DNA of 64,000 nt from Bdellovibrio bacteriovorus (GTDB lineage Bacteria > Bdellovibrionota > Bdellovibrionia > Bdellovibrionales > Bdellovibrionaceae): positions 62,001 to 126,000 of the forward strand of contig NZ_LUKF01000012.1 of NCBI RefSeq assembly GCF_001592755.1. The letters are read 5' to 3'. The notes under the pieces were generated by a model, which was not told the DNA's origin, made no database searches, and worked only from the letters and a program-made list of their open reading frames with translations. A program made the position numbers and the translations under genes. This document shows positions 1 to 64,000 of the stretch, piece by piece; the stretch's first letter is position 1, and each line of letters begins with the position of its first letter.

Positions 1-903
1 GATGAGCGTGGTATCATCGGTATGGCGATGGGTATCGCGATGGGTGGCGACAAGTGTGTGGCTGAAATCCAATTCGCGGACTATATCTTCAACACGATCG
101 ATCTATTAAAAATTGCTGGAAACACTTTGTGGTGTACGAACGGTCAAGTTCAGTTGCCAATGGTTGTGATGACTCCGGTGGGCGCGGGGATCTTTGGATC
201 TGTGTACCACTCTCACTCCTTTGATGCGTGGGCGTCTCGTCTTCCAGGTTGGAAGATCGTGATGCCTTCGAATCCTTTGGATGCTTACGGCTTGATGCTA
301 GCGGCGATCAAAGATCCAAATCCTGTTTTGTATCTTAAATCAAAAGCTTTGATGCGCCATAAGGGTGACGAGTTGATCCCGGGTGAGCCATCAGACGAAA
401 AAGAATTAAAAGCGATGATTGATAAGCCCGTGCAAAACGCCGAAGGCTGGAAACCTCGCTGGCCGGATTTGGAAGAGTACATCGTTCCTATCGGTAAGGG
501 TAAAATCACGCATGAAGGTGAGCATATCACGGTTGTTACTTACAGCCGCATGGTTCATCTTTGTGATGAAGTGGCTCACAAACTTGCGGGCGAAGGCATC
601 TCGGTTGAAGTGATCGATCTTCGTTCTATCTATCCGTATGATTGGCAGATGATTAAATCGTCTATCGAAAAAACGGGTCGTGTGCTTTTCGTGAACGAAG
701 ACACTGAAGTGACAAACTTCGGTGAGCACTTGGCTTACCGTGCAACTCAAGAGTTGTTCTATCAATTGATGGCGCGTCCACGTGTTCTTGCAGGTAAAAA
801 CTTGCCGGGCATTGGTTTACATCCAAATCTAGAAAAGAATTCCGTTCCTCAATTGCATGATATTGAGACGGCGATTCGCGAAGTCGTGGCGGAAGTACCT
901 TAA
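1..903 (+). CDS. 2-oxoacid dehydrogenase E1 component, beta/transketolase-like C-terminal part (5' truncated by window)
   Basis: The reading frame is open from base 1, so the start lies upstream. The visible 300 residues match the E1 beta (transketolase pyrimidine-binding plus C-terminal) half of branched-chain or pyruvate dehydrogenase: ERGIIGMAMGIAMGG, then a QFADYIF segment, a GAGIFGSVYHSHS loop, a VMPSNPLDAYGL segment, and the C-terminal domain with VVTYSRMVHLCDEV and VIDLRSIYPYDW. These enzymes decarboxylate 2-oxo acids with thiamine diphosphate and pass the acyl group to lipoyl-E2. Whether the alpha half is fused upstream, and which oxo acid is used, cannot be seen. The stop overlaps the next start by one base (TAATG), which suggests translational coupling. 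Confidence 0.85.
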   Translation, partial: DERGIIGMAMGIAMGGDKCVAEIQFADYIFNTIDLLKIAGNTLWCTNGQVQLPMVVMTPVGAGIFGSVYHSHSFDAWASRLPGWKIVMPSNPLDAYGLMLAAIKDPNPVLYLKSKALMRHKGDELIPGEPSDEKELKAMIDKPVQNAEGWKPRWPDLEEYIVPIGKGKITHEGEHITVVTYSRMVHLCDEVAHKLAGEGISVEVIDLRSIYPYDWQMIKSSIEKTGRVLFVNEDTEVTNFGEHLAYRATQELFYQLMARPRVLAGKNLPGIGLHPNLEKNSVPQLHDIETAIREVVAEVP

Positions 904-1745
904 TGGCAAAAATGGATCTGGCTCATAAGAAAAAAGTTCGCCGTCGTGTGAACAAGAAAAGTTCGAAGGTTCACTTCGACAAATACGAACTTTATCGTAA
1001 GGCTGTTCAGTCCGCTGAAAACGATGTGGTTTTTATCCGTGATACTTACAAAGAGTTGAAAGGGAAAAACCCGCGTACATTCCGTGAAGACTTCTGCGGA
1101 ACTTTCGCGTTGTCGACAGAGTGGATTAAACTGAATCCTCGTCACGAGTCGGTGGGGATTGATCTAGATCCAGAACCCATGGCTTACGGACGTCAGAACT
1201 ATCTTGTGAAACTTCGTCCTGAGCAACAACGTCGTATGAAGTTGATTGAGGGCAATGTTCTTGATCCGAACTTGCCTAAGGCCGATGTTATCGCCGCGAT
1301 GAACTTTTCTTACTTCTGCTTTAAACAACGTGAAGTGATCAAAAAGTATTTCGTGAATGCATTAAAGTCTTTGAATAAAGATGGCATGTTCTTAGTGGAT
1401 ATTTTCGGTGGCAGTCAGTGTTACGACGCTATTGAAGACACGATTAAGCATGAAGGCTTCACGTACTATTGGGATCAAACAAACTTTGATCCTGTGACCA
1501 ACGAAGCTCTTTTTCACATCCATTTCCGCGTGGGCGGGAAGAAGATCGAACAAGTTTTCACGTATGACTGGAGAATTTGGACGATCCCTGAAATCCGCGA
1601 CATTATGATGGAGGCGGGCTTCAGAAAGACGCATGTCTATTGGGAAGGAACCGCGAAAGACGGTTCTGGAGACGGAAACTTCACCCGTGTGGATCACGGA
1701 GAAGCTTGTCAAAGCTGGATTGCCTACGTCGTAGGTGAAAAATAG
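903..1745 (+). CDS. Class I SAM-dependent methyltransferase, substrate unknown
   Basis: 280 aa. A basic N-terminal tail (KKKVRRRVNKKSSK, about residues 9-22) is followed by a Rossmann methyltransferase fold. Motif I is EDFCGTFALS and the acidic SAM-ribose strand is VGIDLDPEPM; later come ADVIAAMNFSYFCFK and LNKDGMFLVDIFGG. The start ATG shares one base with the stop of the dehydrogenase gene, so the two are probably co-translated. The target (protein, RNA or small molecule) is not indicated. The lysine/arginine tail could help bind nucleic acid or ribosome, which is speculation. A strong terminator follows. Confidence 0.8.
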   Translation: MAKMDLAHKKKVRRRVNKKSSKVHFDKYELYRKAVQSAENDVVFIRDTYKELKGKNPRTFREDFCGTFALSTEWIKLNPRHESVGIDLDPEPMAYGRQNYLVKLRPEQQRRMKLIEGNVLDPNLPKADVIAAMNFSYFCFKQREVIKKYFVNALKSLNKDGMFLVDIFGGSQCYDAIEDTIKHEGFTYYWDQTNFDPVTNEALFHIHFRVGGKKIEQVFTYDWRIWTIPEIRDIMMEAGFRKTHVYWEGTAKDGSGDGNFTRVDHGEACQSWIAYVVGEK

Positions 1746-1750
1746 GAAAG

Positions 1751-1773
1751 GCGGGGAGACCCGCTTTTTTTTT
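1751..1773 (+). terminator. Rho-independent terminator after the methyltransferase gene
   Basis: GCGGG stem, GAGA loop, CCCGC, followed by nine T residues, six bases after the stop codon. Confidence 0.85.
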
Positions 1774-1789
1774 GGTCTTTTCTTTGCTC

Positions 1790-1935
1790 TTTTCAAAATC
1801 GTGACATTCAAATGCTCTAAAACTTATCTGAAGTCCCTAAGGGACGCAGGCTGGCGCTTGCTGTCTACTTTTTAGTCGGCTTATCCGGGTAAGGCTTTTC
1901 GTAAGTTAAGAGTATGAATGTTCGCGATCTTAGAA
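1790..1935. repeat. Degenerate inverted duplication upstream of the App1-like gene
   Basis: Landmarks on the left recur in reverse complement and mirrored order on the right: ATCG 1798-1801 with CGAT 1925-1928, CATTCA 1805-1810 with TGAATG 1915-1920, CTCT 1815-1818 with AGAG 1909-1912, and AACTTA 1821-1826 with TAAGTT 1902-1907. Between the arms is a small perfect hairpin GTCCCTAAGGGAC (1833-1845). The right arm is part of the 5' leader of the next gene. It resembles the foldback elements at 10.3 and 55.0 kb in plan but not in core sequence. Confidence 0.5.
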
Positions 1936-1945
1936 AGGACGTCGT

Positions 1946-2743
1946 ATGAAAATAGTGGCAGGATTGGTGTTGTCATTAAGCTTGGTTTCGCAAATGGCTT
2001 TAGCGAAAGTGCTGGTCATTTCGGATATCGACGACACCATCAAAGTCAGCAATGTTTTAAATAAAAAACGTGCCGCAACTTCTTTCTTCGATGACGACAG
2101 TCGCTTCGCGGGGATGACCGATCTTTATCAGGAATTGAAAAAGACATACGGTCGCAATATCGAATTCCATTACGTCAGTTTGGCTCCGCGAATTCTTATG
2201 GCCGATAAGCACGAAGAGTTTTTGGAAGAAAATGACTTTCCACTTACAAAGCTGCACACGAATCCCGGTATCGCTCAAGATCCGGAGTTAAAACAAAAAG
2301 TGATTCGTGAACTGTTGGCGAAGAAGCGTCCTGAGCTTGTAATTTACTTCGGCGATAATGGCCAGTTCGACGCTGCGGTGTATGATCAAATGGTGAAAGA
2401 GCACCCGCATATTCCGGCGGTTCAGTATATTCGTGAAGCCTATTCAAAACTTGCAGATTCCAAATATCCGACGATGGAAGGCCAAATCGGTTTTGTGACT
2501 TCCGTAGAACTGGCAATTGATCTAATTCAAAGAGAAATCCTGCCTGTCAGATCCTACAACCGCATCGAAAAAGTCGTCTACAAACGCCTCAAGCGCGACG
2601 ATGGCTCTGAAAACTACGGCCACATGGTTTTCCCAAGCTGGCAAGACTGCCGCGACTTCAAATGGCAATGGGATGTCGAAGGCACAACAGAAAAGCTAGA
2701 AGTTATCAAAGCCGCCATCGCCGGCCGCTGTTCGCAAGAATAA
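1946..2743 (+). CDS. Secreted App1-family (DUF2183) HAD phosphatase
   Basis: 265 aa with a Sec signal peptide (residues 1-20, ending ALA). The HAD nucleophile motif is DIDDT (D27, D29, T31), and GDNGQFD near residue 137 matches the conserved GDxGxxD of the App1 family. Family members are phosphatidate phosphatases or related phospholipid phosphatases. With a signal peptide this one probably acts in the periplasm or outside the cell, so lipid or phospholipid breakdown products are plausible substrates (inference). It has its own leader containing an inverted duplication and ends in a terminator. The start is the first ATG before the hydrophobic segment, preceded by GAAAGGACGTCGT. Confidence 0.8.
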   Translation: MKIVAGLVLSLSLVSQMALAKVLVISDIDDTIKVSNVLNKKRAATSFFDDDSRFAGMTDLYQELKKTYGRNIEFHYVSLAPRILMADKHEEFLEENDFPLTKLHTNPGIAQDPELKQKVIRELLAKKRPELVIYFGDNGQFDAAVYDQMVKEHPHIPAVQYIREAYSKLADSKYPTMEGQIGFVTSVELAIDLIQREILPVRSYNRIEKVVYKRLKRDDGSENYGHMVFPSWQDCRDFKWQWDVEGTTEKLEVIKAAIAGRCSQE

Positions 2744-2765
2744 AGCGTTCGCAAAAAACAAGAAA

Positions 2766-2791
2766 CCCTCGATCTCTCGAGGGCTTTTTTT
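2766..2791. terminator. Bidirectional hairpin terminator between convergent genes
   Basis: CCCTCGA, loop TCTC, TCGAGGG, then C and seven T on the plus strand. The stop of the convergent minus-strand gene lies inside the T run. The minus-strand U-tract is less regular. Confidence 0.8.
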
Positions 2792-3752
2792 AGTTGATAC
2801 CTTTTCCTGAAGTTGCAGGTCTTGGTGGAGGAGGCATTCGTCCGCCGCCGTTGCCGCCAAATGGAGGTGGCTGAGTTGTTGAAGCGGGACGAAGTCCCAT
2901 CCCGTTAAGAACACAGAAATCATCTTTTCTTGTTAGAGAATTTCCTCGTGCGATGTCGCAAGAATTCGCGATAACCGCACACATCTTATGTGTCTCTTTA
3001 TCCGATAGAGGTTTTCTGAAAAATCTTTCCTTAATTTCGGCTAAGCAACCTCTCAATCCTTGGCCTTTATCACCAGAACGAATGAAGTCTAAAGCTTTTT
3101 CTTTTTTGTCGCCCGAAATCGTGTAGTCAGGCTCCAAGGCTTGGTTAAGCTTTTCTTTAAATTGCTTTCGTTTGTCATCTAAAAACACTTCGTCTTTTTC
3201 ATGATTCTCGAATAGATAATCGAGGCTTGCCTTCGGACCATTTTTTCCAATTACCGAGAGGAGTCTGTTTGATTTAAATCCTAGTGACTCCGCTAATTCA
3301 TCATAATGTTTTTCGTCAGGAATGGTGTCTTTACTAATGAAATGCATAAAAACTCCCCAATCTTTGGCTGACATGTCGTGCATTTCACGGGATCGAGAGT
3401 CTATATTCTTAACGGTAAATTCGGAGCATACGCCGTATGCTTGAACACGATTAATTACTTTTTGTAGAAAAACGGTTTTTGCGTCTAAGTCTGAGACGGG
3501 ACCTCGGCCCCCTTTGGAAGTTAACTTCTCTTCGCGCACAACCGTAGCAAGAAGAGCCAACCATCGATGTGAAGGCTGAAAATCAATTCCCTGATCGGAG
3601 TAGTACTTGGAGATTCCACAGGCAACACATTCCAGCGAACTCAGTTGTAAAGAGTCGTTCGTAACGCACTCGAATTTATCATACTTCGCCAGCGCGCTTG
3701 CGGAAGACAAGCAGAGGGCCGCCGTTGTAAGGACTGATAGAAGCCTTTTCAT
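2790..3752 (-). CDS. Secreted protein of unknown function with Pro/Gly-rich tail
   Basis: 320 aa. The N-terminal signal peptide ends near ASALA (residues 1-22). Cysteines at about 29, 41 and 44 (FECV, LECVACG) and several more downstream suggest disulfides in the periplasm. The last 30 residues are rich in Pro, Gly and Arg (TQPPPFGGNGGGR, PPPPRP). No catalytic motif is recognised. The start is supported by AGGAG seven to eight bases upstream. It is encoded alone and faces the App1-like gene across a terminator. Confidence 0.65.
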   Translation of the reverse strand: MKRLLSVLTTAALCLSSASALAKYDKFECVTNDSLQLSSLECVACGISKYYSDQGIDFQPSHRWLALLATVVREEKLTSKGGRGPVSDLDAKTVFLQKVINRVQAYGVCSEFTVKNIDSRSREMHDMSAKDWGVFMHFISKDTIPDEKHYDELAESLGFKSNRLLSVIGKNGPKASLDYLFENHEKDEVFLDDKRKQFKEKLNQALEPDYTISGDKKEKALDFIRSGDKGQGLRGCLAEIKERFFRKPLSDKETHKMCAVIANSCDIARGNSLTRKDDFCVLNGMGLRPASTTQPPPFGGNGGGRMPPPPRPATSGKGIN

Positions 3753-3791
3753 TCGGATTCTCCTGGTAGGTAAACCAGTCCTTTTTATCGG

Positions 3792-4307
3792 CTAAAAATC
3801 GGATTTCTTGAAGAGTGGACTTAGGGCCAGGCCCACTTCGGTAAGTTTAGGTTCTGGGAATACGGGGCCACGATGAATCACGCATAAAACGTGGCTGATG
3901 TTTGCGCCGATAGAGCGTAAATCTGCTGTGGATAAAACCACTTGGCCGCCGGTTGTGACGACGTCTTCGATCACACAAACGTTTTTGCCTTTGACGTCTA
4001 AGCCTTCAGCAAACTGGCAGGTGCCGTATTCTTTGGCTTCTTTGCGAACGAAAACGCAGGGCAAGCCCGTTTCTAAAGATAAAGCGGTCGCGATCGGGAT
4101 GCCGCCCATTTCAAGTCCCGCTAAAACTTCTGTTCCGGGAGGAATCATTGGAGCCATGTGTTTTGCGATTTCACGAAGCAAAGCGGGTTGTGCCTCAAAA
4201 CGATACTTATCAAAGTATTCGTTCGAAACTTGGCCTGAACGAAGTTTGAATTCTCCGGTCAAGTGCGCAACGTCGTAGATCTTTTTAGCGAGTTCTTGCT
4301 TGGTCAT
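3792..4307 (-). CDS. pyrE: Orotate phosphoribosyltransferase
   Basis: 171 aa. It converts orotate plus PRPP to orotidine 5'-monophosphate in pyrimidine synthesis. The PRPP-binding motif VCVIEDVVTTGG lies at residues 110-121. The N-terminal GEFKLRSGQVSNEYFDKY segment and the FVRKEAKEYGT loop (K89, K92 region) are typical of PyrE. It is slightly shorter than E. coli PyrE. AGGAG six bases before the ATG fixes the start. It is downstream of cutA and the CNNM gene on the same strand, with a 33-nt gap. Confidence 0.9.
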   Translation of the reverse strand: MTKQELAKKIYDVAHLTGEFKLRSGQVSNEYFDKYRFEAQPALLREIAKHMAPMIPPGTEVLAGLEMGGIPIATALSLETGLPCVFVRKEAKEYGTCQFAEGLDVKGKNVCVIEDVVTTGGQVVLSTADLRSIGANISHVLCVIHRGPVFPEPKLTEVGLALSPLFKKSDF

Positions 4308-4340
4308 GATGGCTCCTGCGGTTTTAGGCCATCATATTGG

Positions 4341-4655
4341 CTACTTCATGCTTTCTTCAAGCCACTTCTTATAGGATTCATTGATTCCTAGGACGGGGAG
4401 AGTCATCACACAAGGAACTTCATACGGATGCAGCTCCATCACTCTTTTTGTGACTCTTTCCTGCGCGTCAGATCTTTTCAAGGTTTTTAAGATCAGGATA
4501 TACTCGGAGCTTGTCTCGATTTTTCCTTCCCACCAATACATCGATTCCATTCCGGGAATGATGTTCGCACAGCCCACAAGCTTTTCTTCTAATAAAGATT
4601 GAGCGATTTTTTGCGCCGTGATTTTGTCAGGACAAGGAACATAAAGAAGGATCAT
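4341..4655 (-). CDS. cutA: CutA1-like divalent-cation tolerance protein
   Basis: 104 aa. The fold hallmarks of CutA1 are present: MILLYVPCPDKITAQKIA, VGCANIIPGMESMYWWEGKIE, EYILILKT and HPYEVPCVMTLPV. CutA1 proteins are small trimers linked to copper or other cation tolerance and structurally resemble PII. A longer in-frame start exists at 4694, but the ATG at 4655 is chosen because GGAG lies eight bases upstream and the protein then begins as family members do. The start is two bases past the stop of the CNNM/CBS gene, so the pair is an operon. Confidence 0.9.
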   Translation of the reverse strand: MILLYVPCPDKITAQKIAQSLLEEKLVGCANIIPGMESMYWWEGKIETSSEYILILKTLKRSDAQERVTKRVMELHPYEVPCVMTLPVLGINESYKKWLEESMK

Positions 4656-4657
4656 AA

Positions 4658-5698
4658 TTAACTCCGGCGGAGTTTTTGTTTGCGCAGCTGCCACTGTTCT
4701 AAGGCAAACTTACGCATGTCTTCGACGTTATCCAGCTCATCGACGATCTCAACTCCAAGAAGAGTTTCCACCGCGTCTTCAAGGCTGACAAGACCTGCGA
4801 CAATTCCGTATTCATCGACAGCTAAAGCGACGTGCTCTTTTTCTTTAATGAAGAAATCCAGCACCTGTGAAACTGTCATGCGCTCAGGGATGCTAGAAAT
4901 CGGAGTCACCATTTCGCCAATTTTTTTGTCGTGTTGATCGTTCGACAAGGCTTCGTGAATTTTATAGCGATAAGTCATGCCGGTGATGTTATCCAGGCTT
5001 CCGGCATAGACCGGGATACGAGAAAAGCGAATGGGGCGGTATTTCGTAAAGACTTCTTCGACCGTCAGATCTTTTTCAAGAGCAAAAAACACAGATCGCG
5101 GAGTCATGATATCGGAAACGTAAATCTTATCGAGCATCAAAAGATTCTTAATGATGTTCGACTCTTTACCCTTCAAGGTTCCTTCTTCAACGCCGATCTC
5201 TGCCGTCATCAGGATTTCTTCGCGAGTGACTTCGGGATCTTCTGAAGACTTCTGAAATAATTTACCTAAGTATTCAGACATTAGTACCAGTGGATAAAGG
5301 AGAATGATCATCAGCTGAATGGTGTAAGCAGAAAAAGGCAGAAGAGCCTTCCAATGAGCAGCACCGATGGATTTAGGAATGATCTCTGAAAGAACCAAGA
5401 TCAAGAAGGTCAATACAAACGACGCAATCGTCACTGCATGTTCGCCATACTGCACTTGGATCTGATAGGCGATGGCCGCAGAACCCAAGGTGTGAGAAAC
5501 CGTATTCAAAGTCAGAATGGCTGAAATAGGGCGGTCTAGGTTTTCTTTAAGATGCTCAAGCAGTTTCGCGCTTCGTCTGTTTTCTTTTACTAAAACGCCG
5601 ATGTACGCAGAGGTCGAAGTTAAAAGGACGGCCTCGAGCATGGAACATAGAAATGAAATACCAATGGTGGTGAAGAATAAAACGATGATCAATGTCAT
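4658..5698 (-). CDS. CNNM/CBS-domain membrane protein (CorC/HlyC-like)
   Basis: 346 aa. The N-terminal CNNM domain has about four membrane segments (residues 1-25, 60-80, 85-110, 120-145), including FVLTFLILVLSEIIPKSIG. A cytosolic CBS pair follows (about 195-315; SDIMTPRSVFFALEKD and VDEYGIVAGLVSLEDAVE). Such proteins are implicated in Mg2+/Co2+ efflux or Na+/Mg2+ exchange. The C-terminal CorC domain of longer homologues is absent, and a short basic tail ends the protein. Co-encoded with cutA, which points to a cation homeostasis unit (inference). Confidence 0.85.
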   Translation of the reverse strand: MTLIIVLFFTTIGISFLCSMLEAVLLTSTSAYIGVLVKENRRSAKLLEHLKENLDRPISAILTLNTVSHTLGSAAIAYQIQVQYGEHAVTIASFVLTFLILVLSEIIPKSIGAAHWKALLPFSAYTIQLMIILLYPLVLMSEYLGKLFQKSSEDPEVTREEILMTAEIGVEEGTLKGKESNIIKNLLMLDKIYVSDIMTPRSVFFALEKDLTVEEVFTKYRPIRFSRIPVYAGSLDNITGMTYRYKIHEALSNDQHDKKIGEMVTPISSIPERMTVSQVLDFFIKEKEHVALAVDEYGIVAGLVSLEDAVETLLGVEIVDELDNVEDMRKFALEQWQLRKQKLRRS

Positions 5699-5871
5699 AG
5701 ATGAGAGTCGTCTGAGATGATTAAGATAATGGGCATACGCCTACAATGGTTCATGAGGTTTAAGTGTAACACAGGTGCTGAGGAGCCTGTCTATAACGCA
5801 ACTTGCAACCCAGTCCTGTTTGCACCCCAAAGGACGCGCTTTTGCGTCAGCGCAATTTTATAAGCTCTCTT

Positions 5872-5900
5872 TTGACGACACCGCAGAGTCTACATAGACT
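5872..5900 (+). promoter_or_regulatory. Predicted sigma-70 promoter of the dienelactone hydrolase gene
   Basis: TTGACG at 5872-5877 and TAGACT at 5895-5900 with a 17-bp spacer, 24 bases upstream of the start codon and before a strong AAAGGAG ribosome site. Prediction by pattern only. Confidence 0.5.
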
Positions 5901-5923
5901 TTAGTCATAGAAAAGGAGTTCGA

Positions 5924-6718
5924 ATGAAAGGCTTGGCATCAGCATTAGTCCTTGTAGGGCTTTTTACAGCAGCATCATCCTTTGCTGCGATCAAAACAGA
6001 AACAGTGGAATACAAAGACGGAAAGACAGCTTTAGAGGGGCACGTTGCTTACAATGATGATGTAAAAACGGCGCGTCCCGCAGTTTTGATTGTTCACCAA
6101 TGGATGGGTTTAACAGACTACGAAAAAATGCGCGCTCAACAATTGGCGGAAAAAGGCTACGTCGCATTTGCAATCGATATTTATGGCAAAGATGTTCGTC
6201 CCACCAGTCCTGAAGAGGCCGGTAAAACTGCGGGTCAGTATCGCAGCGGAGATATGAAGCTATATCGTCAAAGAATCAAAGCCGCCTTGGATTACATCGC
6301 TAAAGATAAAAAAGTAGACGCTAAAAATATCGTGATCATCGGTTATTGTTTTGGCGGAACGGGCGCTTTAGAAGCAGCTCGAGCAGGCTTTCCGGTGACG
6401 GGCGCTGTCAGCTTCCATGGAGGCTTAAAAACAGCAAAACCTCAGGATACCAAAAGTATCAAACCAAAACTCTTAGTTCTTCATGGGGCCATTGATCCCA
6501 ACGTACCTCGTCCTGAAGTCGAAGCTTTCATGGATGAAATGAATAAAGCTAAGGCGGACTATCAATTCATCGCGTACTCTGGCGCCGTTCACGCGTTCAC
6601 ACAGAAAGACGCAGGAAATGATATCTCTAAGGGCGTGGCTTATAACGAAGCTGCCGACCGCAGATCGTGGCAGGCCTTCATGGATTTCATGAATGAAGTC
6701 AGCCCTGTGACTAAATAG
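5924..6718 (+). CDS. Exported dienelactone hydrolase family protein
   Basis: 264 aa, signal peptide residues 1-21 (ASSFA). The alpha/beta hydrolase triad of the dienelactone hydrolase family is visible: Cys142 in GYCFGG, Asp191 in HGAIDP and His223 in AVHAFT. Also typical are VHQWMGLTDY and YVAFAIDIYGKDVRP. The true substrate cannot be inferred; family members hydrolyse lactones and esters, and export suggests action in the periplasm or in prey. Start supported by AAAGGAG seven bases upstream. Single gene with its own promoter and terminator. Confidence 0.88.
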   Translation: MKGLASALVLVGLFTAASSFAAIKTETVEYKDGKTALEGHVAYNDDVKTARPAVLIVHQWMGLTDYEKMRAQQLAEKGYVAFAIDIYGKDVRPTSPEEAGKTAGQYRSGDMKLYRQRIKAALDYIAKDKKVDAKNIVIIGYCFGGTGALEAARAGFPVTGAVSFHGGLKTAKPQDTKSIKPKLLVLHGAIDPNVPRPEVEAFMDEMNKAKADYQFIAYSGAVHAFTQKDAGNDISKGVAYNEAADRRSWQAFMDFMNEVSPVTK

Positions 6719-6747
6719 TCGACACACGTGAAATTTTTCAAATGGAA

Positions 6748-6777
6748 GGCTTCTGCCCCTGGCGGAGGCCTTTTTTT
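6748..6777 (+). terminator. Rho-independent terminator after the dienelactone hydrolase gene
   Basis: Ten-pair stem (6748-6757 with 6761-6770, two G-U pairs), three-base loop, then seven T. Confidence 0.8.
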
Positions 6778-6814
6778 GTGGTAAAGACTCCTTTCGATAT
6801 CAAAGGGGTTATTC

Positions 6815-7294
6815 ATGAAATCAGTATTATTCGTAGCACTTATTGCTCTGTCATTCACAGCTCATTCTGCTGTAGCTACTGCATCTCAGGCGGAAGACGT
6901 TGTTTCCGCAAAAAAAGGAAAAGGTAAATCAGAACCAGCTCCCAAAGACCGCGACGAACGTGATGGCGGTGGTGAAGAAGTAGATCCTCGTCAAGAAACT
7001 TACGAAGGCAACGATCGCAGCGAAGGCGGCGGCTACTTCGATGGTGGTGGATACAATGACGGTGGTGGTATGATCGGTGAGATCTTTTCTGTTCCGTCTG
7101 GTAAAACATATCCTGTAACTACAAATGTAAAAAAAGAAGATCGTGGTGATGTGATCGTTTACACAACGACAGTTCAAGAAGATATCAGCGCTTCTGAGAC
7201 TTGCACAACTATCGTTACGACGGTGGTGGATAAGGTGACAGGTAAAGCGATTTCTTCTGATAGCAACGAGTTCTGCAATCGCTGGCCTTTATAA
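6815..7294 (+). CDS. Small secreted protein, Asp/Glu/Gly-rich, function unknown
   Basis: 159 aa. Signal peptide (residues 1-21), then a low-complexity charged stretch (KKGKGKSEPAPKDRDERDGGG) and a Gly-Asp-Tyr repeat (GGGYFDGGGYNDGGGM, about residues 71-86). The C-terminal part looks beta-rich with two cysteines (ETCTTI and NEFCNRW). The Gly/Asp-rich repeat could bind cations or act as a flexible surface linker (speculation). It has its own leader and a strong terminator. No family recognised. Confidence 0.7.
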   Translation: MKSVLFVALIALSFTAHSAVATASQAEDVVSAKKGKGKSEPAPKDRDERDGGGEEVDPRQETYEGNDRSEGGGYFDGGGYNDGGGMIGEIFSVPSGKTYPVTTNVKKEDRGDVIVYTTTVQEDISASETCTTIVTTVVDKVTGKAISSDSNEFCNRWPL

Positions 7295-7324
7295 TATCTA
7301 ACTTCAAGATTATTGAAGTAAAAA

Positions 7325-7349
7325 GGCTGACGTTATGTCAGCCTTTTTT
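7325..7349 (+). terminator. Rho-independent terminator
   Basis: GGCTGAC, five-base loop, GTCAGCC and six T, preceded by an A run, so it may also act on the opposite strand. Confidence 0.85.
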
Positions 7350-7367
7350 ATTTGGAGCATTCATTTT

Positions 7368-7817
7368 TTAAGAAGCTTCAGACTCTTTTTCTTTCCTTCG
7401 GCTCTGGCGTTCTTCCACAAAATCCATCACTAATAAAGCGACGGCGCTTTCCAGCGCACCACTTTTTCCTTGGCTACTCGGAGGTTTTTCACCAAAGTCC
7501 ATCGCTTTAAGCCATGTTTGACGGCGAAGGCTGTAAATTAAAACGGCGGCTGAGATCAACGTCATTCCCAAGTAGATCCACATACCTGTTGAAAAATAAA
7601 AAGCTTCATCACTGTCAAACTGACCAGCGATTCGAGAAATCAACAAAGAAAGTCCCACACAGAAAAGCGCCAGTGCTCCAATGCACGAAGTGATAATCAA
7701 ACCCAGAGATCTTAAATGCAAAACAAGTTGCTGAGTCAAAGCAACCCCAGGCTCTTTAAAAAGATTCTTCGCACTGCCCATGAAAAATGAAAGAAGAGGT
7801 AAGAGAAGCTTCATCAT
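7368..7817 (-). CDS. Two-TM membrane protein, holin-X/YqjE-like
   Basis: 149 aa. An amphipathic N-terminus is followed by two membrane segments (about 37-60 and 73-96) and a charged cytosolic tail rich in Glu, Arg and Lys. The architecture and its place directly after a DUF883 gene are like the YqjD-YqjE pair of proteobacteria, where both are stress-linked inner-membrane proteins. Sequence similarity to YqjE is not obvious by eye. The gene starts one base after the DUF883 stop, with AAGGA upstream of a double ATG. Confidence 0.6.
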   Translation of the reverse strand: MMKLLLPLLSFFMGSAKNLFKEPGVALTQQLVLHLRSLGLIITSCIGALALFCVGLSLLISRIAGQFDSDEAFYFSTGMWIYLGMTLISAAVLIYSLRRQTWLKAMDFGEKPPSSQGKSGALESAVALLVMDFVEERQSRRKEKESEAS

Positions 7818-7818
7818 A

Positions 7819-8049
7819 CTAATCGTCCTTCCTTCTATAAATCATACGCGCAATAACGAACCCTGCTAACACCGCCATGCCTACCGAGGCCCACGGATTT
7901 TCTTTTACAAAAGCCGTTGCAACGTCCTTGGCTTCTTTGGCCTGCTTCTTTTGTTCGTCAGGAATTTTGTCTTCCAAAGACTTTTTGTAGTGCTGCAATT
8001 CTTCTTGCAGTTGTTTTTTAATTTCCGCAATCAATTCACTGCGATCCAT
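7819..8049 (-). CDS. DUF883 (ElaB/YqjD-like) C-tail-anchored protein
   Basis: 76 aa. The helical charged N-terminus (about residues 1-45) is followed by a C-terminal segment PWASVGMAVLAGFVIARMIYRR, the usual DUF883 membrane anchor. E. coli YqjD and ElaB bind ribosomes at the inner membrane in stationary phase; the same role here is only an inference. Forms an operon with the two-TM protein. Start supported by AGGA upstream. Confidence 0.75.
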   Translation of the reverse strand: MDRSELIAEIKKQLQEELQHYKKSLEDKIPDEQKKQAKEAKDVATAFVKENPWASVGMAVLAGFVIARMIYRRKDD

Positions 8050-8224
8050 GCTGCCGTCCTAGGTTGAATAAACACCTCTCTATTTCGGCAGATTCAGTCC
8101 TCCGATTTAATGTGCTGGATTGAAGCTCTACCAAGGTCTGGTATTGCCTCAAACCTTTGTCGTAAGACATCCAAGCTGCAAAACTGAGAAAAGTCTTAAT
8201 ACTCATTACCAAGAGGGGAACGTA

Positions 8225-9004
8225 ATGAAGTTTTTGAATCATCTTGTTTTAGCAGCACTTATTCTGGCAACGGGCACTTCATGGGCCAGCAATGACGTTC
8301 AATCGAAAATCGTAGGTGGAGTCGAAGCTACTCCCGGTGAATTTCCATTCATCGTATCTTTGCAGGGTTCAACAGGCCATTTCTGCGGCGGATCGTTGAT
8401 TCGCAAAAACTGGGTGCTGACGGCTGCTCATTGTGTAAAAGGTTCTACCGTAAGAAGTGTCGCCATCGGTTTGCATGATCAAAAACAAATCTCAAAAGCA
8501 GAAGTCATTAAAACAAAGCGCGTGATCCCGCATCCACAATATGATGATAACAACGCCGACTTCGACTACGCCTTGATCGAGCTGCAAAAAGATTCCACTT
8601 ATGAGCCGATCGCCATCAACACGACAGAAATCGAAGTTCCAGACGCTTCGGACGGAGAAATCGTGGCGACGGTTGCGGGTTGGGGTGCAACTAGAGAAAA
8701 CTCTTACAGCTTGCCATCACGTCTGCAAAAAGTAGATGTGCCTTTAGTTCCGCACGAGCTTTGCAATAAGAACTACAAAAACAACATCACCAGTCGCATG
8801 CTTTGCGCAGGTTATGCTCGTGGTGGAAAAGACTCCTGCCAAGGCGATAGCGGAGGCCCACTGATCGCCAGAGGCGGCATGATGGGACAAAGTGTCCTTA
8901 TTGGAGTCGTCAGCTGGGGTGAAGGCTGCGCTCGAGCAAACCTTCCAGGCGTTTACGCAAAAGTCAGCGAAGCCACAACATGGATTGAGCAAACAGCTCG
9001 CTAA
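8225..9004 (+). CDS. Secreted trypsin-like serine protease
   Basis: 259 aa. Signal peptide (1-21), short propeptide ending Lys28 before IVGG, the classic trypsin activation site. Triad: His69 in TAAHC, Asp114 in DYALIEL, Ser209 in GDSGGP. Asp203, six residues before the Ser, predicts trypsin-type cleavage after Lys/Arg. Cysteines are placed as in chymotrypsin-fold enzymes. The ATG at 8225 is chosen over an in-frame start at 8120 because a GAGGGG ribosome site and signal peptide follow. Such proteases are abundant in Bdellovibrio and thought to degrade prey protein. Confidence 0.92.
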   Translation: MKFLNHLVLAALILATGTSWASNDVQSKIVGGVEATPGEFPFIVSLQGSTGHFCGGSLIRKNWVLTAAHCVKGSTVRSVAIGLHDQKQISKAEVIKTKRVIPHPQYDDNNADFDYALIELQKDSTYEPIAINTTEIEVPDASDGEIVATVAGWGATRENSYSLPSRLQKVDVPLVPHELCNKNYKNNITSRMLCAGYARGGKDSCQGDSGGPLIARGGMMGQSVLIGVVSWGEGCARANLPGVYAKVSEATTWIEQTAR

Positions 9005-9010
9005 AAAATA

Positions 9011-9040
9011 AAAAGGGAAAGGATCAAACCTTTCCCTTTT
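9011..9040. terminator. Bidirectional terminator between protease and crcB
   Basis: AAAAGGGAAAGG, six-base loop, CCTTTCCCTTTT; A and T flanks serve both convergent genes. Confidence 0.85.
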
Positions 9041-9065
9041 TATTTCCAAATTAAGAAACAAAAAA

Positions 9066-9434
9066 TCAAATCATTCGACGAGTCAGAAGAACGGCCACAA
9101 AAGCCGAAAGCAATCCCAACAAGGGACTAGCAATCAAATAACTAAGACTCAAAAAAGCCTTCCCTTTAAAAAGTAAATCCAAAGACTGAACCGAGTAAGC
9201 CGAAAAAGTAGTAAACCCACCACAAAAGCCAACCATCAATCCCGTTAGCAAAGCCTGCGACATAATCCCACGCTCACCCAAAGCATAAATAACACCCGCA
9301 ACAAAACATCCCAGAATATTGATCGTAAAAGTGCTTAAAGGAAATCCCGCCGAAGAAGGAGCAATCAAACGATCAACCCCATAACGACTCAAAACTCCCA
9401 GGACACCAAAAGAAATGACAAAAAGAATTTGCAT
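9066..9434 (-). CDS. crcB: Fluoride ion channel CrcB/FluC
   Basis: 122 aa, four predicted membrane helices. The family signature GFCGGFTTFSAY (about residues 69-80) and NILGCFVAG (39-47) are present. Fluc channels form antiparallel dual-topology dimers that export fluoride. A single-gene homodimer form is expected because no second copy is adjacent. I looked for a crcB-motif fluoride riboswitch in the 200-bp upstream gap and see none. The ribosome site is weak (AGAG). Confidence 0.92.
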   Translation of the reverse strand: MQILFVISFGVLGVLSRYGVDRLIAPSSAGFPLSTFTINILGCFVAGVIYALGERGIMSQALLTGLMVGFCGGFTTFSAYSVQSLDLLFKGKAFLSLSYLIASPLLGLLSAFVAVLLTRRMI

Positions 9435-9588
9435 GTCTCTATGAAAGCAAAACTAAAACCTTAATGTCAAAACATACAAAAAGGGCACTCGAAAATATAA
9501 TTTTTAGCGTCCTTCCAACCAAGTGAAAGCCGAACGAAATCCTAATGAGAAACGTCTAAGATCCAGGTGTATTTTTCAGGTCCCTTTA

Positions 9589-9617
9589 TTGACGATAAAT
9601 AGTTTTAGGAGTGACAT
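9589..9617 (+). promoter_or_regulatory. Possible promoter of the pseudoazurin gene
   Basis: TTGACG at 9589-9594 and TGACAT at 9612-9617 with a 17-bp spacer. The -10 is a poor match, so this is tentative. Confidence 0.35.
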
Positions 9618-9640
9618 CCTCGGCAAAGAAAGAGGAGTTT

Positions 9641-10081
9641 ATGAAAAAATATTTTTTCTTAACAGCACTATCCTACGCATTCATCACTCAAGGCGCTCAA
9701 GCCGCCACTCATGAAATCAAAATGCTAAACAACGGCAAAGACGGAATCATGGTCTTCGAACCCGGCTACCTAAAAGCCAACAAAGGCGACACCATCAAGT
9801 TCGTCCCGACAGATCCAGCCCACGACGTCTCATCAGTATCCATCCCCACAGGAGCAAAACCTTTCCAAGCCGCCGTAGGCAAGTCCATCACGGTGAAAGT
9901 TAACGAAGAGGGCGTCTACCTCTACGAATGCAAAGCCCACTTACCAATGGCTATGGTAGGAATCATCCAAGTAGGAGCCCCAAAAAATCTAAGCGAAGTA
10001 AAAAAGAGCGCACAATCCTTATCACCCCAATTCGTGATGCACAAAGATCGCCTCGATAAATACCTAGCCCAAGTAAAATAA
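9641..10081 (+). CDS. Pseudoazurin-type cupredoxin
   Basis: 146 aa. Signal peptide ends AQA (about residue 21). Type 1 copper ligands: His61 (DPAHDV), Cys97, His100 and Met105 (ECKAHLPMAMVG), with the pseudoazurin spacing Cys-x2-His-x4-Met. It is a periplasmic electron carrier, classically donating to copper nitrite or nitrous oxide reductase; no such reductase is in this window, so the partner is unknown. A C-terminal extension (residues 115-146) follows the cupredoxin fold. ATG at 9641 is chosen because AGGAG lies five bases upstream. Confidence 0.88.
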   Translation: MKKYFFLTALSYAFITQGAQAATHEIKMLNNGKDGIMVFEPGYLKANKGDTIKFVPTDPAHDVSSVSIPTGAKPFQAAVGKSITVKVNEEGVYLYECKAHLPMAMVGIIQVGAPKNLSEVKKSAQSLSPQFVMHKDRLDKYLAQVK

Positions 10082-10097
10082 GAAAAAGAAAAAAAAG

Positions 10098-10127
10098 CCG
10101 GATGGTTCAGCCTCCCATCCGGTTCTT
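10098..10127 (+). terminator. Terminator after the pseudoazurin gene
   Basis: CCGGATGG, nine-base loop, CCATCCGG, then TTCTTT; a run of A precedes the stem. Confidence 0.75.
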
Positions 10128-10197
10128 TAGATAAACAATCAATCACGACACGACGAGCGCTGATAAAAAATCAGAATCTCTACCCCAAAAAAACACA

Positions 10198-10283
10198 GGC
10201 TGAATTTACAGAAGTAATTCCAAAAATTTGAACTCAAAACACCCAACACCAGGGACTTTTATTTTGCCTACCCGAAATTTCGT
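10198..10283. repeat. Degraded inverted copy of the fusA 3' end and terminator
   Basis: On the plus strand, CAGAAGTAATTC (10209-10220) is an exact 12-nt match to the minus-strand end of fusA, including its stop codon (complement at 10507-10518). Further inward come TTTGAA, a CACCC/GGGAC segment resembling the terminator stem, and TTTTGCCT (10262-10269), in the same order as in the real fusA 3' region. These then run into the perfect inner arm at 10284. The copied terminator no longer forms a good hairpin. This explains much of the 428-nt gene-free gap; a small hairpin CTGATAAAAAATCAG near 10160-10174 is the only other thing seen there. Confidence 0.65.
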
Positions 10284-10433
10284 CGAGATTGGAAGAGGGT
10301 TTAGGGGTTAACACGTAGAGCGGCCTTCGGCGGGGCCTGGACGGCCCGAACCAACGGCAAAGCCGTTGGCGCCGACTGAGCCACGAAGGCGTGCCGCACG
10401 AAGTGCTAACCCCTAAACCCTCTTCCAATCTCG
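10284..10433. repeat. Foldback element, copy 1 (perfect 27-bp arms around a 96-nt structured core)
   Basis: The arm 10284-10310 (begins CGAGATTGGAAG, ends AGGGGTTA) is exactly inverted at 10407-10433. The 96-nt core holds CGGCCTTCGGCGGGGCCTGG, the hairpin CAACGGC-AAA-GCCGTTG (about 10352-10368) and GGCGTGCC. Thirty of 32 bases (10321-10352) match the element at 55.0 kb in reverse complement. The arms of the two copies are unrelated in sequence. It lies between the convergent genes for pseudoazurin and fusA. Confidence 0.8.
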
Positions 10434-10454
10434 CAACGACAGCCCGAAGAAGGC

Positions 10455-10483
10455 AAAAAAAAAGCCCCGTGTTTCCACGGGGC
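10455..10483 (-). terminator. Rho-independent terminator of fusA
   Basis: Read on the minus strand: GCCCCGTG, four-base loop GAAA, CACGGGGC, then a run of nine T. It lies 27 bases past the fusA stop. Confidence 0.9.
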
Positions 10484-10509
10484 TTTGTGATTCAAAAAAG
10501 AACCAAGAA

Positions 10510-12618
10510 TTACTTCTGCTCAGCTGCGCGCTTAGCTTGGTATTTCTTAACAAGTTCCTCTTGGATATTACGAGGTACAGCAGCGTACTTCGCGAATTCC
10601 ATAGAGAACTCACCTTTACCTTTAGTAGCAGAACGAAGATCCGTAGAGTAACCAAACATTTCTGTTAGTGGTACTTCGGCTTCGATCACACAGTTACCTT
10701 CGAAAGCTGTAGTAGCTACGATAGTACCGCGGCGTTGGTTGATTTGACCAACAGCTGCACCTTGGTATTCGTCTGGAACTGTCGTCTCAAGCTTCATGAT
10801 AGGCTCAAGAACAGTTGGTTTTGCTTGAGGGTACACTTCACGAAGAGCCGCCATACCAGCGATTTTGAACGCCATGTATGAAGAGTCGACGTCATGGTAT
10901 GCACCATCATCCAAGTGAACTTCAACACCCACGATTGGGAAGCCGATAAGAGGACCTTTAACAGTTTGCTCTTTGAAACCTTCTTCAACAGCTGGGATGA
11001 ATTCTTTAGGGATACGACCACCGACAACGTTGTTAACGAATTTAAACGTTGAACCGTCTTCTTGTGGTGCAAGTGGAAGGATTTTACCCACACACTTCGC
11101 GTATTGACCCGAACCACCCGTTTGTTTTTTGTGAGTGTAATCGTAAGCAGCCTCTTGAGAGATTGTCTCACGGTAAGCAACCTGTGGTTGACCCACGATC
11201 ACTTCACAGTTGAACTCACGTTTCATACGTTCGATGTAGATCTCTAAGTGCAACTCACCCATACCAGAGATGATAGTCTCGTTGGATTCCTCGTCACGGT
11301 GAACGCGGAAAGTAGGGTCTTCCTTACGGAATTTTTGCAACGCTTTAGAGAAGTTATTAGCACCGGCTTTGTCTTTTGGAGCAACAGCCAAGCTGATAAC
11401 TGAATCAGGAACGTGCATTGATTGCATAGAAGCTTCAATTTTGTCGTCACAGAAAGTGTCACCAGACGCACAGTCGATACCGAACAATGCAACGATGTCA
11501 CCAGCGTAAGCTGTGTCGATGTCTTCCATTTTATCAGAGTGCATACGAACCAAACGAGGAATCTTAACAGATTTCTTGTTAGATTGGTTGATGATGAAAT
11601 CACCTTTGCCCATTTTACCTTGGTAAATGCGCATGTAAGTCAACTGACCAAATGGAGTTTCTTGAAGTTTGAACGCCAAAGAAACCAATGGTTTTGTGCT
11701 GTCTGGGAATAGGTCGAACTTTTCTTCGTTCTTAGTAAGATCAAGAGCTTGCTCTTTTTTCTCAGCAGGAGAAGGAAGGTAGTAAGTAACCGCATCCATC
11801 AAACGTTGAACACCTTTGTTCTTAAACGCTGAACCGCAAAGAACTGGAACGAACTTCAAGCTGATAGTTCCTTTACGGATAGCCGCACGGATCTCTTCAG
11901 TTGTTGGTTCTTCTTCCATCAAGAATTTTTCTTCGATAGCAGAGTCAACGTCAGCCAATTTACCGATCATGATCTGACGGTATTTTTTAGCTGTTTCAAC
12001 TAGGTCTGCAGGGATGTCCTGAACAGAAACGGTTTCACCGTTGTCACCTTCGTTGATGTAAGCTTTCATGTCAGTCAAATCAACGTGACCACGATGTTGA
12101 TCTTCCAAACCGATTGGGATTTGGATCATAACTGCGTTCAAACGCAATTTTTCGATCAAAGCATCAGTAACACGGTAAGGGTTCGCACCTTGGCGGTCCA
12201 ATTTGTTAACAAAAGCCAAACGAGGTACGTTGTAACGTTTCATCTGACGGTCAACAGTGATGGATTGAGATTGAACGCCGGCAACACCGCAAAGAAGCAA
12301 GATCGCACCGTCAAGAACGCGAAGAGAACGTTCAACTTCAACTGTGAAGTCCACGTGCCCCGGTGTATCGATCAAGTTAATTGTATAATCCTTCCACTGA
12401 ACCTGAGTCGCAGCAGATTGGATTGTGATACCTTTTTCTCTCTCTAGATCCATGGAGTCCATTGTTGCACCAACGCCGTCTTTACCACGAACTTCGTGGA
12501 TAGCGTGGATTCTTCCTCCATAGAACAAAATACGCTCAGAAGTCGTCGTTTTACCCGAGTCGATGTGAGCCGAGATACCGATGTTTCTGACCATATCAAT
12601 ATTCCACTTTTTGGACAT
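10510..12618 (-). CDS. fusA: Translation elongation factor G, mitochondrial EF-G1/spdEFG1-like type
   Basis: 702 aa, full length. The GTPase domain has AHIDSGKT (17-24), the switch II DTPGH (84-88) and NKLD (138-141); domains II-V follow with YRETISQEA and [11 protein letters not shown]. It catalyses GTP-driven ribosomal translocation. [14 protein letters not shown] and the [12 protein letters not shown] and RQMKRYNVP segments look more like mitochondrial EF-G1 and the spdEFG1 type than like E. coli FusA (AHIDAGKTTTTERI), from my knowledge of the families. It is encoded alone, not with rpsL/rpsG/tuf. A hairpin lies in its leader and a GAAGGG ribosome site precedes the ATG. Confidence 0.93.
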
Positions 12619-12659
12619 ATCTTTACCCTTCGTATTTGGTCGTTAAGTGATTTATCCAA

Positions 12660-12674
12660 ACTCCGTTTCGGAGT
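12660..12674 (-). promoter_or_regulatory. Small hairpin in the fusA 5' leader
   Basis: ACTCCG-AAA-CGGAGT on the minus strand, about 42 bases before the fusA start. Function unknown; too small for a known riboswitch. The rest of the 225-bp divergent gap to recQ holds a second hairpin (TGCCA-CAAAATTCTTTTG-GCA, about 12777-12797). Confidence 0.35.
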
Positions 12675-12843
12675 CGATTTTAGCCACTGATTTTGTTAAC
12701 TTTTATGAAAGTATTCGAAGTACCATCAATTACAAATAAGTGCAAAAGAAGATTCTACGCCACCCTTACGACGCAATGCCACAAAATTCTTTTGGCAGGG
12801 GGTAAAACCTTCTCCTAAAAGCCCCCTATGATAACCTCAAAAC

Positions 12844-14292
12844 ATGACCGATTTAAAAAGCCTTTTGAAAACCGCCTTCCCCTTTGATTCATTCCGGGGC
12901 GAGCAAGAGCACATCTTGCAAAAAGTCTGGGCAAACGAAGACTTACTCGCATTAATGCCCACAGGAATGGGAAAAAGTCTCTGCTTTCAGTTCCCGGCAA
13001 AACTCCGCGAAGGCCTGGTGGTGGTCATTTCTCCGTTGATCGCCTTGATGCAGGATCAGGTTTTTAAGGCCGAAAAGTTCGGGATTCCAGCGACCTTTTT
13101 AAGCTCCACTTTAGGAAAAGATGAAAGGGAGGCGCGTCAGGCGCGTTTGGCCAAAGGGGATTACAAGCTGCTTTACGTGACCCCGGAGCGCTTTCGCAAG
13201 CCCGAATTTTTAAAAGCCATCGAAGGCCGTAAGATCCAGTTGTTGGCGGTGGACGAAGCGCACTGTATTTCACAATGGGGGCATGACTTCCGACCCGATT
13301 ATTCTCGAGTGGGGGAGTTTCGTAAAATTCTTGGCAATCCACCAACGTTGGCGCTGACGGCAACGGCAACACCGGAAGTTCAAAAAGATATTTTGGCGAA
13401 ACTTTTTATTCCCGAGGCGCCGATTATTTCTGCCGGAATTGAAAGACCGAATTTAAGTCTGAACGTTCATGATATCTACGGCATCGATGAAAAGATCCGC
13501 GGCATCGTGGGACTTCGTCATCAGAATCCGGGTGCAGCGATTATCTATTGTTCGCTCATTCAAACTTTGAAAAAAGTGTCTTCGGCTTTGCACCGAATGA
13601 ACATCCCGCATTTGGTTTATCACGGTGATCTTTCGCCTCAGGATCGCAAGCGCAATCAAACTCGCTTTATCGATGAAGAAAATCCGTTGATGATCGCCAC
13701 TCCGGCATTTGGTTTGGGAATTGACAAAGAGAATGTGCGACTTCTAGTTCACATGGAAACCCCGAGCGCTCTGGAATCTTATTTTCAAGAAGTGGGGCGC
13801 GCAGGCAGAGATGGCAAAGAGGCCTCTTGTCATTTGCTCTACGATCAAGATGATGTCACCATTCAGATGGAGTTTTTAAAGTGGTCGCATCCTGAACCGG
13901 ATTTCATTCGTAAAATCTATCAGTTGATCGAAGAAAAACGGATGCAGGTCGATCAAGGTGGCTTTGATTTTCTGCGCGAACAGATGAACTTCCGCAATCG
14001 TCGCGACTTCCGGTCCGAGGCGGCGGTGAGTATTTTAGAGCGTTGGGGATGCTTGGAAAAATCGGACGATCCATTTCCATACACCTGTGTGCATGCGCCG
14101 ACCGAGGAACAATTTCAGACGGAAAACGGCGTCGAGATATTGAAAGCGCAGAATACAAAGCTTTTGAAAATGGTGCAGTGGGCATCCCAGGACACCACTT
14201 GCAGAATGAACCTGATTTACGCTTACTTTGGGCATATCCATGACGAGCGTTGCGGAAAGTGTGACGTCTGCAAAACCGTCGTTGCGAGTTAG
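12844..14292 (+). CDS. recQ: RecQ-family ATP-dependent DNA helicase (short form)
   Basis: 482 aa. Walker A TGMGKS (40-45), DEAH box (137-140), helicase motifs with SATPAFGLGIDKENVR-like and QEVGRAGRDG. The zinc-binding subdomain ends the protein with Cys453, Cys470, Cys473 and Cys476. The winged-helix (RQC) and HRDC domains of E. coli RecQ (about 609 aa) are absent, so this is the compact RecQ type. It unwinds DNA 3'-5' in repair and recombination. It is divergent from fusA; the ribosome site is weak. Confidence 0.88.
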   Translation: MTDLKSLLKTAFPFDSFRGEQEHILQKVWANEDLLALMPTGMGKSLCFQFPAKLREGLVVVISPLIALMQDQVFKAEKFGIPATFLSSTLGKDEREARQARLAKGDYKLLYVTPERFRKPEFLKAIEGRKIQLLAVDEAHCISQWGHDFRPDYSRVGEFRKILGNPPTLALTATATPEVQKDILAKLFIPEAPIISAGIERPNLSLNVHDIYGIDEKIRGIVGLRHQNPGAAIIYCSLIQTLKKVSSALHRMNIPHLVYHGDLSPQDRKRNQTRFIDEENPLMIATPAFGLGIDKENVRLLVHMETPSALESYFQEVGRAGRDGKEASCHLLYDQDDVTIQMEFLKWSHPEPDFIRKIYQLIEEKRMQVDQGGFDFLREQMNFRNRRDFRSEAAVSILERWGCLEKSDDPFPYTCVHAPTEEQFQTENGVEILKAQNTKLLKMVQWASQDTTCRMNLIYAYFGHIHDERCGKCDVCKTVVAS

Positions 14293-14312
14293 AGATTGGA
14301 ATTGGAGGAATA

Positions 14313-15383
14313 ATGAGGCTTTTAGTTTTTGGGATTTTATTTCTTATTTCTTTGAATTCATTGGCGGCGAAATTACCGCTAGAGAAATTGAAGATGCCGA
14401 AAGGTTTTAAAATTTCAGTGTGGGCCACGGTTCCTGGAGCTCGTTCATTGGCACAGGCTGATGACGGTCGCGTCTTTGTCGGCTCGCGCACGGGTGATAA
14501 AGTCTATGTCGTGCAAAATGGAAAAACTTCGGTGGTGGCAGAAGGTTTAGATTCTCCCAATGGAGTGGCCTATCGCGATGGCAAACTCTATGTCGCGGAA
14601 ATCAGTAAGATCAATGAATACGATGTTTCAAAACCCATCACGAAGCCGTTGAAGCCTCTTCGCACTCTTTCCCAGAAATTTCCAAGCGACACTCATCATG
14701 GTTGGAAGTTCATCCGTTTTGGTCCCGATGGAAAACTCTATGTTCCTGTAGGGGCGAACTGCAATATCTGTGATCCGCAAAAAGATTACGCGCGCATTTA
14801 CCGCATTGACTTAAATGGCACCAGCAAAGAAGAAGTGGCGCAAGGTGTGCGCAACACCGTGGGATTTGATTTTCATCCCACGACAAAAGAACTTTGGTTC
14901 ACAGATAACGGCCGTGACTGGATGGGCGATGACCGTCCACCTTGTGAGGTCAATCGTCTGACGAAAGTGGGCGAAAACTTTGGTTTTCCGTACTGCCATG
15001 GAAAAGACATTTTAGATCCTGAATTTGGGAAAGGTAAAAACTGTGCAAACTACACCGCTCCGGTCGTCGAGTTGCGAGCGCACGTTGCGCCGCTGGGAAT
15101 GCGCTTTTACACGGGAAAAATGTTTCCCGCAGAATATCAAAACAGCATCCTGCTTGCTGAACACGGATCTTGGAATCGTTCAACTCCGCAAGGCTATCGT
15201 TTGACCTTCGTAAAGTTAGACGGTTCAAAAGCTCAGAAGACTGAAATTTTTGCCGATGGCTGGTTGCAAGGGGATTCGGCGTGGGGGCGTCCAGTCGATA
15301 TCGAAGTGTTGAAAGATGGTTCGATTTTAGTTTCGGACGACAAAGCAGGTGTGATTTACCAAATCACTTATCAAGGAAAATAA
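14313..15383 (+). CDS. Exported PQQ-type sorbosone/glucose dehydrogenase-like beta-propeller
   Basis: 356 aa. Signal peptide ends LAA (about residue 19). Propeller features of the soluble glucose/sorbosone dehydrogenase family: GFKISVWATVPGARSLAQ, DGRVFVGSR, THHGWKFIRFGPDGKLYVPVGANCN, NTVGFDFHPTTKELWFTDNGRDWMGDDRPPCEVN and LLAEHGSWNRS. Family members oxidise sugars with PQQ or calcium; no pqq synthesis genes are here, so cofactor and substrate are not certain. Start supported by GGAGGA upstream. It is 21 bp after recQ and 7 bp before aat. Confidence 0.85.
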   Translation: MRLLVFGILFLISLNSLAAKLPLEKLKMPKGFKISVWATVPGARSLAQADDGRVFVGSRTGDKVYVVQNGKTSVVAEGLDSPNGVAYRDGKLYVAEISKINEYDVSKPITKPLKPLRTLSQKFPSDTHHGWKFIRFGPDGKLYVPVGANCNICDPQKDYARIYRIDLNGTSKEEVAQGVRNTVGFDFHPTTKELWFTDNGRDWMGDDRPPCEVNRLTKVGENFGFPYCHGKDILDPEFGKGKNCANYTAPVVELRAHVAPLGMRFYTGKMFPAEYQNSILLAEHGSWNRSTPQGYRLTFVKLDGSKAQKTEIFADGWLQGDSAWGRPVDIEVLKDGSILVSDDKAGVIYQITYQGK

Positions 15384-15389
15384 TTTTTC

Positions 15390-16049
15390 ATGCACATGCG
15401 TTCTTCGGTAGAGTTTCCAGATCCCCGTGACACCCTGGCAGAGGGAATTATCGCTGTCGGCGGACGACTTGATGTCGGCACTTTGTTTGCCGCGTATTCG
15501 CGGGGGATTTTCCCCTGGCCTCAACCGGGTTTGCCAATGCTTTGGTTCTCTCCCGAAAAACGCGGCGTTTTAGAATTTAAAGATTTCAAAGTTCCCGAAA
15601 GTCTGCGCCGCTTTCGTCGCAAAAATCCGCAAATGCAGATCACGGTCAACACGGCTTTTCACCAAGTTATTGAAGAGTGCTCTAAGCAGCCTCGCCCAGG
15701 GCAAGAGGGGACATGGATCACTCCGGCCATGCGCCGAGCTTACTTGGATTTTTATAAAGAAGGTTTCTGTCTTTGTGTTGAAGTGCGCGAGAACAACATT
15801 ATGATCGGCGGCATTTACGGCGTTCTGGTTCAAGGCGTGTTCAGCGGCGAAAGCATGTTCTATAAAAAGCCAAATGCCTCGAAGATCGCTCTGTGGGCTT
15901 TGATTGAGCTCTTAGAGGGGCAAGGGCATAAATGGATCGATGTTCAGATGGTGACTCCCGTGGTGGAAAGTATGGGAGGAAAATACGTGGATCGTGAAAC
16001 TTATCTGGAAATGTTAGAAGAGCGCCACCGAGACTTGGGTTTTACCTAG
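15390..16049 (+). CDS. aat: Leucyl/phenylalanyl-tRNA-protein transferase
   Basis: 219 aa. It adds Leu or Phe from charged tRNA to proteins with N-terminal Arg/Lys, making N-degrons for ClpS-ClpAP. Family motifs: GGRLDVGTLFAAYSRGIFPW, PMLWFSPEKRGVL, TWITPAMRRAYLDFYKEGF, GGIYGVLVQGVFSGESMFYKKPNASKIAL and DVQMVTPVVESMGG. Full length. An alternative ATG two codons later is possible. It is not next to clpA or clpS in this window. Confidence 0.93.
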   Translation: MHMRSSVEFPDPRDTLAEGIIAVGGRLDVGTLFAAYSRGIFPWPQPGLPMLWFSPEKRGVLEFKDFKVPESLRRFRRKNPQMQITVNTAFHQVIEECSKQPRPGQEGTWITPAMRRAYLDFYKEGFCLCVEVRENNIMIGGIYGVLVQGVFSGESMFYKKPNASKIALWALIELLEGQGHKWIDVQMVTPVVESMGGKYVDRETYLEMLEERHRDLGFT

Positions 16050-16062
16050 TTTCTGACCGACT

Positions 16063-16137
16063 GTCTCAATCTGAGACGTGTGAACCGTTAATTGTTCCTT
16101 GATTAAATTCTCGACATCTTGAAGGCCTCCAGAGGCC
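16063..16137. promoter_or_regulatory. Two perfect hairpins between aat and the CE4 gene
   Basis: GTCTCA-ATC-TGAGAC (16063-16077) and GGCCTC-CA-GAGGCC (16124-16137). Neither is followed by a T run. The first may end aat transcription; the second sits in the likely leader of the next gene. No known riboswitch pattern recognised. Confidence 0.4.
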
Positions 16138-16207
16138 GGTTTCTAGCGGCACACCCGTTGCAAAAGTACTCACGAGTGTAATGAACGATACGGCGGGAGG
16201 TTCTGAG

Positions 16208-17854
16208 ATGTCGAAAAAATGGATTACAAAAGGTTTGATGGCTTTAGGCATGCTTACTCAGGAAGTGGCAATGGCCCAGTCGTCTTCAAGCACTCAAAGA
16301 CCTCCACAATTCGTTTTATTGGCATTTGATGGCTCTTATAATAACGATGTATGGCAGTATTCGCGTGATTTCACGAAGCTTAAGAAAAGCCATGGCGTCG
16401 ACAGTCGTTTTACTTATTTTATCAATCCTGTTTATTTCTTAACTCCAGATTCTAAAAGCAATTATCAGCCTCCTGGAAGCCGTCTTGAGTCTCGCAATGG
16501 GCAAACAGTGGCGGTGAAAAATCGTGGTTCAGCGATTGGCTGGGGCGACGACAACGCCGATGTCTCCACACGTATTGATCATATGAATGATGCCTATCTT
16601 GAAGGTCACGAAATCGGATCTCATGCGGTGGGACACTTTGATGCGGGCTACGCTCAGTGCAGTATGAACAAACTGACACGCAAATGTGATCGTGATGAAA
16701 ATAATAAAATTATTTGGAAATGGGATCTGCGTTGGTCAGAAGCTGACTGGAGATCTGAGTTCGAGCAATTCTATAGCATTTTAGATAACGTCTTTAGATT
16801 TAACGGTCTTCGTCCTACGGCGAAACAATCCCGCGGTCTTTTATTCCGCGACGAAATCAAAGGATTCCGAGCTCCAGTACTAGGTATCAGTGATGGTCTT
16901 TGGCCCAATCTTCCTAAGTACGGCATTCAGTACGACACATCGAAAACGAATTACGAAAACTACTGGCCTCAACGTAATGAGTACGGCACTTGGAACTTTC
17001 CTTTAGCGGAAATCCTAGAGCCAGGTGGTGCTCGTCGTTGGATTTCGATGGATTACAACTTCTGTGTGCGTGACTCTGCTCGCGTGCTTACTGAAGAACC
17101 AGAGACAATGAGTCTTATGAAGCGCGATGCAAATGGCCAGCAAGTGAAAGCCAACAAAGCTCGTGATTGCTTGAACATGGTTTCGGCAAAACAAAAAGCC
17201 AAAGCTAAGGCGAATATGATGAATTTGTATCGCGCTTACTTTGATCGTAACTATTACGGAAATCGTGCGCCGATTCACATCGGACACCACTTCTCTCAGT
17301 GGATGGGTGGCGCTTACTTTGAAACTTTCTTCGAATTCGCTAACGAAGTTTGCGGTAAACCGGAAGTGAAATGTGTGACCTATGCAGAGCTTATGAATTT
17401 CATGAACGGCAAATCCTCTTCAGAAATTGAAGCGTATAAAAAAGGAAACTTTGCTAAACTTCCTCGTCCTAAATCAGTCACTTTGGCTCGCCACTGGGAT
17501 TTGGATGTGGATATGACGGCGGATGAAAATGTGATGAAGTTCGCTCTCTCAGGTCGCGATGCCTCACGCCGTGGACTGACTCAGCTAGTGACGGTGAATG
17601 GAACTGTGGTGTCTGAAGGTTTGGAAACGAAACTTTCAGAAGTTCGCAGAATCACGCCAGCCGGTGAAACTGCGGATGTTCGTATGGCGATCTTTGACTT
17701 TAACGGCAAAGAAGTAGCGACGGCGACTTACAAAGTGATGAATGTAGGAACGAAAGACGAAATGGTCGGCGAAGATAATATTGAAGAGCGTTGGACACAA
17801 GGTCACTTGCCAGAAGCTCACCAAGGCGAGATGGACTTTACAAGAGGACACTAA
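16208..17854 (+). CDS. Secreted CE4 polysaccharide (chitin-type) deacetylase-like protein
   Basis: 548 aa, signal peptide 1-23 (VAMA). NodB-homology features: motif 1 LLAFDGSYNND (D41), motif 2 HEIGSHAVGHFD (H139, H143), motif 3 GFRAPVLG (R221), late motif HIGHH (357-361). The layout resembles chitin deacetylases of the arthropod/fungal kind more than bacterial PgdA. Motif 1 normally reads TFDD; here the metal-binding second Asp is replaced by Gly, so activity may be altered. Residues about 430-548 form an extra beta-rich domain not recognised. ATG at 16208 is set by a GGGAGG site. Its stop overlaps the protease gene (TAATG). Confidence 0.75.
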   Translation: MSKKWITKGLMALGMLTQEVAMAQSSSSTQRPPQFVLLAFDGSYNNDVWQYSRDFTKLKKSHGVDSRFTYFINPVYFLTPDSKSNYQPPGSRLESRNGQTVAVKNRGSAIGWGDDNADVSTRIDHMNDAYLEGHEIGSHAVGHFDAGYAQCSMNKLTRKCDRDENNKIIWKWDLRWSEADWRSEFEQFYSILDNVFRFNGLRPTAKQSRGLLFRDEIKGFRAPVLGISDGLWPNLPKYGIQYDTSKTNYENYWPQRNEYGTWNFPLAEILEPGGARRWISMDYNFCVRDSARVLTEEPETMSLMKRDANGQQVKANKARDCLNMVSAKQKAKAKANMMNLYRAYFDRNYYGNRAPIHIGHHFSQWMGGAYFETFFEFANEVCGKPEVKCVTYAELMNFMNGKSSSEIEAYKKGNFAKLPRPKSVTLARHWDLDVDMTADENVMKFALSGRDASRRGLTQLVTVNGTVVSEGLETKLSEVRRITPAGETADVRMAIFDFNGKEVATATYKVMNVGTKDEMVGEDNIEERWTQGHLPEAHQGEMDFTRGH

Positions 17855-18714
17855 TGCGTAACTGGGCGAAAGCCTTTTTAGGAATCATTCTTATTCAGAT
17901 GGCAGGGTGCGGGTTTGATGCCGCACCCACATCTCTTTTAGATTCTGCCAAAGAGTCTCGGTCGCATGTTATCTATGGCGCTGATTCTATTAAAGATGTT
18001 TCACTAAGCACTAAAAATTCCGAGACTAGTGTGGCTTTGATGACGAAACCTATGGCCACAAGTCTTTTAAAACACGACAAAGTTCAGACTGTCCAAGACG
18101 TTTTTGGATTCTTGGGACTAACTTGGGTCGAGCAACCTTCATTGGCATTCTGCTCTGGTGTTCTGGTTGCGCCGGATCTTGTTTTGACGGCCGGTCATTG
18201 TGTTGAGCGTATCAAATGTGAAAACATCACGTTGGTTTTTAATTATCAGAAGGAATCTTTAGATCCTGCGGCGATGGTAGAGTGCAAAGAAGTGGTCGCT
18301 AAAAAGGATTCTTTAGAAGTCGGTTTGGATTACGCACTGATTCGTCTTAACAAGAAAGTCGAATCTCCTGTGGCGAAGATTTCAAAAAGTCAGCGCAAGG
18401 TCGGGGATAAAATTTATTCTTTAGGTTATCCATTGGGAAGTTTTAAAAAGTATGCGGAAGGCGCAGTTCGCGAACTTTGGAATGAGCCTGCAATAATAAT
18501 TTCCAACCTGGATGTTTTTGAAGGGAACTCTGGTTCGCCCGTGTTCAATGCTGAAACGCACGAGCTTATCGGACTTCTTTCTTCTGGAGAGCGCGATTTT
18601 GAAACAGATAGCAATGATCCGTCCCAGGACAATCTGAAAATCTGTGAAGAAAAAGCCTGTATGGGCGAATTTATTGTTCCTATCGAAAAAATCCTAGCGG
18701 ACCTGCCTAAATAG
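17854..18714 (+). CDS. Trypsin-like serine protease lipoprotein
   Basis: 286 aa. Lipobox QMAG-C19 after a hydrophobic segment, so probably acylated and held at the outer membrane. The chymotrypsin-fold triad is His115 (TAGHC), Asp159 (LDYALIRL) and Ser226 (GNSGSP), closer to the V8/glutamyl-endopeptidase style than to trypsin: there is no Asp six residues before the Ser. The ATG shares one base with the stop of the CE4 gene, so the two exported enzymes are co-translated. A role in processing or turnover of the deacetylase or prey wall is possible but unproven. Confidence 0.82.
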   Translation: MRNWAKAFLGIILIQMAGCGFDAAPTSLLDSAKESRSHVIYGADSIKDVSLSTKNSETSVALMTKPMATSLLKHDKVQTVQDVFGFLGLTWVEQPSLAFCSGVLVAPDLVLTAGHCVERIKCENITLVFNYQKESLDPAAMVECKEVVAKKDSLEVGLDYALIRLNKKVESPVAKISKSQRKVGDKIYSLGYPLGSFKKYAEGAVRELWNEPAIIISNLDVFEGNSGSPVFNAETHELIGLLSSGERDFETDSNDPSQDNLKICEEKACMGEFIVPIEKILADLPK

Positions 18715-18729
18715 ACGTACTTTAGGTCC

Positions 18730-20541
18730 ATGCTTCTTATCAGTACCTATAAATTAGAAAAAGCTTTCGCTGGAAAAACTCTTTTTAAGAATGTCAGTTT
18801 GGGCATCGAAGAAGGGGAGCGTGTCGGTCTTGTCGGTCCTAACGGAGCCGGTAAATCGACGCTCTTACGCATTCTTGCGGGAAAAATGGAAGCAGACTCT
18901 GGTGATGTTACGGCAAAAAAAGGGTTGCGCCTGGGATTTCTTGAGCAGACGCCACTTTTTAAAGACGATGAAACAATCCTCGATGCGATTTTAAGCAAGT
19001 GCGCAGATTATCATGAATCCTTGGCCGATGGTTATGAGTGGATGGCTCGGTTAGAGCTTTCTCAGTTTGGTGAAAACTTCTTGGTGAAAGAACTTTCTGG
19101 GGGCTGGCGTAAACGCGTGGCCTTGGCTCGGGAGCTTGTCTTAGAGCCGGAACTATTGATGCTGGATGAGCCAACGAATCACTTGGATGTCACAAGTATT
19201 CTTTGGTTAGAAGAATTTCTTTCGCGCGCACCTTTTGCAACTTTGATCATCACGCATGATCGCTTGTTCTTACAAAGAGCGACGAATAAAATTTTTGATC
19301 TAGATCCAAAAAATCCCAACTATCTTTTGTCGGTCAAAGGTGGGTATCTAGAATATCTTGAAGCCAAGGATCAGTTGCTGCAAGCGCAAGAGCAGCGAGA
19401 AGTCGTTCTAAAGAACACTCTTCGTCGCGAAACCGAATGGCTTCGTCGTGGAGCGAAAGCTCGTCAAACCAAACAAAAGGCGCGCATCGAAAGAGCGGGC
19501 GATTTGAAAGACGATGTTCAGGAACTCGCCGCTAAAAATGCCGCGCGCGTGGCGAAGATTGAATTCAAAGATGCGGAAAGAAATCCTCAGAAGCTCATGG
19601 AAGTCGATCATATTACGAAGGCTTACAATGGGCGCGTGCTGTTTAAGGATTTCTCTTACCTAGTGAACCCAAAAACTCGTTTGGCTCTTTTAGGAGACAA
19701 CGGCTCTGGTAAGTCGACATTAATCCGTATTCTTTTAGGAGAAGAGCTTCCTGACACCGGACGTGTAGCTCGCGCTGATAAATTGAAAGTCGCGTACTTC
19801 GAGCAAAATCGTGAGACATTGAAACCAAAAGAATCCGTTCTTAAGAACATCTGTCCAGAAGGTGATTACGTTCACTATCAAGGTCAGTATGTCTTTGCGC
19901 GCAGTTATCTGGAGCGATTCTTATTCAATCGCCAACAAATGGATCTTCCTGTAGAAAAACTTTCGGGCGGGGAGCAGAGTCGTCTGCGTTTGGCGCAGCT
20001 GATGCTGAATGAAGCCCAAGTTCTGATTCTGGATGAACCGACGAATGATTTAGATGTCGGCACTTTGACGGTCTTAGAAGACTCGTTGAAAGATTTTAAT
20101 GGTGCCGTCATTTTAGTGACGCATGATCGTTACTTTATGGACCAAGTGGCTTCAACCATCCTTGCCTTTCATAAAAAGCCTGATGGGACGACGAGCCTTG
20201 AAAACTTCGCTGGCTATCTGCAATGGGAAGAATGGTACGAAGAGCAAAAAGAGCTTGAGGCCTTAGAGCAAAAGAAAGCCAAAGCCGAAGAGATCAAAGC
20301 GGCCGCAAAACCCGGAAAGCTGTCTTTCAAAGAAAAGTTCGAACTCGAAAACATGGAAGGCACGATTCTAGGTTTAGAAGAAAAGCTGAGTGGATTGCAG
20401 ATTGAATCGGGGAAGCCCGAAGTCGTCAGTCAAGCGTCGAAGGTTCAAGAGCTTTACGTCGAGATTTCAAAGGTTCAGGCTGAGCTTGAAAAGCTTTATG
20501 CTCGCTGGGCGGAACTTGAAAAGAAGAGTTCTGGCGGATAA
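18730..20541 (+). CDS. uup: ABC-F ATPase, Uup-like
   Basis: 603 aa, two ABC domains and no membrane segment. Walker A GPNGAGKST (36-44) and GDNGSGKST (second half); signatures LSGGW and LSGGEQ; Walker B LMLDEPTNHLD and LILDEPTNDLD. An inter-domain helical linker (RRETEWLRRGAKARQTKQKARIERA) is typical of ABC-F, and the C-terminal coiled coil (about 525-603) is typical of Uup. ABC-F proteins act on ribosomes or DNA intermediates; Uup is linked to branched-DNA metabolism and ribosome assembly. Ends at a strong terminator. Confidence 0.88.
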   Translation: MLLISTYKLEKAFAGKTLFKNVSLGIEEGERVGLVGPNGAGKSTLLRILAGKMEADSGDVTAKKGLRLGFLEQTPLFKDDETILDAILSKCADYHESLADGYEWMARLELSQFGENFLVKELSGGWRKRVALARELVLEPELLMLDEPTNHLDVTSILWLEEFLSRAPFATLIITHDRLFLQRATNKIFDLDPKNPNYLLSVKGGYLEYLEAKDQLLQAQEQREVVLKNTLRRETEWLRRGAKARQTKQKARIERAGDLKDDVQELAAKNAARVAKIEFKDAERNPQKLMEVDHITKAYNGRVLFKDFSYLVNPKTRLALLGDNGSGKSTLIRILLGEELPDTGRVARADKLKVAYFEQNRETLKPKESVLKNICPEGDYVHYQGQYVFARSYLERFLFNRQQMDLPVEKLSGGEQSRLRLAQLMLNEAQVLILDEPTNDLDVGTLTVLEDSLKDFNGAVILVTHDRYFMDQVASTILAFHKKPDGTTSLENFAGYLQWEEWYEEQKELEALEQKKAKAEEIKAAAKPGKLSFKEKFELENMEGTILGLEEKLSGLQIESGKPEVVSQASKVQELYVEISKVQAELEKLYARWAELEKKSSGG

Positions 20542-20544
20542 ATA

Positions 20545-20574
20545 AAAAAAGGGAGCTTAGAAGCTCCCTTTTTT
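20545..20574. terminator. Bidirectional terminator
   Basis: AAAAAAGGGAGCTT, AG loop, AAGCTCCCTTTTTT between convergent uup and the lipoprotein gene. Confidence 0.9.
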
Positions 20575-20579
20575 ATTTC

Positions 20580-21470
20580 TTATTTGATTTTGTTTAAGAC
20601 AAATTCGCCTTCAAAACCATTAACATTGGAAACCCAAGTTCCTTTGTAAGTGTCACCATCAAGGACACCGTCAATCGTCGCCTTGTAAGGTGATGAAGGG
20701 AACAAACGAGGAATACCCGTCAATACCAGGCTTGGTGGCGTCGTTTCACCGCGGTAAAGGCCTGTTAACGTCAATGTCGCTGTGTTCTTTGGATCATCAG
20801 AACGAGTCAGCTCGCCGATGATTTTAGGAACGATTCCTTCTTTAACCACTTGCAAACGGATTTGGAATTGGAAAGCCGCTTTGCCGTCTTTCACGCTGTT
20901 GCCAACGTAAGTTCCCGCAAAAGATTCGTACTGACGACGAAGTCTTTCATAGAATTCATTTTCTTCCGTGTTGCCTGGAGCTGAAGATTGGTTTGAAGCC
21001 AGGGTCAAATCAAGAACACCGATCACGCCGGAAACGGATTTCACTTCACCCACGATTTTTTGACCCACAACTTTTGCGTTGATCGTATGAACATCGTCAA
21101 TGCCTGGGCTTGTAGCTTCGTTTCTTAGAATCAACTCTGAAGTTTCAGGAATGAAGCGCGCTTTCATGTTTACCAATTGCAACTTGTTGCTGTTGAATTG
21201 GAATTTACCGCGCAAAACAATGCGGTAACGTTCTTCACCGTTAGCATTTGTGCCGGACTCATCTTCCAAAGTGAAAAGACGAAGCTCGACATCTTGCTGA
21301 GTCGCTGTCGTTGTTAGCTTGCCAGTGTAGAAACCAGTCACGCGGTTGTAAGTGTTTAACTGCTTCTGTCTGTCAGAAACTTCTGTCGCGTTGTTGTTTG
21401 GATTGTCTTTATTAAAAGCACAACCAACAACTCCTAGAAGCGCTGTTGCTAGGATCAGTTTTTTCAACAT
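20580..21470 (-). CDS. Lipoprotein of unknown function, beta-rich
   Basis: 296 aa. Signal peptide with lipobox GVVGC (Cys17), followed by an Asn-rich linker. Two similar halves are suggested: YNRVTGFYTGKL near residue 42 and YESFAGTYVGNS near 185, both Tyr/Gly motifs opening a beta-sheet stretch, so this may be an internal duplication. No catalytic motif. It is 15 bp downstream of the TolC-like gene on the same strand, with a GGGGG site before ATG, so it is probably part of that operon and may assist the envelope complex. Confidence 0.7.
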   Translation of the reverse strand: MLKKLILATALLGVVGCAFNKDNPNNNATEVSDRQKQLNTYNRVTGFYTGKLTTTATQQDVELRLFTLEDESGTNANGEERYRIVLRGKFQFNSNKLQLVNMKARFIPETSELILRNEATSPGIDDVHTINAKVVGQKIVGEVKSVSGVIGVLDLTLASNQSSAPGNTEENEFYERLRRQYESFAGTYVGNSVKDGKAAFQFQIRLQVVKEGIVPKIIGELTRSDDPKNTATLTLTGLYRGETTPPSLVLTGIPRLFPSSPYKATIDGVLDGDTYKGTWVSNVNGFEGEFVLNKIK

Positions 21471-21485
21471 AATTCCCCCAAGTTT

Positions 21486-22946
21486 TTACTTCCCTGATGC
21501 TGTTTCGTCAGGGATGAGTTCGTCTCTGGCTGCGGCCCATTCGTTCAAGGCGATGGCGTAATCACCCAAAGAACGGAAGTACTGCACTTCAGAATCGAAG
21601 TAATTGTTCATAGCTGTAATTAAAATTTGAATATCGGTACGGCCTTGATTGTAAGAGCGGTTCAGCTCTTGCGAAGCGCGTTCGCGGAACTCACGTTGTT
21701 TTTTCGTGCTGGTCGCGATCGCATAAGCTGCATGCACTTTACGTTCTGCTTGGAACTCAAGATCTTGAGCTTCAAGAAGGGCGCGGTGCAAACGCGTTTC
21801 TTCAAGGTCTTTTGTCATCTTACGATTGATAACTGTTTCGTTTTGCAAATCAGATCCGAAGTAGTAACGGAAGCGAAGTCCCATGTAGTACTTAGGCTGA
21901 GTTCCTGAAACCACTTCTGAATAAGAATCTCCGGCGTCTTCATCGACACCTGTTGTGTAAACGCGACCTACGAAATCCAAATCCGGGTAAGACAAAGATT
22001 CGGCAGCAACCAAAGATTCTTTAGCCGCGTCGACTCTCAGTTTTTGCGCACGGATCAAACGAAGCTCTTCGACTTTCTTTTCCACAAGCTTTGGAACAGC
22101 CGGAATGTCGTTTGGAATTTCAAACTTCACATTCATGCCCGGCTCAAGGTTTAAAAGCGTCAAAAGATTTTCTACCGCATTCAAGTAATCACGAGACGTC
22201 GTTTTTACACGTTGTTCACGTGTTTCGAATTCAGCTTGTACTTGAGGAAGGTCGCCCGGGTTCGAGTAACCCAAAGACGTTTTTCTTTTTACTGCATCGA
22301 CGAGTTTTTTATAGCGATCGCGAGAGTTCACAGCCTCTTTGAAGCTCTCTTGTGCAACATAAGAGTTCCAGAATTGGCGAATGGCATCAAGAACCACGTC
22401 TTCCAACTCATTGGCGCGAGCCACGGTTTGCGCTTCATAAGTAAGTTCCGCCGCATTCACGGTGCCACGGTCCGCGACCCCGAAGAAGTTTCCTAAAAGG
22501 GCTTGCTCAAGAATAAGACCCGCACTGTCCAATGTTTGTTGTGCCGGAGGGGGATTGGAAGCAAAGCCTTCCGTGTCCACTTTTTGTGAAAGACGGCTGA
22601 GCTCAATTCCCAAAAGAGTTCCCGATGTGAAGTTCTTTTGCACGCTCGCAGTTGTTTTATAGCGCTCGTATTTTGAGTTCACAGGATCTGATGTTTGTAA
22701 AAGACCTACGGATTTATCGTATTCGAAACCACTTTCAATCGCTAAGTTCCAGTCATACGCGGAAAGCGCTTGAACAGGAGTTAAACGCAAGGTTTGGTAG
22801 CGAAGATTCACTTCTTTGGTTTTCGGTCCTTGCTTCAAGACAAGTTCCGCCACCGTTTTTTGAGATAAAGTGATTTCCTTAGGAGCTTGGGCATAAGCTC
22901 CTTGCATTGCTGTCGTACTAAGAAGTGCAAGAAATGTTTTTACCAT
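21486..22946 (-). CDS. TolC-like outer membrane efflux channel
   Basis: 486 aa. Signal peptide (1-19), then two repeats of long alpha-helical hairpins with short beta segments (for example GYSNPGDLPQVQAEFETREQRVKTT, about residue 235, and DLEFQAERKVHAAYAIATSTKKQREF, about 400), as in the outer membrane factor family. It would form the trimeric exit duct of an RND, MFS or type I export system. The beta-barrel gene upstream overlaps its start by 7 nt. A divergent RND pump is 1 kb away; no adaptor (MFP) gene is present. Confidence 0.85.
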   Translation of the reverse strand: MVKTFLALLSTTAMQGAYAQAPKEITLSQKTVAELVLKQGPKTKEVNLRYQTLRLTPVQALSAYDWNLAIESGFEYDKSVGLLQTSDPVNSKYERYKTTASVQKNFTSGTLLGIELSRLSQKVDTEGFASNPPPAQQTLDSAGLILEQALLGNFFGVADRGTVNAAELTYEAQTVARANELEDVVLDAIRQFWNSYVAQESFKEAVNSRDRYKKLVDAVKRKTSLGYSNPGDLPQVQAEFETREQRVKTTSRDYLNAVENLLTLLNLEPGMNVKFEIPNDIPAVPKLVEKKVEELRLIRAQKLRVDAAKESLVAAESLSYPDLDFVGRVYTTGVDEDAGDSYSEVVSGTQPKYYMGLRFRYYFGSDLQNETVINRKMTKDLEETRLHRALLEAQDLEFQAERKVHAAYAIATSTKKQREFRERASQELNRSYNQGRTDIQILITAMNNYFDSEVQYFRSLGDYAIALNEWAAARDELIPDETASGK

Positions 22947-23713
22947 GTGACTTTTGTTCCTAATTCAAAGTTGTCGCGTTGAAGCGCGATTTCATTGCTG
23001 CCTTTAAGACTTTTTTGAGAATACTCTGTAAATACGGACCATTTTTTTGAAAACGCCACATCAAGTCCGTAACCCCAAGAATCAAAGCTGGCTTGTTTTG
23101 AGAAAGCCGCAAAATCGTTAGAGCTTGATTGTGTGTAGATAACACTTCCAAATTGCGGAGATACCGTCAAAGACAACCAGTCAAAGCGATCCCAAGACAT
23201 GGCGACCACGGGTCCACCGCTGAAAACTGTCGTGTTCAAGCGAGCGTCGTTGATTTCGTAACCAGATTCCAACTTCACATCTGTTTCTTGCGAAGTGAAA
23301 CCCGCTTTCGCGCGAACGCCGAACTTCCAAAGAAGAGCTTTAGTTTGTAGAGGTGTGCTGATCACACCCAATTCAAGGCCGGGCATAAATGTTTGGCTAT
23401 TGTTGCCTAAATTGAAAACGCCCGAACCTTCTTTAGAAACAGTCCCCTCGGCTTGGAAAGTTTGACCGGTGAACGCTGCAAAGTAAGACCATGAACGAGT
23501 CACGACTTCAGGACGCGGATCTTTCAACGTCAACATTCCTGAAACTTGAGCGTCGCTGGCAGAAACTTGTTTCTTACTTTCTGATTGAGATTCGGCGATG
23601 GCTTTTTCACGCATCGTAAGCTCTGGAGCTGCCGGAGCTTGCACTTTGGATTTTCCTTGAGCCGCACAAATGCTTGCGGAAAGTGAAAGAGCTAAAAGAA
23701 GCGATAGTTTCAT
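22940..23713 (-). CDS. Outer membrane beta-barrel protein, function unknown
   Basis: 257 aa. Signal peptide (1-20, SICAAQ), a short Pro/Ala linker, then about eight amphipathic strands ending in VTW, an aromatic C-terminus typical of Bam substrates. ATG at 23713 is chosen over an upstream in-frame start because GGGGTGGG precedes it and the signal peptide begins there. First gene of a three-gene operon with the TolC-like and lipoprotein genes. Confidence 0.7.
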   Translation of the reverse strand: MKLSLLLALSLSASICAAQGKSKVQAPAAPELTMREKAIAESQSESKKQVSASDAQVSGMLTLKDPRPEVVTRSWSYFAAFTGQTFQAEGTVSKEGSGVFNLGNNSQTFMPGLELGVISTPLQTKALLWKFGVRAKAGFTSQETDVKLESGYEINDARLNTTVFSGGPVVAMSWDRFDWLSLTVSPQFGSVIYTQSSSNDFAAFSKQASFDSWGYGLDVAFSKKWSVFTEYSQKSLKGSNEIALQRDNFELGTKVTW

Positions 23714-23921
23714 AATCCCACCCCTAAAAAACCGACTGGCCTTAGATTTAAATGCGGCGTCAGGAATAGCCCCCCACCGTGGCGGTGTCAACACTTCGAT
23801 GAGCCTCCTAAGGGGACCAAATTTTTATTTGATTTCAAGGCCTTGCAGGGGCGTGCCATTGCTAAATTCGTAATGACTATTTTACAGGATTTACCTAGAT
23901 TTCTTTCTATGAGGGGTCCGA
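23714..23921. promoter_or_regulatory. Divergent regulatory gap with inverted repeat
   Basis: Lies between the outer-membrane operon and the RND pump gene. GGCCTTAGATTTAAAT (from about 23744) pairs imperfectly with ATTTGATTTCAAGGCC (ending about 23845), and CACCG-TGG-CGGTG forms a small hairpin between them. Role unknown; the gap must hold both promoters. Confidence 0.35.
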
Positions 23922-26900
23922 ATGAAACTTTCTGATATTTCGATTAAAAATCCCGTTTTTGCCTGGATGTTGATGTTTGGTCTGATGATGTTCGGACTGA
24001 TCTCATTCTCAAGAATGGGCGTGAGCCAAATGCCTGACGTCGATTTTCCTACAGTGAACGTCAGTGTCACATTGGACGGTGCAGCACCTGAGGTGATGGA
24101 AACGCAAGTCGTGGATCCTATCGAAAGTGCCCTCATGACCGTCGAAGGTATTCAGTCGATCAAATCCAGCAGTAAGACGGGAAATGCGTCAATCACGGTG
24201 GAGTTTGACCTTGATCGCAATATCGACGTCGCTTTGCAAGATGTGCAAGCCAAGGTCGCGGCGACTCAACGTCTTTTACCGGACGATGTGGATCCTCCGA
24301 CCCTTTCAAAAACGAATCCTGATGACCAGCCCATTTTGTGGTTGGCTCTGACTTACGATAAAAACGATCCCGAATTTTTGATGAGCTATGCCCGCGATTA
24401 TCTGCGCGACCGCTTCACAACGGTTGAAGGTGTCGGTGACATTTTCTTAGGTGGTTACACGGATCCGGTGATGCGTGTGCATGTGCGCCCAAAAGATCTT
24501 CTTCGTTACAATATTTCTGTTAACGACGTGATGGATGCAGTTCGCAATGAGCACTCGGAGCTTCCGGGTGGTTATATCGAGACCGACAAAAAAACTTTCA
24601 ACGTTCGTACGATGGGTGAAGCGAAAACTGAAGAGGAATTCCGTTCTATCGTCATCAGTCGTCGCGCCGGTGTGACAGTGGCTGATCCGACGAACATGGT
24701 GAAAATCAATCAAGTCGCGGATGCCAGCATGGGACTTGATAAAATCACCAGAATGTCGCGCTTTAACGGTCAGCCGGCTCTCGGTGTAGGTATCCGTAAA
24801 CAACGTGGTACAAATGCCGTGGCCGTAGCGAGTGCGGTGAAAGAAAAAATTGAAGAGATTCAACCTCAGCTTCCAGAGGGTATGAAAATCCACGTGAACT
24901 TTGACAGTACAAAGTTCATCGAGCAATCCGTGCATGAATTGAATAAGCACTTGATGTTAGCTGTGGTACTGACCTCTTTGGTGTGTTGGCTTTTCTTGGG
25001 TAGCTGGTCGGCGACTTTCAACGTTCTTCTTTCCATTCCGACATCACTTTTAGGTGCGTTTATCGGTTTGTATTTCCTCGGGTACACGCTAAATACGTTC
25101 ACTCTATTAGGTCTTACACTTGCGATTGGTATCGTCGTCGACGACGCGATCATGGTTCTAGAGAATATCTTCCGGTATAACGAGAATGGACGGGGTCGTA
25201 TTGAATCCGCGATTCTGGGGGCCCGCGAAATTTCGTTTGCGGCGATGGCGGCGACGGCTGCGGTTATCGCGATCTTCCTTCCGGTTGCCTTCATGAAAGG
25301 CATCATCGGAAAGTTCTTTATGCAGTTCGGGGTCACGATCTCGATCGCGGTTTTCCTTTCGTTGGTAGAATCATTGACGATCACGCCCATGCGTTGTGCG
25401 GGTTTTGTTCATCACGGTGAAAGAACGACAAAGATCGGTCGCGCTTTCGAAGCCTTCATGGAAGGTCTCAAAGTTTCTTACGACAAATGGTTGCGCATCT
25501 GCCTTCAACATCGTTGGAAGGTCCTGGCTGGATCTTTGGTGTTCGTGGCGGTGTCTTTTGTGTCGATCAAATTCTTGAATAAAGAAATGTCGCCAGCACA
25601 AGATCAAAGTATCTTTATCGCTCGTTTGATTTTACCGGTTGGGACATCCTTAGCTTACACGAACGCACAAACTTTGAAGGCCGAACAGTGGCTGATGGCT
25701 CGTCCTGAAGTTGAAAAAGTATATGCGGCGATCGGTGGCTTTGGCGGCGGTATTTCTGATGCCAACACGACGATGATGTTCGTGACACTGAAAGAAAAAC
25801 CTCAGCGTGGAAAAGATCCGGCTTCTGGTAAGGTTCTTTCTCAGCAAGAATTTATGCAGATTGCGCGTAAAGAGTTAGCAAAGATTCCTGATGTGCGCCC
25901 GGTTCTTATGGACTTGTCTCAACAGGGCTTCTCGGGCGGTCGTGGTTACCCGATTGAGTTCACACTTTTGGGTTCAGATTGGGACAAACTTGCAAAATAC
26001 ACCGAGCAAATGATGAAAGAGATGGAAAACAGCGGCCTGATGGTCGACGTGGATTCCAACTATCTTTTGGGTATGCCAGAAATTCAGGTGCAGCCGGATC
26101 GCGTGGCAGCGGCTCAGCATGGTGTGAGTATCAACTCGATCGGTTCAACGGTGAATGCGCTGATTGGCGGAGTGAAAGTCGGGGAGTATCCTCAAGGCGG
26201 TCACCGTTACGACATCAAGGTGAAGCTTTTAGATCAAGGTAAACCTATGGACGAAATTAAAACTTTGTTCGTAGGTAACAGCCGCGGCAATTTGATTCCT
26301 CTGCCGCGTGTGACGAAAGAGGTTGAAGGCTCAAGTCTTCAATCGATCTCGCGTTCCAACCGTCAACGTGCGATCACAATCACGGCAAATATGAAGCCGG
26401 GTGTATCGCAACAAGCGGCGATGAACTTTGTCGAAGCCACCGCGAAGAAAATGTTAGAGCCCGGTTATATGATCGATCAGGGTGGAAGTTCTAAGACCTT
26501 TAAAGAGTCTTTTGAAAGTTTGATCTTCGCCTTGGTCTTGGGCCTGATCATTGCTTACATGGTGCTAGCAAGTCAGTTCAACTCGTTCATTGATCCGGTA
26601 ACGATCTTGATGGCTTTGCCGTTCAGCTTCAGTGGAGCCTTCTTCGCGCTTTTGATTACGGGGCAATCGCTGAACATGTTCTCGATGATCGGTTTGCTGC
26701 TTTTGATGGGGATCGTAAAAAAGAACTCGATCCTTCTTATCGAGTTTACGAACACGGTGCGCGACCGGGGAACTAATGAAGCCAACGCCGCTTTGATTGA
26801 GGCGTGTCCGATTCGTCTTCGTCCGATCCTCATGACATCCATTGCGACGATTGCCGCCGCGATTCCTTCAGCAACCGCGACCGGGGCCGGCTCAGAAACA

Positions 26901-27074
26901 ATGCGACCGATGGCGATTTGTCTGATCGGGGGCGTATTTGTTTCGACAGCTTTGACTTTGTTCGTGGTCCCGGTGGTTTATTCTTTGATGGATAAATTTA
27001 AAACTCGCGATGAAGTGCGAGAGAAAACGAAGCAGGCTTTTGCAGCTGTGGGGAATGAAGCTTTAGACGCTTAG
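23922..27074 (+). CDS. RND multidrug efflux pump permease (HAE1 family)
   Basis: 1050 aa. Twelve-TM RND layout with two large periplasmic loops: [13 protein letters not shown] at the N-terminus, the first TM bundle from about residue 340 ([13 protein letters not shown], then [23 protein letters not shown], whose Asp pair is the proton relay), and a second bundle with [23 protein letters not shown] and [15 protein letters not shown]. It is a proton-driven exporter working with an adaptor and a TolC duct. No adaptor gene is adjacent, which is unusual. Start supported by GAGGGG. Confidence 0.92.
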   Translation: [1050 protein letters not shown]

Positions 27075-27087
27075 GTCTTTAAGGCGC

Positions 27088-27119
27088 AAAAAAAAGGGAA
27101 GCATTTGCTTCCCTTTTTT
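27088..27119. terminator. Bidirectional terminator between RND gene and yceI
   Basis: A run, GGGAAGC, loop ATTT, GCTTCCC, T run. Confidence 0.9.
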
Positions 27120-27140
27120 ATTTGGCGAAATCAAAAACTC

Positions 27141-27740
27141 TTAGCCTTTTTTCTCGATAGGTTTGTTCGCTTCGATTTTAATAATCAAAGTAACTTCGTC
27201 ACCAACGACCGGACCGGCTTCAACGGCTTTACTCCAAGTCAAACCGAAGTCTTTACGGTTGATAAGACCGCTGGCTGAAAAAGCCACTTTGTGATTTCCG
27301 AATGGATCATTCACGTCACCTAGATATTTTACATCTAAAGTCACTTCTTTCGTTTTGCCTTTTAAAGTCAGGTCTCCAACGAGTTTCAATTTATCAGCTG
27401 TGCCGATGACTTTCTTGGTAACAAATGTCATTTTCGGATTTTTAGCCACGTCAAAGAAGTCCGGGCTTTTTAAATGATCGTCGCGGTCTTTGTTGTCCGT
27501 GTTGATGGTCGCAACATCGACATTCAAATTGGCCTTTGATTTTTCAAGCTTCGGATCAATCACGATCGCGCCATCAAAACCGGTAAAGCGGCCTTCAACT
27601 GTTGCAATCACCAAATGGGGGATTTCGAAACCGACTTTAGAGTGGGCTGTGTCAATTGTATAAGTCCCAGCCGGAATGCTTTTTGCGAACGCGGAAGCAC
27701 TGATCACTGTCATCAACGCACTTAATACTAGCTTTTTCAT
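27141..27740 (-). CDS. yceI: YceI-family periplasmic lipid-binding protein
   Basis: 199 aa. Signal peptide 1-19 (ASAFA), then the YceI lipocalin-like barrel: GTYTIDTAHSKVGFEIPHLVIATVEGRFTGFDG, SPDFFDVAKNPKMTF, VGDLTLKGKTKEVTLDVKY and RKDFGLTWSKAVEAGPVVGDEVTL. Family members bind polyisoprenoids and respond to osmotic, alkaline or other stress. AAAGGAG precedes the start. The divergent LysR gene is a likely regulator. Confidence 0.92.
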   Translation of the reverse strand: MKKLVLSALMTVISASAFAKSIPAGTYTIDTAHSKVGFEIPHLVIATVEGRFTGFDGAIVIDPKLEKSKANLNVDVATINTDNKDRDDHLKSPDFFDVAKNPKMTFVTKKVIGTADKLKLVGDLTLKGKTKEVTLDVKYLGDVNDPFGNHKVAFSASGLINRKDFGLTWSKAVEAGPVVGDEVTLIIKIEANKPIEKKG

Positions 27741-27800
27741 CTGTAGTTCTCCTTTAAGAAGTCTGTAAAAGACTTGCTTAGTATCGTGTGATTTTGATTA

Positions 27801-27839
27801 TTGCGTAAGGTGACAGTATTGCGATAGACTGTTGCGTAT
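27801..27839 (+). promoter_or_regulatory. Promoter/operator region of the LysR gene with three TTGCG repeats
   Basis: TTGCG occurs at 27801, 27819 and 27832. TTGCGT (27801-27806) and TAGACT (27825-27830) could form a promoter with an 18-bp spacer, placing the transcript start about three bases before the ATG at 27840, which has no ribosome site: a leaderless mRNA is possible. The repeats might also be LysR binding sites. Pattern-based. Confidence 0.35.
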
Positions 27840-28739
27840 ATGGAACAATTAGATTTAAACCAAATCCGTACCTTTGTGAGACTGGTGAAGACCGGAAGCT
27901 TCACTAAAACCGCGCAGTTAATGCACCAGCCAAAGTCACGCATCAGTCGTAAGCTTGCGGCGTTAGAAAAAGACCTGGGTGTGCAGCTGATCTATCGAAC
28001 AACGCGGCAATTTCAACTGACAGAAACAGGCCGGCAGTTTTACGAGCGCGCTCAAGGTCTTATTGAAGGTTTGGAAAATCTGTCGAACGAAGTCAGTGAA
28101 GCCACGGCGGAAGTTTCGGGTTTAATCAAAGTCACCGCTCCCGACGATATGGGGGTCAAGAACTTGCCGCCACTTTTAGACGAGTTTTCAAAAACCTATC
28201 CTCTCGTCTTCTTCGAACTTCAACTCAGCCAAGCCTATATTGATCTTGTGAAGGAATCTGTCGATGTTGCGATCCGTGTTGGTACTTTGAAGGACAGTTC
28301 TTTAAGAGCCCGCAAGGTGGGATCGGTAAAAAATATTTTCGTCGCGACGCCAGGATTTTTAGAACGCTATCGCAGTTGGGAAGAGGTTTCGCAATTAAGT
28401 CATCTGCCCTTTGTTGGAATGTCGGGCCGGGGCATTGAAGTCGTGCGCGCGTCTGATTCCAAAAAGATCGATATCAAGCCGAATTATGTCTTTCGGGCGA
28501 ACAATCCAGGGGCCTTGGTGGAGTTTGCTCTTTTAGGTAAGGGTCTTGCGTTCGTGCCGGAATTCCTGTGTGTAGATCATTTGCGCTCAGGAAGGCTTGT
28601 TCACGTGCACAAGAATTTGCGGGGGCCTGAAGTGCCCATTAATATCGTGACCCCGGATCAAAAAGAAGTTCCGCTGAAGATCAAAAAATTCACAGAGTTT
28701 ATTGCAAAAAGATTGAAGGAAACTTTAGCGCAGTCTTAG
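27840..28739 (+). CDS. LysR-family transcriptional regulator
   Basis: 299 aa. N-terminal winged helix (residues 1-60: LDLNQIRTFVRLVKTGSFTKTAQLMHQPKSRISRKLAALEKDLGVQLIYRT) and a periplasmic-binding-like effector domain (about 88-295). Divergent from yceI with a 99-bp gap, the classic LysR-target arrangement, so yceI is the predicted target. No Shine-Dalgarno site is seen. The stop overlaps the PilZ stop of the opposite strand by TTAG. Confidence 0.9.
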   Translation: MEQLDLNQIRTFVRLVKTGSFTKTAQLMHQPKSRISRKLAALEKDLGVQLIYRTTRQFQLTETGRQFYERAQGLIEGLENLSNEVSEATAEVSGLIKVTAPDDMGVKNLPPLLDEFSKTYPLVFFELQLSQAYIDLVKESVDVAIRVGTLKDSSLRARKVGSVKNIFVATPGFLERYRSWEEVSQLSHLPFVGMSGRGIEVVRASDSKKIDIKPNYVFRANNPGALVEFALLGKGLAFVPEFLCVDHLRSGRLVHVHKNLRGPEVPINIVTPDQKEVPLKIKKFTEFIAKRLKETLAQS

Positions 28740-29323
28740 AAAAGACCCAGAAGCTTTTTATAAAGTCCGACGTATTCAAAGCGCAAGAGACTCCAGATAG
28801 CTCCACACCACAAAGTCGCCAAAAGCCCCATCATCACGAGTTGGGGCAGATTCGCTAAACTTACTTTCGGGCGTGTGCGATTTAAAAGACCATCGATCTC
28901 GCTGCGCTCTTGGTTTTCTTTGAATTTGCGAGCCAAGCCTTGAGCCAGAACAATTCTTTGCGACATCTCGAGCTTATAGAAGTGAACGCCTACAAGGGTG
29001 CGAGATTCAGAAATATTTTCCAAGCGAGTGACGATACCATAACACGCCATCTGTTTTGCACCCGGAGGCACAAATTGAATCTTCACGACTTCGCCCAAAA
29101 GCGGGCAAAGATCATCGGGCGCCGTGAACGCCAAACCCGTTAAAGAAACATTCTTAATTTCTGTGCCTTCTTCCCAAGGAACTTGCTTGGGACCTGCGAC
29201 GCGAATAAGACTTTCGTCCTCAGTGTCGAGGATGTATCGCGGGGATCGGCCATGATAGCGTGCAAGACTCGTCATACAGAACTTTTCGGAAAAAGAGCCC
29301 GACGTCTGAAGAAGCTTTCCCAC
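28736..29323 (-). CDS. PilZ-domain protein with C-terminal membrane anchor
   Basis: 195 aa from a GTG start; an ATG at 29275 would give 179 aa, and neither has a strong ribosome site. PilZ c-di-GMP motifs: R22-xxx-R26 (RYHGR) and N58-x-S60-xx-G63 (NVSLTG). A C-terminal hydrophobic segment (about 160-182) puts the PilZ domain at the inner face of the membrane. Bdellovibrio uses many PilZ proteins to control motility and predation; the specific role here is unknown. It is 33 bp after thiL and probably co-transcribed. Confidence 0.8.
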   Translation of the reverse strand: MGKLLQTSGSFSEKFCMTSLARYHGRSPRYILDTEDESLIRVAGPKQVPWEEGTEIKNVSLTGLAFTAPDDLCPLLGEVVKIQFVPPGAKQMACYGIVTRLENISESRTLVGVHFYKLEMSQRIVLAQGLARKFKENQERSEIDGLLNRTRPKVSLANLPQLVMMGLLATLWCGAIWSLLRFEYVGLYKKLLGLF

Positions 29324-29356
29324 TTTACCGGGCGATTCTCACTCTGAGACGCTCAA

Positions 29357-30307
29357 TTAAAAGTGTTTCCAGCCTTTGAACTCTGGAATTTCTTCTTTCG
29401 AGTTTTTGTCACTTAAAAACACACCTTTTTCCGATGTGAATTGCCCCACCATATGCCATTTAGAAAAGTGCCCGTAGCAGTCGGCAGGGATGGCGATAAG
29501 AAGTTCGTAGTCTTCACCACCCCAAAGGACAAAGTCGGAAGCAGGGATGTTTAGTTTTCTTGCAAGTTCTAAAGTCTCTTCATGCAAAGGCAGACTTTCT
29601 TTGAAGAATGTGATGCCGGCATTTTCAGGCGGTAAACGAAGAGCATCGTTCACCAAACCGTCACTGCAATCCATCACGGCGTGAACTTCGAAGCGACGAG
29701 CGATCAAATCTTGGACTAAATCCAAACGGGGTTCAGGGCGCAGATGTTTTGTCTTTGCGGTTGCATAGCCTTCAAGATTTTTTTGTAAAGCTAAGAGTCC
29801 TGTGTGCGAAAGTCCCAATGGTCCGCTGCTTAAAAGAAGGTCTCCGACGCAGGCCCCTTTGCGAGTCAGTGGTTTTTCGCAGGAACCATGTACGCTGACA
29901 TCAATCACTAACTTGTCATCTGAAAAAGTCAGATCGCCGCCGACAATTTCGCAGCCGCATTTATCAGCCATTTCGCTCATGCTTTTGTAAAAAGCGTCAA
30001 GCCAAGATTCCGTTATTTTTTTGGGAAGGGCTAGTGAGACTTGCGCGAAGTGAGGTCGGGCTCCCATCGCCGCGATGTCGCTTAAATTAACGGCTAAAGC
30101 TTTGTGACCTAAGTCTTCGGCGGTACAGTAGTCGAGTCGAAAGTGCACGTTTTCAACCATCATGTCTTGGCAGATCACGGAATAGCCCGGGAAATTTTTA
30201 AAAACAAAGGCGTCATCGCCCAAAGGAACGACAGTGTGGTCATTTGGACGCTGGACCCTTTGTCGAATCTTATCTATGAGTGACCATTCTTTTGGAGTAT
30301 TGCGCAT
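29357..30307 (-). CDS. thiL: Thiamine-monophosphate kinase
   Basis: 316 aa. It makes thiamine diphosphate from thiamine phosphate and ATP. PurM-like fold motifs: PLGDDAFVF, the ALAVNLSDIAAMGARP segment, VGGDLTFSDD, MDCSDGLVND and LWGGEDYELL. Three ATG codons are possible (30367, 30328, 30307); the last is chosen because AGGA lies nine bases upstream. It faces the ppk gene divergently with a 77-bp gap. Confidence 0.9.
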   Translation of the reverse strand: MRNTPKEWSLIDKIRQRVQRPNDHTVVPLGDDAFVFKNFPGYSVICQDMMVENVHFRLDYCTAEDLGHKALAVNLSDIAAMGARPHFAQVSLALPKKITESWLDAFYKSMSEMADKCGCEIVGGDLTFSDDKLVIDVSVHGSCEKPLTRKGACVGDLLLSSGPLGLSHTGLLALQKNLEGYATAKTKHLRPEPRLDLVQDLIARRFEVHAVMDCSDGLVNDALRLPPENAGITFFKESLPLHEETLELARKLNIPASDFVLWGGEDYELLIAIPADCYGHFSKWHMVGQFTSEKGVFLSDKNSKEEIPEFKGWKHF

Positions 30308-30384
30308 GCCGTTTTCCTGGGAAGACATTGCCAAAAAATTGGCTTTATTGTGAAATATACGAAGCAAGAGTCAAGGAGGATTCT

Positions 30385-32547
30385 TTGAACACGCCAAAAG
30401 CTTCGCCGAAAAGAACATCTAAGAAACAGTCCACGCGCAAGCCGAAGGTTGTTGAACATCCTCTGTCATCTGAAAGTTTATTTTCAAGTCGTGAAATCGG
30501 ATGGCTGAATTTCAATCGCCGTGTCTTGGCGGAAGCGGAAGATGTGCGCAATCCACTTTTAGAGCGCGTGCGTTTCTTAAGTATTTCAGGCTCTAACTTA
30601 GATGAGTTTTTTATGAAGCGTGTGGGCGGATTAAAACGTCACGTCGCTTACGGCATCTCTCCGAAGTCAGCCGATGGAAAAACCCCCTTGCATCAGTTGC
30701 AGGAAATTCGTTCTTACGTAAATCCGATGTTGCAGGACCAAGCGCACTGTTTTAGCAAAAGCTTGAAGCCCGCTTTAGAAAAAGAGGAAATTTTTCTTCT
30801 TACATGGAGTGAGCTTTCAGATAAAGAAAAAGAGCAGGTCAAAAAGTATTATCACAAGAATGTGTTTCCGGTACTGACACCTTTGTCGGTCGATCCGGGC
30901 CATCCTTTTCCGTTTATTTCAAATCTTTCGATCTCTTTGGGTGTGACTTTGAAGCACCCGCACACGGAAGACAAACTTTTTGCGCGCGTAAAAATTCCTA
31001 AGGTATTACCGCAGTGGATTCGCGTAGACCCTGAATCCTCGGTGTACCGTTTCGTCAGTATGTTAGAAGTGATCAAAGAAAACCTGGCGGATCTATTTCC
31101 TTCGATGCAAGTTTTGGATGTCATGCCATTTCGTCTTACACGCAATGCCGACTCTGATCAGGACCAGGAAGATGCTGAAGATCTTTTAGAGGCGATTGAG
31201 GAAGAACTTCGTCAACGTCGTTTTGCCGAAGTCGTGCGCCTAGAGCATGGGCCGAAACCAGATCCTTGGATGCTGAAGTTTTTGATGGAAGAGTTAGAGC
31301 TCACAGAAGATGACATCTACGAATTGCCGAGCATGCTCGACTTTACGGATCTGGGAATCATTGCCGACTTAAATCTTCCAAAATTAAAGTTTGAGCCGTA
31401 CACCCCCGTTGTGTCGCCAGCCTTTGCTGAAGACGGAGCCGGAATTTTTAACGCAATCAAAATGTCGGATCAGTTGGTGCACAATCCTTACGAAAGCTTC
31501 AAAGCTTCTGTAGAAAATTTCATTCGGGTGGCCTCTGAGGACCCGAAGGTTCTGGCGATCAAAATGACTTTGTATCGTACGGGCGACAACAGTCCTTTCA
31601 TCAAAGCCTTGATCCGAGCTGCTGAACAGGGAAAGCAAGTTGTCTGCTTAGTCGAGCTCAAAGCCCGCTTCGATGAAGAAAGAAATATTTATTGGGCGAC
31701 AGAGCTTGAAAATGCGGGCGTTCACGTTGTTTACGGAGTAGTGGGGTTAAAGACTCACGCAAAAACCGCATTGGTCGTTCGCCAAGAGCAAGAAGGTCTA
31801 AAATGCTATGCGCACATCGGGACTGGGAACTACAATGTCACGACTTCGCGTTTTTACACGGATCTAGGGTTGCTGACGGCTCGCGAAGAAATCACCAGCG
31901 ACATTGTTGAGTTTTTCCACTATCTGACCGGTCGTTCCTTAAAGAGCAACTATCAGAATCTTTTGATTGCGCCAGTGAATATGTTCACTCGCTTTAAAGC
32001 GATGATTGAGCGTGAAGCTGAACATGCAAAACACGGCAAGCCCGCGCAAATTATCGCGAAGTTTAATAACTTTGAAGAAAATGACATCGCGGTCGCTCTG
32101 TACGCGGCTTCGCAAAAGGGTGTCGATATTGACATGATTGTCAGAGGTTTTTGTTGCTTACGCCCGGGAGTGCCTGGAATGAGTGAGCGCATTCGAGTCA
32201 GTTCCATCATTGGCAGATTCTTAGAGCATTCACGTCTTTTCTATTTCCGAAATGGCGCTAAAGATCCCGTTGATGGAGAGTTCTATTTAGGCTCAGCAGA
32301 CTGGATGTATCGCAATCTGCATGCCCGCGTAGAAGCTATAGTGCCTATTTTAGATCGAAATTTAAAAGAAAAGTGCTGGGAGATTTTAAATCTCTGTGTA
32401 AAAGAGCAGCGTCAATCATGGCACATGAATTCGGACGGGACTTATACACGACGCAACTCTACAGATCCGGGAATTCACCAAACTTTGATGCAAATGGCGA
32501 AAGCTCGCGTTACATTGGTTGAGGATAGTCACTCAGGGGCCGATTAA
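30385..32547 (+). CDS. ppk: Polyphosphate kinase 1
   Basis: 720 aa. It makes polyphosphate from ATP at the membrane. Conserved parts: LSFLNFNRRVL-type N-domain (GWLNFNRRVLAEAED), SNLDEFFMKRVGGLKR, and the two PLD-like domains with the autophosphorylated His in GLKTHAKTALV and the second His in YAHIGTGNYNVTTSRFYTDLGLLT. The start is taken as TTG at 30385 because AGGAGG stands five bases before it; the upstream in-frame GTG at 30280 overlaps thiL and has no site. The N-terminal tail is basic (KRTSKKQSTRKPK). sixA follows after one base. Confidence 0.93.
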   Translation: MNTPKASPKRTSKKQSTRKPKVVEHPLSSESLFSSREIGWLNFNRRVLAEAEDVRNPLLERVRFLSISGSNLDEFFMKRVGGLKRHVAYGISPKSADGKTPLHQLQEIRSYVNPMLQDQAHCFSKSLKPALEKEEIFLLTWSELSDKEKEQVKKYYHKNVFPVLTPLSVDPGHPFPFISNLSISLGVTLKHPHTEDKLFARVKIPKVLPQWIRVDPESSVYRFVSMLEVIKENLADLFPSMQVLDVMPFRLTRNADSDQDQEDAEDLLEAIEEELRQRRFAEVVRLEHGPKPDPWMLKFLMEELELTEDDIYELPSMLDFTDLGIIADLNLPKLKFEPYTPVVSPAFAEDGAGIFNAIKMSDQLVHNPYESFKASVENFIRVASEDPKVLAIKMTLYRTGDNSPFIKALIRAAEQGKQVVCLVELKARFDEERNIYWATELENAGVHVVYGVVGLKTHAKTALVVRQEQEGLKCYAHIGTGNYNVTTSRFYTDLGLLTAREEITSDIVEFFHYLTGRSLKSNYQNLLIAPVNMFTRFKAMIEREAEHAKHGKPAQIIAKFNNFEENDIAVALYAASQKGVDIDMIVRGFCCLRPGVPGMSERIRVSSIIGRFLEHSRLFYFRNGAKDPVDGEFYLGSADWMYRNLHARVEAIVPILDRNLKEKCWEILNLCVKEQRQSWHMNSDGTYTRRNSTDPGIHQTLMQMAKARVTLVEDSHSGAD

Positions 32548-32548
32548 C

Positions 32549-33055
32549 GTGGAACTTATCATCATTCGACATGCTGTTGCGGAAGAGCGCGAAGAGTTTA
32601 AAAAGAAAGGCTTGGAAGATCATTTTCGTCCTTTGACTTTAAAAGGGCGAAAAAAGATGCAAAAAGTCTGTGTTGAACTTCGCGACCACGTGAAGGAATT
32701 GGATCTTATTGTTTCCAGTCCTTTAACGCGCGCAAGGCAGACCGCCGAAATCATCTCGCAAATTTACTTTGAAACTAAAGTCGTTGAAGCACCGGAATTA
32801 GTCCCTCACAGTCCGCCCCAGGCTTTTTTGAAATGGATGCGCACGCAAGTTCGTCATGCGAAGCGCATTGCCATTGTGGGACATGAGCCTCATTTAAGTT
32901 CTTTTGCTAGCTACATGTTAACAGGAAAAACCGAAAGCTTTATTGACCTTAAAAAAAGCGGCATTATTGCATTAGAGCTTGAGTCCTTTGCTCACGCCGA
33001 AGCGGGCGGGGCGCAGTTGCTCTATTCAATTCCACCTAAATTTTTAGTCGATTAA
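32549..33055 (+). CDS. sixA: SixA-type phosphohistidine phosphatase
   Basis: 168 aa. Histidine-phosphatase fold: IIIRHAVAEE (His8), SSPLTRARQTAEII and IVGHEPHL. SixA removes phosphate from phosphohistidine on proteins. The GTG start one base after the ppk stop has AGGGG upstream and gives the usual family N-terminus. The pairing with ppk and the facing ppx suggests a role around polyphosphate or PhoR/PTS phosphorelay (inference). The stop overlaps the ppx stop on the other strand (TTAA). Confidence 0.85.
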   Translation: MELIIIRHAVAEEREEFKKKGLEDHFRPLTLKGRKKMQKVCVELRDHVKELDLIVSSPLTRARQTAEIISQIYFETKVVEAPELVPHSPPQAFLKWMRTQVRHAKRIAIVGHEPHLSSFASYMLTGKTESFIDLKKSGIIALELESFAHAEAGGAQLLYSIPPKFLVD

Positions 33056-33972
33056 CGGGATTTTGCCATATCCCAAATCAACCCATCGCGCAGGCCCACA
33101 CTTGGGATGAGAATCTTTTGCGTTTCTGCTTGGCGCATAATGGTTTCAACCAGCATTGCTGCAGGGACGATGACATCGGCTCGGTCCGGACGAAGTTTTA
33201 ATTTTTCGATGCGTTCTTTCACCTTAAGAGCACGCAGCTTGGCAATAATTTCTGAAAGCTCTGGCAAAGTTAAAAAGGTGTGTGGCGTCTTCTTTAAAAG
33301 ATCCACCTTCAATTTTCCTAAGCATTCTAGGTTTCCACCGGTGCCGATGGCAAAATCCACGGGATCGTGATCGCAGTTTTTATAAATATGCTCGCCCAAG
33401 TCAGCCAGGAATTCTCCCAAGACAATGTTGAGATGGCTTTCATCGAGCTTTCTTTTTGTCAGATTTTCTAAAATGCGGACTGTTCCCATGGGAAAAGACT
33501 TGGTCGCGATCATTTTATCGCCTTTAGAAAAAGTGACCTCGACACTGCCGCCGCCAATATCAATCAGCATGCTTTTTTTGCTGTCTAAATCGATTTCGTT
33601 ACGAACCGCCTGGTGAATCAGGCGGCCTTCTTCGCCGCCATCAATAATTTCAATTTTAATGCCCGAGCTTTTAAAGATTTCGTCCACAAAATGCTGACGG
33701 TTTTTAGCTTCCCGGCAGGCGCTGGTGGCCACGGCTCGGCAGCGCACGACGTGTTCCTTTTTATTGGTTTCAGCATACTGGTGGAAGGCGGCTTTGGCGC
33801 TTTCAATTGTTGAAGGCGTAATTAAACCTTCTGTGAAGACGTCGTGGCCTAAGCGAACCGCCGCGCGAAATTTTTTTACCACATGCAACGTCGGAGAGTT
33901 TTCAGAAACATCAGCAATCATCATGCGAATTGCGTTAGAACCAATATCAATAGCAGACAAACGACGTGACAC
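33052..33972 (-). CDS. ppx: Ppx/GppA exopolyphosphatase/pppGpp phosphohydrolase family
   Basis: 306 aa from GTG at 33972, chosen because GGAG lies nine bases upstream; an ATG at 33987 and longer versions are possible. Actin-like ATPase fold: SAIDIGSNAIRMMIA, ATSACREAKN, GGEEGRLIHQAV, MLIDIGGGSVEVTF and AIGTGGNLECL. Only the catalytic domain is present, without the C-terminal HD domain of E. coli Ppx. It degrades polyphosphate or pppGpp and thus opposes Ppk next door. Confidence 0.88.
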   Translation of the reverse strand: MSRRLSAIDIGSNAIRMMIADVSENSPTLHVVKKFRAAVRLGHDVFTEGLITPSTIESAKAAFHQYAETNKKEHVVRCRAVATSACREAKNRQHFVDEIFKSSGIKIEIIDGGEEGRLIHQAVRNEIDLDSKKSMLIDIGGGSVEVTFSKGDKMIATKSFPMGTVRILENLTKRKLDESHLNIVLGEFLADLGEHIYKNCDHDPVDFAIGTGGNLECLGKLKVDLLKKTPHTFLTLPELSEIIAKLRALKVKERIEKLKLRPDRADVIVPAAMLVETIMRQAETQKILIPSVGLRDGLIWDMAKSR

Positions 33973-34025
33973 GATAAACTTCTCCATCCTTGGCAATAGT
34001 ATATAAAACTGGCAGCATAAGAGGC

Positions 34026-35081
34026 ATGAAAAAATACAGTTTTGCCTTTTTATTTTTGCTTTTTGCCTCTTCGCAGGCAAACGCTTTGTCGGACTTAGAA
34101 ATCTCGGGTGAGGTGGATATTTCCGCCACTGTTTGGAATCTTCCGACGGGAGAGCGTGGCAATAGTGCTTTTAACATTCCCAGTTTGTTTTTAAACTTCG
34201 AGGCTCCCTTGAAGGATGATAATTTGTTGGTATTAACACTCGAAGGCTCAGAGCAAGAAATAAACTCTGACGAGCGTTTTGAAGTGCGTGTGCGTGAAGC
34301 CTACTTGGATTTGGTGAGCGTCTTTAGCGGCATGCACGCACTTCGCGCCGGTTTAATTCCACAAACATGGCAAGAAGCTCAATATGAGCAATACGGTTAT
34401 CGTTTTTTAGGAACTGATGCCTGGGCTATCACAGAAAAGTGGAGATACCTGAACTATTCGGATTTGGGTGTTTCGTTTATGTCCCAGTTGCCGGCAGATT
34501 GGGGAGAGTGGGCTTTGTCATTGGCTAACGGCGAAGGCGCCAACGAAAAGGAAGAAGGTTCGCAGAAAGAAGCCGCGTTGTTTGCGCGTTTCACACTGTG
34601 GTCTCCTTTAAGTCTGTCTTTCAATTACGTGCGCGGAAGTTATGACAAGTATTCAGGAAGTGCTGCCGTGAAAGAGCGTATTCAGGCTTTACTTGAGTAC
34701 GACAAGGAAGACAGCTTTATCGCAGGTCTTGAACTTCTGATGACGAAAGACCCTGCGGACGCGATCAGTGATTTGAAAATCGCCGAGTCCGTGGACGTGA
34801 CCGACTTCCTGGGGCAATCCGTGGAAGGTCGGGCGGCAAGTGTTTATACTGTGATTAGCACGGGTCCCAAAGCGGAAGTGCTGCTTCGTTATGACTATTT
34901 GGATGCGATGGCCAATGAGGATGGCAAGGATTTACAAACGATTCTAGCCTCTTTGGGTTATCAAGTGAGCGAAGATATCAAGGCGGCTTTTGCGGTCGAT
35001 TATACTCGTTATGCTGAAAACTACGCACCGGGAGTGAGAGATCGCTCTAAAGTCGAGTTGGCAGCGCAAGTTCTGTTTTAA
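34026..35081 (+). CDS. Porin-like outer membrane protein, phosphate locus
   Basis: 351 aa. Signal peptide 1-20 (SSQANA). Beta-strand-rich, with short acidic turns and a C-terminal phenylalanine (VELAAQVLF), typical of porins. Its place between ppx and phoU suggests uptake of phosphate or organophosphate, but no phosphate-selective OprP/OprO motif can be confirmed by eye. The ATG at 34026 follows AGAGG closely. Its 5' end is divergent from ppx with about 50 bp between starts. Confidence 0.7.
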   Translation: MKKYSFAFLFLLFASSQANALSDLEISGEVDISATVWNLPTGERGNSAFNIPSLFLNFEAPLKDDNLLVLTLEGSEQEINSDERFEVRVREAYLDLVSVFSGMHALRAGLIPQTWQEAQYEQYGYRFLGTDAWAITEKWRYLNYSDLGVSFMSQLPADWGEWALSLANGEGANEKEEGSQKEAALFARFTLWSPLSLSFNYVRGSYDKYSGSAAVKERIQALLEYDKEDSFIAGLELLMTKDPADAISDLKIAESVDVTDFLGQSVEGRAASVYTVISTGPKAEVLLRYDYLDAMANEDGKDLQTILASLGYQVSEDIKAAFAVDYTRYAENYAPGVRDRSKVELAAQVLF

Positions 35082-35092
35082 AGAGAGTTCCC

Positions 35093-35131
35093 TAATCCCA
35101 CGCCTTAGCGTTACAGAGGCGTCGAGGATTA
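35093..35131. terminator. Interrupted inverted repeat after the porin-like gene
   Basis: TAATCC-C-ACGCCT, 11-base loop, AGGCGT-CGA-GGATTA. There is no T run, so it may be an attenuating hairpin or protein site rather than an intrinsic terminator. Confidence 0.4.
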
Positions 35132-35150
35132 TGAAATGACTTCTTAACTG

Positions 35151-35170
35151 TGTTAGGATTCTGTTAGAAT
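35151..35170 (+). promoter_or_regulatory. Candidate PHO-box-like direct repeat upstream of phoU-phoB-phoR
   Basis: TGTTAGGAT (35151-35159) and TGTTAGAAT (35162-35170) repeat with an 11-bp period, the spacing of PhoB half-sites. A third, weaker TGTTAAGCG starts at 35185. The sequence differs from the enteric CTGTCAT. Autoregulation by PhoB is the inference. Confidence 0.4.
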
Positions 35171-35248
35171 CCCTAGAGATGCCGTGTTAAGCGGTGCTTT
35201 TCTTTCGTAAATAATTATAACCAAAGCCAAGTGCTGGAATGGAATGCC

Positions 35249-35914
35249 ATGGAAAGAGCAATTGATACTCTCATTGAAGACCTAAAAAAGATGATTCTTC
35301 TTATGGGTGGTCACGTTGAAAAATCCCTAGCGCAAGCAACGGCGGCCTTGTTGTCGAAAGACCTTTCATTGTTCGAAGGCGTTCACGCGATTGAGAAACT
35401 GATCAACGAAGATCATATCAAAGTCGATAATGCGTGCATGCAGCTTTTGGCAAAACAAGGGCCGGTTGCGAAGGATCTGCGTTTGATCCTTTCGGTTATT
35501 AAAATTAATAACGACCTTGAACGCATGGGCGACCAGGCCGTGAATATTTCTCACACTGGTAAAGACTATCTAGGTCGTAAACCGATTCCGGCGCAGTTGG
35601 GTGACATTCAAAAGATGTCTGAGATTGCAGGAAGAATGGTGAAGGGCTCCTTGGACTGTTTTGTTCGTGGAGATGTGGAGCAGGCTAAAAAGATTCTGAT
35701 GATGGACGATGAAGTCGACCATTTGAAGAATAAAGTTTTTAAAGACTGCATGGCCCACATGAAATCGCACTCGGAAGATGTCGAGGCGGGTTTGGATTTG
35801 ATTTTAATCGCAAGGAATCTGGAACGTTTAGGTGATCATGCGACAAATATCGCTGAAGACGTGATTTTTGCGTTTACTGGTAAAGACGTGCGACACGGGG
35901 GCAAGTTTGGCTGA
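35249..35914 (+). CDS. phoU: Phosphate signalling regulator PhoU
   Basis: 221 aa. Two three-helix repeats with metal-binding E/D motifs: NNDLERMGDQAVNIS (about 95-109) and ARNLERLGDHATNIAEDV (about 195-212). PhoU restrains PhoR when phosphate is plentiful, usually through the PstSCAB transporter, which is absent from this window. The ATG at 35249 (MERAIDTLIEDL) is preferred; a GTG at 35231 lacks a ribosome site. The end overlaps phoB by 8 nt. Confidence 0.92.
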   Translation: MERAIDTLIEDLKKMILLMGGHVEKSLAQATAALLSKDLSLFEGVHAIEKLINEDHIKVDNACMQLLAKQGPVAKDLRLILSVIKINNDLERMGDQAVNISHTGKDYLGRKPIPAQLGDIQKMSEIAGRMVKGSLDCFVRGDVEQAKKILMMDDEVDHLKNKVFKDCMAHMKSHSEDVEAGLDLILIARNLERLGDHATNIAEDVIFAFTGKDVRHGGKFG

Positions 35915-36608
35915 CAATTCGATTCAAGTGCTAGTGGTAGAAGATGAGCAAGAAATCCGCGAGCTCATGGCCTTGCATCTTTTAAGACAAGGCTATCGCG
36001 TGACGGAGTGTTCATCGGCTGAAGAAGCACTGAACGAAATGAACCGCCAAAGTTTTCATGTCTATGTTCTTGATTGGATGCTGCCAGGTCTGAGCGGTGT
36101 TGAAATCGTCGATAAAATCAAAGCTAAAAATCCTCAGGCCTCGGTTTTGATGGTGACGGCTAAAGCCGAGCCTAATGACATCGTGTCCGGTCTTGAAAAA
36201 GGGGCCGACGACTATCTGACGAAGCCTTTTAACCCGTCTGTTTTCTTGGCTCGTATCAAAGCTCTTCTGCGCCGTACTCAAGTCACGGCTTCACCGCCTG
36301 CGGATCAGAACGACGTTCTGCTGTCAGGATTGCGTATAAATTTTAAAACTTACGAGATCTCCTATAACGGGGAGCCTCTTCATCTTACTCCCTCGGAATT
36401 CAAGCTTTTGGGGACTTTGGTGCAAAACCAAGGTGTTGTTTTGACCCGCGAGCAACTGATTGAAAATATCCAGGGCGAAGGCATCAATGTCGTTGGACGC
36501 ACCATTGATACCCACGTCTTTGGATTACGCAAGAAGTTAGGAGAGTGGGGAGACCGCATTGAGACTATCCGAGGCGTGGGATATAGGGTTAAAGTAGATA
36601 TCGCATGA
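35907..36608 (+). CDS. phoB: OmpR/PhoB-type response regulator
   Basis: 233 aa. Receiver domain with Glu12/Asp13 pocket, phospho-acceptor Asp56 (LDWMLPG), VTAK and KPF lysine; C-terminal winged helix (about 130-230) ending RTIDTHVFGLRKKLG and RGVGYRV. A TTG start within the end of phoU has GGGG five bases upstream. An in-frame start further upstream at 35868 would give a tail unlike the family. Between phoU and phoR, it is the likely activator of the phosphate regulon. Confidence 0.9.
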   Translation: MADNSIQVLVVEDEQEIRELMALHLLRQGYRVTECSSAEEALNEMNRQSFHVYVLDWMLPGLSGVEIVDKIKAKNPQASVLMVTAKAEPNDIVSGLEKGADDYLTKPFNPSVFLARIKALLRRTQVTASPPADQNDVLLSGLRINFKTYEISYNGEPLHLTPSEFKLLGTLVQNQGVVLTREQLIENIQGEGINVVGRTIDTHVFGLRKKLGEWGDRIETIRGVGYRVKVDIA

Positions 36609-38032
36609 AGCGATTTGTAAGATTCCCTTGGCGCGTATATTGGAAATTCTTTTTTACTCAATTGGTGGCTTTCAATATTGTGTTTGTCGCCATCATCTCT
36701 ATCATTGATGTTCGCTATCGCGTTCGTCCGTTTGTTTACAACGAAGCTCTGCTGAATTTCTTTCTTTTCAGTCTTATCGTCGCGGCTCTGACTTCGTATC
36801 GTTTCGCAAGACCTATTCATCGTATGATTCTCAAGGCTTTGCGCATTTCCAGTAAGCGCACTTATGGAAGTTTAGTCGATCCTCAAGAAGACGACCTTCT
36901 GGATGATGAAGTCGATGATATTTCTGAATTGGACGTGGCTTTAAATCATATTCATCGCAAGATGAAAAAACGCAAAGCTCAATACCTGCAGGCGCAAGAG
37001 GAATCTCAAGCTTTTATGAGTGCGGTGGCCGAGGGCTTAGTCAGCGTCAGCTTGGATGAGAAAATTCTTTATTTTAATTCTCAGTTTGCAGCACAATTTA
37101 TTTCTCCAAATTCAGTCAATTCCACTGTTCTGCGTTTGAAAGACGCCATTCGTTCTTCGGATGTTTTAGAAGGTTTTAGTAAGACGATCCAAGAGGGGAA
37201 AGTGCAGCGTTTCACGGTGAAGCTTCCGACCTTGGTGGATAATCAACCTCGCTATTTTGCGGTCTCGGTCAATCCAATCCGCAATGAAAAAACGAAGAAT
37301 ATTTATGGCGTGGTGGGTATCTTCCATGACATCACTGAGCTTAAAAAAGTTGAGCAGATTCGCATCGACTTCGTCGGAAATGCGTCCCATGAATTGCGCA
37401 CTCCGCTGACATCTATCAAGGGCTATGTCGATACTTTGAAAGAAGACGTGAAGACAGGGCAGATCCAGCAAGCCGGAAAATTCTTAGATATTGTTTCTAG
37501 GAATATTGATCGCTTGATGGATTTGGTGAACGACCTTTTAAGTTTAAGCACTTTAGAATCGCACGCAGAACTGAAATTAGAAATGATTCATCCGCTTCAA
37601 GTTTCGGAGCACATTCTTGCTGAAATGGCTGTGCTGGCGGCTGAAAAGAATATCGCCATTCGCGTGATAGGCGACGTTCCACCGTTCATGGCGGATGCTC
37701 ACAAGGTCGAACAAGTTTTGCGAAACTTGGTTTCGAATGCCATAAAATTCATTCCTTCTGGTAAAACGGTTCAAATCCGTTGGGAAGCCGGAAAAGACGC
37801 GATCATTTTAAGAGTGATCGATGATGGCCAGGGAATTCCTGAAGAGCACTTAGATCGTTTGTTTGAGCGTTTTTATCGTATAGATAAAGGGCGGACTCGC
37901 GATGCCGGCGGCACCGGATTGGGGTTGGCTATTGTGAAGCATATTATGCAAAGCCATGGCGGAACGGTCTCCGTAAAAAGCGGTCGCGACAAAGGTTGCG
38001 AGTTTATCTGTACTTTCCCTCTTAAAACCTAG
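36605..38032 (+). CDS. phoR: PhoR-type membrane sensor histidine kinase
   Basis: 475 aa. Two TM helices (about 15-35 and 50-66) with a very short periplasmic loop, a HAMP-like stretch, a PAS domain (about 135-245), HisKA with His262 in NASHELRTPLTS, and the ATPase domain with N box NLVSNAIKF, G1 DDGQGIPEEH, F box FERFYR and G2 GGTGLGLAIVKHI. The tiny periplasmic part fits PhoR, which senses through PhoU/Pst rather than directly. ATGA overlap with phoB. Confidence 0.9.
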   Translation: MKRFVRFPWRVYWKFFFTQLVAFNIVFVAIISIIDVRYRVRPFVYNEALLNFFLFSLIVAALTSYRFARPIHRMILKALRISSKRTYGSLVDPQEDDLLDDEVDDISELDVALNHIHRKMKKRKAQYLQAQEESQAFMSAVAEGLVSVSLDEKILYFNSQFAAQFISPNSVNSTVLRLKDAIRSSDVLEGFSKTIQEGKVQRFTVKLPTLVDNQPRYFAVSVNPIRNEKTKNIYGVVGIFHDITELKKVEQIRIDFVGNASHELRTPLTSIKGYVDTLKEDVKTGQIQQAGKFLDIVSRNIDRLMDLVNDLLSLSTLESHAELKLEMIHPLQVSEHILAEMAVLAAEKNIAIRVIGDVPPFMADAHKVEQVLRNLVSNAIKFIPSGKTVQIRWEAGKDAIILRVIDDGQGIPEEHLDRLFERFYRIDKGRTRDAGGTGLGLAIVKHIMQSHGGTVSVKSGRDKGCEFICTFPLKT

Positions 38033-38088
38033 TGGTTCGTAGGCCCTCGTGCCTTGCCTTCAGCGTCGACGCGCTTTATAATGCGTCG

Positions 38089-38967
38089 ATGCAGTCATTT
38101 TTTGATCATTTCCAGAAAATCTATGGGGAACGTTGGCCCGCACTTTATGAAGCTTTGGTGAAGGGCGAACAGCAAGTCGCGCGTAAAAATAATTTAAGCC
38201 CTGTGGAAGATCTTTCGGTAAAAAAATGGAGCTCGTTCCCTGAAAAACCAGAGCTTTCCGGCTGTTATTGGATTCCTTCTGGCCAGCATGTGCAGCCCGA
38301 GCGCAATGCAGATGAACTTCTAGATATTTACATCATGGATCCAGCCAGCGTCATGGTCGCGCGAGCTTTGGATGTTCAGTCAGGCGACCGCGTTCTTGAT
38401 ATGTGTGCAGCTCCGGGGGGTAAAAGCCTGGTCTTGATTGAGTCCTTGAAAGACGATGGCGAGATCTTTTGCAATGACCTTTCTCCAGAGCGTCGCGAGC
38501 GTCTAAAAAAAGTAATTCAACAGTATGTTCCGCGCGATGTGCGTGATCGCGTGTGGGTGACGGGTAAAGACGGTGTGCAATTTGGTTTGAAAGAGCCAGA
38601 AAGCTTCGATCGTATTTTATTGGATGCTCCCTGTTCGGGCGAGCGTCACATCTTAGAAAACAAAACGGCGCAAGAAGAGTGGAGCCCGCGACGAACAGAG
38701 CACTTGGCATCACGTCAGTACTCTTTGTTGGCAGCCGCACTCTTGGCCGTGAAGCCCGGTGGACGTATCGTTTATTCGACGTGTTCCATTAGTCCGGCGG
38801 AAAATGATGAAGTCATCAAGAAGCTTCTTAAAAAGAAAAAAGACGCCGTCAGATTAGTGGAGGCGTCTTTAGGTGTGGGCGGAGAGCGCACTGAATTCGG
38901 CGTGGTCTACTTGCCGGATCAATGCGGTTTTGGCCCGCTTTATTTTTCAATTATAGAGAAAACTTAG
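38089..38967 (+). CDS. RsmB/NSUN-family RNA (cytosine-5) methyltransferase
   Basis: 292 aa. SAM motif LDMCAAPGGKSLVL, catalytic motif DAPCSGERH and motif VYSTCSISPAEND with its second Cys, the two-cysteine signature of m5C RNA methyltransferases. The N-terminal part is short, without the NusB-like domain of RsmB, so it is closer in layout to NSUN4/RsmF-like catalytic cores. ATG at 38089 is preferred since the upstream extension is unlike the family; the ribosome site is weak. Its stop overlaps the facing gene by TTAG. Confidence 0.82.
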   Translation: MQSFFDHFQKIYGERWPALYEALVKGEQQVARKNNLSPVEDLSVKKWSSFPEKPELSGCYWIPSGQHVQPERNADELLDIYIMDPASVMVARALDVQSGDRVLDMCAAPGGKSLVLIESLKDDGEIFCNDLSPERRERLKKVIQQYVPRDVRDRVWVTGKDGVQFGLKEPESFDRILLDAPCSGERHILENKTAQEEWSPRRTEHLASRQYSLLAAALLAVKPGGRIVYSTCSISPAENDEVIKKLLKKKKDAVRLVEASLGVGGERTEFGVVYLPDQCGFGPLYFSIIEKT

Positions 38968-39233
38968 TTGTCGTTTTTTTGACGAAACTTGTGGCGGCGA
39001 TAGTCTTCTAAAGTCAAATAGCCGTAAGTTTTTTTGCGATAGATCTCGATCGTTTCAGCTTCTACGTCGGCAAGAACGTCTTCCATGAAATCCAAGGGGA
39101 TATTTCCTTGTTTCATCAGTTGAAGGGTGTAAAGATGCACGATCTTGTTGATGAAGTCGGGCGTCTTTTCACGCATGTTCTTGGTTTCTTGAAGCTGCGT
39201 TTCGATCATTTTTAATAGCAAATCTGTGTTCAT
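38964..39233 (-). CDS. Small conserved-looking cytosolic protein, unknown
   Basis: 89 aa, mostly helical, charged, no signal peptide or membrane segment. It contains FMEDVLADVEAETIEIYRKK and ends in an acidic/basic tail. An alternative TTG start at 39242 adds three residues. The reading frame is kept because it ends in an exact four-base overlap with the RNA methyltransferase and fills the gap. No function recognised. Confidence 0.5.
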   Translation of the reverse strand: MNTDLLLKMIETQLQETKNMREKTPDFINKIVHLYTLQLMKQGNIPLDFMEDVLADVEAETIEIYRKKTYGYLTLEDYRRHKFRQKNDN

Positions 39234-39314
39234 ACAAAACAACTATCGGATTTCCCCTTACGAACCTGAGCATCACCCATAGAAATTTGGTCCAAAGGAT
39301 GTTTCAATAGACTG

Positions 39315-40577
39315 ATGAAAGCCCTGACTCAGCAAGAATTGCAGCAATTTGTTCACTACTTCGCACCAATTTTAGACGGTGCCCAGTTGCAGGATGTCCT
39401 GGTTAATGACCGAGGTCTGGCTTTGGGTTTTCGTAAAGACGTGCATTTCTGGATGATCCTGGACCTTGTTCCCAATGCCCCGATGCTGCTGCTTTTTGAA
39501 GAAGAGTGTCCGTTTAAGAAAGGACCGAAAGCAAAGCCTGTCGGGCTTTTCCTGAACTCTCATGCGAAGAATCTTTACCTGACTGGAATGAGTGTCCAAG
39601 AAGAATTTGGGCGCGTGGTGAAGCTGGAACTCAGGAATTCCTCTTCGGATTGTGAGTTGGAAATTCGCATGATTCCGAAGCAGTGCAATCTGATCGTGAA
39701 AGCTCAAGGAAAGCAGATTGCTTGGGAAAGGCCTTTGGATCTGACTCCTCCGCCGGTTGTGGAAAATCCGCCGGCGCCGCGCACGATTGAAGCCATTCAT
39801 GAAGAGTGGTTGCAGGAACAAGGAACGCAGAAGAAATCTTCTTTAGATCCCGTGTCTCAATGGGAAAAACAAAAAGAAAAAGATCTGATCAAAAAGCGCA
39901 AAGCTCTTTCGGAGATCCAAAAGCAGATTGAAAGTGATAAAGAGGATCTTTGGTATGAGGCCGGGCTTTATCTGAAAACTCACGGGACGTTGCAAGTACC
40001 CGAGCATCTAAAAACCTGCATCAATGATAAAGAATCTTTGAGTTGGAATATTGAGCATTGCTTTTCAAAAGCCAAGCAGTTGGCTGGCAAGAAGGACGGC
40101 GCCAAAGAGCGGTTCGATGAGTTGGTGGTTGAAATTGCCAAACTTGAAAAGACTCGATACCAGGAAAAAGAAAAAAAGCCAGCACTGGTTGATCTTATGC
40201 ACAAAGCGGACGCTCGAGGTCGTAAGCTTCACTTAGACAACGGCGCTTTGGCTTATTGTGGAAAATCGGCTGCGGACAACCTCGCACTGCTTCGCCAGGC
40301 CAAGGCTTGGGATTATTGGCTGCATTTGCGCGATTATCCGGGGGCGCACGCCATCATTCACCGTCAGCGAGATCAATTGATCTCTGAAAATGACATTCAA
40401 GAAGTCGCCGAATGGGTGGCTAAAGAGTCTTTATCGTCCAAGTCCCTGATGGTGGGGCAAAAAGTCGCTGTCGTGATCGTTGAATGCCGCTTCGTTCGCC
40501 CTATCAAGGGAGATAAATTAGGTCGCGTGACTTATCATTCCGAGAGAACTCTGAGTTTTACCTTGCGTCATGCTTAA
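39315..40577 (+). CDS. NFACT-family (RqcH-like) RNA-binding protein
   Basis: 420 aa, shorter than typical RqcH (about 570). N-terminal NFACT-N-like stretch (LVNDRGLALGFRKDVHFWMILDL), a coiled-coil region (about 175-300), and a C-terminal NFACT-R domain with WDYWLHLRDYPGAHAII and GDKLGRVTYHSERTLSF. RqcH/NEMF proteins bind stalled 50S-peptidyl-tRNA and drive C-terminal tailing. The Asp-Arg pair that RqcH uses for tRNA is not seen in the N-terminal part, so tailing activity is doubtful. A foldback element follows. Confidence 0.75.
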   Translation: MKALTQQELQQFVHYFAPILDGAQLQDVLVNDRGLALGFRKDVHFWMILDLVPNAPMLLLFEEECPFKKGPKAKPVGLFLNSHAKNLYLTGMSVQEEFGRVVKLELRNSSSDCELEIRMIPKQCNLIVKAQGKQIAWERPLDLTPPPVVENPPAPRTIEAIHEEWLQEQGTQKKSSLDPVSQWEKQKEKDLIKKRKALSEIQKQIESDKEDLWYEAGLYLKTHGTLQVPEHLKTCINDKESLSWNIEHCFSKAKQLAGKKDGAKERFDELVVEIAKLEKTRYQEKEKKPALVDLMHKADARGRKLHLDNGALAYCGKSAADNLALLRQAKAWDYWLHLRDYPGAHAIIHRQRDQLISENDIQEVAEWVAKESLSSKSLMVGQKVAVVIVECRFVRPIKGDKLGRVTYHSERTLSFTLRHA

Positions 40578-40617
40578 GGGGTCTTGACTGACACCAGCCT
40601 CAGTCTAAAATTTTCTG

Positions 40618-40721
40618 TTAGAGTCCCGTCAGGAAAGTTTTCTCTGCGTTGCCGCGTCGTCGCTGTACGGTGTACAGCTTCCTCCTTGCGCCTTGATAAA
40701 ACTTTCCTGACGGAACTCTAA
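40618..40721. repeat. Foldback element with 24-bp arms and 56-nt spacer
   Basis: TTAGAGTCCCGTCAGGAAAG (start of the left arm, 40618-40641) is inverted at 40698-40721 with one mismatch. The spacer holds the perfect hairpin GCTGTAC-GGT-GTACAGC. The core is unlike that at 10.3 and 55.0 kb. GAACTCTAAGTTTTA at the right arm also resembles GAACTCTGAGTTTTA in the last codons of the preceding NFACT gene (near 40548), in direct orientation. Confidence 0.7.
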
Positions 40722-40751
40722 GTTTTATTTTTGCAGCAGAGGAGATTCACC

Positions 40752-41693
40752 ATGATTGAAGTCAGAGATCTCACGAAAGATTACGGACCAAGACGTGCCA
40801 TCAATAAACTCAACTTTTCCATTTCAAAAGGGGATGTTGTTGGTTTCTTAGGACCTAACGGTGCGGGGAAATCCACGACGATGAAAATCATCACTGGATT
40901 CATGGCTCCGAGTCACGGGACGGCGTCTGTCGCCGGGTTCGATGTTTTCGAAAATCCTTTAGAGGTAAAGAAACGCATTGGCTACTTGCCTGAAACACCT
41001 CCGGTGTACGGCGATATGTATGTACGTGATTATTTGCGCTACGTCGCCGCTTTAAAACAAGTTCCTAAAGACAAAATCGAAAAAGCCGTTGATATGGCGA
41101 TCGAAAAAACCAATTTGAAAGACGTGCAAAAGCGTTTGATCCAGCATCTTTCAAAAGGTTTCAAACAGCGTGTGGGTATCGCGCAAGCCATTGTTTCAGA
41201 TCCCGAGGTTCTTATCCTGGATGAACCGACGGTGGGACTTGATCCGAAGCAAGTGGCAGAGATTCGCGATTTGATTAAAGCGCTTAAAGGCCAGCACACG
41301 ATCATTCTTTCCACCCACATTCTTCCGGAAGTGGAAGCAACGTGTGAAAAGGTGATTATCATCAACAAAGGGCAGATCGTTGCCGAAGACAGCATTCATA
41401 ATTTAGCGACGATGGATAAGGGCCAAAGCCGTTTGCACATCCGTTTGCGTAAAGACGTGGAAGATATGAAAGCCGTGATTGGTGATATCCAGCAAGTGGT
41501 GGCTTTCAACTCGGGAACGTCCCAAAGAGAATGGAATATTGATGTGAAAGGGGGCGAAGACGTGGTCGAAGCGATTTCGTCTCGCTTGGTCACAAAAGGT
41601 TATGGCTTGCTAGAACTCAGCCCTTCCAAAGTGGACTTGGAAGATGTGTTCTTGAAATTGACTTACGGTAAAGAGCAAGGAAGTGAAGTATGA
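40752..41693 (+). CDS. gldA: ABC transporter ATPase, GldA-like
   Basis: 313 aa. Walker A GPNGAGKST (about 35-43), signature LSKGFKQR, Walker B LILDEPTVGLDP and switch His in LSTHIL, plus a C-terminal accessory domain (about 215-313). Together with the next genes it matches the GldA-GldF-GldG set. ATG at 40752 has AGAGGAG seven bases upstream. First gene of a six-gene run with overlaps at almost every junction. Confidence 0.85.
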   Translation: MIEVRDLTKDYGPRRAINKLNFSISKGDVVGFLGPNGAGKSTTMKIITGFMAPSHGTASVAGFDVFENPLEVKKRIGYLPETPPVYGDMYVRDYLRYVAALKQVPKDKIEKAVDMAIEKTNLKDVQKRLIQHLSKGFKQRVGIAQAIVSDPEVLILDEPTVGLDPKQVAEIRDLIKALKGQHTIILSTHILPEVEATCEKVIIINKGQIVAEDSIHNLATMDKGQSRLHIRLRKDVEDMKAVIGDIQQVVAFNSGTSQREWNIDVKGGEDVVEAISSRLVTKGYGLLELSPSKVDLEDVFLKLTYGKEQGSEV

Positions 41694-42463
41694 ATGGAAC
41701 TTTGACAATCCTTAAAAAAGAACTCAAAGGCTTTTACGCCAATCCTACTTTCTGGGTGATCTGTTTTCTTGTCAGTGTGATTTTTAGCTGGGTGTATCCT
41801 ATTCAGTTAAACTTATTCGCGCAGCTTTTAACAAACTACGTGATGCAACAAGGGGTTCCGACGAACCAATTGAATATCCATTACGGTGTTTTCTTAAGAC
41901 AGCTTTCTTATTTGAATCTGCTTTTGATTTTCGTGGTACCTGCGCTGACGATGAAGCTTTTCGCCGAAGAAAAGAAGCTTCGCACTTTTGATTTGCTTTT
42001 GACGTCGCCGGTGACTTCTTTGCAAATCGTTTTAGGAAAATACTTTGCCGCCTTAGGGGCTGTTCTAGGTATTGTATTCCTGGCAGTTCTTTATCCGTTG
42101 GCGACATCGACGTTGGCGACCATCAATTGGATGCCTTTAGTGATCGCTTTCTTTGGAATTTTCTTAGTCGGTGGTGTGTATGCGGCGATGGATTTATTTT
42201 CATCATCCTTAACCGAGAATAGCATCGTCGCTTACGTGACTTCCGTTATTTTCAACGTGTCGATCTGGTTTATCGGGATTGGCGCAGAGGTGGTGGACGG
42301 TGAAACGGCTCGTAAAGTTTTTGAGCATGTTTCTTTAAGCAGCCATCTTTCCAGTTTAGTTGAAGGCACAGTTCGCACCAATGGTTTGGTGTTTTTCTTA
42401 AGCATCATCGTTTTGTTCTGCTTCCTTGCAGAGCGCGTCGTTGAATCCTCACGTTGGAGATAA
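41690..42463 (+). CDS. gldF: ABC-2 permease, GldF-like
   Basis: 257 aa with six predicted TM helices (first at about 18-38; PTFWVICFLVSVIFSWVYP). The segment FAEEKKLRTFDLLLTSPVTSLQIVLGKYFAA is the usual ABC-2 coupling and permease motif. ATGA overlap with the ATPase gene. The substrate is unknown; in Bacteroidetes GldAFG is needed for gliding, while elsewhere similar sets have no known cargo. Confidence 0.85.
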   Translation: MNGTLTILKKELKGFYANPTFWVICFLVSVIFSWVYPIQLNLFAQLLTNYVMQQGVPTNQLNIHYGVFLRQLSYLNLLLIFVVPALTMKLFAEEKKLRTFDLLLTSPVTSLQIVLGKYFAALGAVLGIVFLAVLYPLATSTLATINWMPLVIAFFGIFLVGGVYAAMDLFSSSLTENSIVAYVTSVIFNVSIWFIGIGAEVVDGETARKVFEHVSLSSHLSSLVEGTVRTNGLVFFLSIIVLFCFLAERVVESSRWR

Positions 42464-42465
42464 AC

Positions 42466-44004
42466 ATGAGCAAACTTGGTAAAATCTCATTTCTTTTCGC
42501 TGGTATTTCCTTAGTGTCCATGTCGATCACTCGTTACCTGATTGGTGATTGGGTGCCGTTTTGTTGGCTGGCGTTGGGCTTGGCGGTCTTCTTCCTGGGC
42601 TTGGGCATAGCGAAGGATCGCGCTTTCTTTAAAGAGTTCTTCGTGATGAAGACGACCAAAGAAGGCATGAGCATGGGGGTCTTGATTGTTCTTATGGTTG
42701 CAGTGCTTGCGCTTGTGAACTACTTGGGCGTTAAACACTACAAAACATGGGACTTTTCATCTGCACAATCTAACACTTTGTCAGAACAATCGGTGAAGCT
42801 GATCAAATCCTTAGATTCTGATTTGAAAGTTCTTTTCTTCTACAAAAAAGGTGTGGAAGGAAACGAAGAAAACCGTCGTATGTTCCGCGAATTGATTAAA
42901 AAGTACCAAGATCAAAGTTCCAAAGTTCAGTTGGACTTTGTCGAGGTCAACGAACGCCCGGACTTAGCACAAGAGTACGGCGTGGATAAAGGAAGCGGCG
43001 TAGTCTTTTTAGATTACAAAGGTCGTCGCAACCGTGTTGAGCGTATTGATGAACAGGAATTTACAAGTGCTCTGGTAAAGGTGACTCGCGAAAAAACAAA
43101 GACGATTTACTTCACGGTCGGTCACGGTGAAAAAGATCTAAATGATAGCAAAGAAGGCTTGGGACTTGGCTCTTTAAAGCTGATGCTTGAGAACAATCGT
43201 TACGTCGTGAAAGAGCTTCCATTGATTCAGAATCCAAAGATTCCTGAAGACGCCGACGTGATCGTGATCGCAGGTCCTATCCAGGGCTTTCAAGCTTTTG
43301 AGATCACGGCCTTGGAAGAATACTTAAAAAAAGGTGGAAGCCTTTTCTTGGCTTTAGAATCTCAAAATTCCGCCGGCCTTGAAGGCCTTGTTGGAAAATT
43401 GGGCGTGCAGCTTGAAAACAATTACGTGATGACGATCGTCGATACTGTCATGGGTCGTGGTATCAACCAAGGTCCTACGGTCGGTGGCGTGTTCTCGCAA
43501 ACAAATCAAATCACGAAAAGTTTTGCTCGTAGTGAAGTGACATTGTTCCGCTATCCTCAGTCTTTGAAAAAAGGCAAAGTGCCGGACACCATGATTGTGG
43601 ACGAGATCGTAAAAACGCCGGCCAACAGCATGGCTTTCCAAAGCATGAAAATTTCCGGCGACGGTCCTGAGGGCAGCTTCACTCTGGTTGATGAAGTCGT
43701 TGGACGTTTTCCTGGGACACCAGAGGATGCAAAGCAGTTTTCCGCGATCATTGCGGGCGACGTCGACTTTATGTCGAATCAGATGCTTTACCAAAACTTG
43801 AATCGTGATTTGGTTTTGAACTCGATCGCGGCATTGGCTAAAGAAGAAAACTTGATCAGCATCACCCCTAAAGATCCGGCAGCGACGCAAATGCTGCTAA
43901 CAGAAACAAAGTTCGGTGTGTTCTTATTCGCCTTTATTATTCCATTGCCATTGCTACTGCTAGGGACCAGCGTAGGTCTTTATCTTAGAAGGAGAAATGC
44001 CTAA
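42466..44004 (+). CDS. gldG: GldG-like membrane-anchored ABC accessory protein
   Basis: 512 aa. Membrane segments near the N-terminus (about 8-50 and 70-92), a large periplasmic domain of the ABC_transp_aux/GldG type (SNTLSEQSVKLIKSLDSDLKVLFFYK, YFTVGHGEKDLND, DADVIVIAGP), and a C-terminal TM (about 485-505) followed by RRRNA. ATG at 42466, two bases after the gldF stop, has GGAG upstream. It probably controls or completes the transporter. Confidence 0.82.
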   Translation: MSKLGKISFLFAGISLVSMSITRYLIGDWVPFCWLALGLAVFFLGLGIAKDRAFFKEFFVMKTTKEGMSMGVLIVLMVAVLALVNYLGVKHYKTWDFSSAQSNTLSEQSVKLIKSLDSDLKVLFFYKKGVEGNEENRRMFRELIKKYQDQSSKVQLDFVEVNERPDLAQEYGVDKGSGVVFLDYKGRRNRVERIDEQEFTSALVKVTREKTKTIYFTVGHGEKDLNDSKEGLGLGSLKLMLENNRYVVKELPLIQNPKIPEDADVIVIAGPIQGFQAFEITALEEYLKKGGSLFLALESQNSAGLEGLVGKLGVQLENNYVMTIVDTVMGRGINQGPTVGGVFSQTNQITKSFARSEVTLFRYPQSLKKGKVPDTMIVDEIVKTPANSMAFQSMKISGDGPEGSFTLVDEVVGRFPGTPEDAKQFSAIIAGDVDFMSNQMLYQNLNRDLVLNSIAALAKEENLISITPKDPAATQMLLTETKFGVFLFAFIIPLPLLLLGTSVGLYLRRRNA

Positions 44005-44996
44005 TGAAACTCAAAGGTCGTACGATTCTTGTTCTGTGTCTTTTGATTTTGGGTGGTTACGCTTACTGGGATTATCTTCGCGATAAAAAAAACGAAGATA
44101 AGAATATGGAGCAGGCACGCCTGATGACCGTGAACTTTGAACACGTGGACTCTTTTGAGATTCTCAAGGGTGAACAAAAGATCGTTCTTAAGCGCAGTGT
44201 GGATGGCTGGGAATTGATCGAACCTTTAAAAGATCTTGCAGATAATGCGGTTGCGGATGACTTTGTTAAAAATGTCTTTCCCGAAAGAGTGATTGAGGTC
44301 GCACGCGAGGGCGGCGATATTGACTGGGCCATGTACGGTCTGGATAAACCCTTGGCACAGATCACATTTAAAACTACCGATGGCAAAGAAAATGTTTTCC
44401 AGATTTCCAATAAAAGAAATTTTGAAGAAAACGTCTTTGCTCGTCGCGGAAATGAAAACCGGGTGCTGATCGTGAATTCTGTTTGGCAGAATCGCGCCAA
44501 TAAAACGGCATCGGATTTCAGAGACCGCCGCTTCCTTCGTCACAAAATTGCGAGCGTCGATGTTCTAAAACTTAAAAATTCCAAAGGCACAATGGAACTT
44601 AAAAGAGTCGATGGTGTTTGGCAGCTTGTGGGTGCAAAGAAAGACTATAAGCTTGATCAAAACAAAGTTCGGGAAGTGCTAACAGCCATCTCAGAAGCAA
44701 AAGCGGCAGAGATTCTTGGCGGAAAAGAGAAAATCCCCGCAGGAAAGTCTTTGTTCACAATGGATTTACAAATTGCGGATAAAGCCTGGAAGGCTGAAGT
44801 AACTCAAGCTCCTGATCTGTTGATTTACGCAAAGGTAAGTGATCCTGCATTCCAGATGAAGATGGAGGCGGGTGCTTTAGATAGATTTATTAAAATGTCA
44901 CCGGATGACTTAAAAGAAACTCCACCTTCAAAGCCGGAAACCAAAGAAGGTGAAGATCAGCAACAAGCCATGGCTGGCCAGAAAGAAAAGAAGTAA
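44004..44996 (+). CDS. DUF4340 membrane-anchored periplasmic protein
   Basis: 330 aa. One N-terminal TM (about 5-23), then a repeated beta-rich fold with DUF4340 traits: IVLKRSVDGWELIEPLKDLADNAVADDFV and MELKRVDGVWQLVGAKKDYKLDQNKVREVL, two clear copies of the same 'xxW.L..P' motif. The tail is charged (PETKEGEDQQQ). TAATG overlap with gldG. DUF4340 genes commonly sit at the end of GldAFG-like clusters. Confidence 0.8.
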   Translation: MKLKGRTILVLCLLILGGYAYWDYLRDKKNEDKNMEQARLMTVNFEHVDSFEILKGEQKIVLKRSVDGWELIEPLKDLADNAVADDFVKNVFPERVIEVAREGGDIDWAMYGLDKPLAQITFKTTDGKENVFQISNKRNFEENVFARRGNENRVLIVNSVWQNRANKTASDFRDRRFLRHKIASVDVLKLKNSKGTMELKRVDGVWQLVGAKKDYKLDQNKVREVLTAISEAKAAEILGGKEKIPAGKSLFTMDLQIADKAWKAEVTQAPDLLIYAKVSDPAFQMKMEAGALDRFIKMSPDDLKETPPSKPETKEGEDQQQAMAGQKEKK

Positions 44997-45988
44997 TGCA
45001 AAAGATTGTCGTTAAATCTCCGACACGCGTGGATCTAGCAGGGGGCACACTGGATTTGTGGCCTTTGTATTTATTTATTAATGGAGCTTCCACGGTCAAT
45101 GTCGCCATTGATATTTATACAACGGCAGAACTGACTCCTCATGATGATTCAACGATTGTTCTTGAATCGGTCGATTTGAAGTTGAAAAAAGCTTACACGA
45201 ATTTAGTCGATGCTCTTTCTGACACGGATCCGCGTATGGTGTTGCTGCAGACGCAGCTTCGATATTGGATGCCGACAAAGGGTTTCACTTTAAAAACTTC
45301 GTCCGACAGTCCTGTGGGTGGTGGTTTGGGCGGAAGCTCGAGCTTAACGATCAGTCTTATGAAAGCTTTTTCGTTGTTTTGCGGAAGACCTTTTAAAGAC
45401 ATTCATCAAATGGTGCATGCCGCTCATAACATTGAAGCTGAAATCTTAAATACTCCGACGGGCACTCAAGACTACTATCCGGCCGCCTCTGGGGGCTTGA
45501 ATATTCTTCGTTACAGTTATGACGGTGTCGAGCAAGACGTTATGAAAGTCAGCCATTCTCCTCTGGCCGAAAAGTTCATGCTTGTTTATACGGGGAAGGC
45601 TCATCACTCTGGTCTTAACAACTTTGAAGTGATGAAGGATTCAGTGGCAAAAGACGCGCCCACTCTGCAAGCTTTGCATGACCTCAAGGTTGTGGCTATT
45701 GAGACAGAGCACGCGGTGCGAGCTGGCAACTGGAATGAACTTGGCACGCTTTTTAAACGCGAATTTGACGCCCGTGTGCGCCTGGCGCCTGAGTTTTCAA
45801 GTCCTGAGATCTATAAGCTTGCGGAAGTCTCTTTGCGAAATGGGGCTGAGGCTGTTAAAATTTGTGGAGCAGGGGGCGGTGGCTGTGTTCTGGTCTGGTG
45901 TCCTCCTGACAAACGCAAAGGGGTCGCTCAAGCATGCCAAGAAGCCGGCTTTCAGGTGATGGACGCAAAACCCGTCGATCCTCTGTAA
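44996..45988 (+). CDS. GHMP-family sugar kinase (heptose/galactokinase-like)
   Basis: 330 aa. GHMP motifs: TRVDLAGGTLDLWPLY (motif 1), SPVGGGLGGSSSLTISLM (ATP loop) and KICGAGGGGCVLVW (motif 3). It most resembles D-glycero-D-manno-heptose 7-phosphate kinase (HddA-like) enzymes, which act in LPS or S-layer sugar synthesis, but substrate choice cannot be settled by eye. TAATG overlap with the DUF4340 gene places a sugar kinase in the transporter operon. Confidence 0.8.
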   Translation: MQKIVVKSPTRVDLAGGTLDLWPLYLFINGASTVNVAIDIYTTAELTPHDDSTIVLESVDLKLKKAYTNLVDALSDTDPRMVLLQTQLRYWMPTKGFTLKTSSDSPVGGGLGGSSSLTISLMKAFSLFCGRPFKDIHQMVHAAHNIEAEILNTPTGTQDYYPAASGGLNILRYSYDGVEQDVMKVSHSPLAEKFMLVYTGKAHHSGLNNFEVMKDSVAKDAPTLQALHDLKVVAIETEHAVRAGNWNELGTLFKREFDARVRLAPEFSSPEIYKLAEVSLRNGAEAVKICGAGGGGCVLVWCPPDKRKGVAQACQEAGFQVMDAKPVDPL

Positions 45989-46878
45989 AGAAAAAAACGA
46001 CGAAGAAGTCTGCTGCTAAAAAAACGGCGGCTTCTTCGACTGCATCTCACGCGGGTGAGGTGCATCGCTTTATTGGGGTTTCTTTAAGTGGTGGTAAATC
46101 CGATAAAGCCTGCGTCTCTGTTCTTGAATACTATCCTAAGCACAAGAAAGTTTTTCTTTCTCGTCTGGTTGAAAAAATAAAAAGCGACGAAGTGCATTCG
46201 GCGGACTTTAAGATCCTCGAAATTATCCAGCAGTACCACCAAGAAATCGAAAGTGTCGCTTTCGATGTGCCTTTCAATCCACCATTCTGTTTGCGCTGTG
46301 TCCCTCACTGTCCTGGAATCGAAGGCTGCCCCGAAGAGCATGTGAAGTGGATGTGGGATTACACTCGCAAACTGCATAAAAAGAAAAAACCGCGAAAGCT
46401 GTTCACGCCTTACACCCAACGCTGCGTGGAACTGTATCTGTCGACGGAACTGGAAGAGCCCTTCAATCTTCAGCATGCCATGGGCGCAAATACGGCTCCG
46501 CTTTTAGCGCGGGCGATGTTTATCAAGCGCCGATTGGTCATGCCTTGCTTTGAAGTCTTTCCCAAGCTTTCAGTTTGGAGAGTGGGACGTTCGCTCAATG
46601 TGATGAAGAGTCACTTGCGTTTTCATAAGCACTCGATTGGCGGGGATGAGAGTCGTCGGGAAATTTTGAATGCTTTAAGCTCTCACAACGTGGCCTTCGT
46701 CTATGATCAAGACGTCAAACTGATGATTGAAAATAATCACGCCTTTGAGTCTTTCATCTGCGCGCTCACGGCCTTCTTGCAATTCAAAGGCTTGACCGAA
46801 CCTCGACCTGAGGGATTCCCTCGCCGCGAAGACTGGATTGAATTTCCAAGGCCTTCGATCAAGTGGGATTCTTTTTGA
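45934..46878 (+). CDS. DUF429-like protein with Lys/Ala-rich N-terminal tail
   Basis: 314 aa. The start ATG lies 55 nt inside the GHMP kinase gene, with AAGGGG upstream. Residues 1-40 are basic and disordered (KKKTTKKSAAKKTAASS). The body begins FIGVSLSGGKSDKACVSVLEY and has VAFDVPFNPP, a Cys cluster (CLRCVPHCPGIEGC), FTPYTQRCVEL and CFEVFPKLSVWRVG, in keeping with DUF429 predicted RNase H-like nucleases. The Cys cluster could bind metal. Function unknown; the tail may bind nucleic acid or the ribosome. Confidence 0.65.
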   Translation: MPRSRLSGDGRKTRRSSVKKKTTKKSAAKKTAASSTASHAGEVHRFIGVSLSGGKSDKACVSVLEYYPKHKKVFLSRLVEKIKSDEVHSADFKILEIIQQYHQEIESVAFDVPFNPPFCLRCVPHCPGIEGCPEEHVKWMWDYTRKLHKKKKPRKLFTPYTQRCVELYLSTELEEPFNLQHAMGANTAPLLARAMFIKRRLVMPCFEVFPKLSVWRVGRSLNVMKSHLRFHKHSIGGDESRREILNALSSHNVAFVYDQDVKLMIENNHAFESFICALTAFLQFKGLTEPRPEGFPRREDWIEFPRPSIKWDSF

Positions 46879-46999
46879 AACATAATTCTTTAAGTTTTTT
46901 AGGGATCATTTACTGAACTAGCCCCGTTTTTGTTTGCCTCCGCATCAAAGTCATTTCACAATTTTGGATGTCTAACCAAATCACACACGGAGGTTTTCA

Positions 47000-47491
47000 G
47001 TGAAATTGGTAAATGTAGTTCTTGTAGCATTGTTGGTATCTGGTGTTGCTCACGCTCAAAAAAAGGGCGGTCTTTTGTCACAAGTTTCTGGCCAAGGTTA
47101 TGGTTCAGCAGGTTGTGGTTTCGGTTCTATCGTAATGGGTTCTGATGGCAACCAAGTTCTTGCGGCTACTACAAACGGAACTTCTGGTTCTCAAACTTTC
47201 GGTATCTCTACTGGTACATTGAACTGCCAACAAGATGGTATCTTCAAATCAGGTCGCGAAGTTCCTGCTTTCATCGAAGTGAACAAATTGGCTTTGGCTA
47301 ACGACGCAGCTCGTGGACAAGGTGAAACTTTGGCAGGTCTTGCTAACTTGATGGGTTGCAACTCTTCAGCGTTTGCTCCTGTAATGAAGAAGAACTACAA
47401 CAAAATCTTCGTTGAAACAAACATGCAACCAGCAGCTATCGAAGCAAACATCAACGCAGTTGTTGCTCAAAACAACGTTTGCGGCGCTTAG
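47000..47491 (+). CDS. Secreted DUF3015-like protein
   Basis: 163 aa. Signal peptide 1-19 (VAHA), then GYGSAGCGFGSIVMG, QTFGISTGTLNC and ANLMGCNSS, the DUF3015 pattern with paired cysteines. The GTG start has CGGAGG eight bases upstream. Codon use is very uniform (GGT, GCT, AAC, GTT), which suggests strong expression. Single gene with its own strong terminator. Function of the family is unknown. Confidence 0.78.
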   Translation: MKLVNVVLVALLVSGVAHAQKKGGLLSQVSGQGYGSAGCGFGSIVMGSDGNQVLAATTNGTSGSQTFGISTGTLNCQQDGIFKSGREVPAFIEVNKLALANDAARGQGETLAGLANLMGCNSSAFAPVMKKNYNKIFVETNMQPAAIEANINAVVAQNNVCGA

Positions 47492-47517
47492 TTTTTAGCT
47501 TCCTTTAGTGAAGAAAT

Positions 47518-47550
47518 AAAAACGCAGTGGCTTTGGTCACTGCGTTTTTT
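47518..47550 (+). terminator. Strong terminator after the DUF3015 gene
   Basis: AAAACGCAGTG, eight-base loop, CACTGCGTTTTTT; preceded by an A run. Confidence 0.88.
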
Positions 47551-47643
47551 ATTTTTCCGTCACAGATTTTTACGTAGAGCTTAAAAAGAACTCTCTGAAG
47601 GATAGTTCTTGTCAAAATTGTACAGAGCCAGAAAGATGGTTCT

Positions 47644-49569
47644 ATGCTTTTGTCAGTACTTCCGTTTCTTTTTTTAAATTCTTGGTCCGCATCGTCAGTC
47701 CCAGATTCATCCTCCGCGGCGAAGGTGCTGCAAATCGCTCAAACAAAAAAGCTGGCTGAGGATCGCCAGTGGCAAAAGCTGCTTCATTTTGAACGCGATA
47801 CATTCTTTGTGACCGAAAGTCAGATTGATAGTCCGAATTTTTTCTTGTCGGTAAAGGGAAAGAAAGATCCCCACGCCGAGCTCGAAGCGACAATTCAGGC
47901 TTTTTTTCAGGAACCGCCCGCAGATGTGAATGAGCATGCGCAATGTAAATTTCCGGCTCGTTATCAGTGGCTGAAAGATCATCTGAAAAATGAAAATATT
48001 CTTTGGAAAGATTTGAAGTGCGATCGCTATTTGGCTTTTGCCAAGGGTATGCAAGGTGAGTCGGTTTCATTGGTCTTTTCAAGTTACTACTTAAACAATC
48101 CTTCATCTGCGTTCGGCCATACGTTTTTACGCGTAAATAAAGCCGCAGAACAAGATGGTCAACGCCATGAGCTTTTGGATTACGGCCTGAACTACGCTGC
48201 CGAAGCCGACACGAATAATGCTTTTCTTTATGGTTTCAAAGGTCTTTTCGGTCTTTTCCCAGGGCAGTTTCGTGCGATTCCTTATTACTATAAGGTGCGC
48301 GAGTATAATAATGCCGAGTCTCGCGATCTTTGGGAATACGAACTGGATATCAAGCCGCGCGCAGTTTCTATGCTGGTTGCGCACGTGTGGGAATTAGGGC
48401 CGGCGCAGATTGATTACTGGTATCTGACTGAAAACTGTTCGTATCACATGCTTTCTATTTTAGAAGCCGCCGATCCCAACGTTGATATCTTAGCGCACTT
48501 AGATCATTACGTGATTCCCGCAGATACGATTCGTGTTCTTTGGATAAAAACCTCTTTGATTAAGAGTTATAAGTACCGTCCGTCCATTCGGCAGGTTTAC
48601 TTCGAGCGTGGGAAAATTCTGAATAAAGAAGAACAAAAGGAATTTGCGGAACTTGTTCATCAGATTCGCGCGCAAGACGAAATCGTCTATGGAAAGTCTT
48701 TTCAAGACAGAACTCCAGAGTCGCAAGCCAAGATCTTGGATGCATTTATCGACTTCATTGACTTTCAATATTCGAAAGAAGTGCAAGAGGCAGGACGGGA
48801 AGCGCAGCTTAAGATGCGCGTTTTAGGAAAACGCAGTGAGATCGCCGTTGAGCCACAAATTATTAAAATCGATCCGGCGCCAGAGGATCGCCCCCACTTA
48901 GCGCATCCGTCGGGCCGTTGGGGTGTTGGGTATTTGCACGACACTTCAGATAAGGATCTGGCACTTCTGACTCATCGGTTTGCTTTGCATGATCGTTTAG
49001 ATCCCGCGTGGGGATATCCGACTTACTCACAAATCACGTTTTTTGATTTGGGTTTTTCTTACGGGTCTTCTTACAGCAATCCGGATGAAAAGCGTTTTGA
49101 GCTTGAAAATTTCGCCGCCTTTGAACTTGTTTCTGCCAGTCCGTGGTCCAAATTAATTCCGGATCATTCGTGGAGATTTAAGTTAGGCATCGAAAGAACT
49201 CGCAATGAAAATTTTCTGCCCACGCATGAAGGTGTTATGAAGTTGGGCGGTGGATGGACATTTGACTATGGCACTTTTGACATCACGGCTCAGGTTCAAG
49301 GCGAGGTGCACTATGGACCTTCTTTGGCAGATAACAATTTCTGGGTGGGCGCCGGACCTCTTCTTGAAGTTCACTATAAAGTAAATGCCTGGTGGTTGTG
49401 GCAAGCGGGCCTTTACTATCGTCGTGACTCAGCGTGGAATCAGCAGGATTACTTTAGAAGCCAAATAGAAACGCAATACAGTTTCACAAAGTCCTTCGGG
49501 GTGCGCGCGTCTTATCGCAACGAGAGATTCCTTGAGGAAACGAGTCTTCAGCTGTTTAATTATTACTGA
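47644..49569 (+). CDS. DUF4105 (Lnb-type) envelope protein with C-terminal barrel-like domain
   Basis: 641 aa. Signal peptide (1-16). The DUF4105 domain (about 110-290) shows SSYYLNNPSSAFGHTFLRVN, LLDYGLNYAAEADTNNAFLYGFKGLFGLFPGQF and the Cys-His pair ENCSYHMLSILEA, which resembles a papain-like/NlpC-type Cys-His active site. The C-terminal 220 residues are rich in aromatic strands and end FNYY, like an outer membrane barrel. Enzyme activity is not proven for the family. A domain facing outward or into the periplasm from a barrel is the inference. Confidence 0.78.
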   Translation: MLLSVLPFLFLNSWSASSVPDSSSAAKVLQIAQTKKLAEDRQWQKLLHFERDTFFVTESQIDSPNFFLSVKGKKDPHAELEATIQAFFQEPPADVNEHAQCKFPARYQWLKDHLKNENILWKDLKCDRYLAFAKGMQGESVSLVFSSYYLNNPSSAFGHTFLRVNKAAEQDGQRHELLDYGLNYAAEADTNNAFLYGFKGLFGLFPGQFRAIPYYYKVREYNNAESRDLWEYELDIKPRAVSMLVAHVWELGPAQIDYWYLTENCSYHMLSILEAADPNVDILAHLDHYVIPADTIRVLWIKTSLIKSYKYRPSIRQVYFERGKILNKEEQKEFAELVHQIRAQDEIVYGKSFQDRTPESQAKILDAFIDFIDFQYSKEVQEAGREAQLKMRVLGKRSEIAVEPQIIKIDPAPEDRPHLAHPSGRWGVGYLHDTSDKDLALLTHRFALHDRLDPAWGYPTYSQITFFDLGFSYGSSYSNPDEKRFELENFAAFELVSASPWSKLIPDHSWRFKLGIERTRNENFLPTHEGVMKLGGGWTFDYGTFDITAQVQGEVHYGPSLADNNFWVGAGPLLEVHYKVNAWWLWQAGLYYRRDSAWNQQDYFRSQIETQYSFTKSFGVRASYRNERFLEETSLQLFNYY

Positions 49570-49607
49570 CGATTCTCGTTGTTCCACTGTTTCAGGGAGC
49601 TTTTTGT

Positions 49608-50429
49608 ATGTCGCAGTCCACGGCCTTTCCTTACTTGCACGGTTTTTCAAAAGATGAACAAGAGCGTTTGCGCAAGCAGGCTCGTTTCGGTGAATACACG
49701 GTTTATCAAAATATCAATCTAGCTTCCGTGCAAAATCTTTTGGAAGTTGGCTGTGGTGTCGGCGCGCAAAGTGAAATCATTCTGCGCCGTTTTCCTGATT
49801 TGAAATTAACGGGTATTGATCGCAGCACCAAACAGTTGGAGGCCGCCCAATATCATCTTTCGCAAATGCCTTTTGCAAATGGTCGATTCCAGTTGCAAGA
49901 GATGGATGCGACTTCCATGAAGTTTTCTGCGAACGCCTTTGACGGGGCTTTCTTATGTTGGATCTTAGAGCATGTTCCGGACCCCATTCGTGTTTTATCA
50001 GAAGTTCGTCGCGTGCTTCGTCCCGGCTCGGTGATTTATATCACCGAGGTGATGAATGCTTCGTTCTTTCTAGATCCTTACTCTCCCAATGTTTCCAAAT
50101 ACTGGATGGCATTTAACGAATATCAACTGACCCAAAAAGGCGATCCTTTCGTCGGAGCAAAGTTAGGAAACTTCCTGATGCAGCTAGGGTATAAGGATAT
50201 TCAAACGGAAGTAAAAACTTGGTACTTAGACAATCGTTCTCCGCAAGCGCGTAAAGACTGTATTGAATACTGGACGGAATTACTTTTAAGCGCCAGCGAT
50301 CAGTTGGTCGAAGCCGACTATGTGTCGGACGAAATCGTTCAGGGAATGAAAGATGAAATGGCGAAGGTGGCGAGTGACCCGAACGCCGTGTTTTATTATT
50401 CTTTCGTTCAGGCCAAGGCTTATACCTAA
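49608..50429 (+). CDS. Class I SAM-dependent methyltransferase
   Basis: 273 aa. Motif I LLEVGCGVGAQSEIIL, acidic strand LTGIDRS, motif FDGAFLCWILEHVPDPIRVLSEVRRVLRPGSVIYITEV (UbiE/type 11 style). The C-terminal helical part is longer than in minimal enzymes and may bind the substrate. Target unknown. GGGAG upstream of the ATG. Its stop overlaps corA by CTAA. Confidence 0.82.
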   Translation: MSQSTAFPYLHGFSKDEQERLRKQARFGEYTVYQNINLASVQNLLEVGCGVGAQSEIILRRFPDLKLTGIDRSTKQLEAAQYHLSQMPFANGRFQLQEMDATSMKFSANAFDGAFLCWILEHVPDPIRVLSEVRRVLRPGSVIYITEVMNASFFLDPYSPNVSKYWMAFNEYQLTQKGDPFVGAKLGNFLMQLGYKDIQTEVKTWYLDNRSPQARKDCIEYWTELLLSASDQLVEADYVSDEIVQGMKDEMAKVASDPNAVFYYSFVQAKAYT

Positions 50430-51352
50430 AGATTGTCTTTTTTAAGCCAACCTTTCTTGAAGATCCAGTAGGTAATCACGGTCACCACTAAAAGCATCAC
50501 GCTCAAAATGACATAGTATCCATTTTGAGTGTGCAACTCGGGCATATTGTCGAAGTTCATTCCGTAAATACCGGCTATAAAATTCAAAGGTAAAAAGAAG
50601 ATCGAGAACACGGTAAGGACGCGCATAACTTCATTGGTGCGATAAGAGGCTTCATTGGTTTTCTGCGACATCAATGACAGATGAAGGTTTAAAAGACCTG
50701 TGATCTCTTCATGAATGCCATCCGCATAGAAAATCAGTTTGTCTAAGGGCTCGCGCACGTGATTCAGATCGCGCAAAGGGATTGTCACTTCAGTACTGAT
50801 TTTGTTCAGTATATCCGCCGTGAATTTAAAAACTTTGCGGTAGGAAGAGACCTTGCGTTTGATCGTGTAACCCTCCCGCAGGATATTTCTTCTTTTTAAA
50901 GCAAAGACCCGCTCTTCAATGATATCCGTTTTAGAATCCAGTTGATCTAAAGGAGCATCAAAGCTTTTTATCGTCTGTAGAACCAGATTCTTGACCAAAG
51001 AATTCAGCGTGTGCTTTTCAAAGGCCGCTTTGTCTTTTTTCTCTGAAGTGCAGGGAAGAGCCGAGCGATGAACGGAAAGAACGAAGTCTTTTCCGATAAA
51101 AAGCACGAGCTTTGTTGTCAGTTCTTGCATGGTCGCGGCTTTTGGCTTTGCCTGCAAATCCTGATGACGCAAAATAATCATTAAGCATTTTTCATAGAAC
51201 TCCGCCGTGGGCAGATGTTCGGGATCTAAGCAGCTAGAAAGCACCTGAAGCGGAATAGGAAACTCTTCTGCAAGTTGAACGAAATTTTCTTGCGAAGGAG
51301 CTTCGCAATCGACCCACTTAAAATCTTGCCATTGATGCTCAAACCGTTTCAT
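50426..51352 (-). CDS. corA: CorA-family magnesium transporter
   Basis: 308 aa. Cytosolic N-domain, long stalk helix, then two C-terminal TMs with the signature YGMNF after the first TM (about residue 271) and a basic tail KKGWLKKDN. CorA forms pentameric Mg2+ (Co2+, Ni2+) channels. The ATG at 51352 gives the family length; longer in-frame starts run into the divergent hydrolase gene. Its start codon is 9 bp from that of the alpha/beta hydrolase. Confidence 0.88.
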   Translation of the reverse strand: MKRFEHQWQDFKWVDCEAPSQENFVQLAEEFPIPLQVLSSCLDPEHLPTAEFYEKCLMIILRHQDLQAKPKAATMQELTTKLVLFIGKDFVLSVHRSALPCTSEKKDKAAFEKHTLNSLVKNLVLQTIKSFDAPLDQLDSKTDIIEERVFALKRRNILREGYTIKRKVSSYRKVFKFTADILNKISTEVTIPLRDLNHVREPLDKLIFYADGIHEEITGLLNLHLSLMSQKTNEASYRTNEVMRVLTVFSIFFLPLNFIAGIYGMNFDNMPELHTQNGYYVILSVMLLVVTVITYWIFKKGWLKKDNL

Positions 51353-51361
51353 GATCCCAGT

Positions 51362-52219
51362 ATGACAAAGTTTTCTGAGCTTCGCCGTACCTTTTTGAAA
51401 TGCATTGCGTTGCTGTCGTTGACGGGCTGCCAGTCGTATTTCTATTTTCCCATGAAGGAAAAACTTTTTGATCCGGCGAAAATTAAAATGCAGCCGGAAG
51501 ATGTGTTTTTGAAAACACAAAGTGGAAACACGATTCATGGCTGGTATTTTCCCGCGACAACGGTGACAGAAAGCAAAGGAACTTTGCTTTTCTTCCATGG
51601 CAATGCCGAAAACTTAACGTCTCACTTTTTGATGTTTCATTGGCTTCCGGCAAAGGGATACAACTACTTTATTTTTGATTATCCAGGTTATGGTCTTTCT
51701 ACAGGAAAACCTTCGCCAGAAAGCACCGTTGAAGCGGGGATGGCGGCGGCAGAGTGGTTGCATCTAAAAAAAGATTCTCGACCTTTGATCATCTACGGTC
51801 ATAGCTTAGGTGGGATTGTTGCCTTAAGAACTGTGGAGGAGATTAAAAATGAAGTTCCTATTCGCAACGTCATTATTGAAGCCAGTTTTTCCTCCTACCA
51901 ACAAATGGCTCGCAATGTTTTAAGTCGTCGCTGGTTTACGTGGCCGCTTCAGCCGATCAGTTATGTTGTGATCAGCGACAACTATGCACCGAAGTCTTTG
52001 GCAGACATTTCTCCGTTACCGCTTCTTTTCATTCATGGCGCTGACGACTATGCGGTGGAGCTTAAGAACTCCGAGAAAATGTTTGCGGCCGCGCGCAGTC
52101 CTAAGGAATTTTGGGTGATTCCAGGGGGGCATCACGGTGATCTCTATGAACTTCGCAATGGCGAGCTTCGGGATCAATTATTGGCCTACCTATCTAAAAC
52201 TTTGACAGTGTCTAAGTAG
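51362..52219 (+). CDS. Lipoprotein alpha/beta hydrolase (BEM46-like)
   Basis: 285 aa. Signal peptide with lipobox SLTGC (Cys23). Hydrolase motifs: FFHGNAENL (oxyanion), nucleophile Ser in YGHSLGG, Asp in HGADDYAVEL and His in GGHHGD. The fold is of the BEM46/YqiA esterase-like kind; the substrate is unknown. ATG at 51362 is chosen for the signal peptide; longer starts overlap corA. There is no clear ribosome site. Confidence 0.82.
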   Translation: MTKFSELRRTFLKCIALLSLTGCQSYFYFPMKEKLFDPAKIKMQPEDVFLKTQSGNTIHGWYFPATTVTESKGTLLFFHGNAENLTSHFLMFHWLPAKGYNYFIFDYPGYGLSTGKPSPESTVEAGMAAAEWLHLKKDSRPLIIYGHSLGGIVALRTVEEIKNEVPIRNVIIEASFSSYQQMARNVLSRRWFTWPLQPISYVVISDNYAPKSLADISPLPLLFIHGADDYAVELKNSEKMFAAARSPKEFWVIPGGHHGDLYELRNGELRDQLLAYLSKTLTVSK

Positions 52220-52275
52220 TCAAAGCTCCATTATTGCATTTTAGAAAGCATGCTTCCTGCAAGTGAGAGCGCAGG

Positions 52276-53847
52276 ATGAAGAGCCGTCTTTTTACTCTTA
52301 TTTTTACGCTTCCCTTAATAATCACAGCTTGTGCTCCCGATCAGCGCGACCAGGGTTCAACCCCGGTCACGACTTATGAACCTCCGCGCCCCACGGTGGT
52401 GGAACAAGACGGTTATAAAATTGCTAGCGGGGCGACTCGTCTAGTGGACACCAGTGTTGTCTTTGATGCGACAACCAAAGCGATGACTCTTAAAGGTAAA
52501 ATTGAATATCTGCCGGTTCGTGGGCAGTCGTTGCAAATGATCGATGTAGACCTTGCGGGCTTGGTCGATCAAGACGGATTTATCAATCTGCGCAGCGCTC
52601 GTAAAGAAGTGTCTTTGCCTCAAGGTGTGCAATTAGCTGCTAAAGCGACGTGCTTAAGTGAAGAGGGCACCTGTCATTCTTCTTTCATCGATATTTACTT
52701 GTATGCCGATGGTCTGATCTATCATCACCAAATTGAGTCGCATCAAGAAGCTCCCAAAAAAGATTCTGCAGAAGAGAAAAAAGAAGAACCGACTTCGCCT
52801 GAGCAGACAGAGCCCGAAGATGAATTGGAGTCTGAAGGTGGCGCTGACGAAGTCGAAGGCGATCCGGGTCATTACGTCGGCAGTGTCAAAGAAGACATTG
52901 AAAATCTTTTGGATGTAAAACCAGAACCAAAAAAAGACGAACCTAAAAAAGAAGAGCCGAAGTCGGGAGAGCCAAAGAAGGAAGAACCCAAGAAAGAGGA
53001 GCCAGAAGCAGAGACTCCGAAAAAGGATGAACCAAAGAAGGATGAGCCTAAGAAGGACGAACCCAAAAAACAGGAACCGAAGCCGGAAACTCCAAAAATT
53101 CCTGTTCCCACACCTCGTCCTGAGACTCCTAAGAAGGATGAACCGAAAAAAGAGGAGCCAAAAAAAGAAGAACCTGCAACGGATTCAAAACCTGAGATTA
53201 AAAAAGTCAGTCAGGCCATCGGGCCTGTGAATCAAGGTCGTTTAGAAAACGCGATGAATATATTGCGCTACCAAGAGACGCATGAGCCAACAGGTTTTAA
53301 AGTTATGCGTCCGGCGCGCCTCACTCACTTTGCAACAAATGAGTTGGGATATATCGTGACGCAAATGGGGCTTTTCACAAAAAAGGAAATGCCTGGATAC
53401 GTGATGTCGATCGGGGATTTGTCTCGTGAAAAAGGCGGAAAACTTGGATCCCACAAATCACATCAAAATGGTTTGGATGCGGACGTGGCTCTTTTCTTTA
53501 ACAATAAATCTTTTCAAGGCTTCTTTGCTTCGGCCGTGGCCGTTGATAAACCTCATGCGAACTGGATGGAAGAAGAACAATGGAAGCTCTTTAAACACGT
53601 GGTAAAGACAAACCTTATTGACCGAATCTTTATTCACAAGGTTTTAAAGAAATCTCTCTGTAATATAGCTATTAAAAATGGCGAGCTGCAAAAGGGTAAA
53701 AACGAAGGCCTAGCTTACGAAACCCTGCGCCGTCTGATCGCCGACACCGACCATCACAACCACTTCCATTTACGAGTGAAGTGTTCCAGCGCCCAGGTTC
53801 GTTGCCGCCAAATGGCAGAGCCCGCTCACGGTTCGGGATGTTTTTGA
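52276..53847 (+). CDS. Lipoprotein MepA-like murein endopeptidase with long Lys/Glu/Pro linker
   Basis: 523 aa. Lipobox TAC (Cys19). Residues about 40-160 form a beta-rich domain; about 160-315 is a charged low-complexity linker built from units such as PKKDE and PKKEE. The C-terminal MepA (M74) domain has the zinc motif SHKSHQNGLDADV (H396, D403) and HHNHFHLR (H496, H498). MepA enzymes cleave D-Ala-mDAP cross-links and resist penicillin. The linker could reach from the outer membrane to the wall. Unlike E. coli MepA, it is tethered and twice as long. Confidence 0.85.
   Translation: MKSRLFTLIFTLPLIITACAPDQRDQGSTPVTTYEPPRPTVVEQDGYKIASGATRLVDTSVVFDATTKAMTLKGKIEYLPVRGQSLQMIDVDLAGLVDQDGFINLRSARKEVSLPQGVQLAAKATCLSEEGTCHSSFIDIYLYADGLIYHHQIESHQEAPKKDSAEEKKEEPTSPEQTEPEDELESEGGADEVEGDPGHYVGSVKEDIENLLDVKPEPKKDEPKKEEPKSGEPKKEEPKKEEPEAETPKKDEPKKDEPKKDEPKKQEPKPETPKIPVPTPRPETPKKDEPKKEEPKKEEPATDSKPEIKKVSQAIGPVNQGRLENAMNILRYQETHEPTGFKVMRPARLTHFATNELGYIVTQMGLFTKKEMPGYVMSIGDLSREKGGKLGSHKSHQNGLDADVALFFNNKSFQGFFASAVAVDKPHANWMEEEQWKLFKHVVKTNLIDRIFIHKVLKKSLCNIAIKNGELQKGKNEGLAYETLRRLIADTDHHNHFHLRVKCSSAQVRCRQMAEPAHGSGCF
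52920..53180 (+). repeat. Degenerate tandem repeat encoding the PKKDE/PKKEE linker
   Basis: Units of 15 bp such as CCTAAGAAGGACGAA recur with synonymous variation, interrupted by a KPETPKIPVPTPRPETP stretch. Such tracts often vary in copy number between strains. Confidence 0.75.
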
Positions 53848-53878
53848 CGAATCCCCTTTAGGCTGACACACTTTAGGT

Positions 53879-54955
53879 ATGGCTGATTGGCGCGATCGAA
53901 GTGAAATGAATGGGGACGTGGTTTTCTTCCGGTATGTATCGGAGGGGATGGAAAAGAGTCACGAAGAAGTTTTTATCTGGGATTTGGATAAGACCTATCT
54001 GGACACGACCATTGATTCGCTATCGGGTCTGATGACCACGATTCTTGAGCGCGCCTTGAATAAGAAAAACATTCCTGGCACCAACGTTCTGATGCAATCT
54101 TTGTCGGAGTACCGTAAGCAACAAAAAGGCTACATGTACTTTCCGATTTATTTTATCACAGCATCCCCACCGCAAATGGAAGAGCGCATCTCTGAGAAAT
54201 TCTCTTTGGATAATATCCGCCCGTTTGGTTGTTTTTATAAAGACAACTTGGCGAATCTTCGTCCCGGTCGTTTCTGGCGTTTGACGAAGCAGGTGGGATA
54301 CAAGCTTCAAGCCTTGATGCAGTTAAGAACAAGACTTGCCGAGAACGTCCGTCAAATCTGCTGGGGCGATGACAGCGAAACAGACGCCATCATCTACAAT
54401 CTTTATTCGGATATTTGTTCCAGACGTTTGGGAGCTCACGACATTCGCACGACCTTAGAAGGCTTGAATGTGACTGGTGAGCAAGTAAATACAATCTTAG
54501 ATTTGCAAGCGAATATTCCAGAGCAAGATCCTGTCGAAAAAATCTATATCAATCTTGCGACGGACACCGATCCTGATTACTACTTAAAGTTTGGGCGCCG
54601 CACGTTAGCGACGTACAATACTTTTCAAGTGGCGTTAGATCTTTATCAAGATCACCGCTTAGGCCTTGATGGAATCTACGGTGTTATTCAAGACATGATT
54701 TACAACTATGGCTACACACCCGAAGAGCTGATGAAAAGTTTTGACGAATTTATCCGTCGTGGTGTCTTAGGTGAAAGAGCCTATCAAGAGGTGAAACCTT
54801 TCTTCAACGAAAAGGGATTGCTGCACAACTCTTACGAACCTTCTGTAAGTCCCCTTAAAGAAAAAACTGTTGAGGATGGAAGGGTGTACGAGATGGAAGG
54901 AGTCCACGAGCCTTGGATTCCTGAGCGGATCGATTATCTTCACGACTATCGTTAG
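53879..54955 (+). CDS. HAD-like phosphatase, possibly App1-related, cytosolic
   Basis: 358 aa, no signal peptide. HAD motif 1 FIWDLDKTYLDTT (D35, D37, T39), motif 2 ITASPP (S96), and a GDDSETDAIIY motif (D164, D165) as in App1/DUF2183-like enzymes. The C-terminal 170 residues are helical and unassigned. A phospholipid or nucleotide substrate is possible. The start is the first ATG; a later ATG at 53948 is possible. The last 17 or so codons appear as a degraded inverted copy beyond the foldback element just downstream. Confidence 0.7.
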   Translation: MADWRDRSEMNGDVVFFRYVSEGMEKSHEEVFIWDLDKTYLDTTIDSLSGLMTTILERALNKKNIPGTNVLMQSLSEYRKQQKGYMYFPIYFITASPPQMEERISEKFSLDNIRPFGCFYKDNLANLRPGRFWRLTKQVGYKLQALMQLRTRLAENVRQICWGDDSETDAIIYNLYSDICSRRLGAHDIRTTLEGLNVTGEQVNTILDLQANIPEQDPVEKIYINLATDTDPDYYLKFGRRTLATYNTFQVALDLYQDHRLGLDGIYGVIQDMIYNYGYTPEELMKSFDEFIRRGVLGERAYQEVKPFFNEKGLLHNSYEPSVSPLKEKTVEDGRVYEMEGVHEPWIPERIDYLHDYR

Positions 54956-54969
54956 GCGCTTGCACGCGG

Positions 54970-55122
54970 GATTTTTATAGCTAAGAGTTTTTTATAGCTC
55001 ATAGCTGCGGACGGCACGCCGTCCGGGCTCGGTCAGCGCCGGCTTCGCCGGTTCGGGCCATCCAGGCCCCGCTGAAGGCCGTCCTTCGTATGAACTATAA
55101 AAAACTCTTAGCTATAAAAATC
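54970..55122. repeat. Foldback element, copy 2 (perfect 28-bp arms around a 97-nt structured core)
   Basis: The arm 54970-54997 (begins GATTTTTATAGC, ends TTTTTTATAG) is exactly inverted at 55095-55122, extending as TCATA after one mismatch. The core contains the palindrome CGGACGGCACGCCGTCCG (about 55008-55025), the hairpin CCGGC-TTC-GCCGG, and a 32-base segment (55050-55081) matching copy 1 at 30 positions in reverse complement. The arms have no similarity to those of copy 1. Confidence 0.8.
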
Positions 55123-55182
55123 TTCGTTAAGGTCTAACGTTATCGGAAATAACTGCGACAGGAATCCATTTTAGGCTTCGTG
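55123..55182. repeat. Degraded inverted copy of the HAD gene 3' end
   Basis: In reverse complement this stretch holds CACGAAGCCT, TGGATTCCTG (exact 10-mer) and CGTTAG in the same order as the HAD gene end: CACGAGCCT at 54905, TGGATTCCTG at 54914-54923, CGTTAG with the stop at 54950-54955. The plus-strand positions of the copies are 55173-55182, 55159-55168 and 55134-55139. Confidence 0.7.
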
Positions 55183-55189
55183 CGTTTTG

Positions 55190-55229
55190 GGTACCTGCTT
55201 CCCTTTGTGTTGAAAAGGAAACGGGTACC
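55190..55229 (-). terminator. Imperfect long hairpin after the AgmX/PglI-like gene
   Basis: GGTACCTGCTTCCCTTT pairs with AAAAGGAAACGGGTACC with few mismatches. It ends one base from the stop of the minus-strand gene. There is a weak T tract only. Confidence 0.5.
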
Positions 55230-55230
55230 G

Positions 55231-56037
55231 TTATTCGAAGCGGAGAGGGAAGACTGTGGAGATGGGGTCGCCGTTGAAGGATTTGAATTCGACTCGGCGG
55301 GTGGCTTCGAGGAGGCATTTTTTGAAGCCGGCGTCGTTGATGCTTGAAGAGGCGATTTCGGCTTGGTTTACTTTGCCGGTGCGTTCGATGGTGAAGGTGA
55401 TTGAGGCTTGGCCTGTGACTCCCGGAGTTTTTTGCAGAAGCTGAGTGTAGCATTTGAAGAAAGAGCCGCGGTGAGTTTTCAAGGTGTCTTGAATGAACTC
55501 GGAAGTCAGGCCTTCTTGGATGTTGGGTGTCGGCTGTGTCGGGCTGGTTTCGGCTGGCGCTAGATCAGGCAAAGTTTCTGTCGGAGCTTGTTTCTTGTAA
55601 TTCATTTCGTAGTCGGTGGCGTTCCAGCGGACGCCGTCCTTAGAAATGTAGACGCTGCCTTCGCGGCCGAAGTTTTCTACTTGCAGGTCGCCTCTTTTTA
55701 AAATCAAAACGATGCGATCACTTTCTTCATCAATGGTGATTAAAGAATTTTCGGGAATACGAATGCGGTAAGCGGAATCAAATTCCATGGTCGCGTCACC
55801 GTCTACGCCAGTCTCTACTGAATCTAATGCGAAGAGCGTGGATTTGCGCGTGAGAGTTTCTTTTTGTGTGAGGTTTTTGCGCAAGACAAAGACTTTACCC
55901 AGATTGAGTTCAATGCGGGCTAAAGGGCGAGAGCCTGGCTTCTGTTTTTCAGTTTGTGTTGCTACGAAAAGAGAAAGGCCTACGCTTACAAGACCTAAAA
56001 TAATCAGAGTGGAAATCAACCAGTTGTTCTTCGCCAT
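55231..56037 (-). CDS. AgmX/PglI C-terminal domain protein with FecR-like middle
   Basis: 268 aa. One N-terminal TM (about 7-26), a periplasmic FecR-like beta domain (about 40-140; LFALDSVETGVDGDATMEFDSAYRIRIPENSLITI), a Pro/Thr linker, and a C-terminal TonB-C-like AgmX/PglI domain with two cysteines (FFKCYTQLLQKTPGVTGQASITFTIERTGKV and FKKCLLEATRRVEF). AgmX/PglI-type proteins occur in myxobacterial gliding machinery and similar envelope complexes; the exact role here is unknown. Confidence 0.8.
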   Translation of the reverse strand: MAKNNWLISTLIILGLVSVGLSLFVATQTEKQKPGSRPLARIELNLGKVFVLRKNLTQKETLTRKSTLFALDSVETGVDGDATMEFDSAYRIRIPENSLITIDEESDRIVLILKRGDLQVENFGREGSVYISKDGVRWNATDYEMNYKKQAPTETLPDLAPAETSPTQPTPNIQEGLTSEFIQDTLKTHRGSFFKCYTQLLQKTPGVTGQASITFTIERTGKVNQAEIASSSINDAGFKKCLLEATRRVEFKSFNGDPISTVFPLRFE

Positions 56038-56078
56038 AGTGAAACTATAGCGAAGAACTTTTTGAAGATGTACTAAAA

Positions 56079-56468
56079 TTACTGAGCAGGAGTTGCAGTT
56101 GCTGCAGGTGTCGCAGCTGGAGTTGCCGTCGCTGCTGGAGTTTCCGCAGGAACAGCGGCTGCACCATTAGCATCTGTTGTTGCAGGAGCCGCCGCCGGAG
56201 CTGTTGGCAAAGGCAAAGAATCAACAACGGATTTTGTTTTAGAAGAAGTCAAAATAGATAAAGTTAAACAGCTGATCGCAAAAAAGATCGCTGCCCAAAC
56301 AGTCATTTTACCAGCCAAAGATTGTGCGCCTGTAGCACCCAACAAAGAGTTCGAACCGCTTGCGCCGCCCATTCCAAGGGCGCCATCACTTTTAGAATCT
56401 TGAATCAAAACAAGAACAATCAAGACCAAAGCAACGATGATATGAAGAATTCCAATGAAAGTAGTCAT
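56079..56468 (-). CDS. secG: Protein translocase subunit SecG
   Basis: 129 aa. Two TMs (about 4-24 and 52-72) joined by GALGMGGASGSNSLLGATGAQ, the SecG cytosolic loop. SecG aids SecYEG export. The C-terminal 50 residues are an Ala/Pro/Thr repeat (PAATATPAATPAATATPAQ) not found in E. coli SecG. GGGAG before the ATG. The gene is 41 bp from the AgmX-type gene on the same strand, so the two may be co-transcribed. Confidence 0.88.
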   Translation of the reverse strand: MTTFIGILHIIVALVLIVLVLIQDSKSDGALGMGGASGSNSLLGATGAQSLAGKMTVWAAIFFAISCLTLSILTSSKTKSVVDSLPLPTAPAAAPATTDANGAAAVPAETPAATATPAATPAATATPAQ

Positions 56469-56611
56469 TTTCTAGTATCTCCCAAAGATCCCTGAATATA
56501 GGGACAAACAGGGGTCTTCGTCCACCCCAAAGTGCCCTAAATCCACGGCATTGATGCTCTATGTCATGGCCTGGTCTTTTCAAATTTAAGCCAGTCTATA
56601 AACTAGAACTT

Positions 56612-57076
56612 ATGAAAAAAACTCTCTTGGTCCTTCTGCTTCTGAGCTTCCAAATCCTTACAGCCTGCACTTCGGATGAAAAAGTGCTTAAAACAAAGGC
56701 ATTAGAGCTCGCCGAAAAGAAATTCTCGGAGCAAATTAAACAAGAAGCCGACGACAGCCTTTCTCAATCCCCGTGGCTGCACCAAGCCTATACTCAGTTT
56801 ATTCAAGACAACTCAAAAGTTTCCGTGGAAGAGGTGAAGTTTCAAGGAGAGACCTTAGCCACAGTGTCTGTTGTGGTTGAGACTTACCCGATGAAACTCC
56901 GTCGCACACTTTTGGGTATCGCTTCTCGTGTGGACTCCAGCAAAAGCCGCCGCTTCAATTTTAGCGAGGCTCGCGGGTTGATCGTCCAGCAGGGCATGGA
57001 GAAAGGCGAAGTCGAATCTCAGCCCCTGGGTGTTTTCAAATTTCACAAGTCAGATAAGAACTGGATTCTAGATTAG
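56612..57076 (+). CDS. Lipoprotein of unknown function
   Basis: 154 aa. Lipobox LTAC (Cys19) with Thr-Ser at +2/+3, so outer membrane sorting is likely. The body is helical then beta (VEEVKFQGETLATVSVVVETYPM), and small. ATG at 56612 chosen for the signal peptide. Its stop overlaps the facing outer membrane protein gene by TTAG. No family recognised. Confidence 0.65.
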   Translation: MKKTLLVLLLLSFQILTACTSDEKVLKTKALELAEKKFSEQIKQEADDSLSQSPWLHQAYTQFIQDNSKVSVEEVKFQGETLATVSVVVETYPMKLRRTLLGIASRVDSSKSRRFNFSEARGLIVQQGMEKGEVESQPLGVFKFHKSDKNWILD

Positions 57077-57798
57077 AACATCCAGCCCAATTGGATCTTA
57101 CATAAAGTAAAGCGCGGAAAGTAGGAGGCGATATTCAAAGTCGTATCCACTTCATCCTTGTACTCGTTGTTCGTAGCATAGTTGATGTAGTCATCATCAC
57201 GTTTGGAAACATGAACTGGCTGCGCCCATGAGAGCCAATCTACGCCGATCGTAAAGTTCTTTTTAATTGTCCATCGGTTGCCGAAAGCAAGATTGAAACC
57301 CCAAGCTTCAATGCCGACGACTTCGGCGTCAGGGTACGAACCACTGATGGCGTCGACAAACTCGTTTCCTAGTTGTGCGTTGAAAGAGAAATAAGTGATG
57401 CCGTAACTCCAGTGGAAACTGTTGTTATTGCCATAGCTTCGACGAATCAAAGAAATACGGCGCTCGGTCATCTTGCCCAGATCATCAACGAAGAAAGGCA
57501 ATGCTAAGGAACCTTGTAGGAACTCAAGCTCCCAGGATTTGGAAGCGTCTTGATTGATTCCCGCAGTGACACCCCATTTGCTGGGAATTAAAAGATCAAA
57601 TGGCGCATAGTCGCCGATCACAAAATATTTATTTTCTTCCCGGTTCACTCGCGACTCATCCAAGATGCCAAAGGCTGACGAGGCGATCTTTTCAAGCTGA
57701 TTTCTTTCAGCCTCTGGAGCAGCAGGTTCAGAAGTCGAAGTCTGCGCAGAGACGAGAATAGGAAATAGAAGAAAGAATAAAAGATTTAAAATACGCAT
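57073..57798 (-). CDS. Outer membrane beta-barrel-like protein
   Basis: 241 aa. Signal peptide 1-18 (LVSAQ), then aromatic-rich amphipathic strands (FHWSYGITYFSFNAQLGNEF, VVGIEAWGFNLAFGNRW) and a C-terminal FTLCKIQLGWMF with terminal Phe, as in Bam-folded barrels. Function unknown. The ribosome site is weak. Confidence 0.65.
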   Translation of the reverse strand: MRILNLLFFLLFPILVSAQTSTSEPAAPEAERNQLEKIASSAFGILDESRVNREENKYFVIGDYAPFDLLIPSKWGVTAGINQDASKSWELEFLQGSLALPFFVDDLGKMTERRISLIRRSYGNNNSFHWSYGITYFSFNAQLGNEFVDAISGSYPDAEVVGIEAWGFNLAFGNRWTIKKNFTIGVDWLSWAQPVHVSKRDDDYINYATNNEYKDEVDTTLNIASYFPRFTLCKIQLGWMF

Positions 57799-57833
57799 AC
57801 GAATTTGTATGCCGCAGTAACATTGAAGGCAAT

Positions 57834-57862
57834 AAAAAGGCGCACGCGTTGCGCGCCTTTTT
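57834..57862 (-). terminator. Terminator of the small 73-aa gene
   Basis: On the minus strand AAAAAGGCGC, nine-base loop, GCGCCTTTTT; it touches the stop codon. Confidence 0.75.
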
Positions 57863-58082
57863 AATGAGAGAAGTTGTCTTTATCTTCGTTCTCTAAGTTT
57901 TCACCTGGAGAAGAAGATGAGGACTTACTTTCTTCTGGAGTTGGCACTTTGCCTTTTCCATCATATTCATTGATGAATTCTTCCGGTGGGCCTTCCATCG
58001 TATGAAATTGTTTGGGCCTATCGATCGGCTTTTGAGGTGTGGTAAAGACCGGTTGAATATTGTTGATGTATTTATCAGCCAT
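57861..58082 (-). CDS. Small acidic Ser/Pro-rich protein, unknown
   Basis: 73 aa, no signal peptide. MADKYINNIQPVF then a Pro/Lys middle and a Ser-rich, acidic tail (SKSSSSSPGENLENEDKDN); it looks largely disordered. ATG at 58082 has the perfect site GAGGAGG five bases upstream; a start at 58103 would overlap it. A strong ribosome site and dedicated terminator argue that it is a real gene. Confidence 0.65.
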   Translation of the reverse strand: MADKYINNIQPVFTTPQKPIDRPKQFHTMEGPPEEFINEYDGKGKVPTPEESKSSSSSPGENLENEDKDNFSH

Positions 58083-58179
58083 TGGAACCTCCTCAAATGA
58101 CATTCCTCATTTTAGCAAATACGTGCGGCAAAATTGCAAAAGGTCCTGTTTATTATGCAATTGAAACTCAAAATAAGAG

Positions 58180-59064
58180 TTAGGTCTGAGGGGATTCAAT
58201 GGGTGCAAAAATATTTAAAGATCGAGGCAGGACGCGGATTTTTAAAGGCGTTGTCGTGCGCACATCGCCATCCACGTCGACATGCATGGTGCGTTTGGTG
58301 CGAAGTTGGATTGTTTGCCCAGAAAAACTTGTCACATCGTCTTCTCGTTTAAATTTTCCCGTGATCAATGCGGGAATTAAGACGAAAGAATGCCACCACT
58401 TTTTGGATTCTGTACTCAAACCATGCAGAGTGCCGTCTTCCAAAGAAGCATCCTTGTGAATGACAAGTCCGTTCCCGTAATTTCTGCCGTTGCAGATACT
58501 GACTTGCCAGGAAAAAGCGCTGTGAATTTTTCCGTCAAACTCCAGTTGAACCCAGAAAGGTGTCATTCGTAAAACAACCTTGATGGCGGTGAGTATAAAG
58601 GCAAAAACTCCTAGCCAGCGTTTCAGGTCTGATTGGACGACGCGATTGACTTGAGTGCTTAAACCCAAGCCTACCACATTCATAAAAGGTATGCCGTTCA
58701 CAATTCCCGTGTCCACACTCTGGATCTGTCCGGTTTTAAGAAGTTCTAATGCGTCTTTGATATTCGTCGGGATATTCAAAGTGCGAGCTAAGTTATTCGC
58801 GGTCCCCGAAGGAATCAAAAGCAACGGAAGATTGTGACGAATCAAAGCGGGTAAGGCCTCGCGCACAGAGCCGTCGCCTCCGGAGACCAAGACAACTGGA
58901 TTTTCTTTTGCAAAATGATCGATGACTTCAACCATGGATCTGCCAGATTTCTGATTGTGATCCAACACCTCGTAGCCGTTTTCTTTCAACCATGCTGTGA
59001 TTTCTTCCTGCACCTGATGGCCCTGCCGAGCCTTGGGGTTGACCAACACCAGGATCTTTTTCAT
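58180..59064 (-). CDS. Diacylglycerol/lipid kinase family protein (YegS/DgkB-like)
   Basis: 294 aa. DAGK catalytic motifs: ILVLVNPKARQG (1-15), LVSGGDGSVREAL (GGDG, about 60), LLLIPSGTANNLARTLNIP and DTGIVNGIPFMNVVGLGLS, with the C-terminal EDGTLHGL and MHVDVDGD parts. It phosphorylates lipids such as diacylglycerol at the inner membrane; the substrate is unspecified. ATG at 59064 is chosen over two upstream in-frame starts because it begins directly at the fold. It is divergent from the metallophosphoesterase, with 9 bp between the start codons. Confidence 0.88.
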   Translation of the reverse strand: MKKILVLVNPKARQGHQVQEEITAWLKENGYEVLDHNQKSGRSMVEVIDHFAKENPVVLVSGGDGSVREALPALIRHNLPLLLIPSGTANNLARTLNIPTNIKDALELLKTGQIQSVDTGIVNGIPFMNVVGLGLSTQVNRVVQSDLKRWLGVFAFILTAIKVVLRMTPFWVQLEFDGKIHSAFSWQVSICNGRNYGNGLVIHKDASLEDGTLHGLSTESKKWWHSFVLIPALITGKFKREDDVTSFSGQTIQLRTKRTMHVDVDGDVRTTTPLKIRVLPRSLNIFAPIESPQT

Positions 59065-59073
59065 AGTGTGTTG

Positions 59074-59865
59074 ATGAAGAGAATTCTGCATATTTCTGAT
59101 CTCCACTTCGGGCGCATTCATCCTCCGGCTATTGAGGCGCTAGAAAGTTTTTTGGCGGCTCAACAGCAAAAACTGGATTTGATCGTCATGACGGGGGATT
59201 GGACTCAAAGAGCCCGTAAAGGCCAATATCAAGCTGCGGCCGAGTTCATCAAACGATCTCCGTTTCCAGTATTAACGATTCCTGGGAATCACGATATTCC
59301 TTTGTACAATTTCGTCGCGCGACTGTTGCAACCTTTGAGAAACTACAATCGTTTTATCCGCAGCGTGACGACTGACACTTTTGAAGATCCGGAAATGGTC
59401 ATCGTGGGATTTCGCACCGCCAGTGTTTTTCGTCCTGTAGAAGGACGTATTCTAAAAAAAGATATCGAACGCGCCGAGAGCGCTTTTTCTAAGGCGCCGG
59501 ATTCGGCTCTGCGGGTGATTGCCTGTCATCATCCGCTGTTTCAACCGAAAGATTTGGCGCGCATTCAGCCTGAATATCTAGCCAAAAGAGTTTTGGCTTT
59601 GAAACCGCACTTAGTTCTGAGCGGGCATTCGCATTTAAACTGGGTCGCGACTGTGAAGGATGAAGAACGTCATCAGATTTTGCATGTGTCCGCGGGGAGT
59701 GCAACGTCGGATCGTCTGCGTGGCGAGGTGAATAGCTTCCACATCATCACCACGGAAAATGCGGGCGTGAATATAGAGACTTATTTTCTCTCAGAAGAAG
59801 GCTTTGTCATTCCGAAGGGCGAAGTTCACAAGTCCGTTAAATGGGAACCATTTATTAATCTGTGA
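59074..59865 (+). CDS. Calcineurin-like metallophosphoesterase
   Basis: 263 aa. Metal motifs in order: HISDLHFG (D9, H11), MTGDWTQ, IPGNHDIP, ACHHPLF and LSGHSHLN. It resembles 3',5'-cyclic-nucleotide phosphodiesterase (CpdA)-like or other small phosphoesterases. ATG at 59074; a TTG three bases earlier is possible. No ribosome site of its own can be placed clear of the lipid kinase start. Substrate unknown. Confidence 0.85.
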   Translation: MKRILHISDLHFGRIHPPAIEALESFLAAQQQKLDLIVMTGDWTQRARKGQYQAAAEFIKRSPFPVLTIPGNHDIPLYNFVARLLQPLRNYNRFIRSVTTDTFEDPEMVIVGFRTASVFRPVEGRILKKDIERAESAFSKAPDSALRVIACHHPLFQPKDLARIQPEYLAKRVLALKPHLVLSGHSHLNWVATVKDEERHQILHVSAGSATSDRLRGEVNSFHIITTENAGVNIETYFLSEEGFVIPKGEVHKSVKWEPFINL

Positions 59866-59988
59866 GGCTGCTTCCTAGTGCCCTGGGCTGGTTCGATGTC
59901 GAAGGCTTAGACATGTGAGTTCTCGTCCAATCAAATACTTAGTAATCAAAATAGCCCGGTCTTGGCTTTGCACCCAAGTCCCACCAGT

Positions 59989-61152
59989 ATGAAAACACAA
60001 TGGCGCTTCTTATTGGTGGCTTTGCTTTTCCTTTTGCCTTCAGCTTATTCATGGGCTGAAGACCCGTCTCGTATTGAGACTGAGTTAGAAGAGAAGGTGC
60101 TTGATAAGGCTCAGGTGGCTGAGCACGAGCGCACGCTTATCAAAATAGCCGAAGATAAGATCTATGAATTTGATCGCTATCCTGACCGCGAAGAAATGAA
60201 AGCGGCCTTAGGTTTAAAACTTCCCGAAAAAGTAAAGCAGCAGATTCTTGCGCGCGGTGGTTCTATTGAAGAGGCCGACCCGATGCTGGCCTATGAAAGT
60301 CTTCCTGAAGATAGAAAACAAAAGTTCCAAGAAATGCGTTTGATGTTCTTAGCGAATGCAGCTCGGATTATGAACTCTACAAAGTTTGTATTTGGAGCGG
60401 GCAGCCTGGTTGGTGATGCGTTTAGTTTCGTGAAGGTAAAAACGAAACAGGCTTTTGGTAAAACGGTTGAACAGACGCCTTCAGAAAAAAGAACTTTTTC
60501 GGTGCGCAGTCATCAAGCGGTTCAAGCAGTTTTAAAAGGAATTGATTATAAATTATGGTCGCAGGCTCCTTTGGTTATTGATTCAAATGAATTTGGTTTA
60601 AGCGTCTCTGTAGGCGCCTTGGCGGAAACAGGCGTATTGCGCAAAGGCGGCGGTGGTGCTGAAGAAGTGGGCTTAAGTTTCGCGTTTAATAAATCCAAGC
60701 GCGCATTCGTGTTTGAAATTTTCCACAACTCTGAAAACTTCGATAATACAAAAGCGGCGGTTTCGGTTTTAGGTCTTGTGGGTAAAGCAGGTATTACTTT
60801 AGGTCGTCGCAGTGGCGCGGACACTTTAAAAGGCAGCTCGTTTTATCCGCCGGCGGTGCCTGGTTATAGCGTGTCATCACCTGAGTATTTCTCGGCAGGA
60901 TTGAGCTCGAGTTTAGGTCTTCCTCCGCCTCCTTTGGCGGACTTATTGACTTTCACCAACCGTTTTGAACGCCACAGTCTTATTCGTGTCACGGTGTCCC
61001 CATTAGTGAAGGGCTACGTCAGACTCGAATTTGGCGACGTTCGCGGTTCAATGCGCCTTGTCGGAATGCGTTTTGTTGACGTCTATCGCGCTATATCTGA
61101 CAAAGTTCTTTCGTACGGCCGTGGCCGTAGCTGCAGTGTAGTCTTTAATTAG
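59989..61152 (+). CDS. Secreted protein of unknown function
   Basis: 387 aa. Signal peptide 1-23 (AYSWA), a helical charged region (about 24-125), then a beta-rich part (about 165-387) with ANAARIMNSTKFVFGAG, VGLSFAFNKSKRAFVFEIFHNS and SSSLGLPPPPLADLL. No motif recognised. It is 12 bp upstream of tmk, so probably its first operon partner by position. ATG at 59989 chosen for the signal peptide. Confidence 0.65.
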   Translation: MKTQWRFLLVALLFLLPSAYSWAEDPSRIETELEEKVLDKAQVAEHERTLIKIAEDKIYEFDRYPDREEMKAALGLKLPEKVKQQILARGGSIEEADPMLAYESLPEDRKQKFQEMRLMFLANAARIMNSTKFVFGAGSLVGDAFSFVKVKTKQAFGKTVEQTPSEKRTFSVRSHQAVQAVLKGIDYKLWSQAPLVIDSNEFGLSVSVGALAETGVLRKGGGGAEEVGLSFAFNKSKRAFVFEIFHNSENFDNTKAAVSVLGLVGKAGITLGRRSGADTLKGSSFYPPAVPGYSVSSPEYFSAGLSSSLGLPPPPLADLLTFTNRFERHSLIRVTVSPLVKGYVRLEFGDVRGSMRLVGMRFVDVYRAISDKVLSYGRGRSCSVVFN

Positions 61153-61164
61153 AAGTTGGCCTTA

Positions 61165-61800
61165 ATGAAATTTTTGGTTTTTGAAGGATTGGATGGCTCT
61201 GGGAAGAGCTCCTTGATGCGGGCCCTTGAAGGGGAGTTGGCGCGTCGTGGAGTGGCTTTTCAACGCACTCGTGAACCAGGCGGAACACCTCTTGGGGATG
61301 AAATTCGCAATATGATTCTTCGTACGGAAGGGCCTTCGCCACTTCCACGCACTGAACTTCTTTTGTATGAAGCAAGTCGCGCTCAACACGTCGAACAAGT
61401 GATCCGTCCAGCTTTGGCCAAAGGAACTTGGGTGCTTTGTGATCGCTTCACCGCAAGCTCTGTGGCCTTCCAAGGTGGCGGTCGTGATATTTCCGAAAAA
61501 GACGTGATGACTTTAAATGACTTCGCTACGGGCGGGCTTAAAGCCGATCTGACCATTCTTTTGGATCTTTCTGTCGAAGAGTCTCGTTCGCGCCGTCAAG
61601 GCCGAGGTGCTGCTAACGGAGAAAGTGAAGACCGCATTGAATCTGAAGCAGATTCCTTTCATGAAAAAGTGCGCCAGTCTTTTTTAAAGCAAGCTCGCGC
61701 TGAAGCGTCTTCATGGCTTGTGCTCAATGCCCAAGAAACTCCCGAAGTTCTTTTCCAACAACTTCTGAAGGCTTTGGCCGAAAAGAATATTTTGAAATAG
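61165..61800 (+). CDS. tmk: Thymidylate kinase
   Basis: 211 aa. It phosphorylates dTMP to dTDP. P-loop FEGLDGSGKSS (7-17), RTREPGGTPLGDEIR, DRFTASSVAFQGGGRDI, LLDLSVEESRSRRQGR and the LID segment with Arg residues. ATG at 61165; the ribosome site is weak, so coupling to the upstream gene is likely. First of the tmk-holB-tatD trio. Confidence 0.92.
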   Translation: MKFLVFEGLDGSGKSSLMRALEGELARRGVAFQRTREPGGTPLGDEIRNMILRTEGPSPLPRTELLLYEASRAQHVEQVIRPALAKGTWVLCDRFTASSVAFQGGGRDISEKDVMTLNDFATGGLKADLTILLDLSVEESRSRRQGRGAANGESEDRIESEADSFHEKVRQSFLKQARAEASSWLVLNAQETPEVLFQQLLKALAEKNILK

Positions 61801-61807
61801 GTTGTTG

Positions 61808-62752
61808 ATGGCTCGACTGCTCGATTTCGTCTTAGGACATCAAGATATTATCGCAAAGCTCGTCGCTTCCTTTGAACAGGGAAAGCCCGGGCAGACGTAT
61901 CTTTTTGTCGGACCTGCGGGCATTGGAAAAAAGCTCACCGCCAAAGGCTTGGCGCAAGCACTGGCATGCCCACAAAGTCCTCGTGGTTGCGGCAAATGTC
62001 CATCGTGTTTTCGAATGGCGCAAGGAACTCATGAAGGTCTAAAAGTCATTGAGCCTTCCGGAGCGCAAATCAAGATGGAACAAGCCCGCGAGGTGATTGA
62101 GTTCCTCAGTCTGAAAAGTCTTTCCGGAAATCGCGTGATCATCATCGATCAAGCGCAGAATTTAAATCCGCAGGCCGCGAACTCCTTGTTAAAAACTCTG
62201 GAAGAACCACCTGAAGGAACCTTCTTCTTTTTGATCGCTCCGAGTGTTGCAGGTTTGATGCAAACCATTCGCTCGCGTTCTCGCATTGTACAGTTCAAAC
62301 CTTTGACGTCGGAAGATCTTCAGAAAAAAGTGAAGGCGCCAGCTTGGGCTTTGCGTGCGGCTCGTGGAAGTTTCGAGAAGCTTGCGCAGTTGCAAGAAGG
62401 CCCTGAATTAGAGCTTCGTCAAAAATCCGTCGAGATGTTGAACTTGTTTTTGACGGACGCGGATTTTCTTTTGAATGAAACTTGGCGCACGGAATTCAAA
62501 GATCGTGCGCAAGGGCAGCGTCTGATTTCTTACTGGGTCAGCTTTATGAAGGATGCTATCTATCTTCAAGAAGGTGCTAAAACTCAGATCACGAATCTGG
62601 ATCAGGCGCCGATCATTAAGACCTTGGCCGAATACAACCGCGAATTCTTGTTGGCTTTAATGCAGAAGTCCCTGCAGGTAGAGCAGTCCTTTGGCGCCAA
62701 CCGTGATCCTCAATTGGTTATGGAAGAGTTCTTTATTACCCATCGTCCCTAG
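61808..62752 (+). CDS. holB: DNA polymerase III subunit delta prime
   Basis: 314 aa. Clamp-loader AAA+ fold: Walker A VGPAGIGKK, zinc Cys set CPQSPRGCGKCPSC, Walker B VIIIDQAQNLNPQAANSLLKTLEEPPEGTFFFLIA (the Asp-Gln replaces the usual acidic pair, as in delta prime), and sensor 1 TIRSRSRIVQF. It is a part of the clamp loader that places the beta clamp on DNA. ATG at 61808. Position after tmk and before tatD is a common bacterial order. Confidence 0.9.
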   Translation: MARLLDFVLGHQDIIAKLVASFEQGKPGQTYLFVGPAGIGKKLTAKGLAQALACPQSPRGCGKCPSCFRMAQGTHEGLKVIEPSGAQIKMEQAREVIEFLSLKSLSGNRVIIIDQAQNLNPQAANSLLKTLEEPPEGTFFFLIAPSVAGLMQTIRSRSRIVQFKPLTSEDLQKKVKAPAWALRAARGSFEKLAQLQEGPELELRQKSVEMLNLFLTDADFLLNETWRTEFKDRAQGQRLISYWVSFMKDAIYLQEGAKTQITNLDQAPIIKTLAEYNREFLLALMQKSLQVEQSFGANRDPQLVMEEFFITHRP

Positions 62753-62766
62753 GGTATACTAGCCCT

Positions 62767-63537
62767 ATGGAATGGATTGATATTCACGCTCATTTAAACA
62801 TGCTCGAAGAGGGCGTCGAAGCTGCGATTGCCAATGCAAAAGCTGCCGGCGTTCGTAAAATCATCACTATTGGTACCGAGCCTGGTGATCATCCCATCGT
62901 TTTGGACATCGCCCGTAAGTATTATCCCGATGTGTATTGCACGTTGGGAGTTCATCCTCATGACGGAAAAGTTTATACCGAAGAAGCGGGCCGCTTCATT
63001 GAAGAACATTCCAGTGAACCTTGCGTGGTTGCGATTGGGGAAATCGGTTTAGATTATTACTATGACCAATCACCTCGCGAACAGCAGAAAGAAGCTTTCC
63101 GCGCGCAGTTGGAAATCGCGAAACGCACGAAACTTCCAATTGAAATTCACACGCGTGATGCGGAAGAAGACACGATTGAGATCTTGAAAGAATTTAAAGG
63201 CGAAGTGACGGGTCTTGTTCACTGCTTTACGGGAACGGAGTGGCTTGCGAAGCAGGCTTTGGATGTGGGGCTCAATATTTCCATCAGTGGAGTTGTGACT
63301 TTCAAAAACGCCGACAGTCTTCGCGCGACGGTGAAGATGTTGCCGCTGGATCGTATTCACGTTGAAACCGATGCTCCTTTCTTAGCACCTATTCCTATGC
63401 GCGGAAAAAAGAATACACCGGCTTACGTCGTTCATACGGCGAAGTTCGTGGCTGAACTCAAAGGCATTTCTGAGGAACAGCTCTGCGAGCAAACGCGTAT
63501 CAATGCTCTGAAGATGTTCCCCAAAATAAAATGGTAG
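62767..63537 (+). CDS. tatD: TatD-family metal-dependent DNase
   Basis: 256 aa. TIM-barrel metal ligands: DIHAHLNM (H7, H9), GEIGLDYYYD, IEIHTRDAEEDT, HCFTG and ETDAPFLAP. TatD enzymes are 3' exonucleases with roles in repair and DNA quality control. The stop abuts the stop of the convergent protease with no overlap. Start at 62767, 14 bases after holB. Confidence 0.9.
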   Translation: MEWIDIHAHLNMLEEGVEAAIANAKAAGVRKIITIGTEPGDHPIVLDIARKYYPDVYCTLGVHPHDGKVYTEEAGRFIEEHSSEPCVVAIGEIGLDYYYDQSPREQQKEAFRAQLEIAKRTKLPIEIHTRDAEEDTIEILKEFKGEVTGLVHCFTGTEWLAKQALDVGLNISISGVVTFKNADSLRATVKMLPLDRIHVETDAPFLAPIPMRGKKNTPAYVVHTAKFVAELKGISEEQLCEQTRINALKMFPKIKW

Positions 63538-64000
63538 TTAGTTCATTTTGTCGATGGCTTTGATGATCCAATCTGAAGCCGCACCGACTTTTGTGGCTTG
63601 AGTTATACCCATACAGCTATACTGTCCGTTGGCGAGTTTAGGCCCAAGCACGGCCGAATTTACTCCGATAATTTTTAGTACGCCCTCTTTATGATAAAAC
63701 TGCGGTCCACCGGAATCGCCTTGGCAGATAGAGGTGTCGGCACCGCTGACAGTCCAATAGCGATCGTCGGAGCGATGGTAGGAAGAATCAATCTTCAAGA
63801 TGCCACGATGAAGCTGACCAAGATAAGCATAGATGTCCTGGTTTTTTCTTCCCGTATAATCTTTCGAGCGTCCATAGCCATACACATAGACTTCTTCATT
63901 AGAGTAGTCGGTACGTCTGTCAGTATCGAAATCCACCGGCTGAAATCCATCGGGTATAGAGACTTCAAAGCGAACCACGGCGATGTCATGGTCATATAAT
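63538..64000 (-). CDS. Trypsin-like serine protease (5' end outside window)
   Basis: The frame remains open to the window edge; 154 codons are visible. DHDIAVVRFEV carries the catalytic Asp, and GADTSICQGDSGGP the catalytic Ser, with CMGITQATKVG afterwards. The catalytic His lies beyond the window. The acidic residue six positions before the Ser is Asp (DTSICQGDS), pointing to trypsin-like specificity after Lys/Arg. It is the third chymotrypsin-fold protease in this window. Confidence 0.88.
   Translation of the reverse strand, partial: LYDHDIAVVRFEVSIPDGFQPVDFDTDRRTDYSNEEVYVYGYGRSKDYTGRKNQDIYAYLGQLHRGILKIDSSYHRSDDRYWTVSGADTSICQGDSGGPQFYHKEGVLKIIGVNSAVLGPKLANGQYSCMGITQATKVGAASDWIIKAIDKMN

Follow-up and report, generated by a model that had tools for sequence, protein, structure and literature searches.

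Hairpin-forming DNA repeats near the ends of Bdellovibrio genes, an apparently undescribed family with arms unique to each locus

The window analyzed, a stretch of 64,000 nucleotides, comes from contig 12 of a Bdellovibrio genome of 3.66 Mb (G000). Within it, a gene for a HAD-superfamily protein is followed by a palindrome centered on a three-hairpin core of ∼85 bp, beyond which lies a convergent gene (Table 1). The limits of the palindrome, as set by local self-alignment, are exactly 54905-55182. An earlier note on this DNA had described perfect 28-bp arms, beyond which CACGA(A)GCCT, the 10-mer TGGATTCCTG and CGTTAG from the gene end recur in order on the far side, and both statements were confirmed. 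The 28-bp run lies within arms of 34 nt, in which 33 of 34 positions are paired (97% complementarity). The element folds with a z-score of -10, and the mirror of the HAD gene end (score 51) exceeded all 500 of 500 shuffles (null maximum 37), as well as the scores obtained with the right flank of every other copy of the element. No T-tract directly follows the right arm; the right-boundary logo displays TTCG/TTTG only. An attC-like GTTAGGC/GTCTAAC at the HAD locus proved to consist of the stop codon and its mirrored copy, whose order does not fit attC, and a tRNA-derived core was rejected, as no tRNA was found in the window. The second core of the window, in element 1, is located 3' of the elongation factor G (EF-G) gene and its terminator and is convergent with a cupredoxin gene; as had been noticed, the two elements have the core in common and not the arms.

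Table 1. Features of the hairpin element and its surroundings (window positions)
Feature	Position	Strand	Description and basis
Upstream gene	53879..54955	+	HAD-superfamily protein, APP1-type phosphatidate phosphatase domain; ORF; Pfam PF09949, E 2.4e-8; 3' end mirrored
Left outer flank	54905..54969	+	Last codons of the HAD gene (to 54955) and 14 nt with GCGG boundary motif; original of the mirror; self-alignment
Left arm	54970..55003	+	34 nt (28 perfect); locus-unique
Core, model R1 match	54999..55094	+	105.3 bits, E 2.1e-23; bounded by internal loop GCTGCG / CTTCG; structure on A1/A2
Core basal stem	55009..55084	+	GGACGGC 55009-55015 with GCCGTCC 55078-55084; fold, covariation
Core hairpin 1	55018..55028	+	GCC-GTCCG-GGC; fold, covariation
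Central stem	55033..55075	+	TCAGCG 55033-55038 with CGCTGA 55070-55075; covariation
Core hairpin 2	55039..55051	+	CCGGC-TTC-GCCGG; fold, covariation
Core hairpin 3	55055..55069	+	GGGCC-ATCCA-GGCCC; fold, covariation
Right arm	55089..55122	+	Left arm inverted
Right outer flank	55123..55182	+	Decayed inverted copy of the 3' end of the HAD gene; self-alignment
Convergent downstream gene	55231..56037	-	ORF; no Pfam match
Element 1 (L023), second core of the window	10308..10409	-	3' of the EF-G gene (10510-12618, -) and its terminator

A BLAST search with the element returned ten copies, after which a covariance model of the core (A1/R1) was used. The model detected 26 copies in G000 and further copies in 21 of 23 congeners, at 3-31 per genome. 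Counting G000, the family is present in 22 of the 24 genomes of the genus, including several single-contig assemblies, which leaves a negligible probability that the palindromes are due to chance or to faulty assembly. The remaining two genomes (G002 and G003) contained no core match at all, none of 16 genomes outside the genus was matched, and the named core matches were to Bdellovibrio in every case. In total, 127 copies were collected and oriented. No Rfam match reached the gathering score. A weak, below-cut-off resemblance to TwoAYGGAY was set aside, since it rests on the arms, leaves the hairpins unaligned and occurs in 2 of 21 copies. A viral origin of the core was likewise rejected (no IMG/VR pattern match and no phage match), as was a plasmid origin, for which the sole match was a chance-like 28 nt. 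Extra hairpins are inserted in core hairpin 3 of two copies (L037 1501-1655 and L149 2537-2667), with pairing kept. No account of these repeats was found among the open-licence papers searched, and a survey of bacterial stem-loop repeats does not mention Bdellovibrio (PMC2267715). The element at 54905-55182 is one copy of this family, which appears to be undescribed and whose members lie mostly near gene ends. Dispersed bacterial hairpin repeats are a known class; the unusual part is the ownership of the arms by each locus and the spreading of the palindromes into host DNA.

Arms of ∼30-35 bp, flush with the core, occur in nearly all of the 127 copies. Essentially every collected copy is self-inverted next to the core, so that the refuting case named in the earlier note, copies whose flanks lack self-inversion, was not found. 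The longest perfect run between the arms has a median of 24 bp (125 copies), versus 4 when a left arm is compared with the right arm of another copy. Genome-wide, each of the 26 arms of G000 matches itself and its partner alone, and the arms of non-orthologous copies have nothing in common beyond an outer motif like GCGGGGATTTG. The boundary between GCGGG and GATTTG is partly conserved (61 of 103 copies), as counted with a motif that is itself selective for this boundary. G+T prevail in the 5' arm of all copies and C+A in the 3' arm; the left outer flank, too, is rich in G+T, in keeping with the left arm as the original. That the arms serve as spacers or guides directed at other genes was discounted, for they had no other match in the genome and none in phages. 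Nor do they appear to be internally folded units, as structure within the arms was not in excess.

The arms change in a paired manner. Among 28 orthologous pairs, 99 double changes from one Watson-Crick pair to another were counted versus 36 one-sided changes (8 of the latter from a single pair), so that the arms stay paired. In the 19 pairs examined further, the doubles comprised 57 transversions and 42 transitions, a transversion share to which unalignable replaced blocks may contribute, and they were clustered (32 adjacent, versus 21.6±3.4 expected). Multi-base, clustered and symmetric changes that restore pairing, as of template-switch products, are thus present. Comparison of G000 with its sister species (G018) covered 21 sites, where the mean difference at flanking 4-fold positions is 0.20. 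Arm divergence spans 0-50% and does not track that of the flanking 4-fold sites: the arms are identical at four sites (L014, L016, L031 and L035) and 40-50% different at three others (L012, L019 and L021). General hypermutation of the arms was rejected, their mean divergence being near the 4-fold rate; the oddity is the spread. At one site (L026 in G000, L080 in G018), the left arms are identical and the right arm of G018 differs, leaving 8 mismatches uncorrected. This is a possible captured intermediate of arm replacement; the uncorrected mismatches themselves count against continual repair by template switching. At two sites where both arms were replaced (L021/L082 and L019/L070), the source of the new arm sequence was not found, which also weighs against that process.

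In the core helices, 26 of 28 pairs covary, with 656 double-changed cells compared to 177±13 in shuffled data; the central stem, for example, occurs in other copies as TTGCCG/CGGCAA, TCGTCG/CGACGA and other alleles. Covariation of this strength speaks for a functional hairpin, either a 3' UTR RNA or a protein-bound DNA cruciform, in which pairing would be kept by selection and compensatory mutation with no templated copying. We consider this explanation unlikely. The core almost lacks the G-U pairs that structured RNAs tolerate, and it matches no known Rfam family: of 2489 cells in the core helices, 14 are G-U (0.6%) and 5 A-C, versus 34 G-U (6.5%) and 12 A-C among 520 cells of terminator stems. 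Such scarcity fits selection on RNA via G-U intermediates poorly, and templated copying or selection for DNA pairing better. Moreover, the double changes in the arms are mostly transversions, which would require a mismatched intermediate. Strong selection on DNA structure could nevertheless yield some of the patterns that we ascribe to template switching.

Outside the arms, self-complementarity persists in host DNA but has died away by ∼150 nt. The left flank of each copy was compared with the reverse-complemented right flank of the same copy, using the right flanks of other copies as a control. Among 76 independent copies, of which 3.8 would be expected above the 95% control level, the own flanks exceeded that level in 44 copies at 32-80 nt, 23 at 62-122 nt, 16 at 75-140 nt and 8 at 100-170 nt, reaching chance at 150-230 nt (4 of 74). 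Among 33 independent copies located no more than 40 nt past a stop codon, 15 had an inverted version of the coding end, tested over its final 90 bases, across the core (p<0.05; 1.7 expected), as opposed to 2 of 33 in a direct-repeat control. The assertion that the mirror takes in host sequence outside the arms, coding ends among it, was therefore upheld well above control. Of the ordinary terminators in the same DNA, 39 were usable, and they showed no outward mirror excess. The HAD gene end is conserved in G018, G017 and G006, whereas its mirror is plain in G000 and G018, faint in G006 and not to be detected in G017. With the coding original conserved while the mirror fades between species, the decaying copy is the one on the non-coding side. 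Entry of the mirror into coding sequence and decay of the far copy both argue against a functional hairpin. They also bear on the earlier view of an inverted duplication of host DNA: the mirrored flanks stand, but a single event frozen at insertion is not supported, for the mirrored gene end decays between species and orthologous copies at the same site carry different, still self-complementary arms.

A codirectional gene lies upstream of 96 of 125 copies, while 29 have none, and only 5 of 122 copies are situated between divergent genes. The uniform orientation of the core relative to the gene, noted previously in two elements, is hence a strong bias and not a rule. Likewise, a position just after a stop codon, which the earlier note suggested checking for every copy, is true of many, typically at 3-35 nt, but many others are ∼60-130 nt downstream, behind a T-tract. 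Because these T-tracts are terminator-like, the upstream transcript may not include such copies, a further difficulty for a functional 3' UTR hairpin, which is favored in turn by the orientation bias, the position at gene 3' ends, the paucity of divergent promoters and the retention of orthologous sites across species (six genomes have the EF-G site and four the HAD site). Since gene calls relied on a simple codon score, individual neighbor assignments may be in error. Neighbors identified by eye from translations include EF-G (the only one checked against Pfam), GroEL, ribosomal protein S9, sigma-54 and MurC. Facing pairs of cores, 200-700 bp apart, are common, as in G000 at C19:154736-155276 (L013/L016) and C16:387086-387797 (L031/L025), and are also found in G004, G006, G018 and G019. 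One such pair is located between a gene end and secA, its second core lying 62 nt upstream of secA in antisense, an arrangement that recurs in G018 and G006.

Transcription could be addressed in G005, which we take to be strain HD100 and in which the model had 14 matches (12 strong and two marginal). Its c-di-GMP riboswitch falls inside the published merRNA interval, and the coordinates are therefore comparable with those of HD100. One copy falls, in sense orientation, within APsRNA6, an attack-phase transcript of 655 nt from HD100 (PMC3627812). This single overlap among 14 copies and eight sRNAs could be due to chance; it is evidence for transcription of that copy, not for function, and to that extent accords with a functional hairpin. 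APsRNA6 (L196 788-1442; HD100 1,338,787-1,339,441) contains, at L196 814-1092, an ORF of ∼90 codons whose putative product is a small membrane protein, and may thus be an mRNA; the stop codon of the ORF precedes the hairpin element. Near the mapped 3' end, at about L196 1403-1500, a candidate degenerate core in opposite orientation was recognized by eye and not by the model.

The cores behave differently from the arms. The nearest neighbor of a core was in the same genome for 48 of 100 copies (10.6±3.5 expected), and the mean core distance was no smaller for the same site across genomes (0.276) than for different sites within a genome (0.256). Cores are homogenized within genomes, and they move or are converted between sites; the arms do not. 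Two sites are occupied in G000 and empty in relatives: L033 in G018 and G008, and L032 in G018, with more distant relatives also lacking L032. The extra DNA sits in both cases in terminator T-tracts, with TATTTT at both ends at L032 and T-tracts at L033, which are ambiguous as target-site duplications. Both copies are read as apparently recent insertions in G000, the alternative being deletion elsewhere. At a third site (L037), G018 has no core but retains a stretch resembling the right arm. The arms of L032 and L033 are near-perfect, and their sequence is missing from the empty alleles. At these one or two apparently young insertions the arms were accordingly not copied from the host flank, and the earlier idea of host-DNA inversion is upheld only in part. 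Some arms were either brought in by the element or rewritten immediately, and such perfection in young arms is a weak point of template switching.

These insertions, together with the scattered copies, their variable number and the partly conserved arm boundary, recommend a transposable unit of core plus arms, the arms being renewed by an enzyme at each move and differing orthologous arms representing repeat insertions at T-tract hot spots. That possibility is nonetheless quite improbable. No two non-orthologous copies have the same arms, the empty alleles could in part be deletions, and orthologous copies with different arms (L012/L074) share locus-specific inner bases TCATAGCTGCGG and flanks, indicating that the element stayed in place. 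The one match in G000 to the Y1 transposase family PF01797 (C14:89288, 28.7 bits) does not adjoin any copy, which also counts against ownership of the repeats by such an enzyme.

Our preferred reading, held at little better than an even chance, is a REP/MITE-like family of non-coding DNA hairpins in which fold-back template switching builds the stems and renews them. Near-perfect unique arms, a fading host mirror, paired arm change, core homogenization and placement mostly at gene 3' ends are observed, and we infer the extrusion, the polymerase switch and its direction. A core that becomes single-stranded in replication or repair would extrude as a hairpin; a stalled 3' end would then switch to the opposite arm as template, copy the arm and sometimes the host DNA beyond it, and switch back. 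Short, frequent events would keep the inner ∼30 bp perfect, and rarer, long ones would mirror ∼100-170 bp including coding ends, after which the non-coding side would decay, while cores would spread between sites or be converted. No switch event has been seen directly. The near-constant arm length and the partly conserved boundary, moreover, suggest that the element has a defined end, a feature not predicted by free template switching. More tentative still, with the balance somewhat against it, is the idea that the core is a dedicated palindrome nucleator, by which fold-back copying of its neighbors continuously mirrors host DNA at dozens of sites, structure being inherited and sequence not.

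The copying might instead be RNA-templated, a transcript 3' end in the core priming reverse transcription of the arm and gene end, followed by recombination of the cDNA. The order of gene end, arm, core, inverted arm and inverted gene end is that of self-primed copying of a sense transcript, and one copy is indeed transcribed in sense. This route is very improbable, however, as elements also lie behind terminators and the search for reverse transcriptase domains had no match in G000 and none in most of the congeners covered; the negative outcome for G000 argues for DNA- rather than RNA-templated copying.

Several known systems resemble the family in part. The terminal inverted repeats of MITEs are common to their copies, which is not the case for the inverted arms described here. 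The REP/BIME elements associated with RAYT transposases are also short palindromic intergenic repeats; their many copies lie close to gene 3' ends, are seldom found at divergent promoters and sometimes form facing pairs. Their extragenic position near 3' ends is matched in Bdellovibrio, but their high copy number (often >100 of one palindrome) is not (26 copies in G000, 3-31 in congeners), and the three-hairpin core and long locus-unique arms are further differences. The attC sites of integrons are structure-conserved, sequence-variable hairpins just after stop codons. In the Bdellovibrio element, the conserved part is the tip and not the base, and no ordered attC core-site pair was apparent on reading. 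Intrinsic terminators and long 3'-UTR hairpins are similarly downstream of genes; the element lacks a T-tract of its own, while terminators lack the outward mirror and have more G-U pairs. MITEs and other stem-loop repeats (ERIC, RU-1/2 and YPAL) are, like the present family, non-coding, dispersed, hairpin-forming and lineage-limited, with empty sites (PMC2267715).

Fold-back template switching has already been proposed for RNA hairpins, in which multi-base paired changes, restored perfect stems and stem extension are likewise seen (PMC8794818). Those cases are sporadic and occur in RNA genes, in contrast to Bdellovibrio, where the process would be recurrent, at a dedicated repeat family, and would extend into coding DNA. 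Template switching has so far been proposed mostly from the histories of RNA genes, and the family supplies natural replicates, dozens of sites in all, in which its building and upkeep of long hairpins can be followed. If the preferred reading is true, perfect covarying stems can persist by a mutational process acting on DNA, and not only as functional RNA. This would bear on the judgment of structured-RNA candidates, for which such stems usually count as proof of function.
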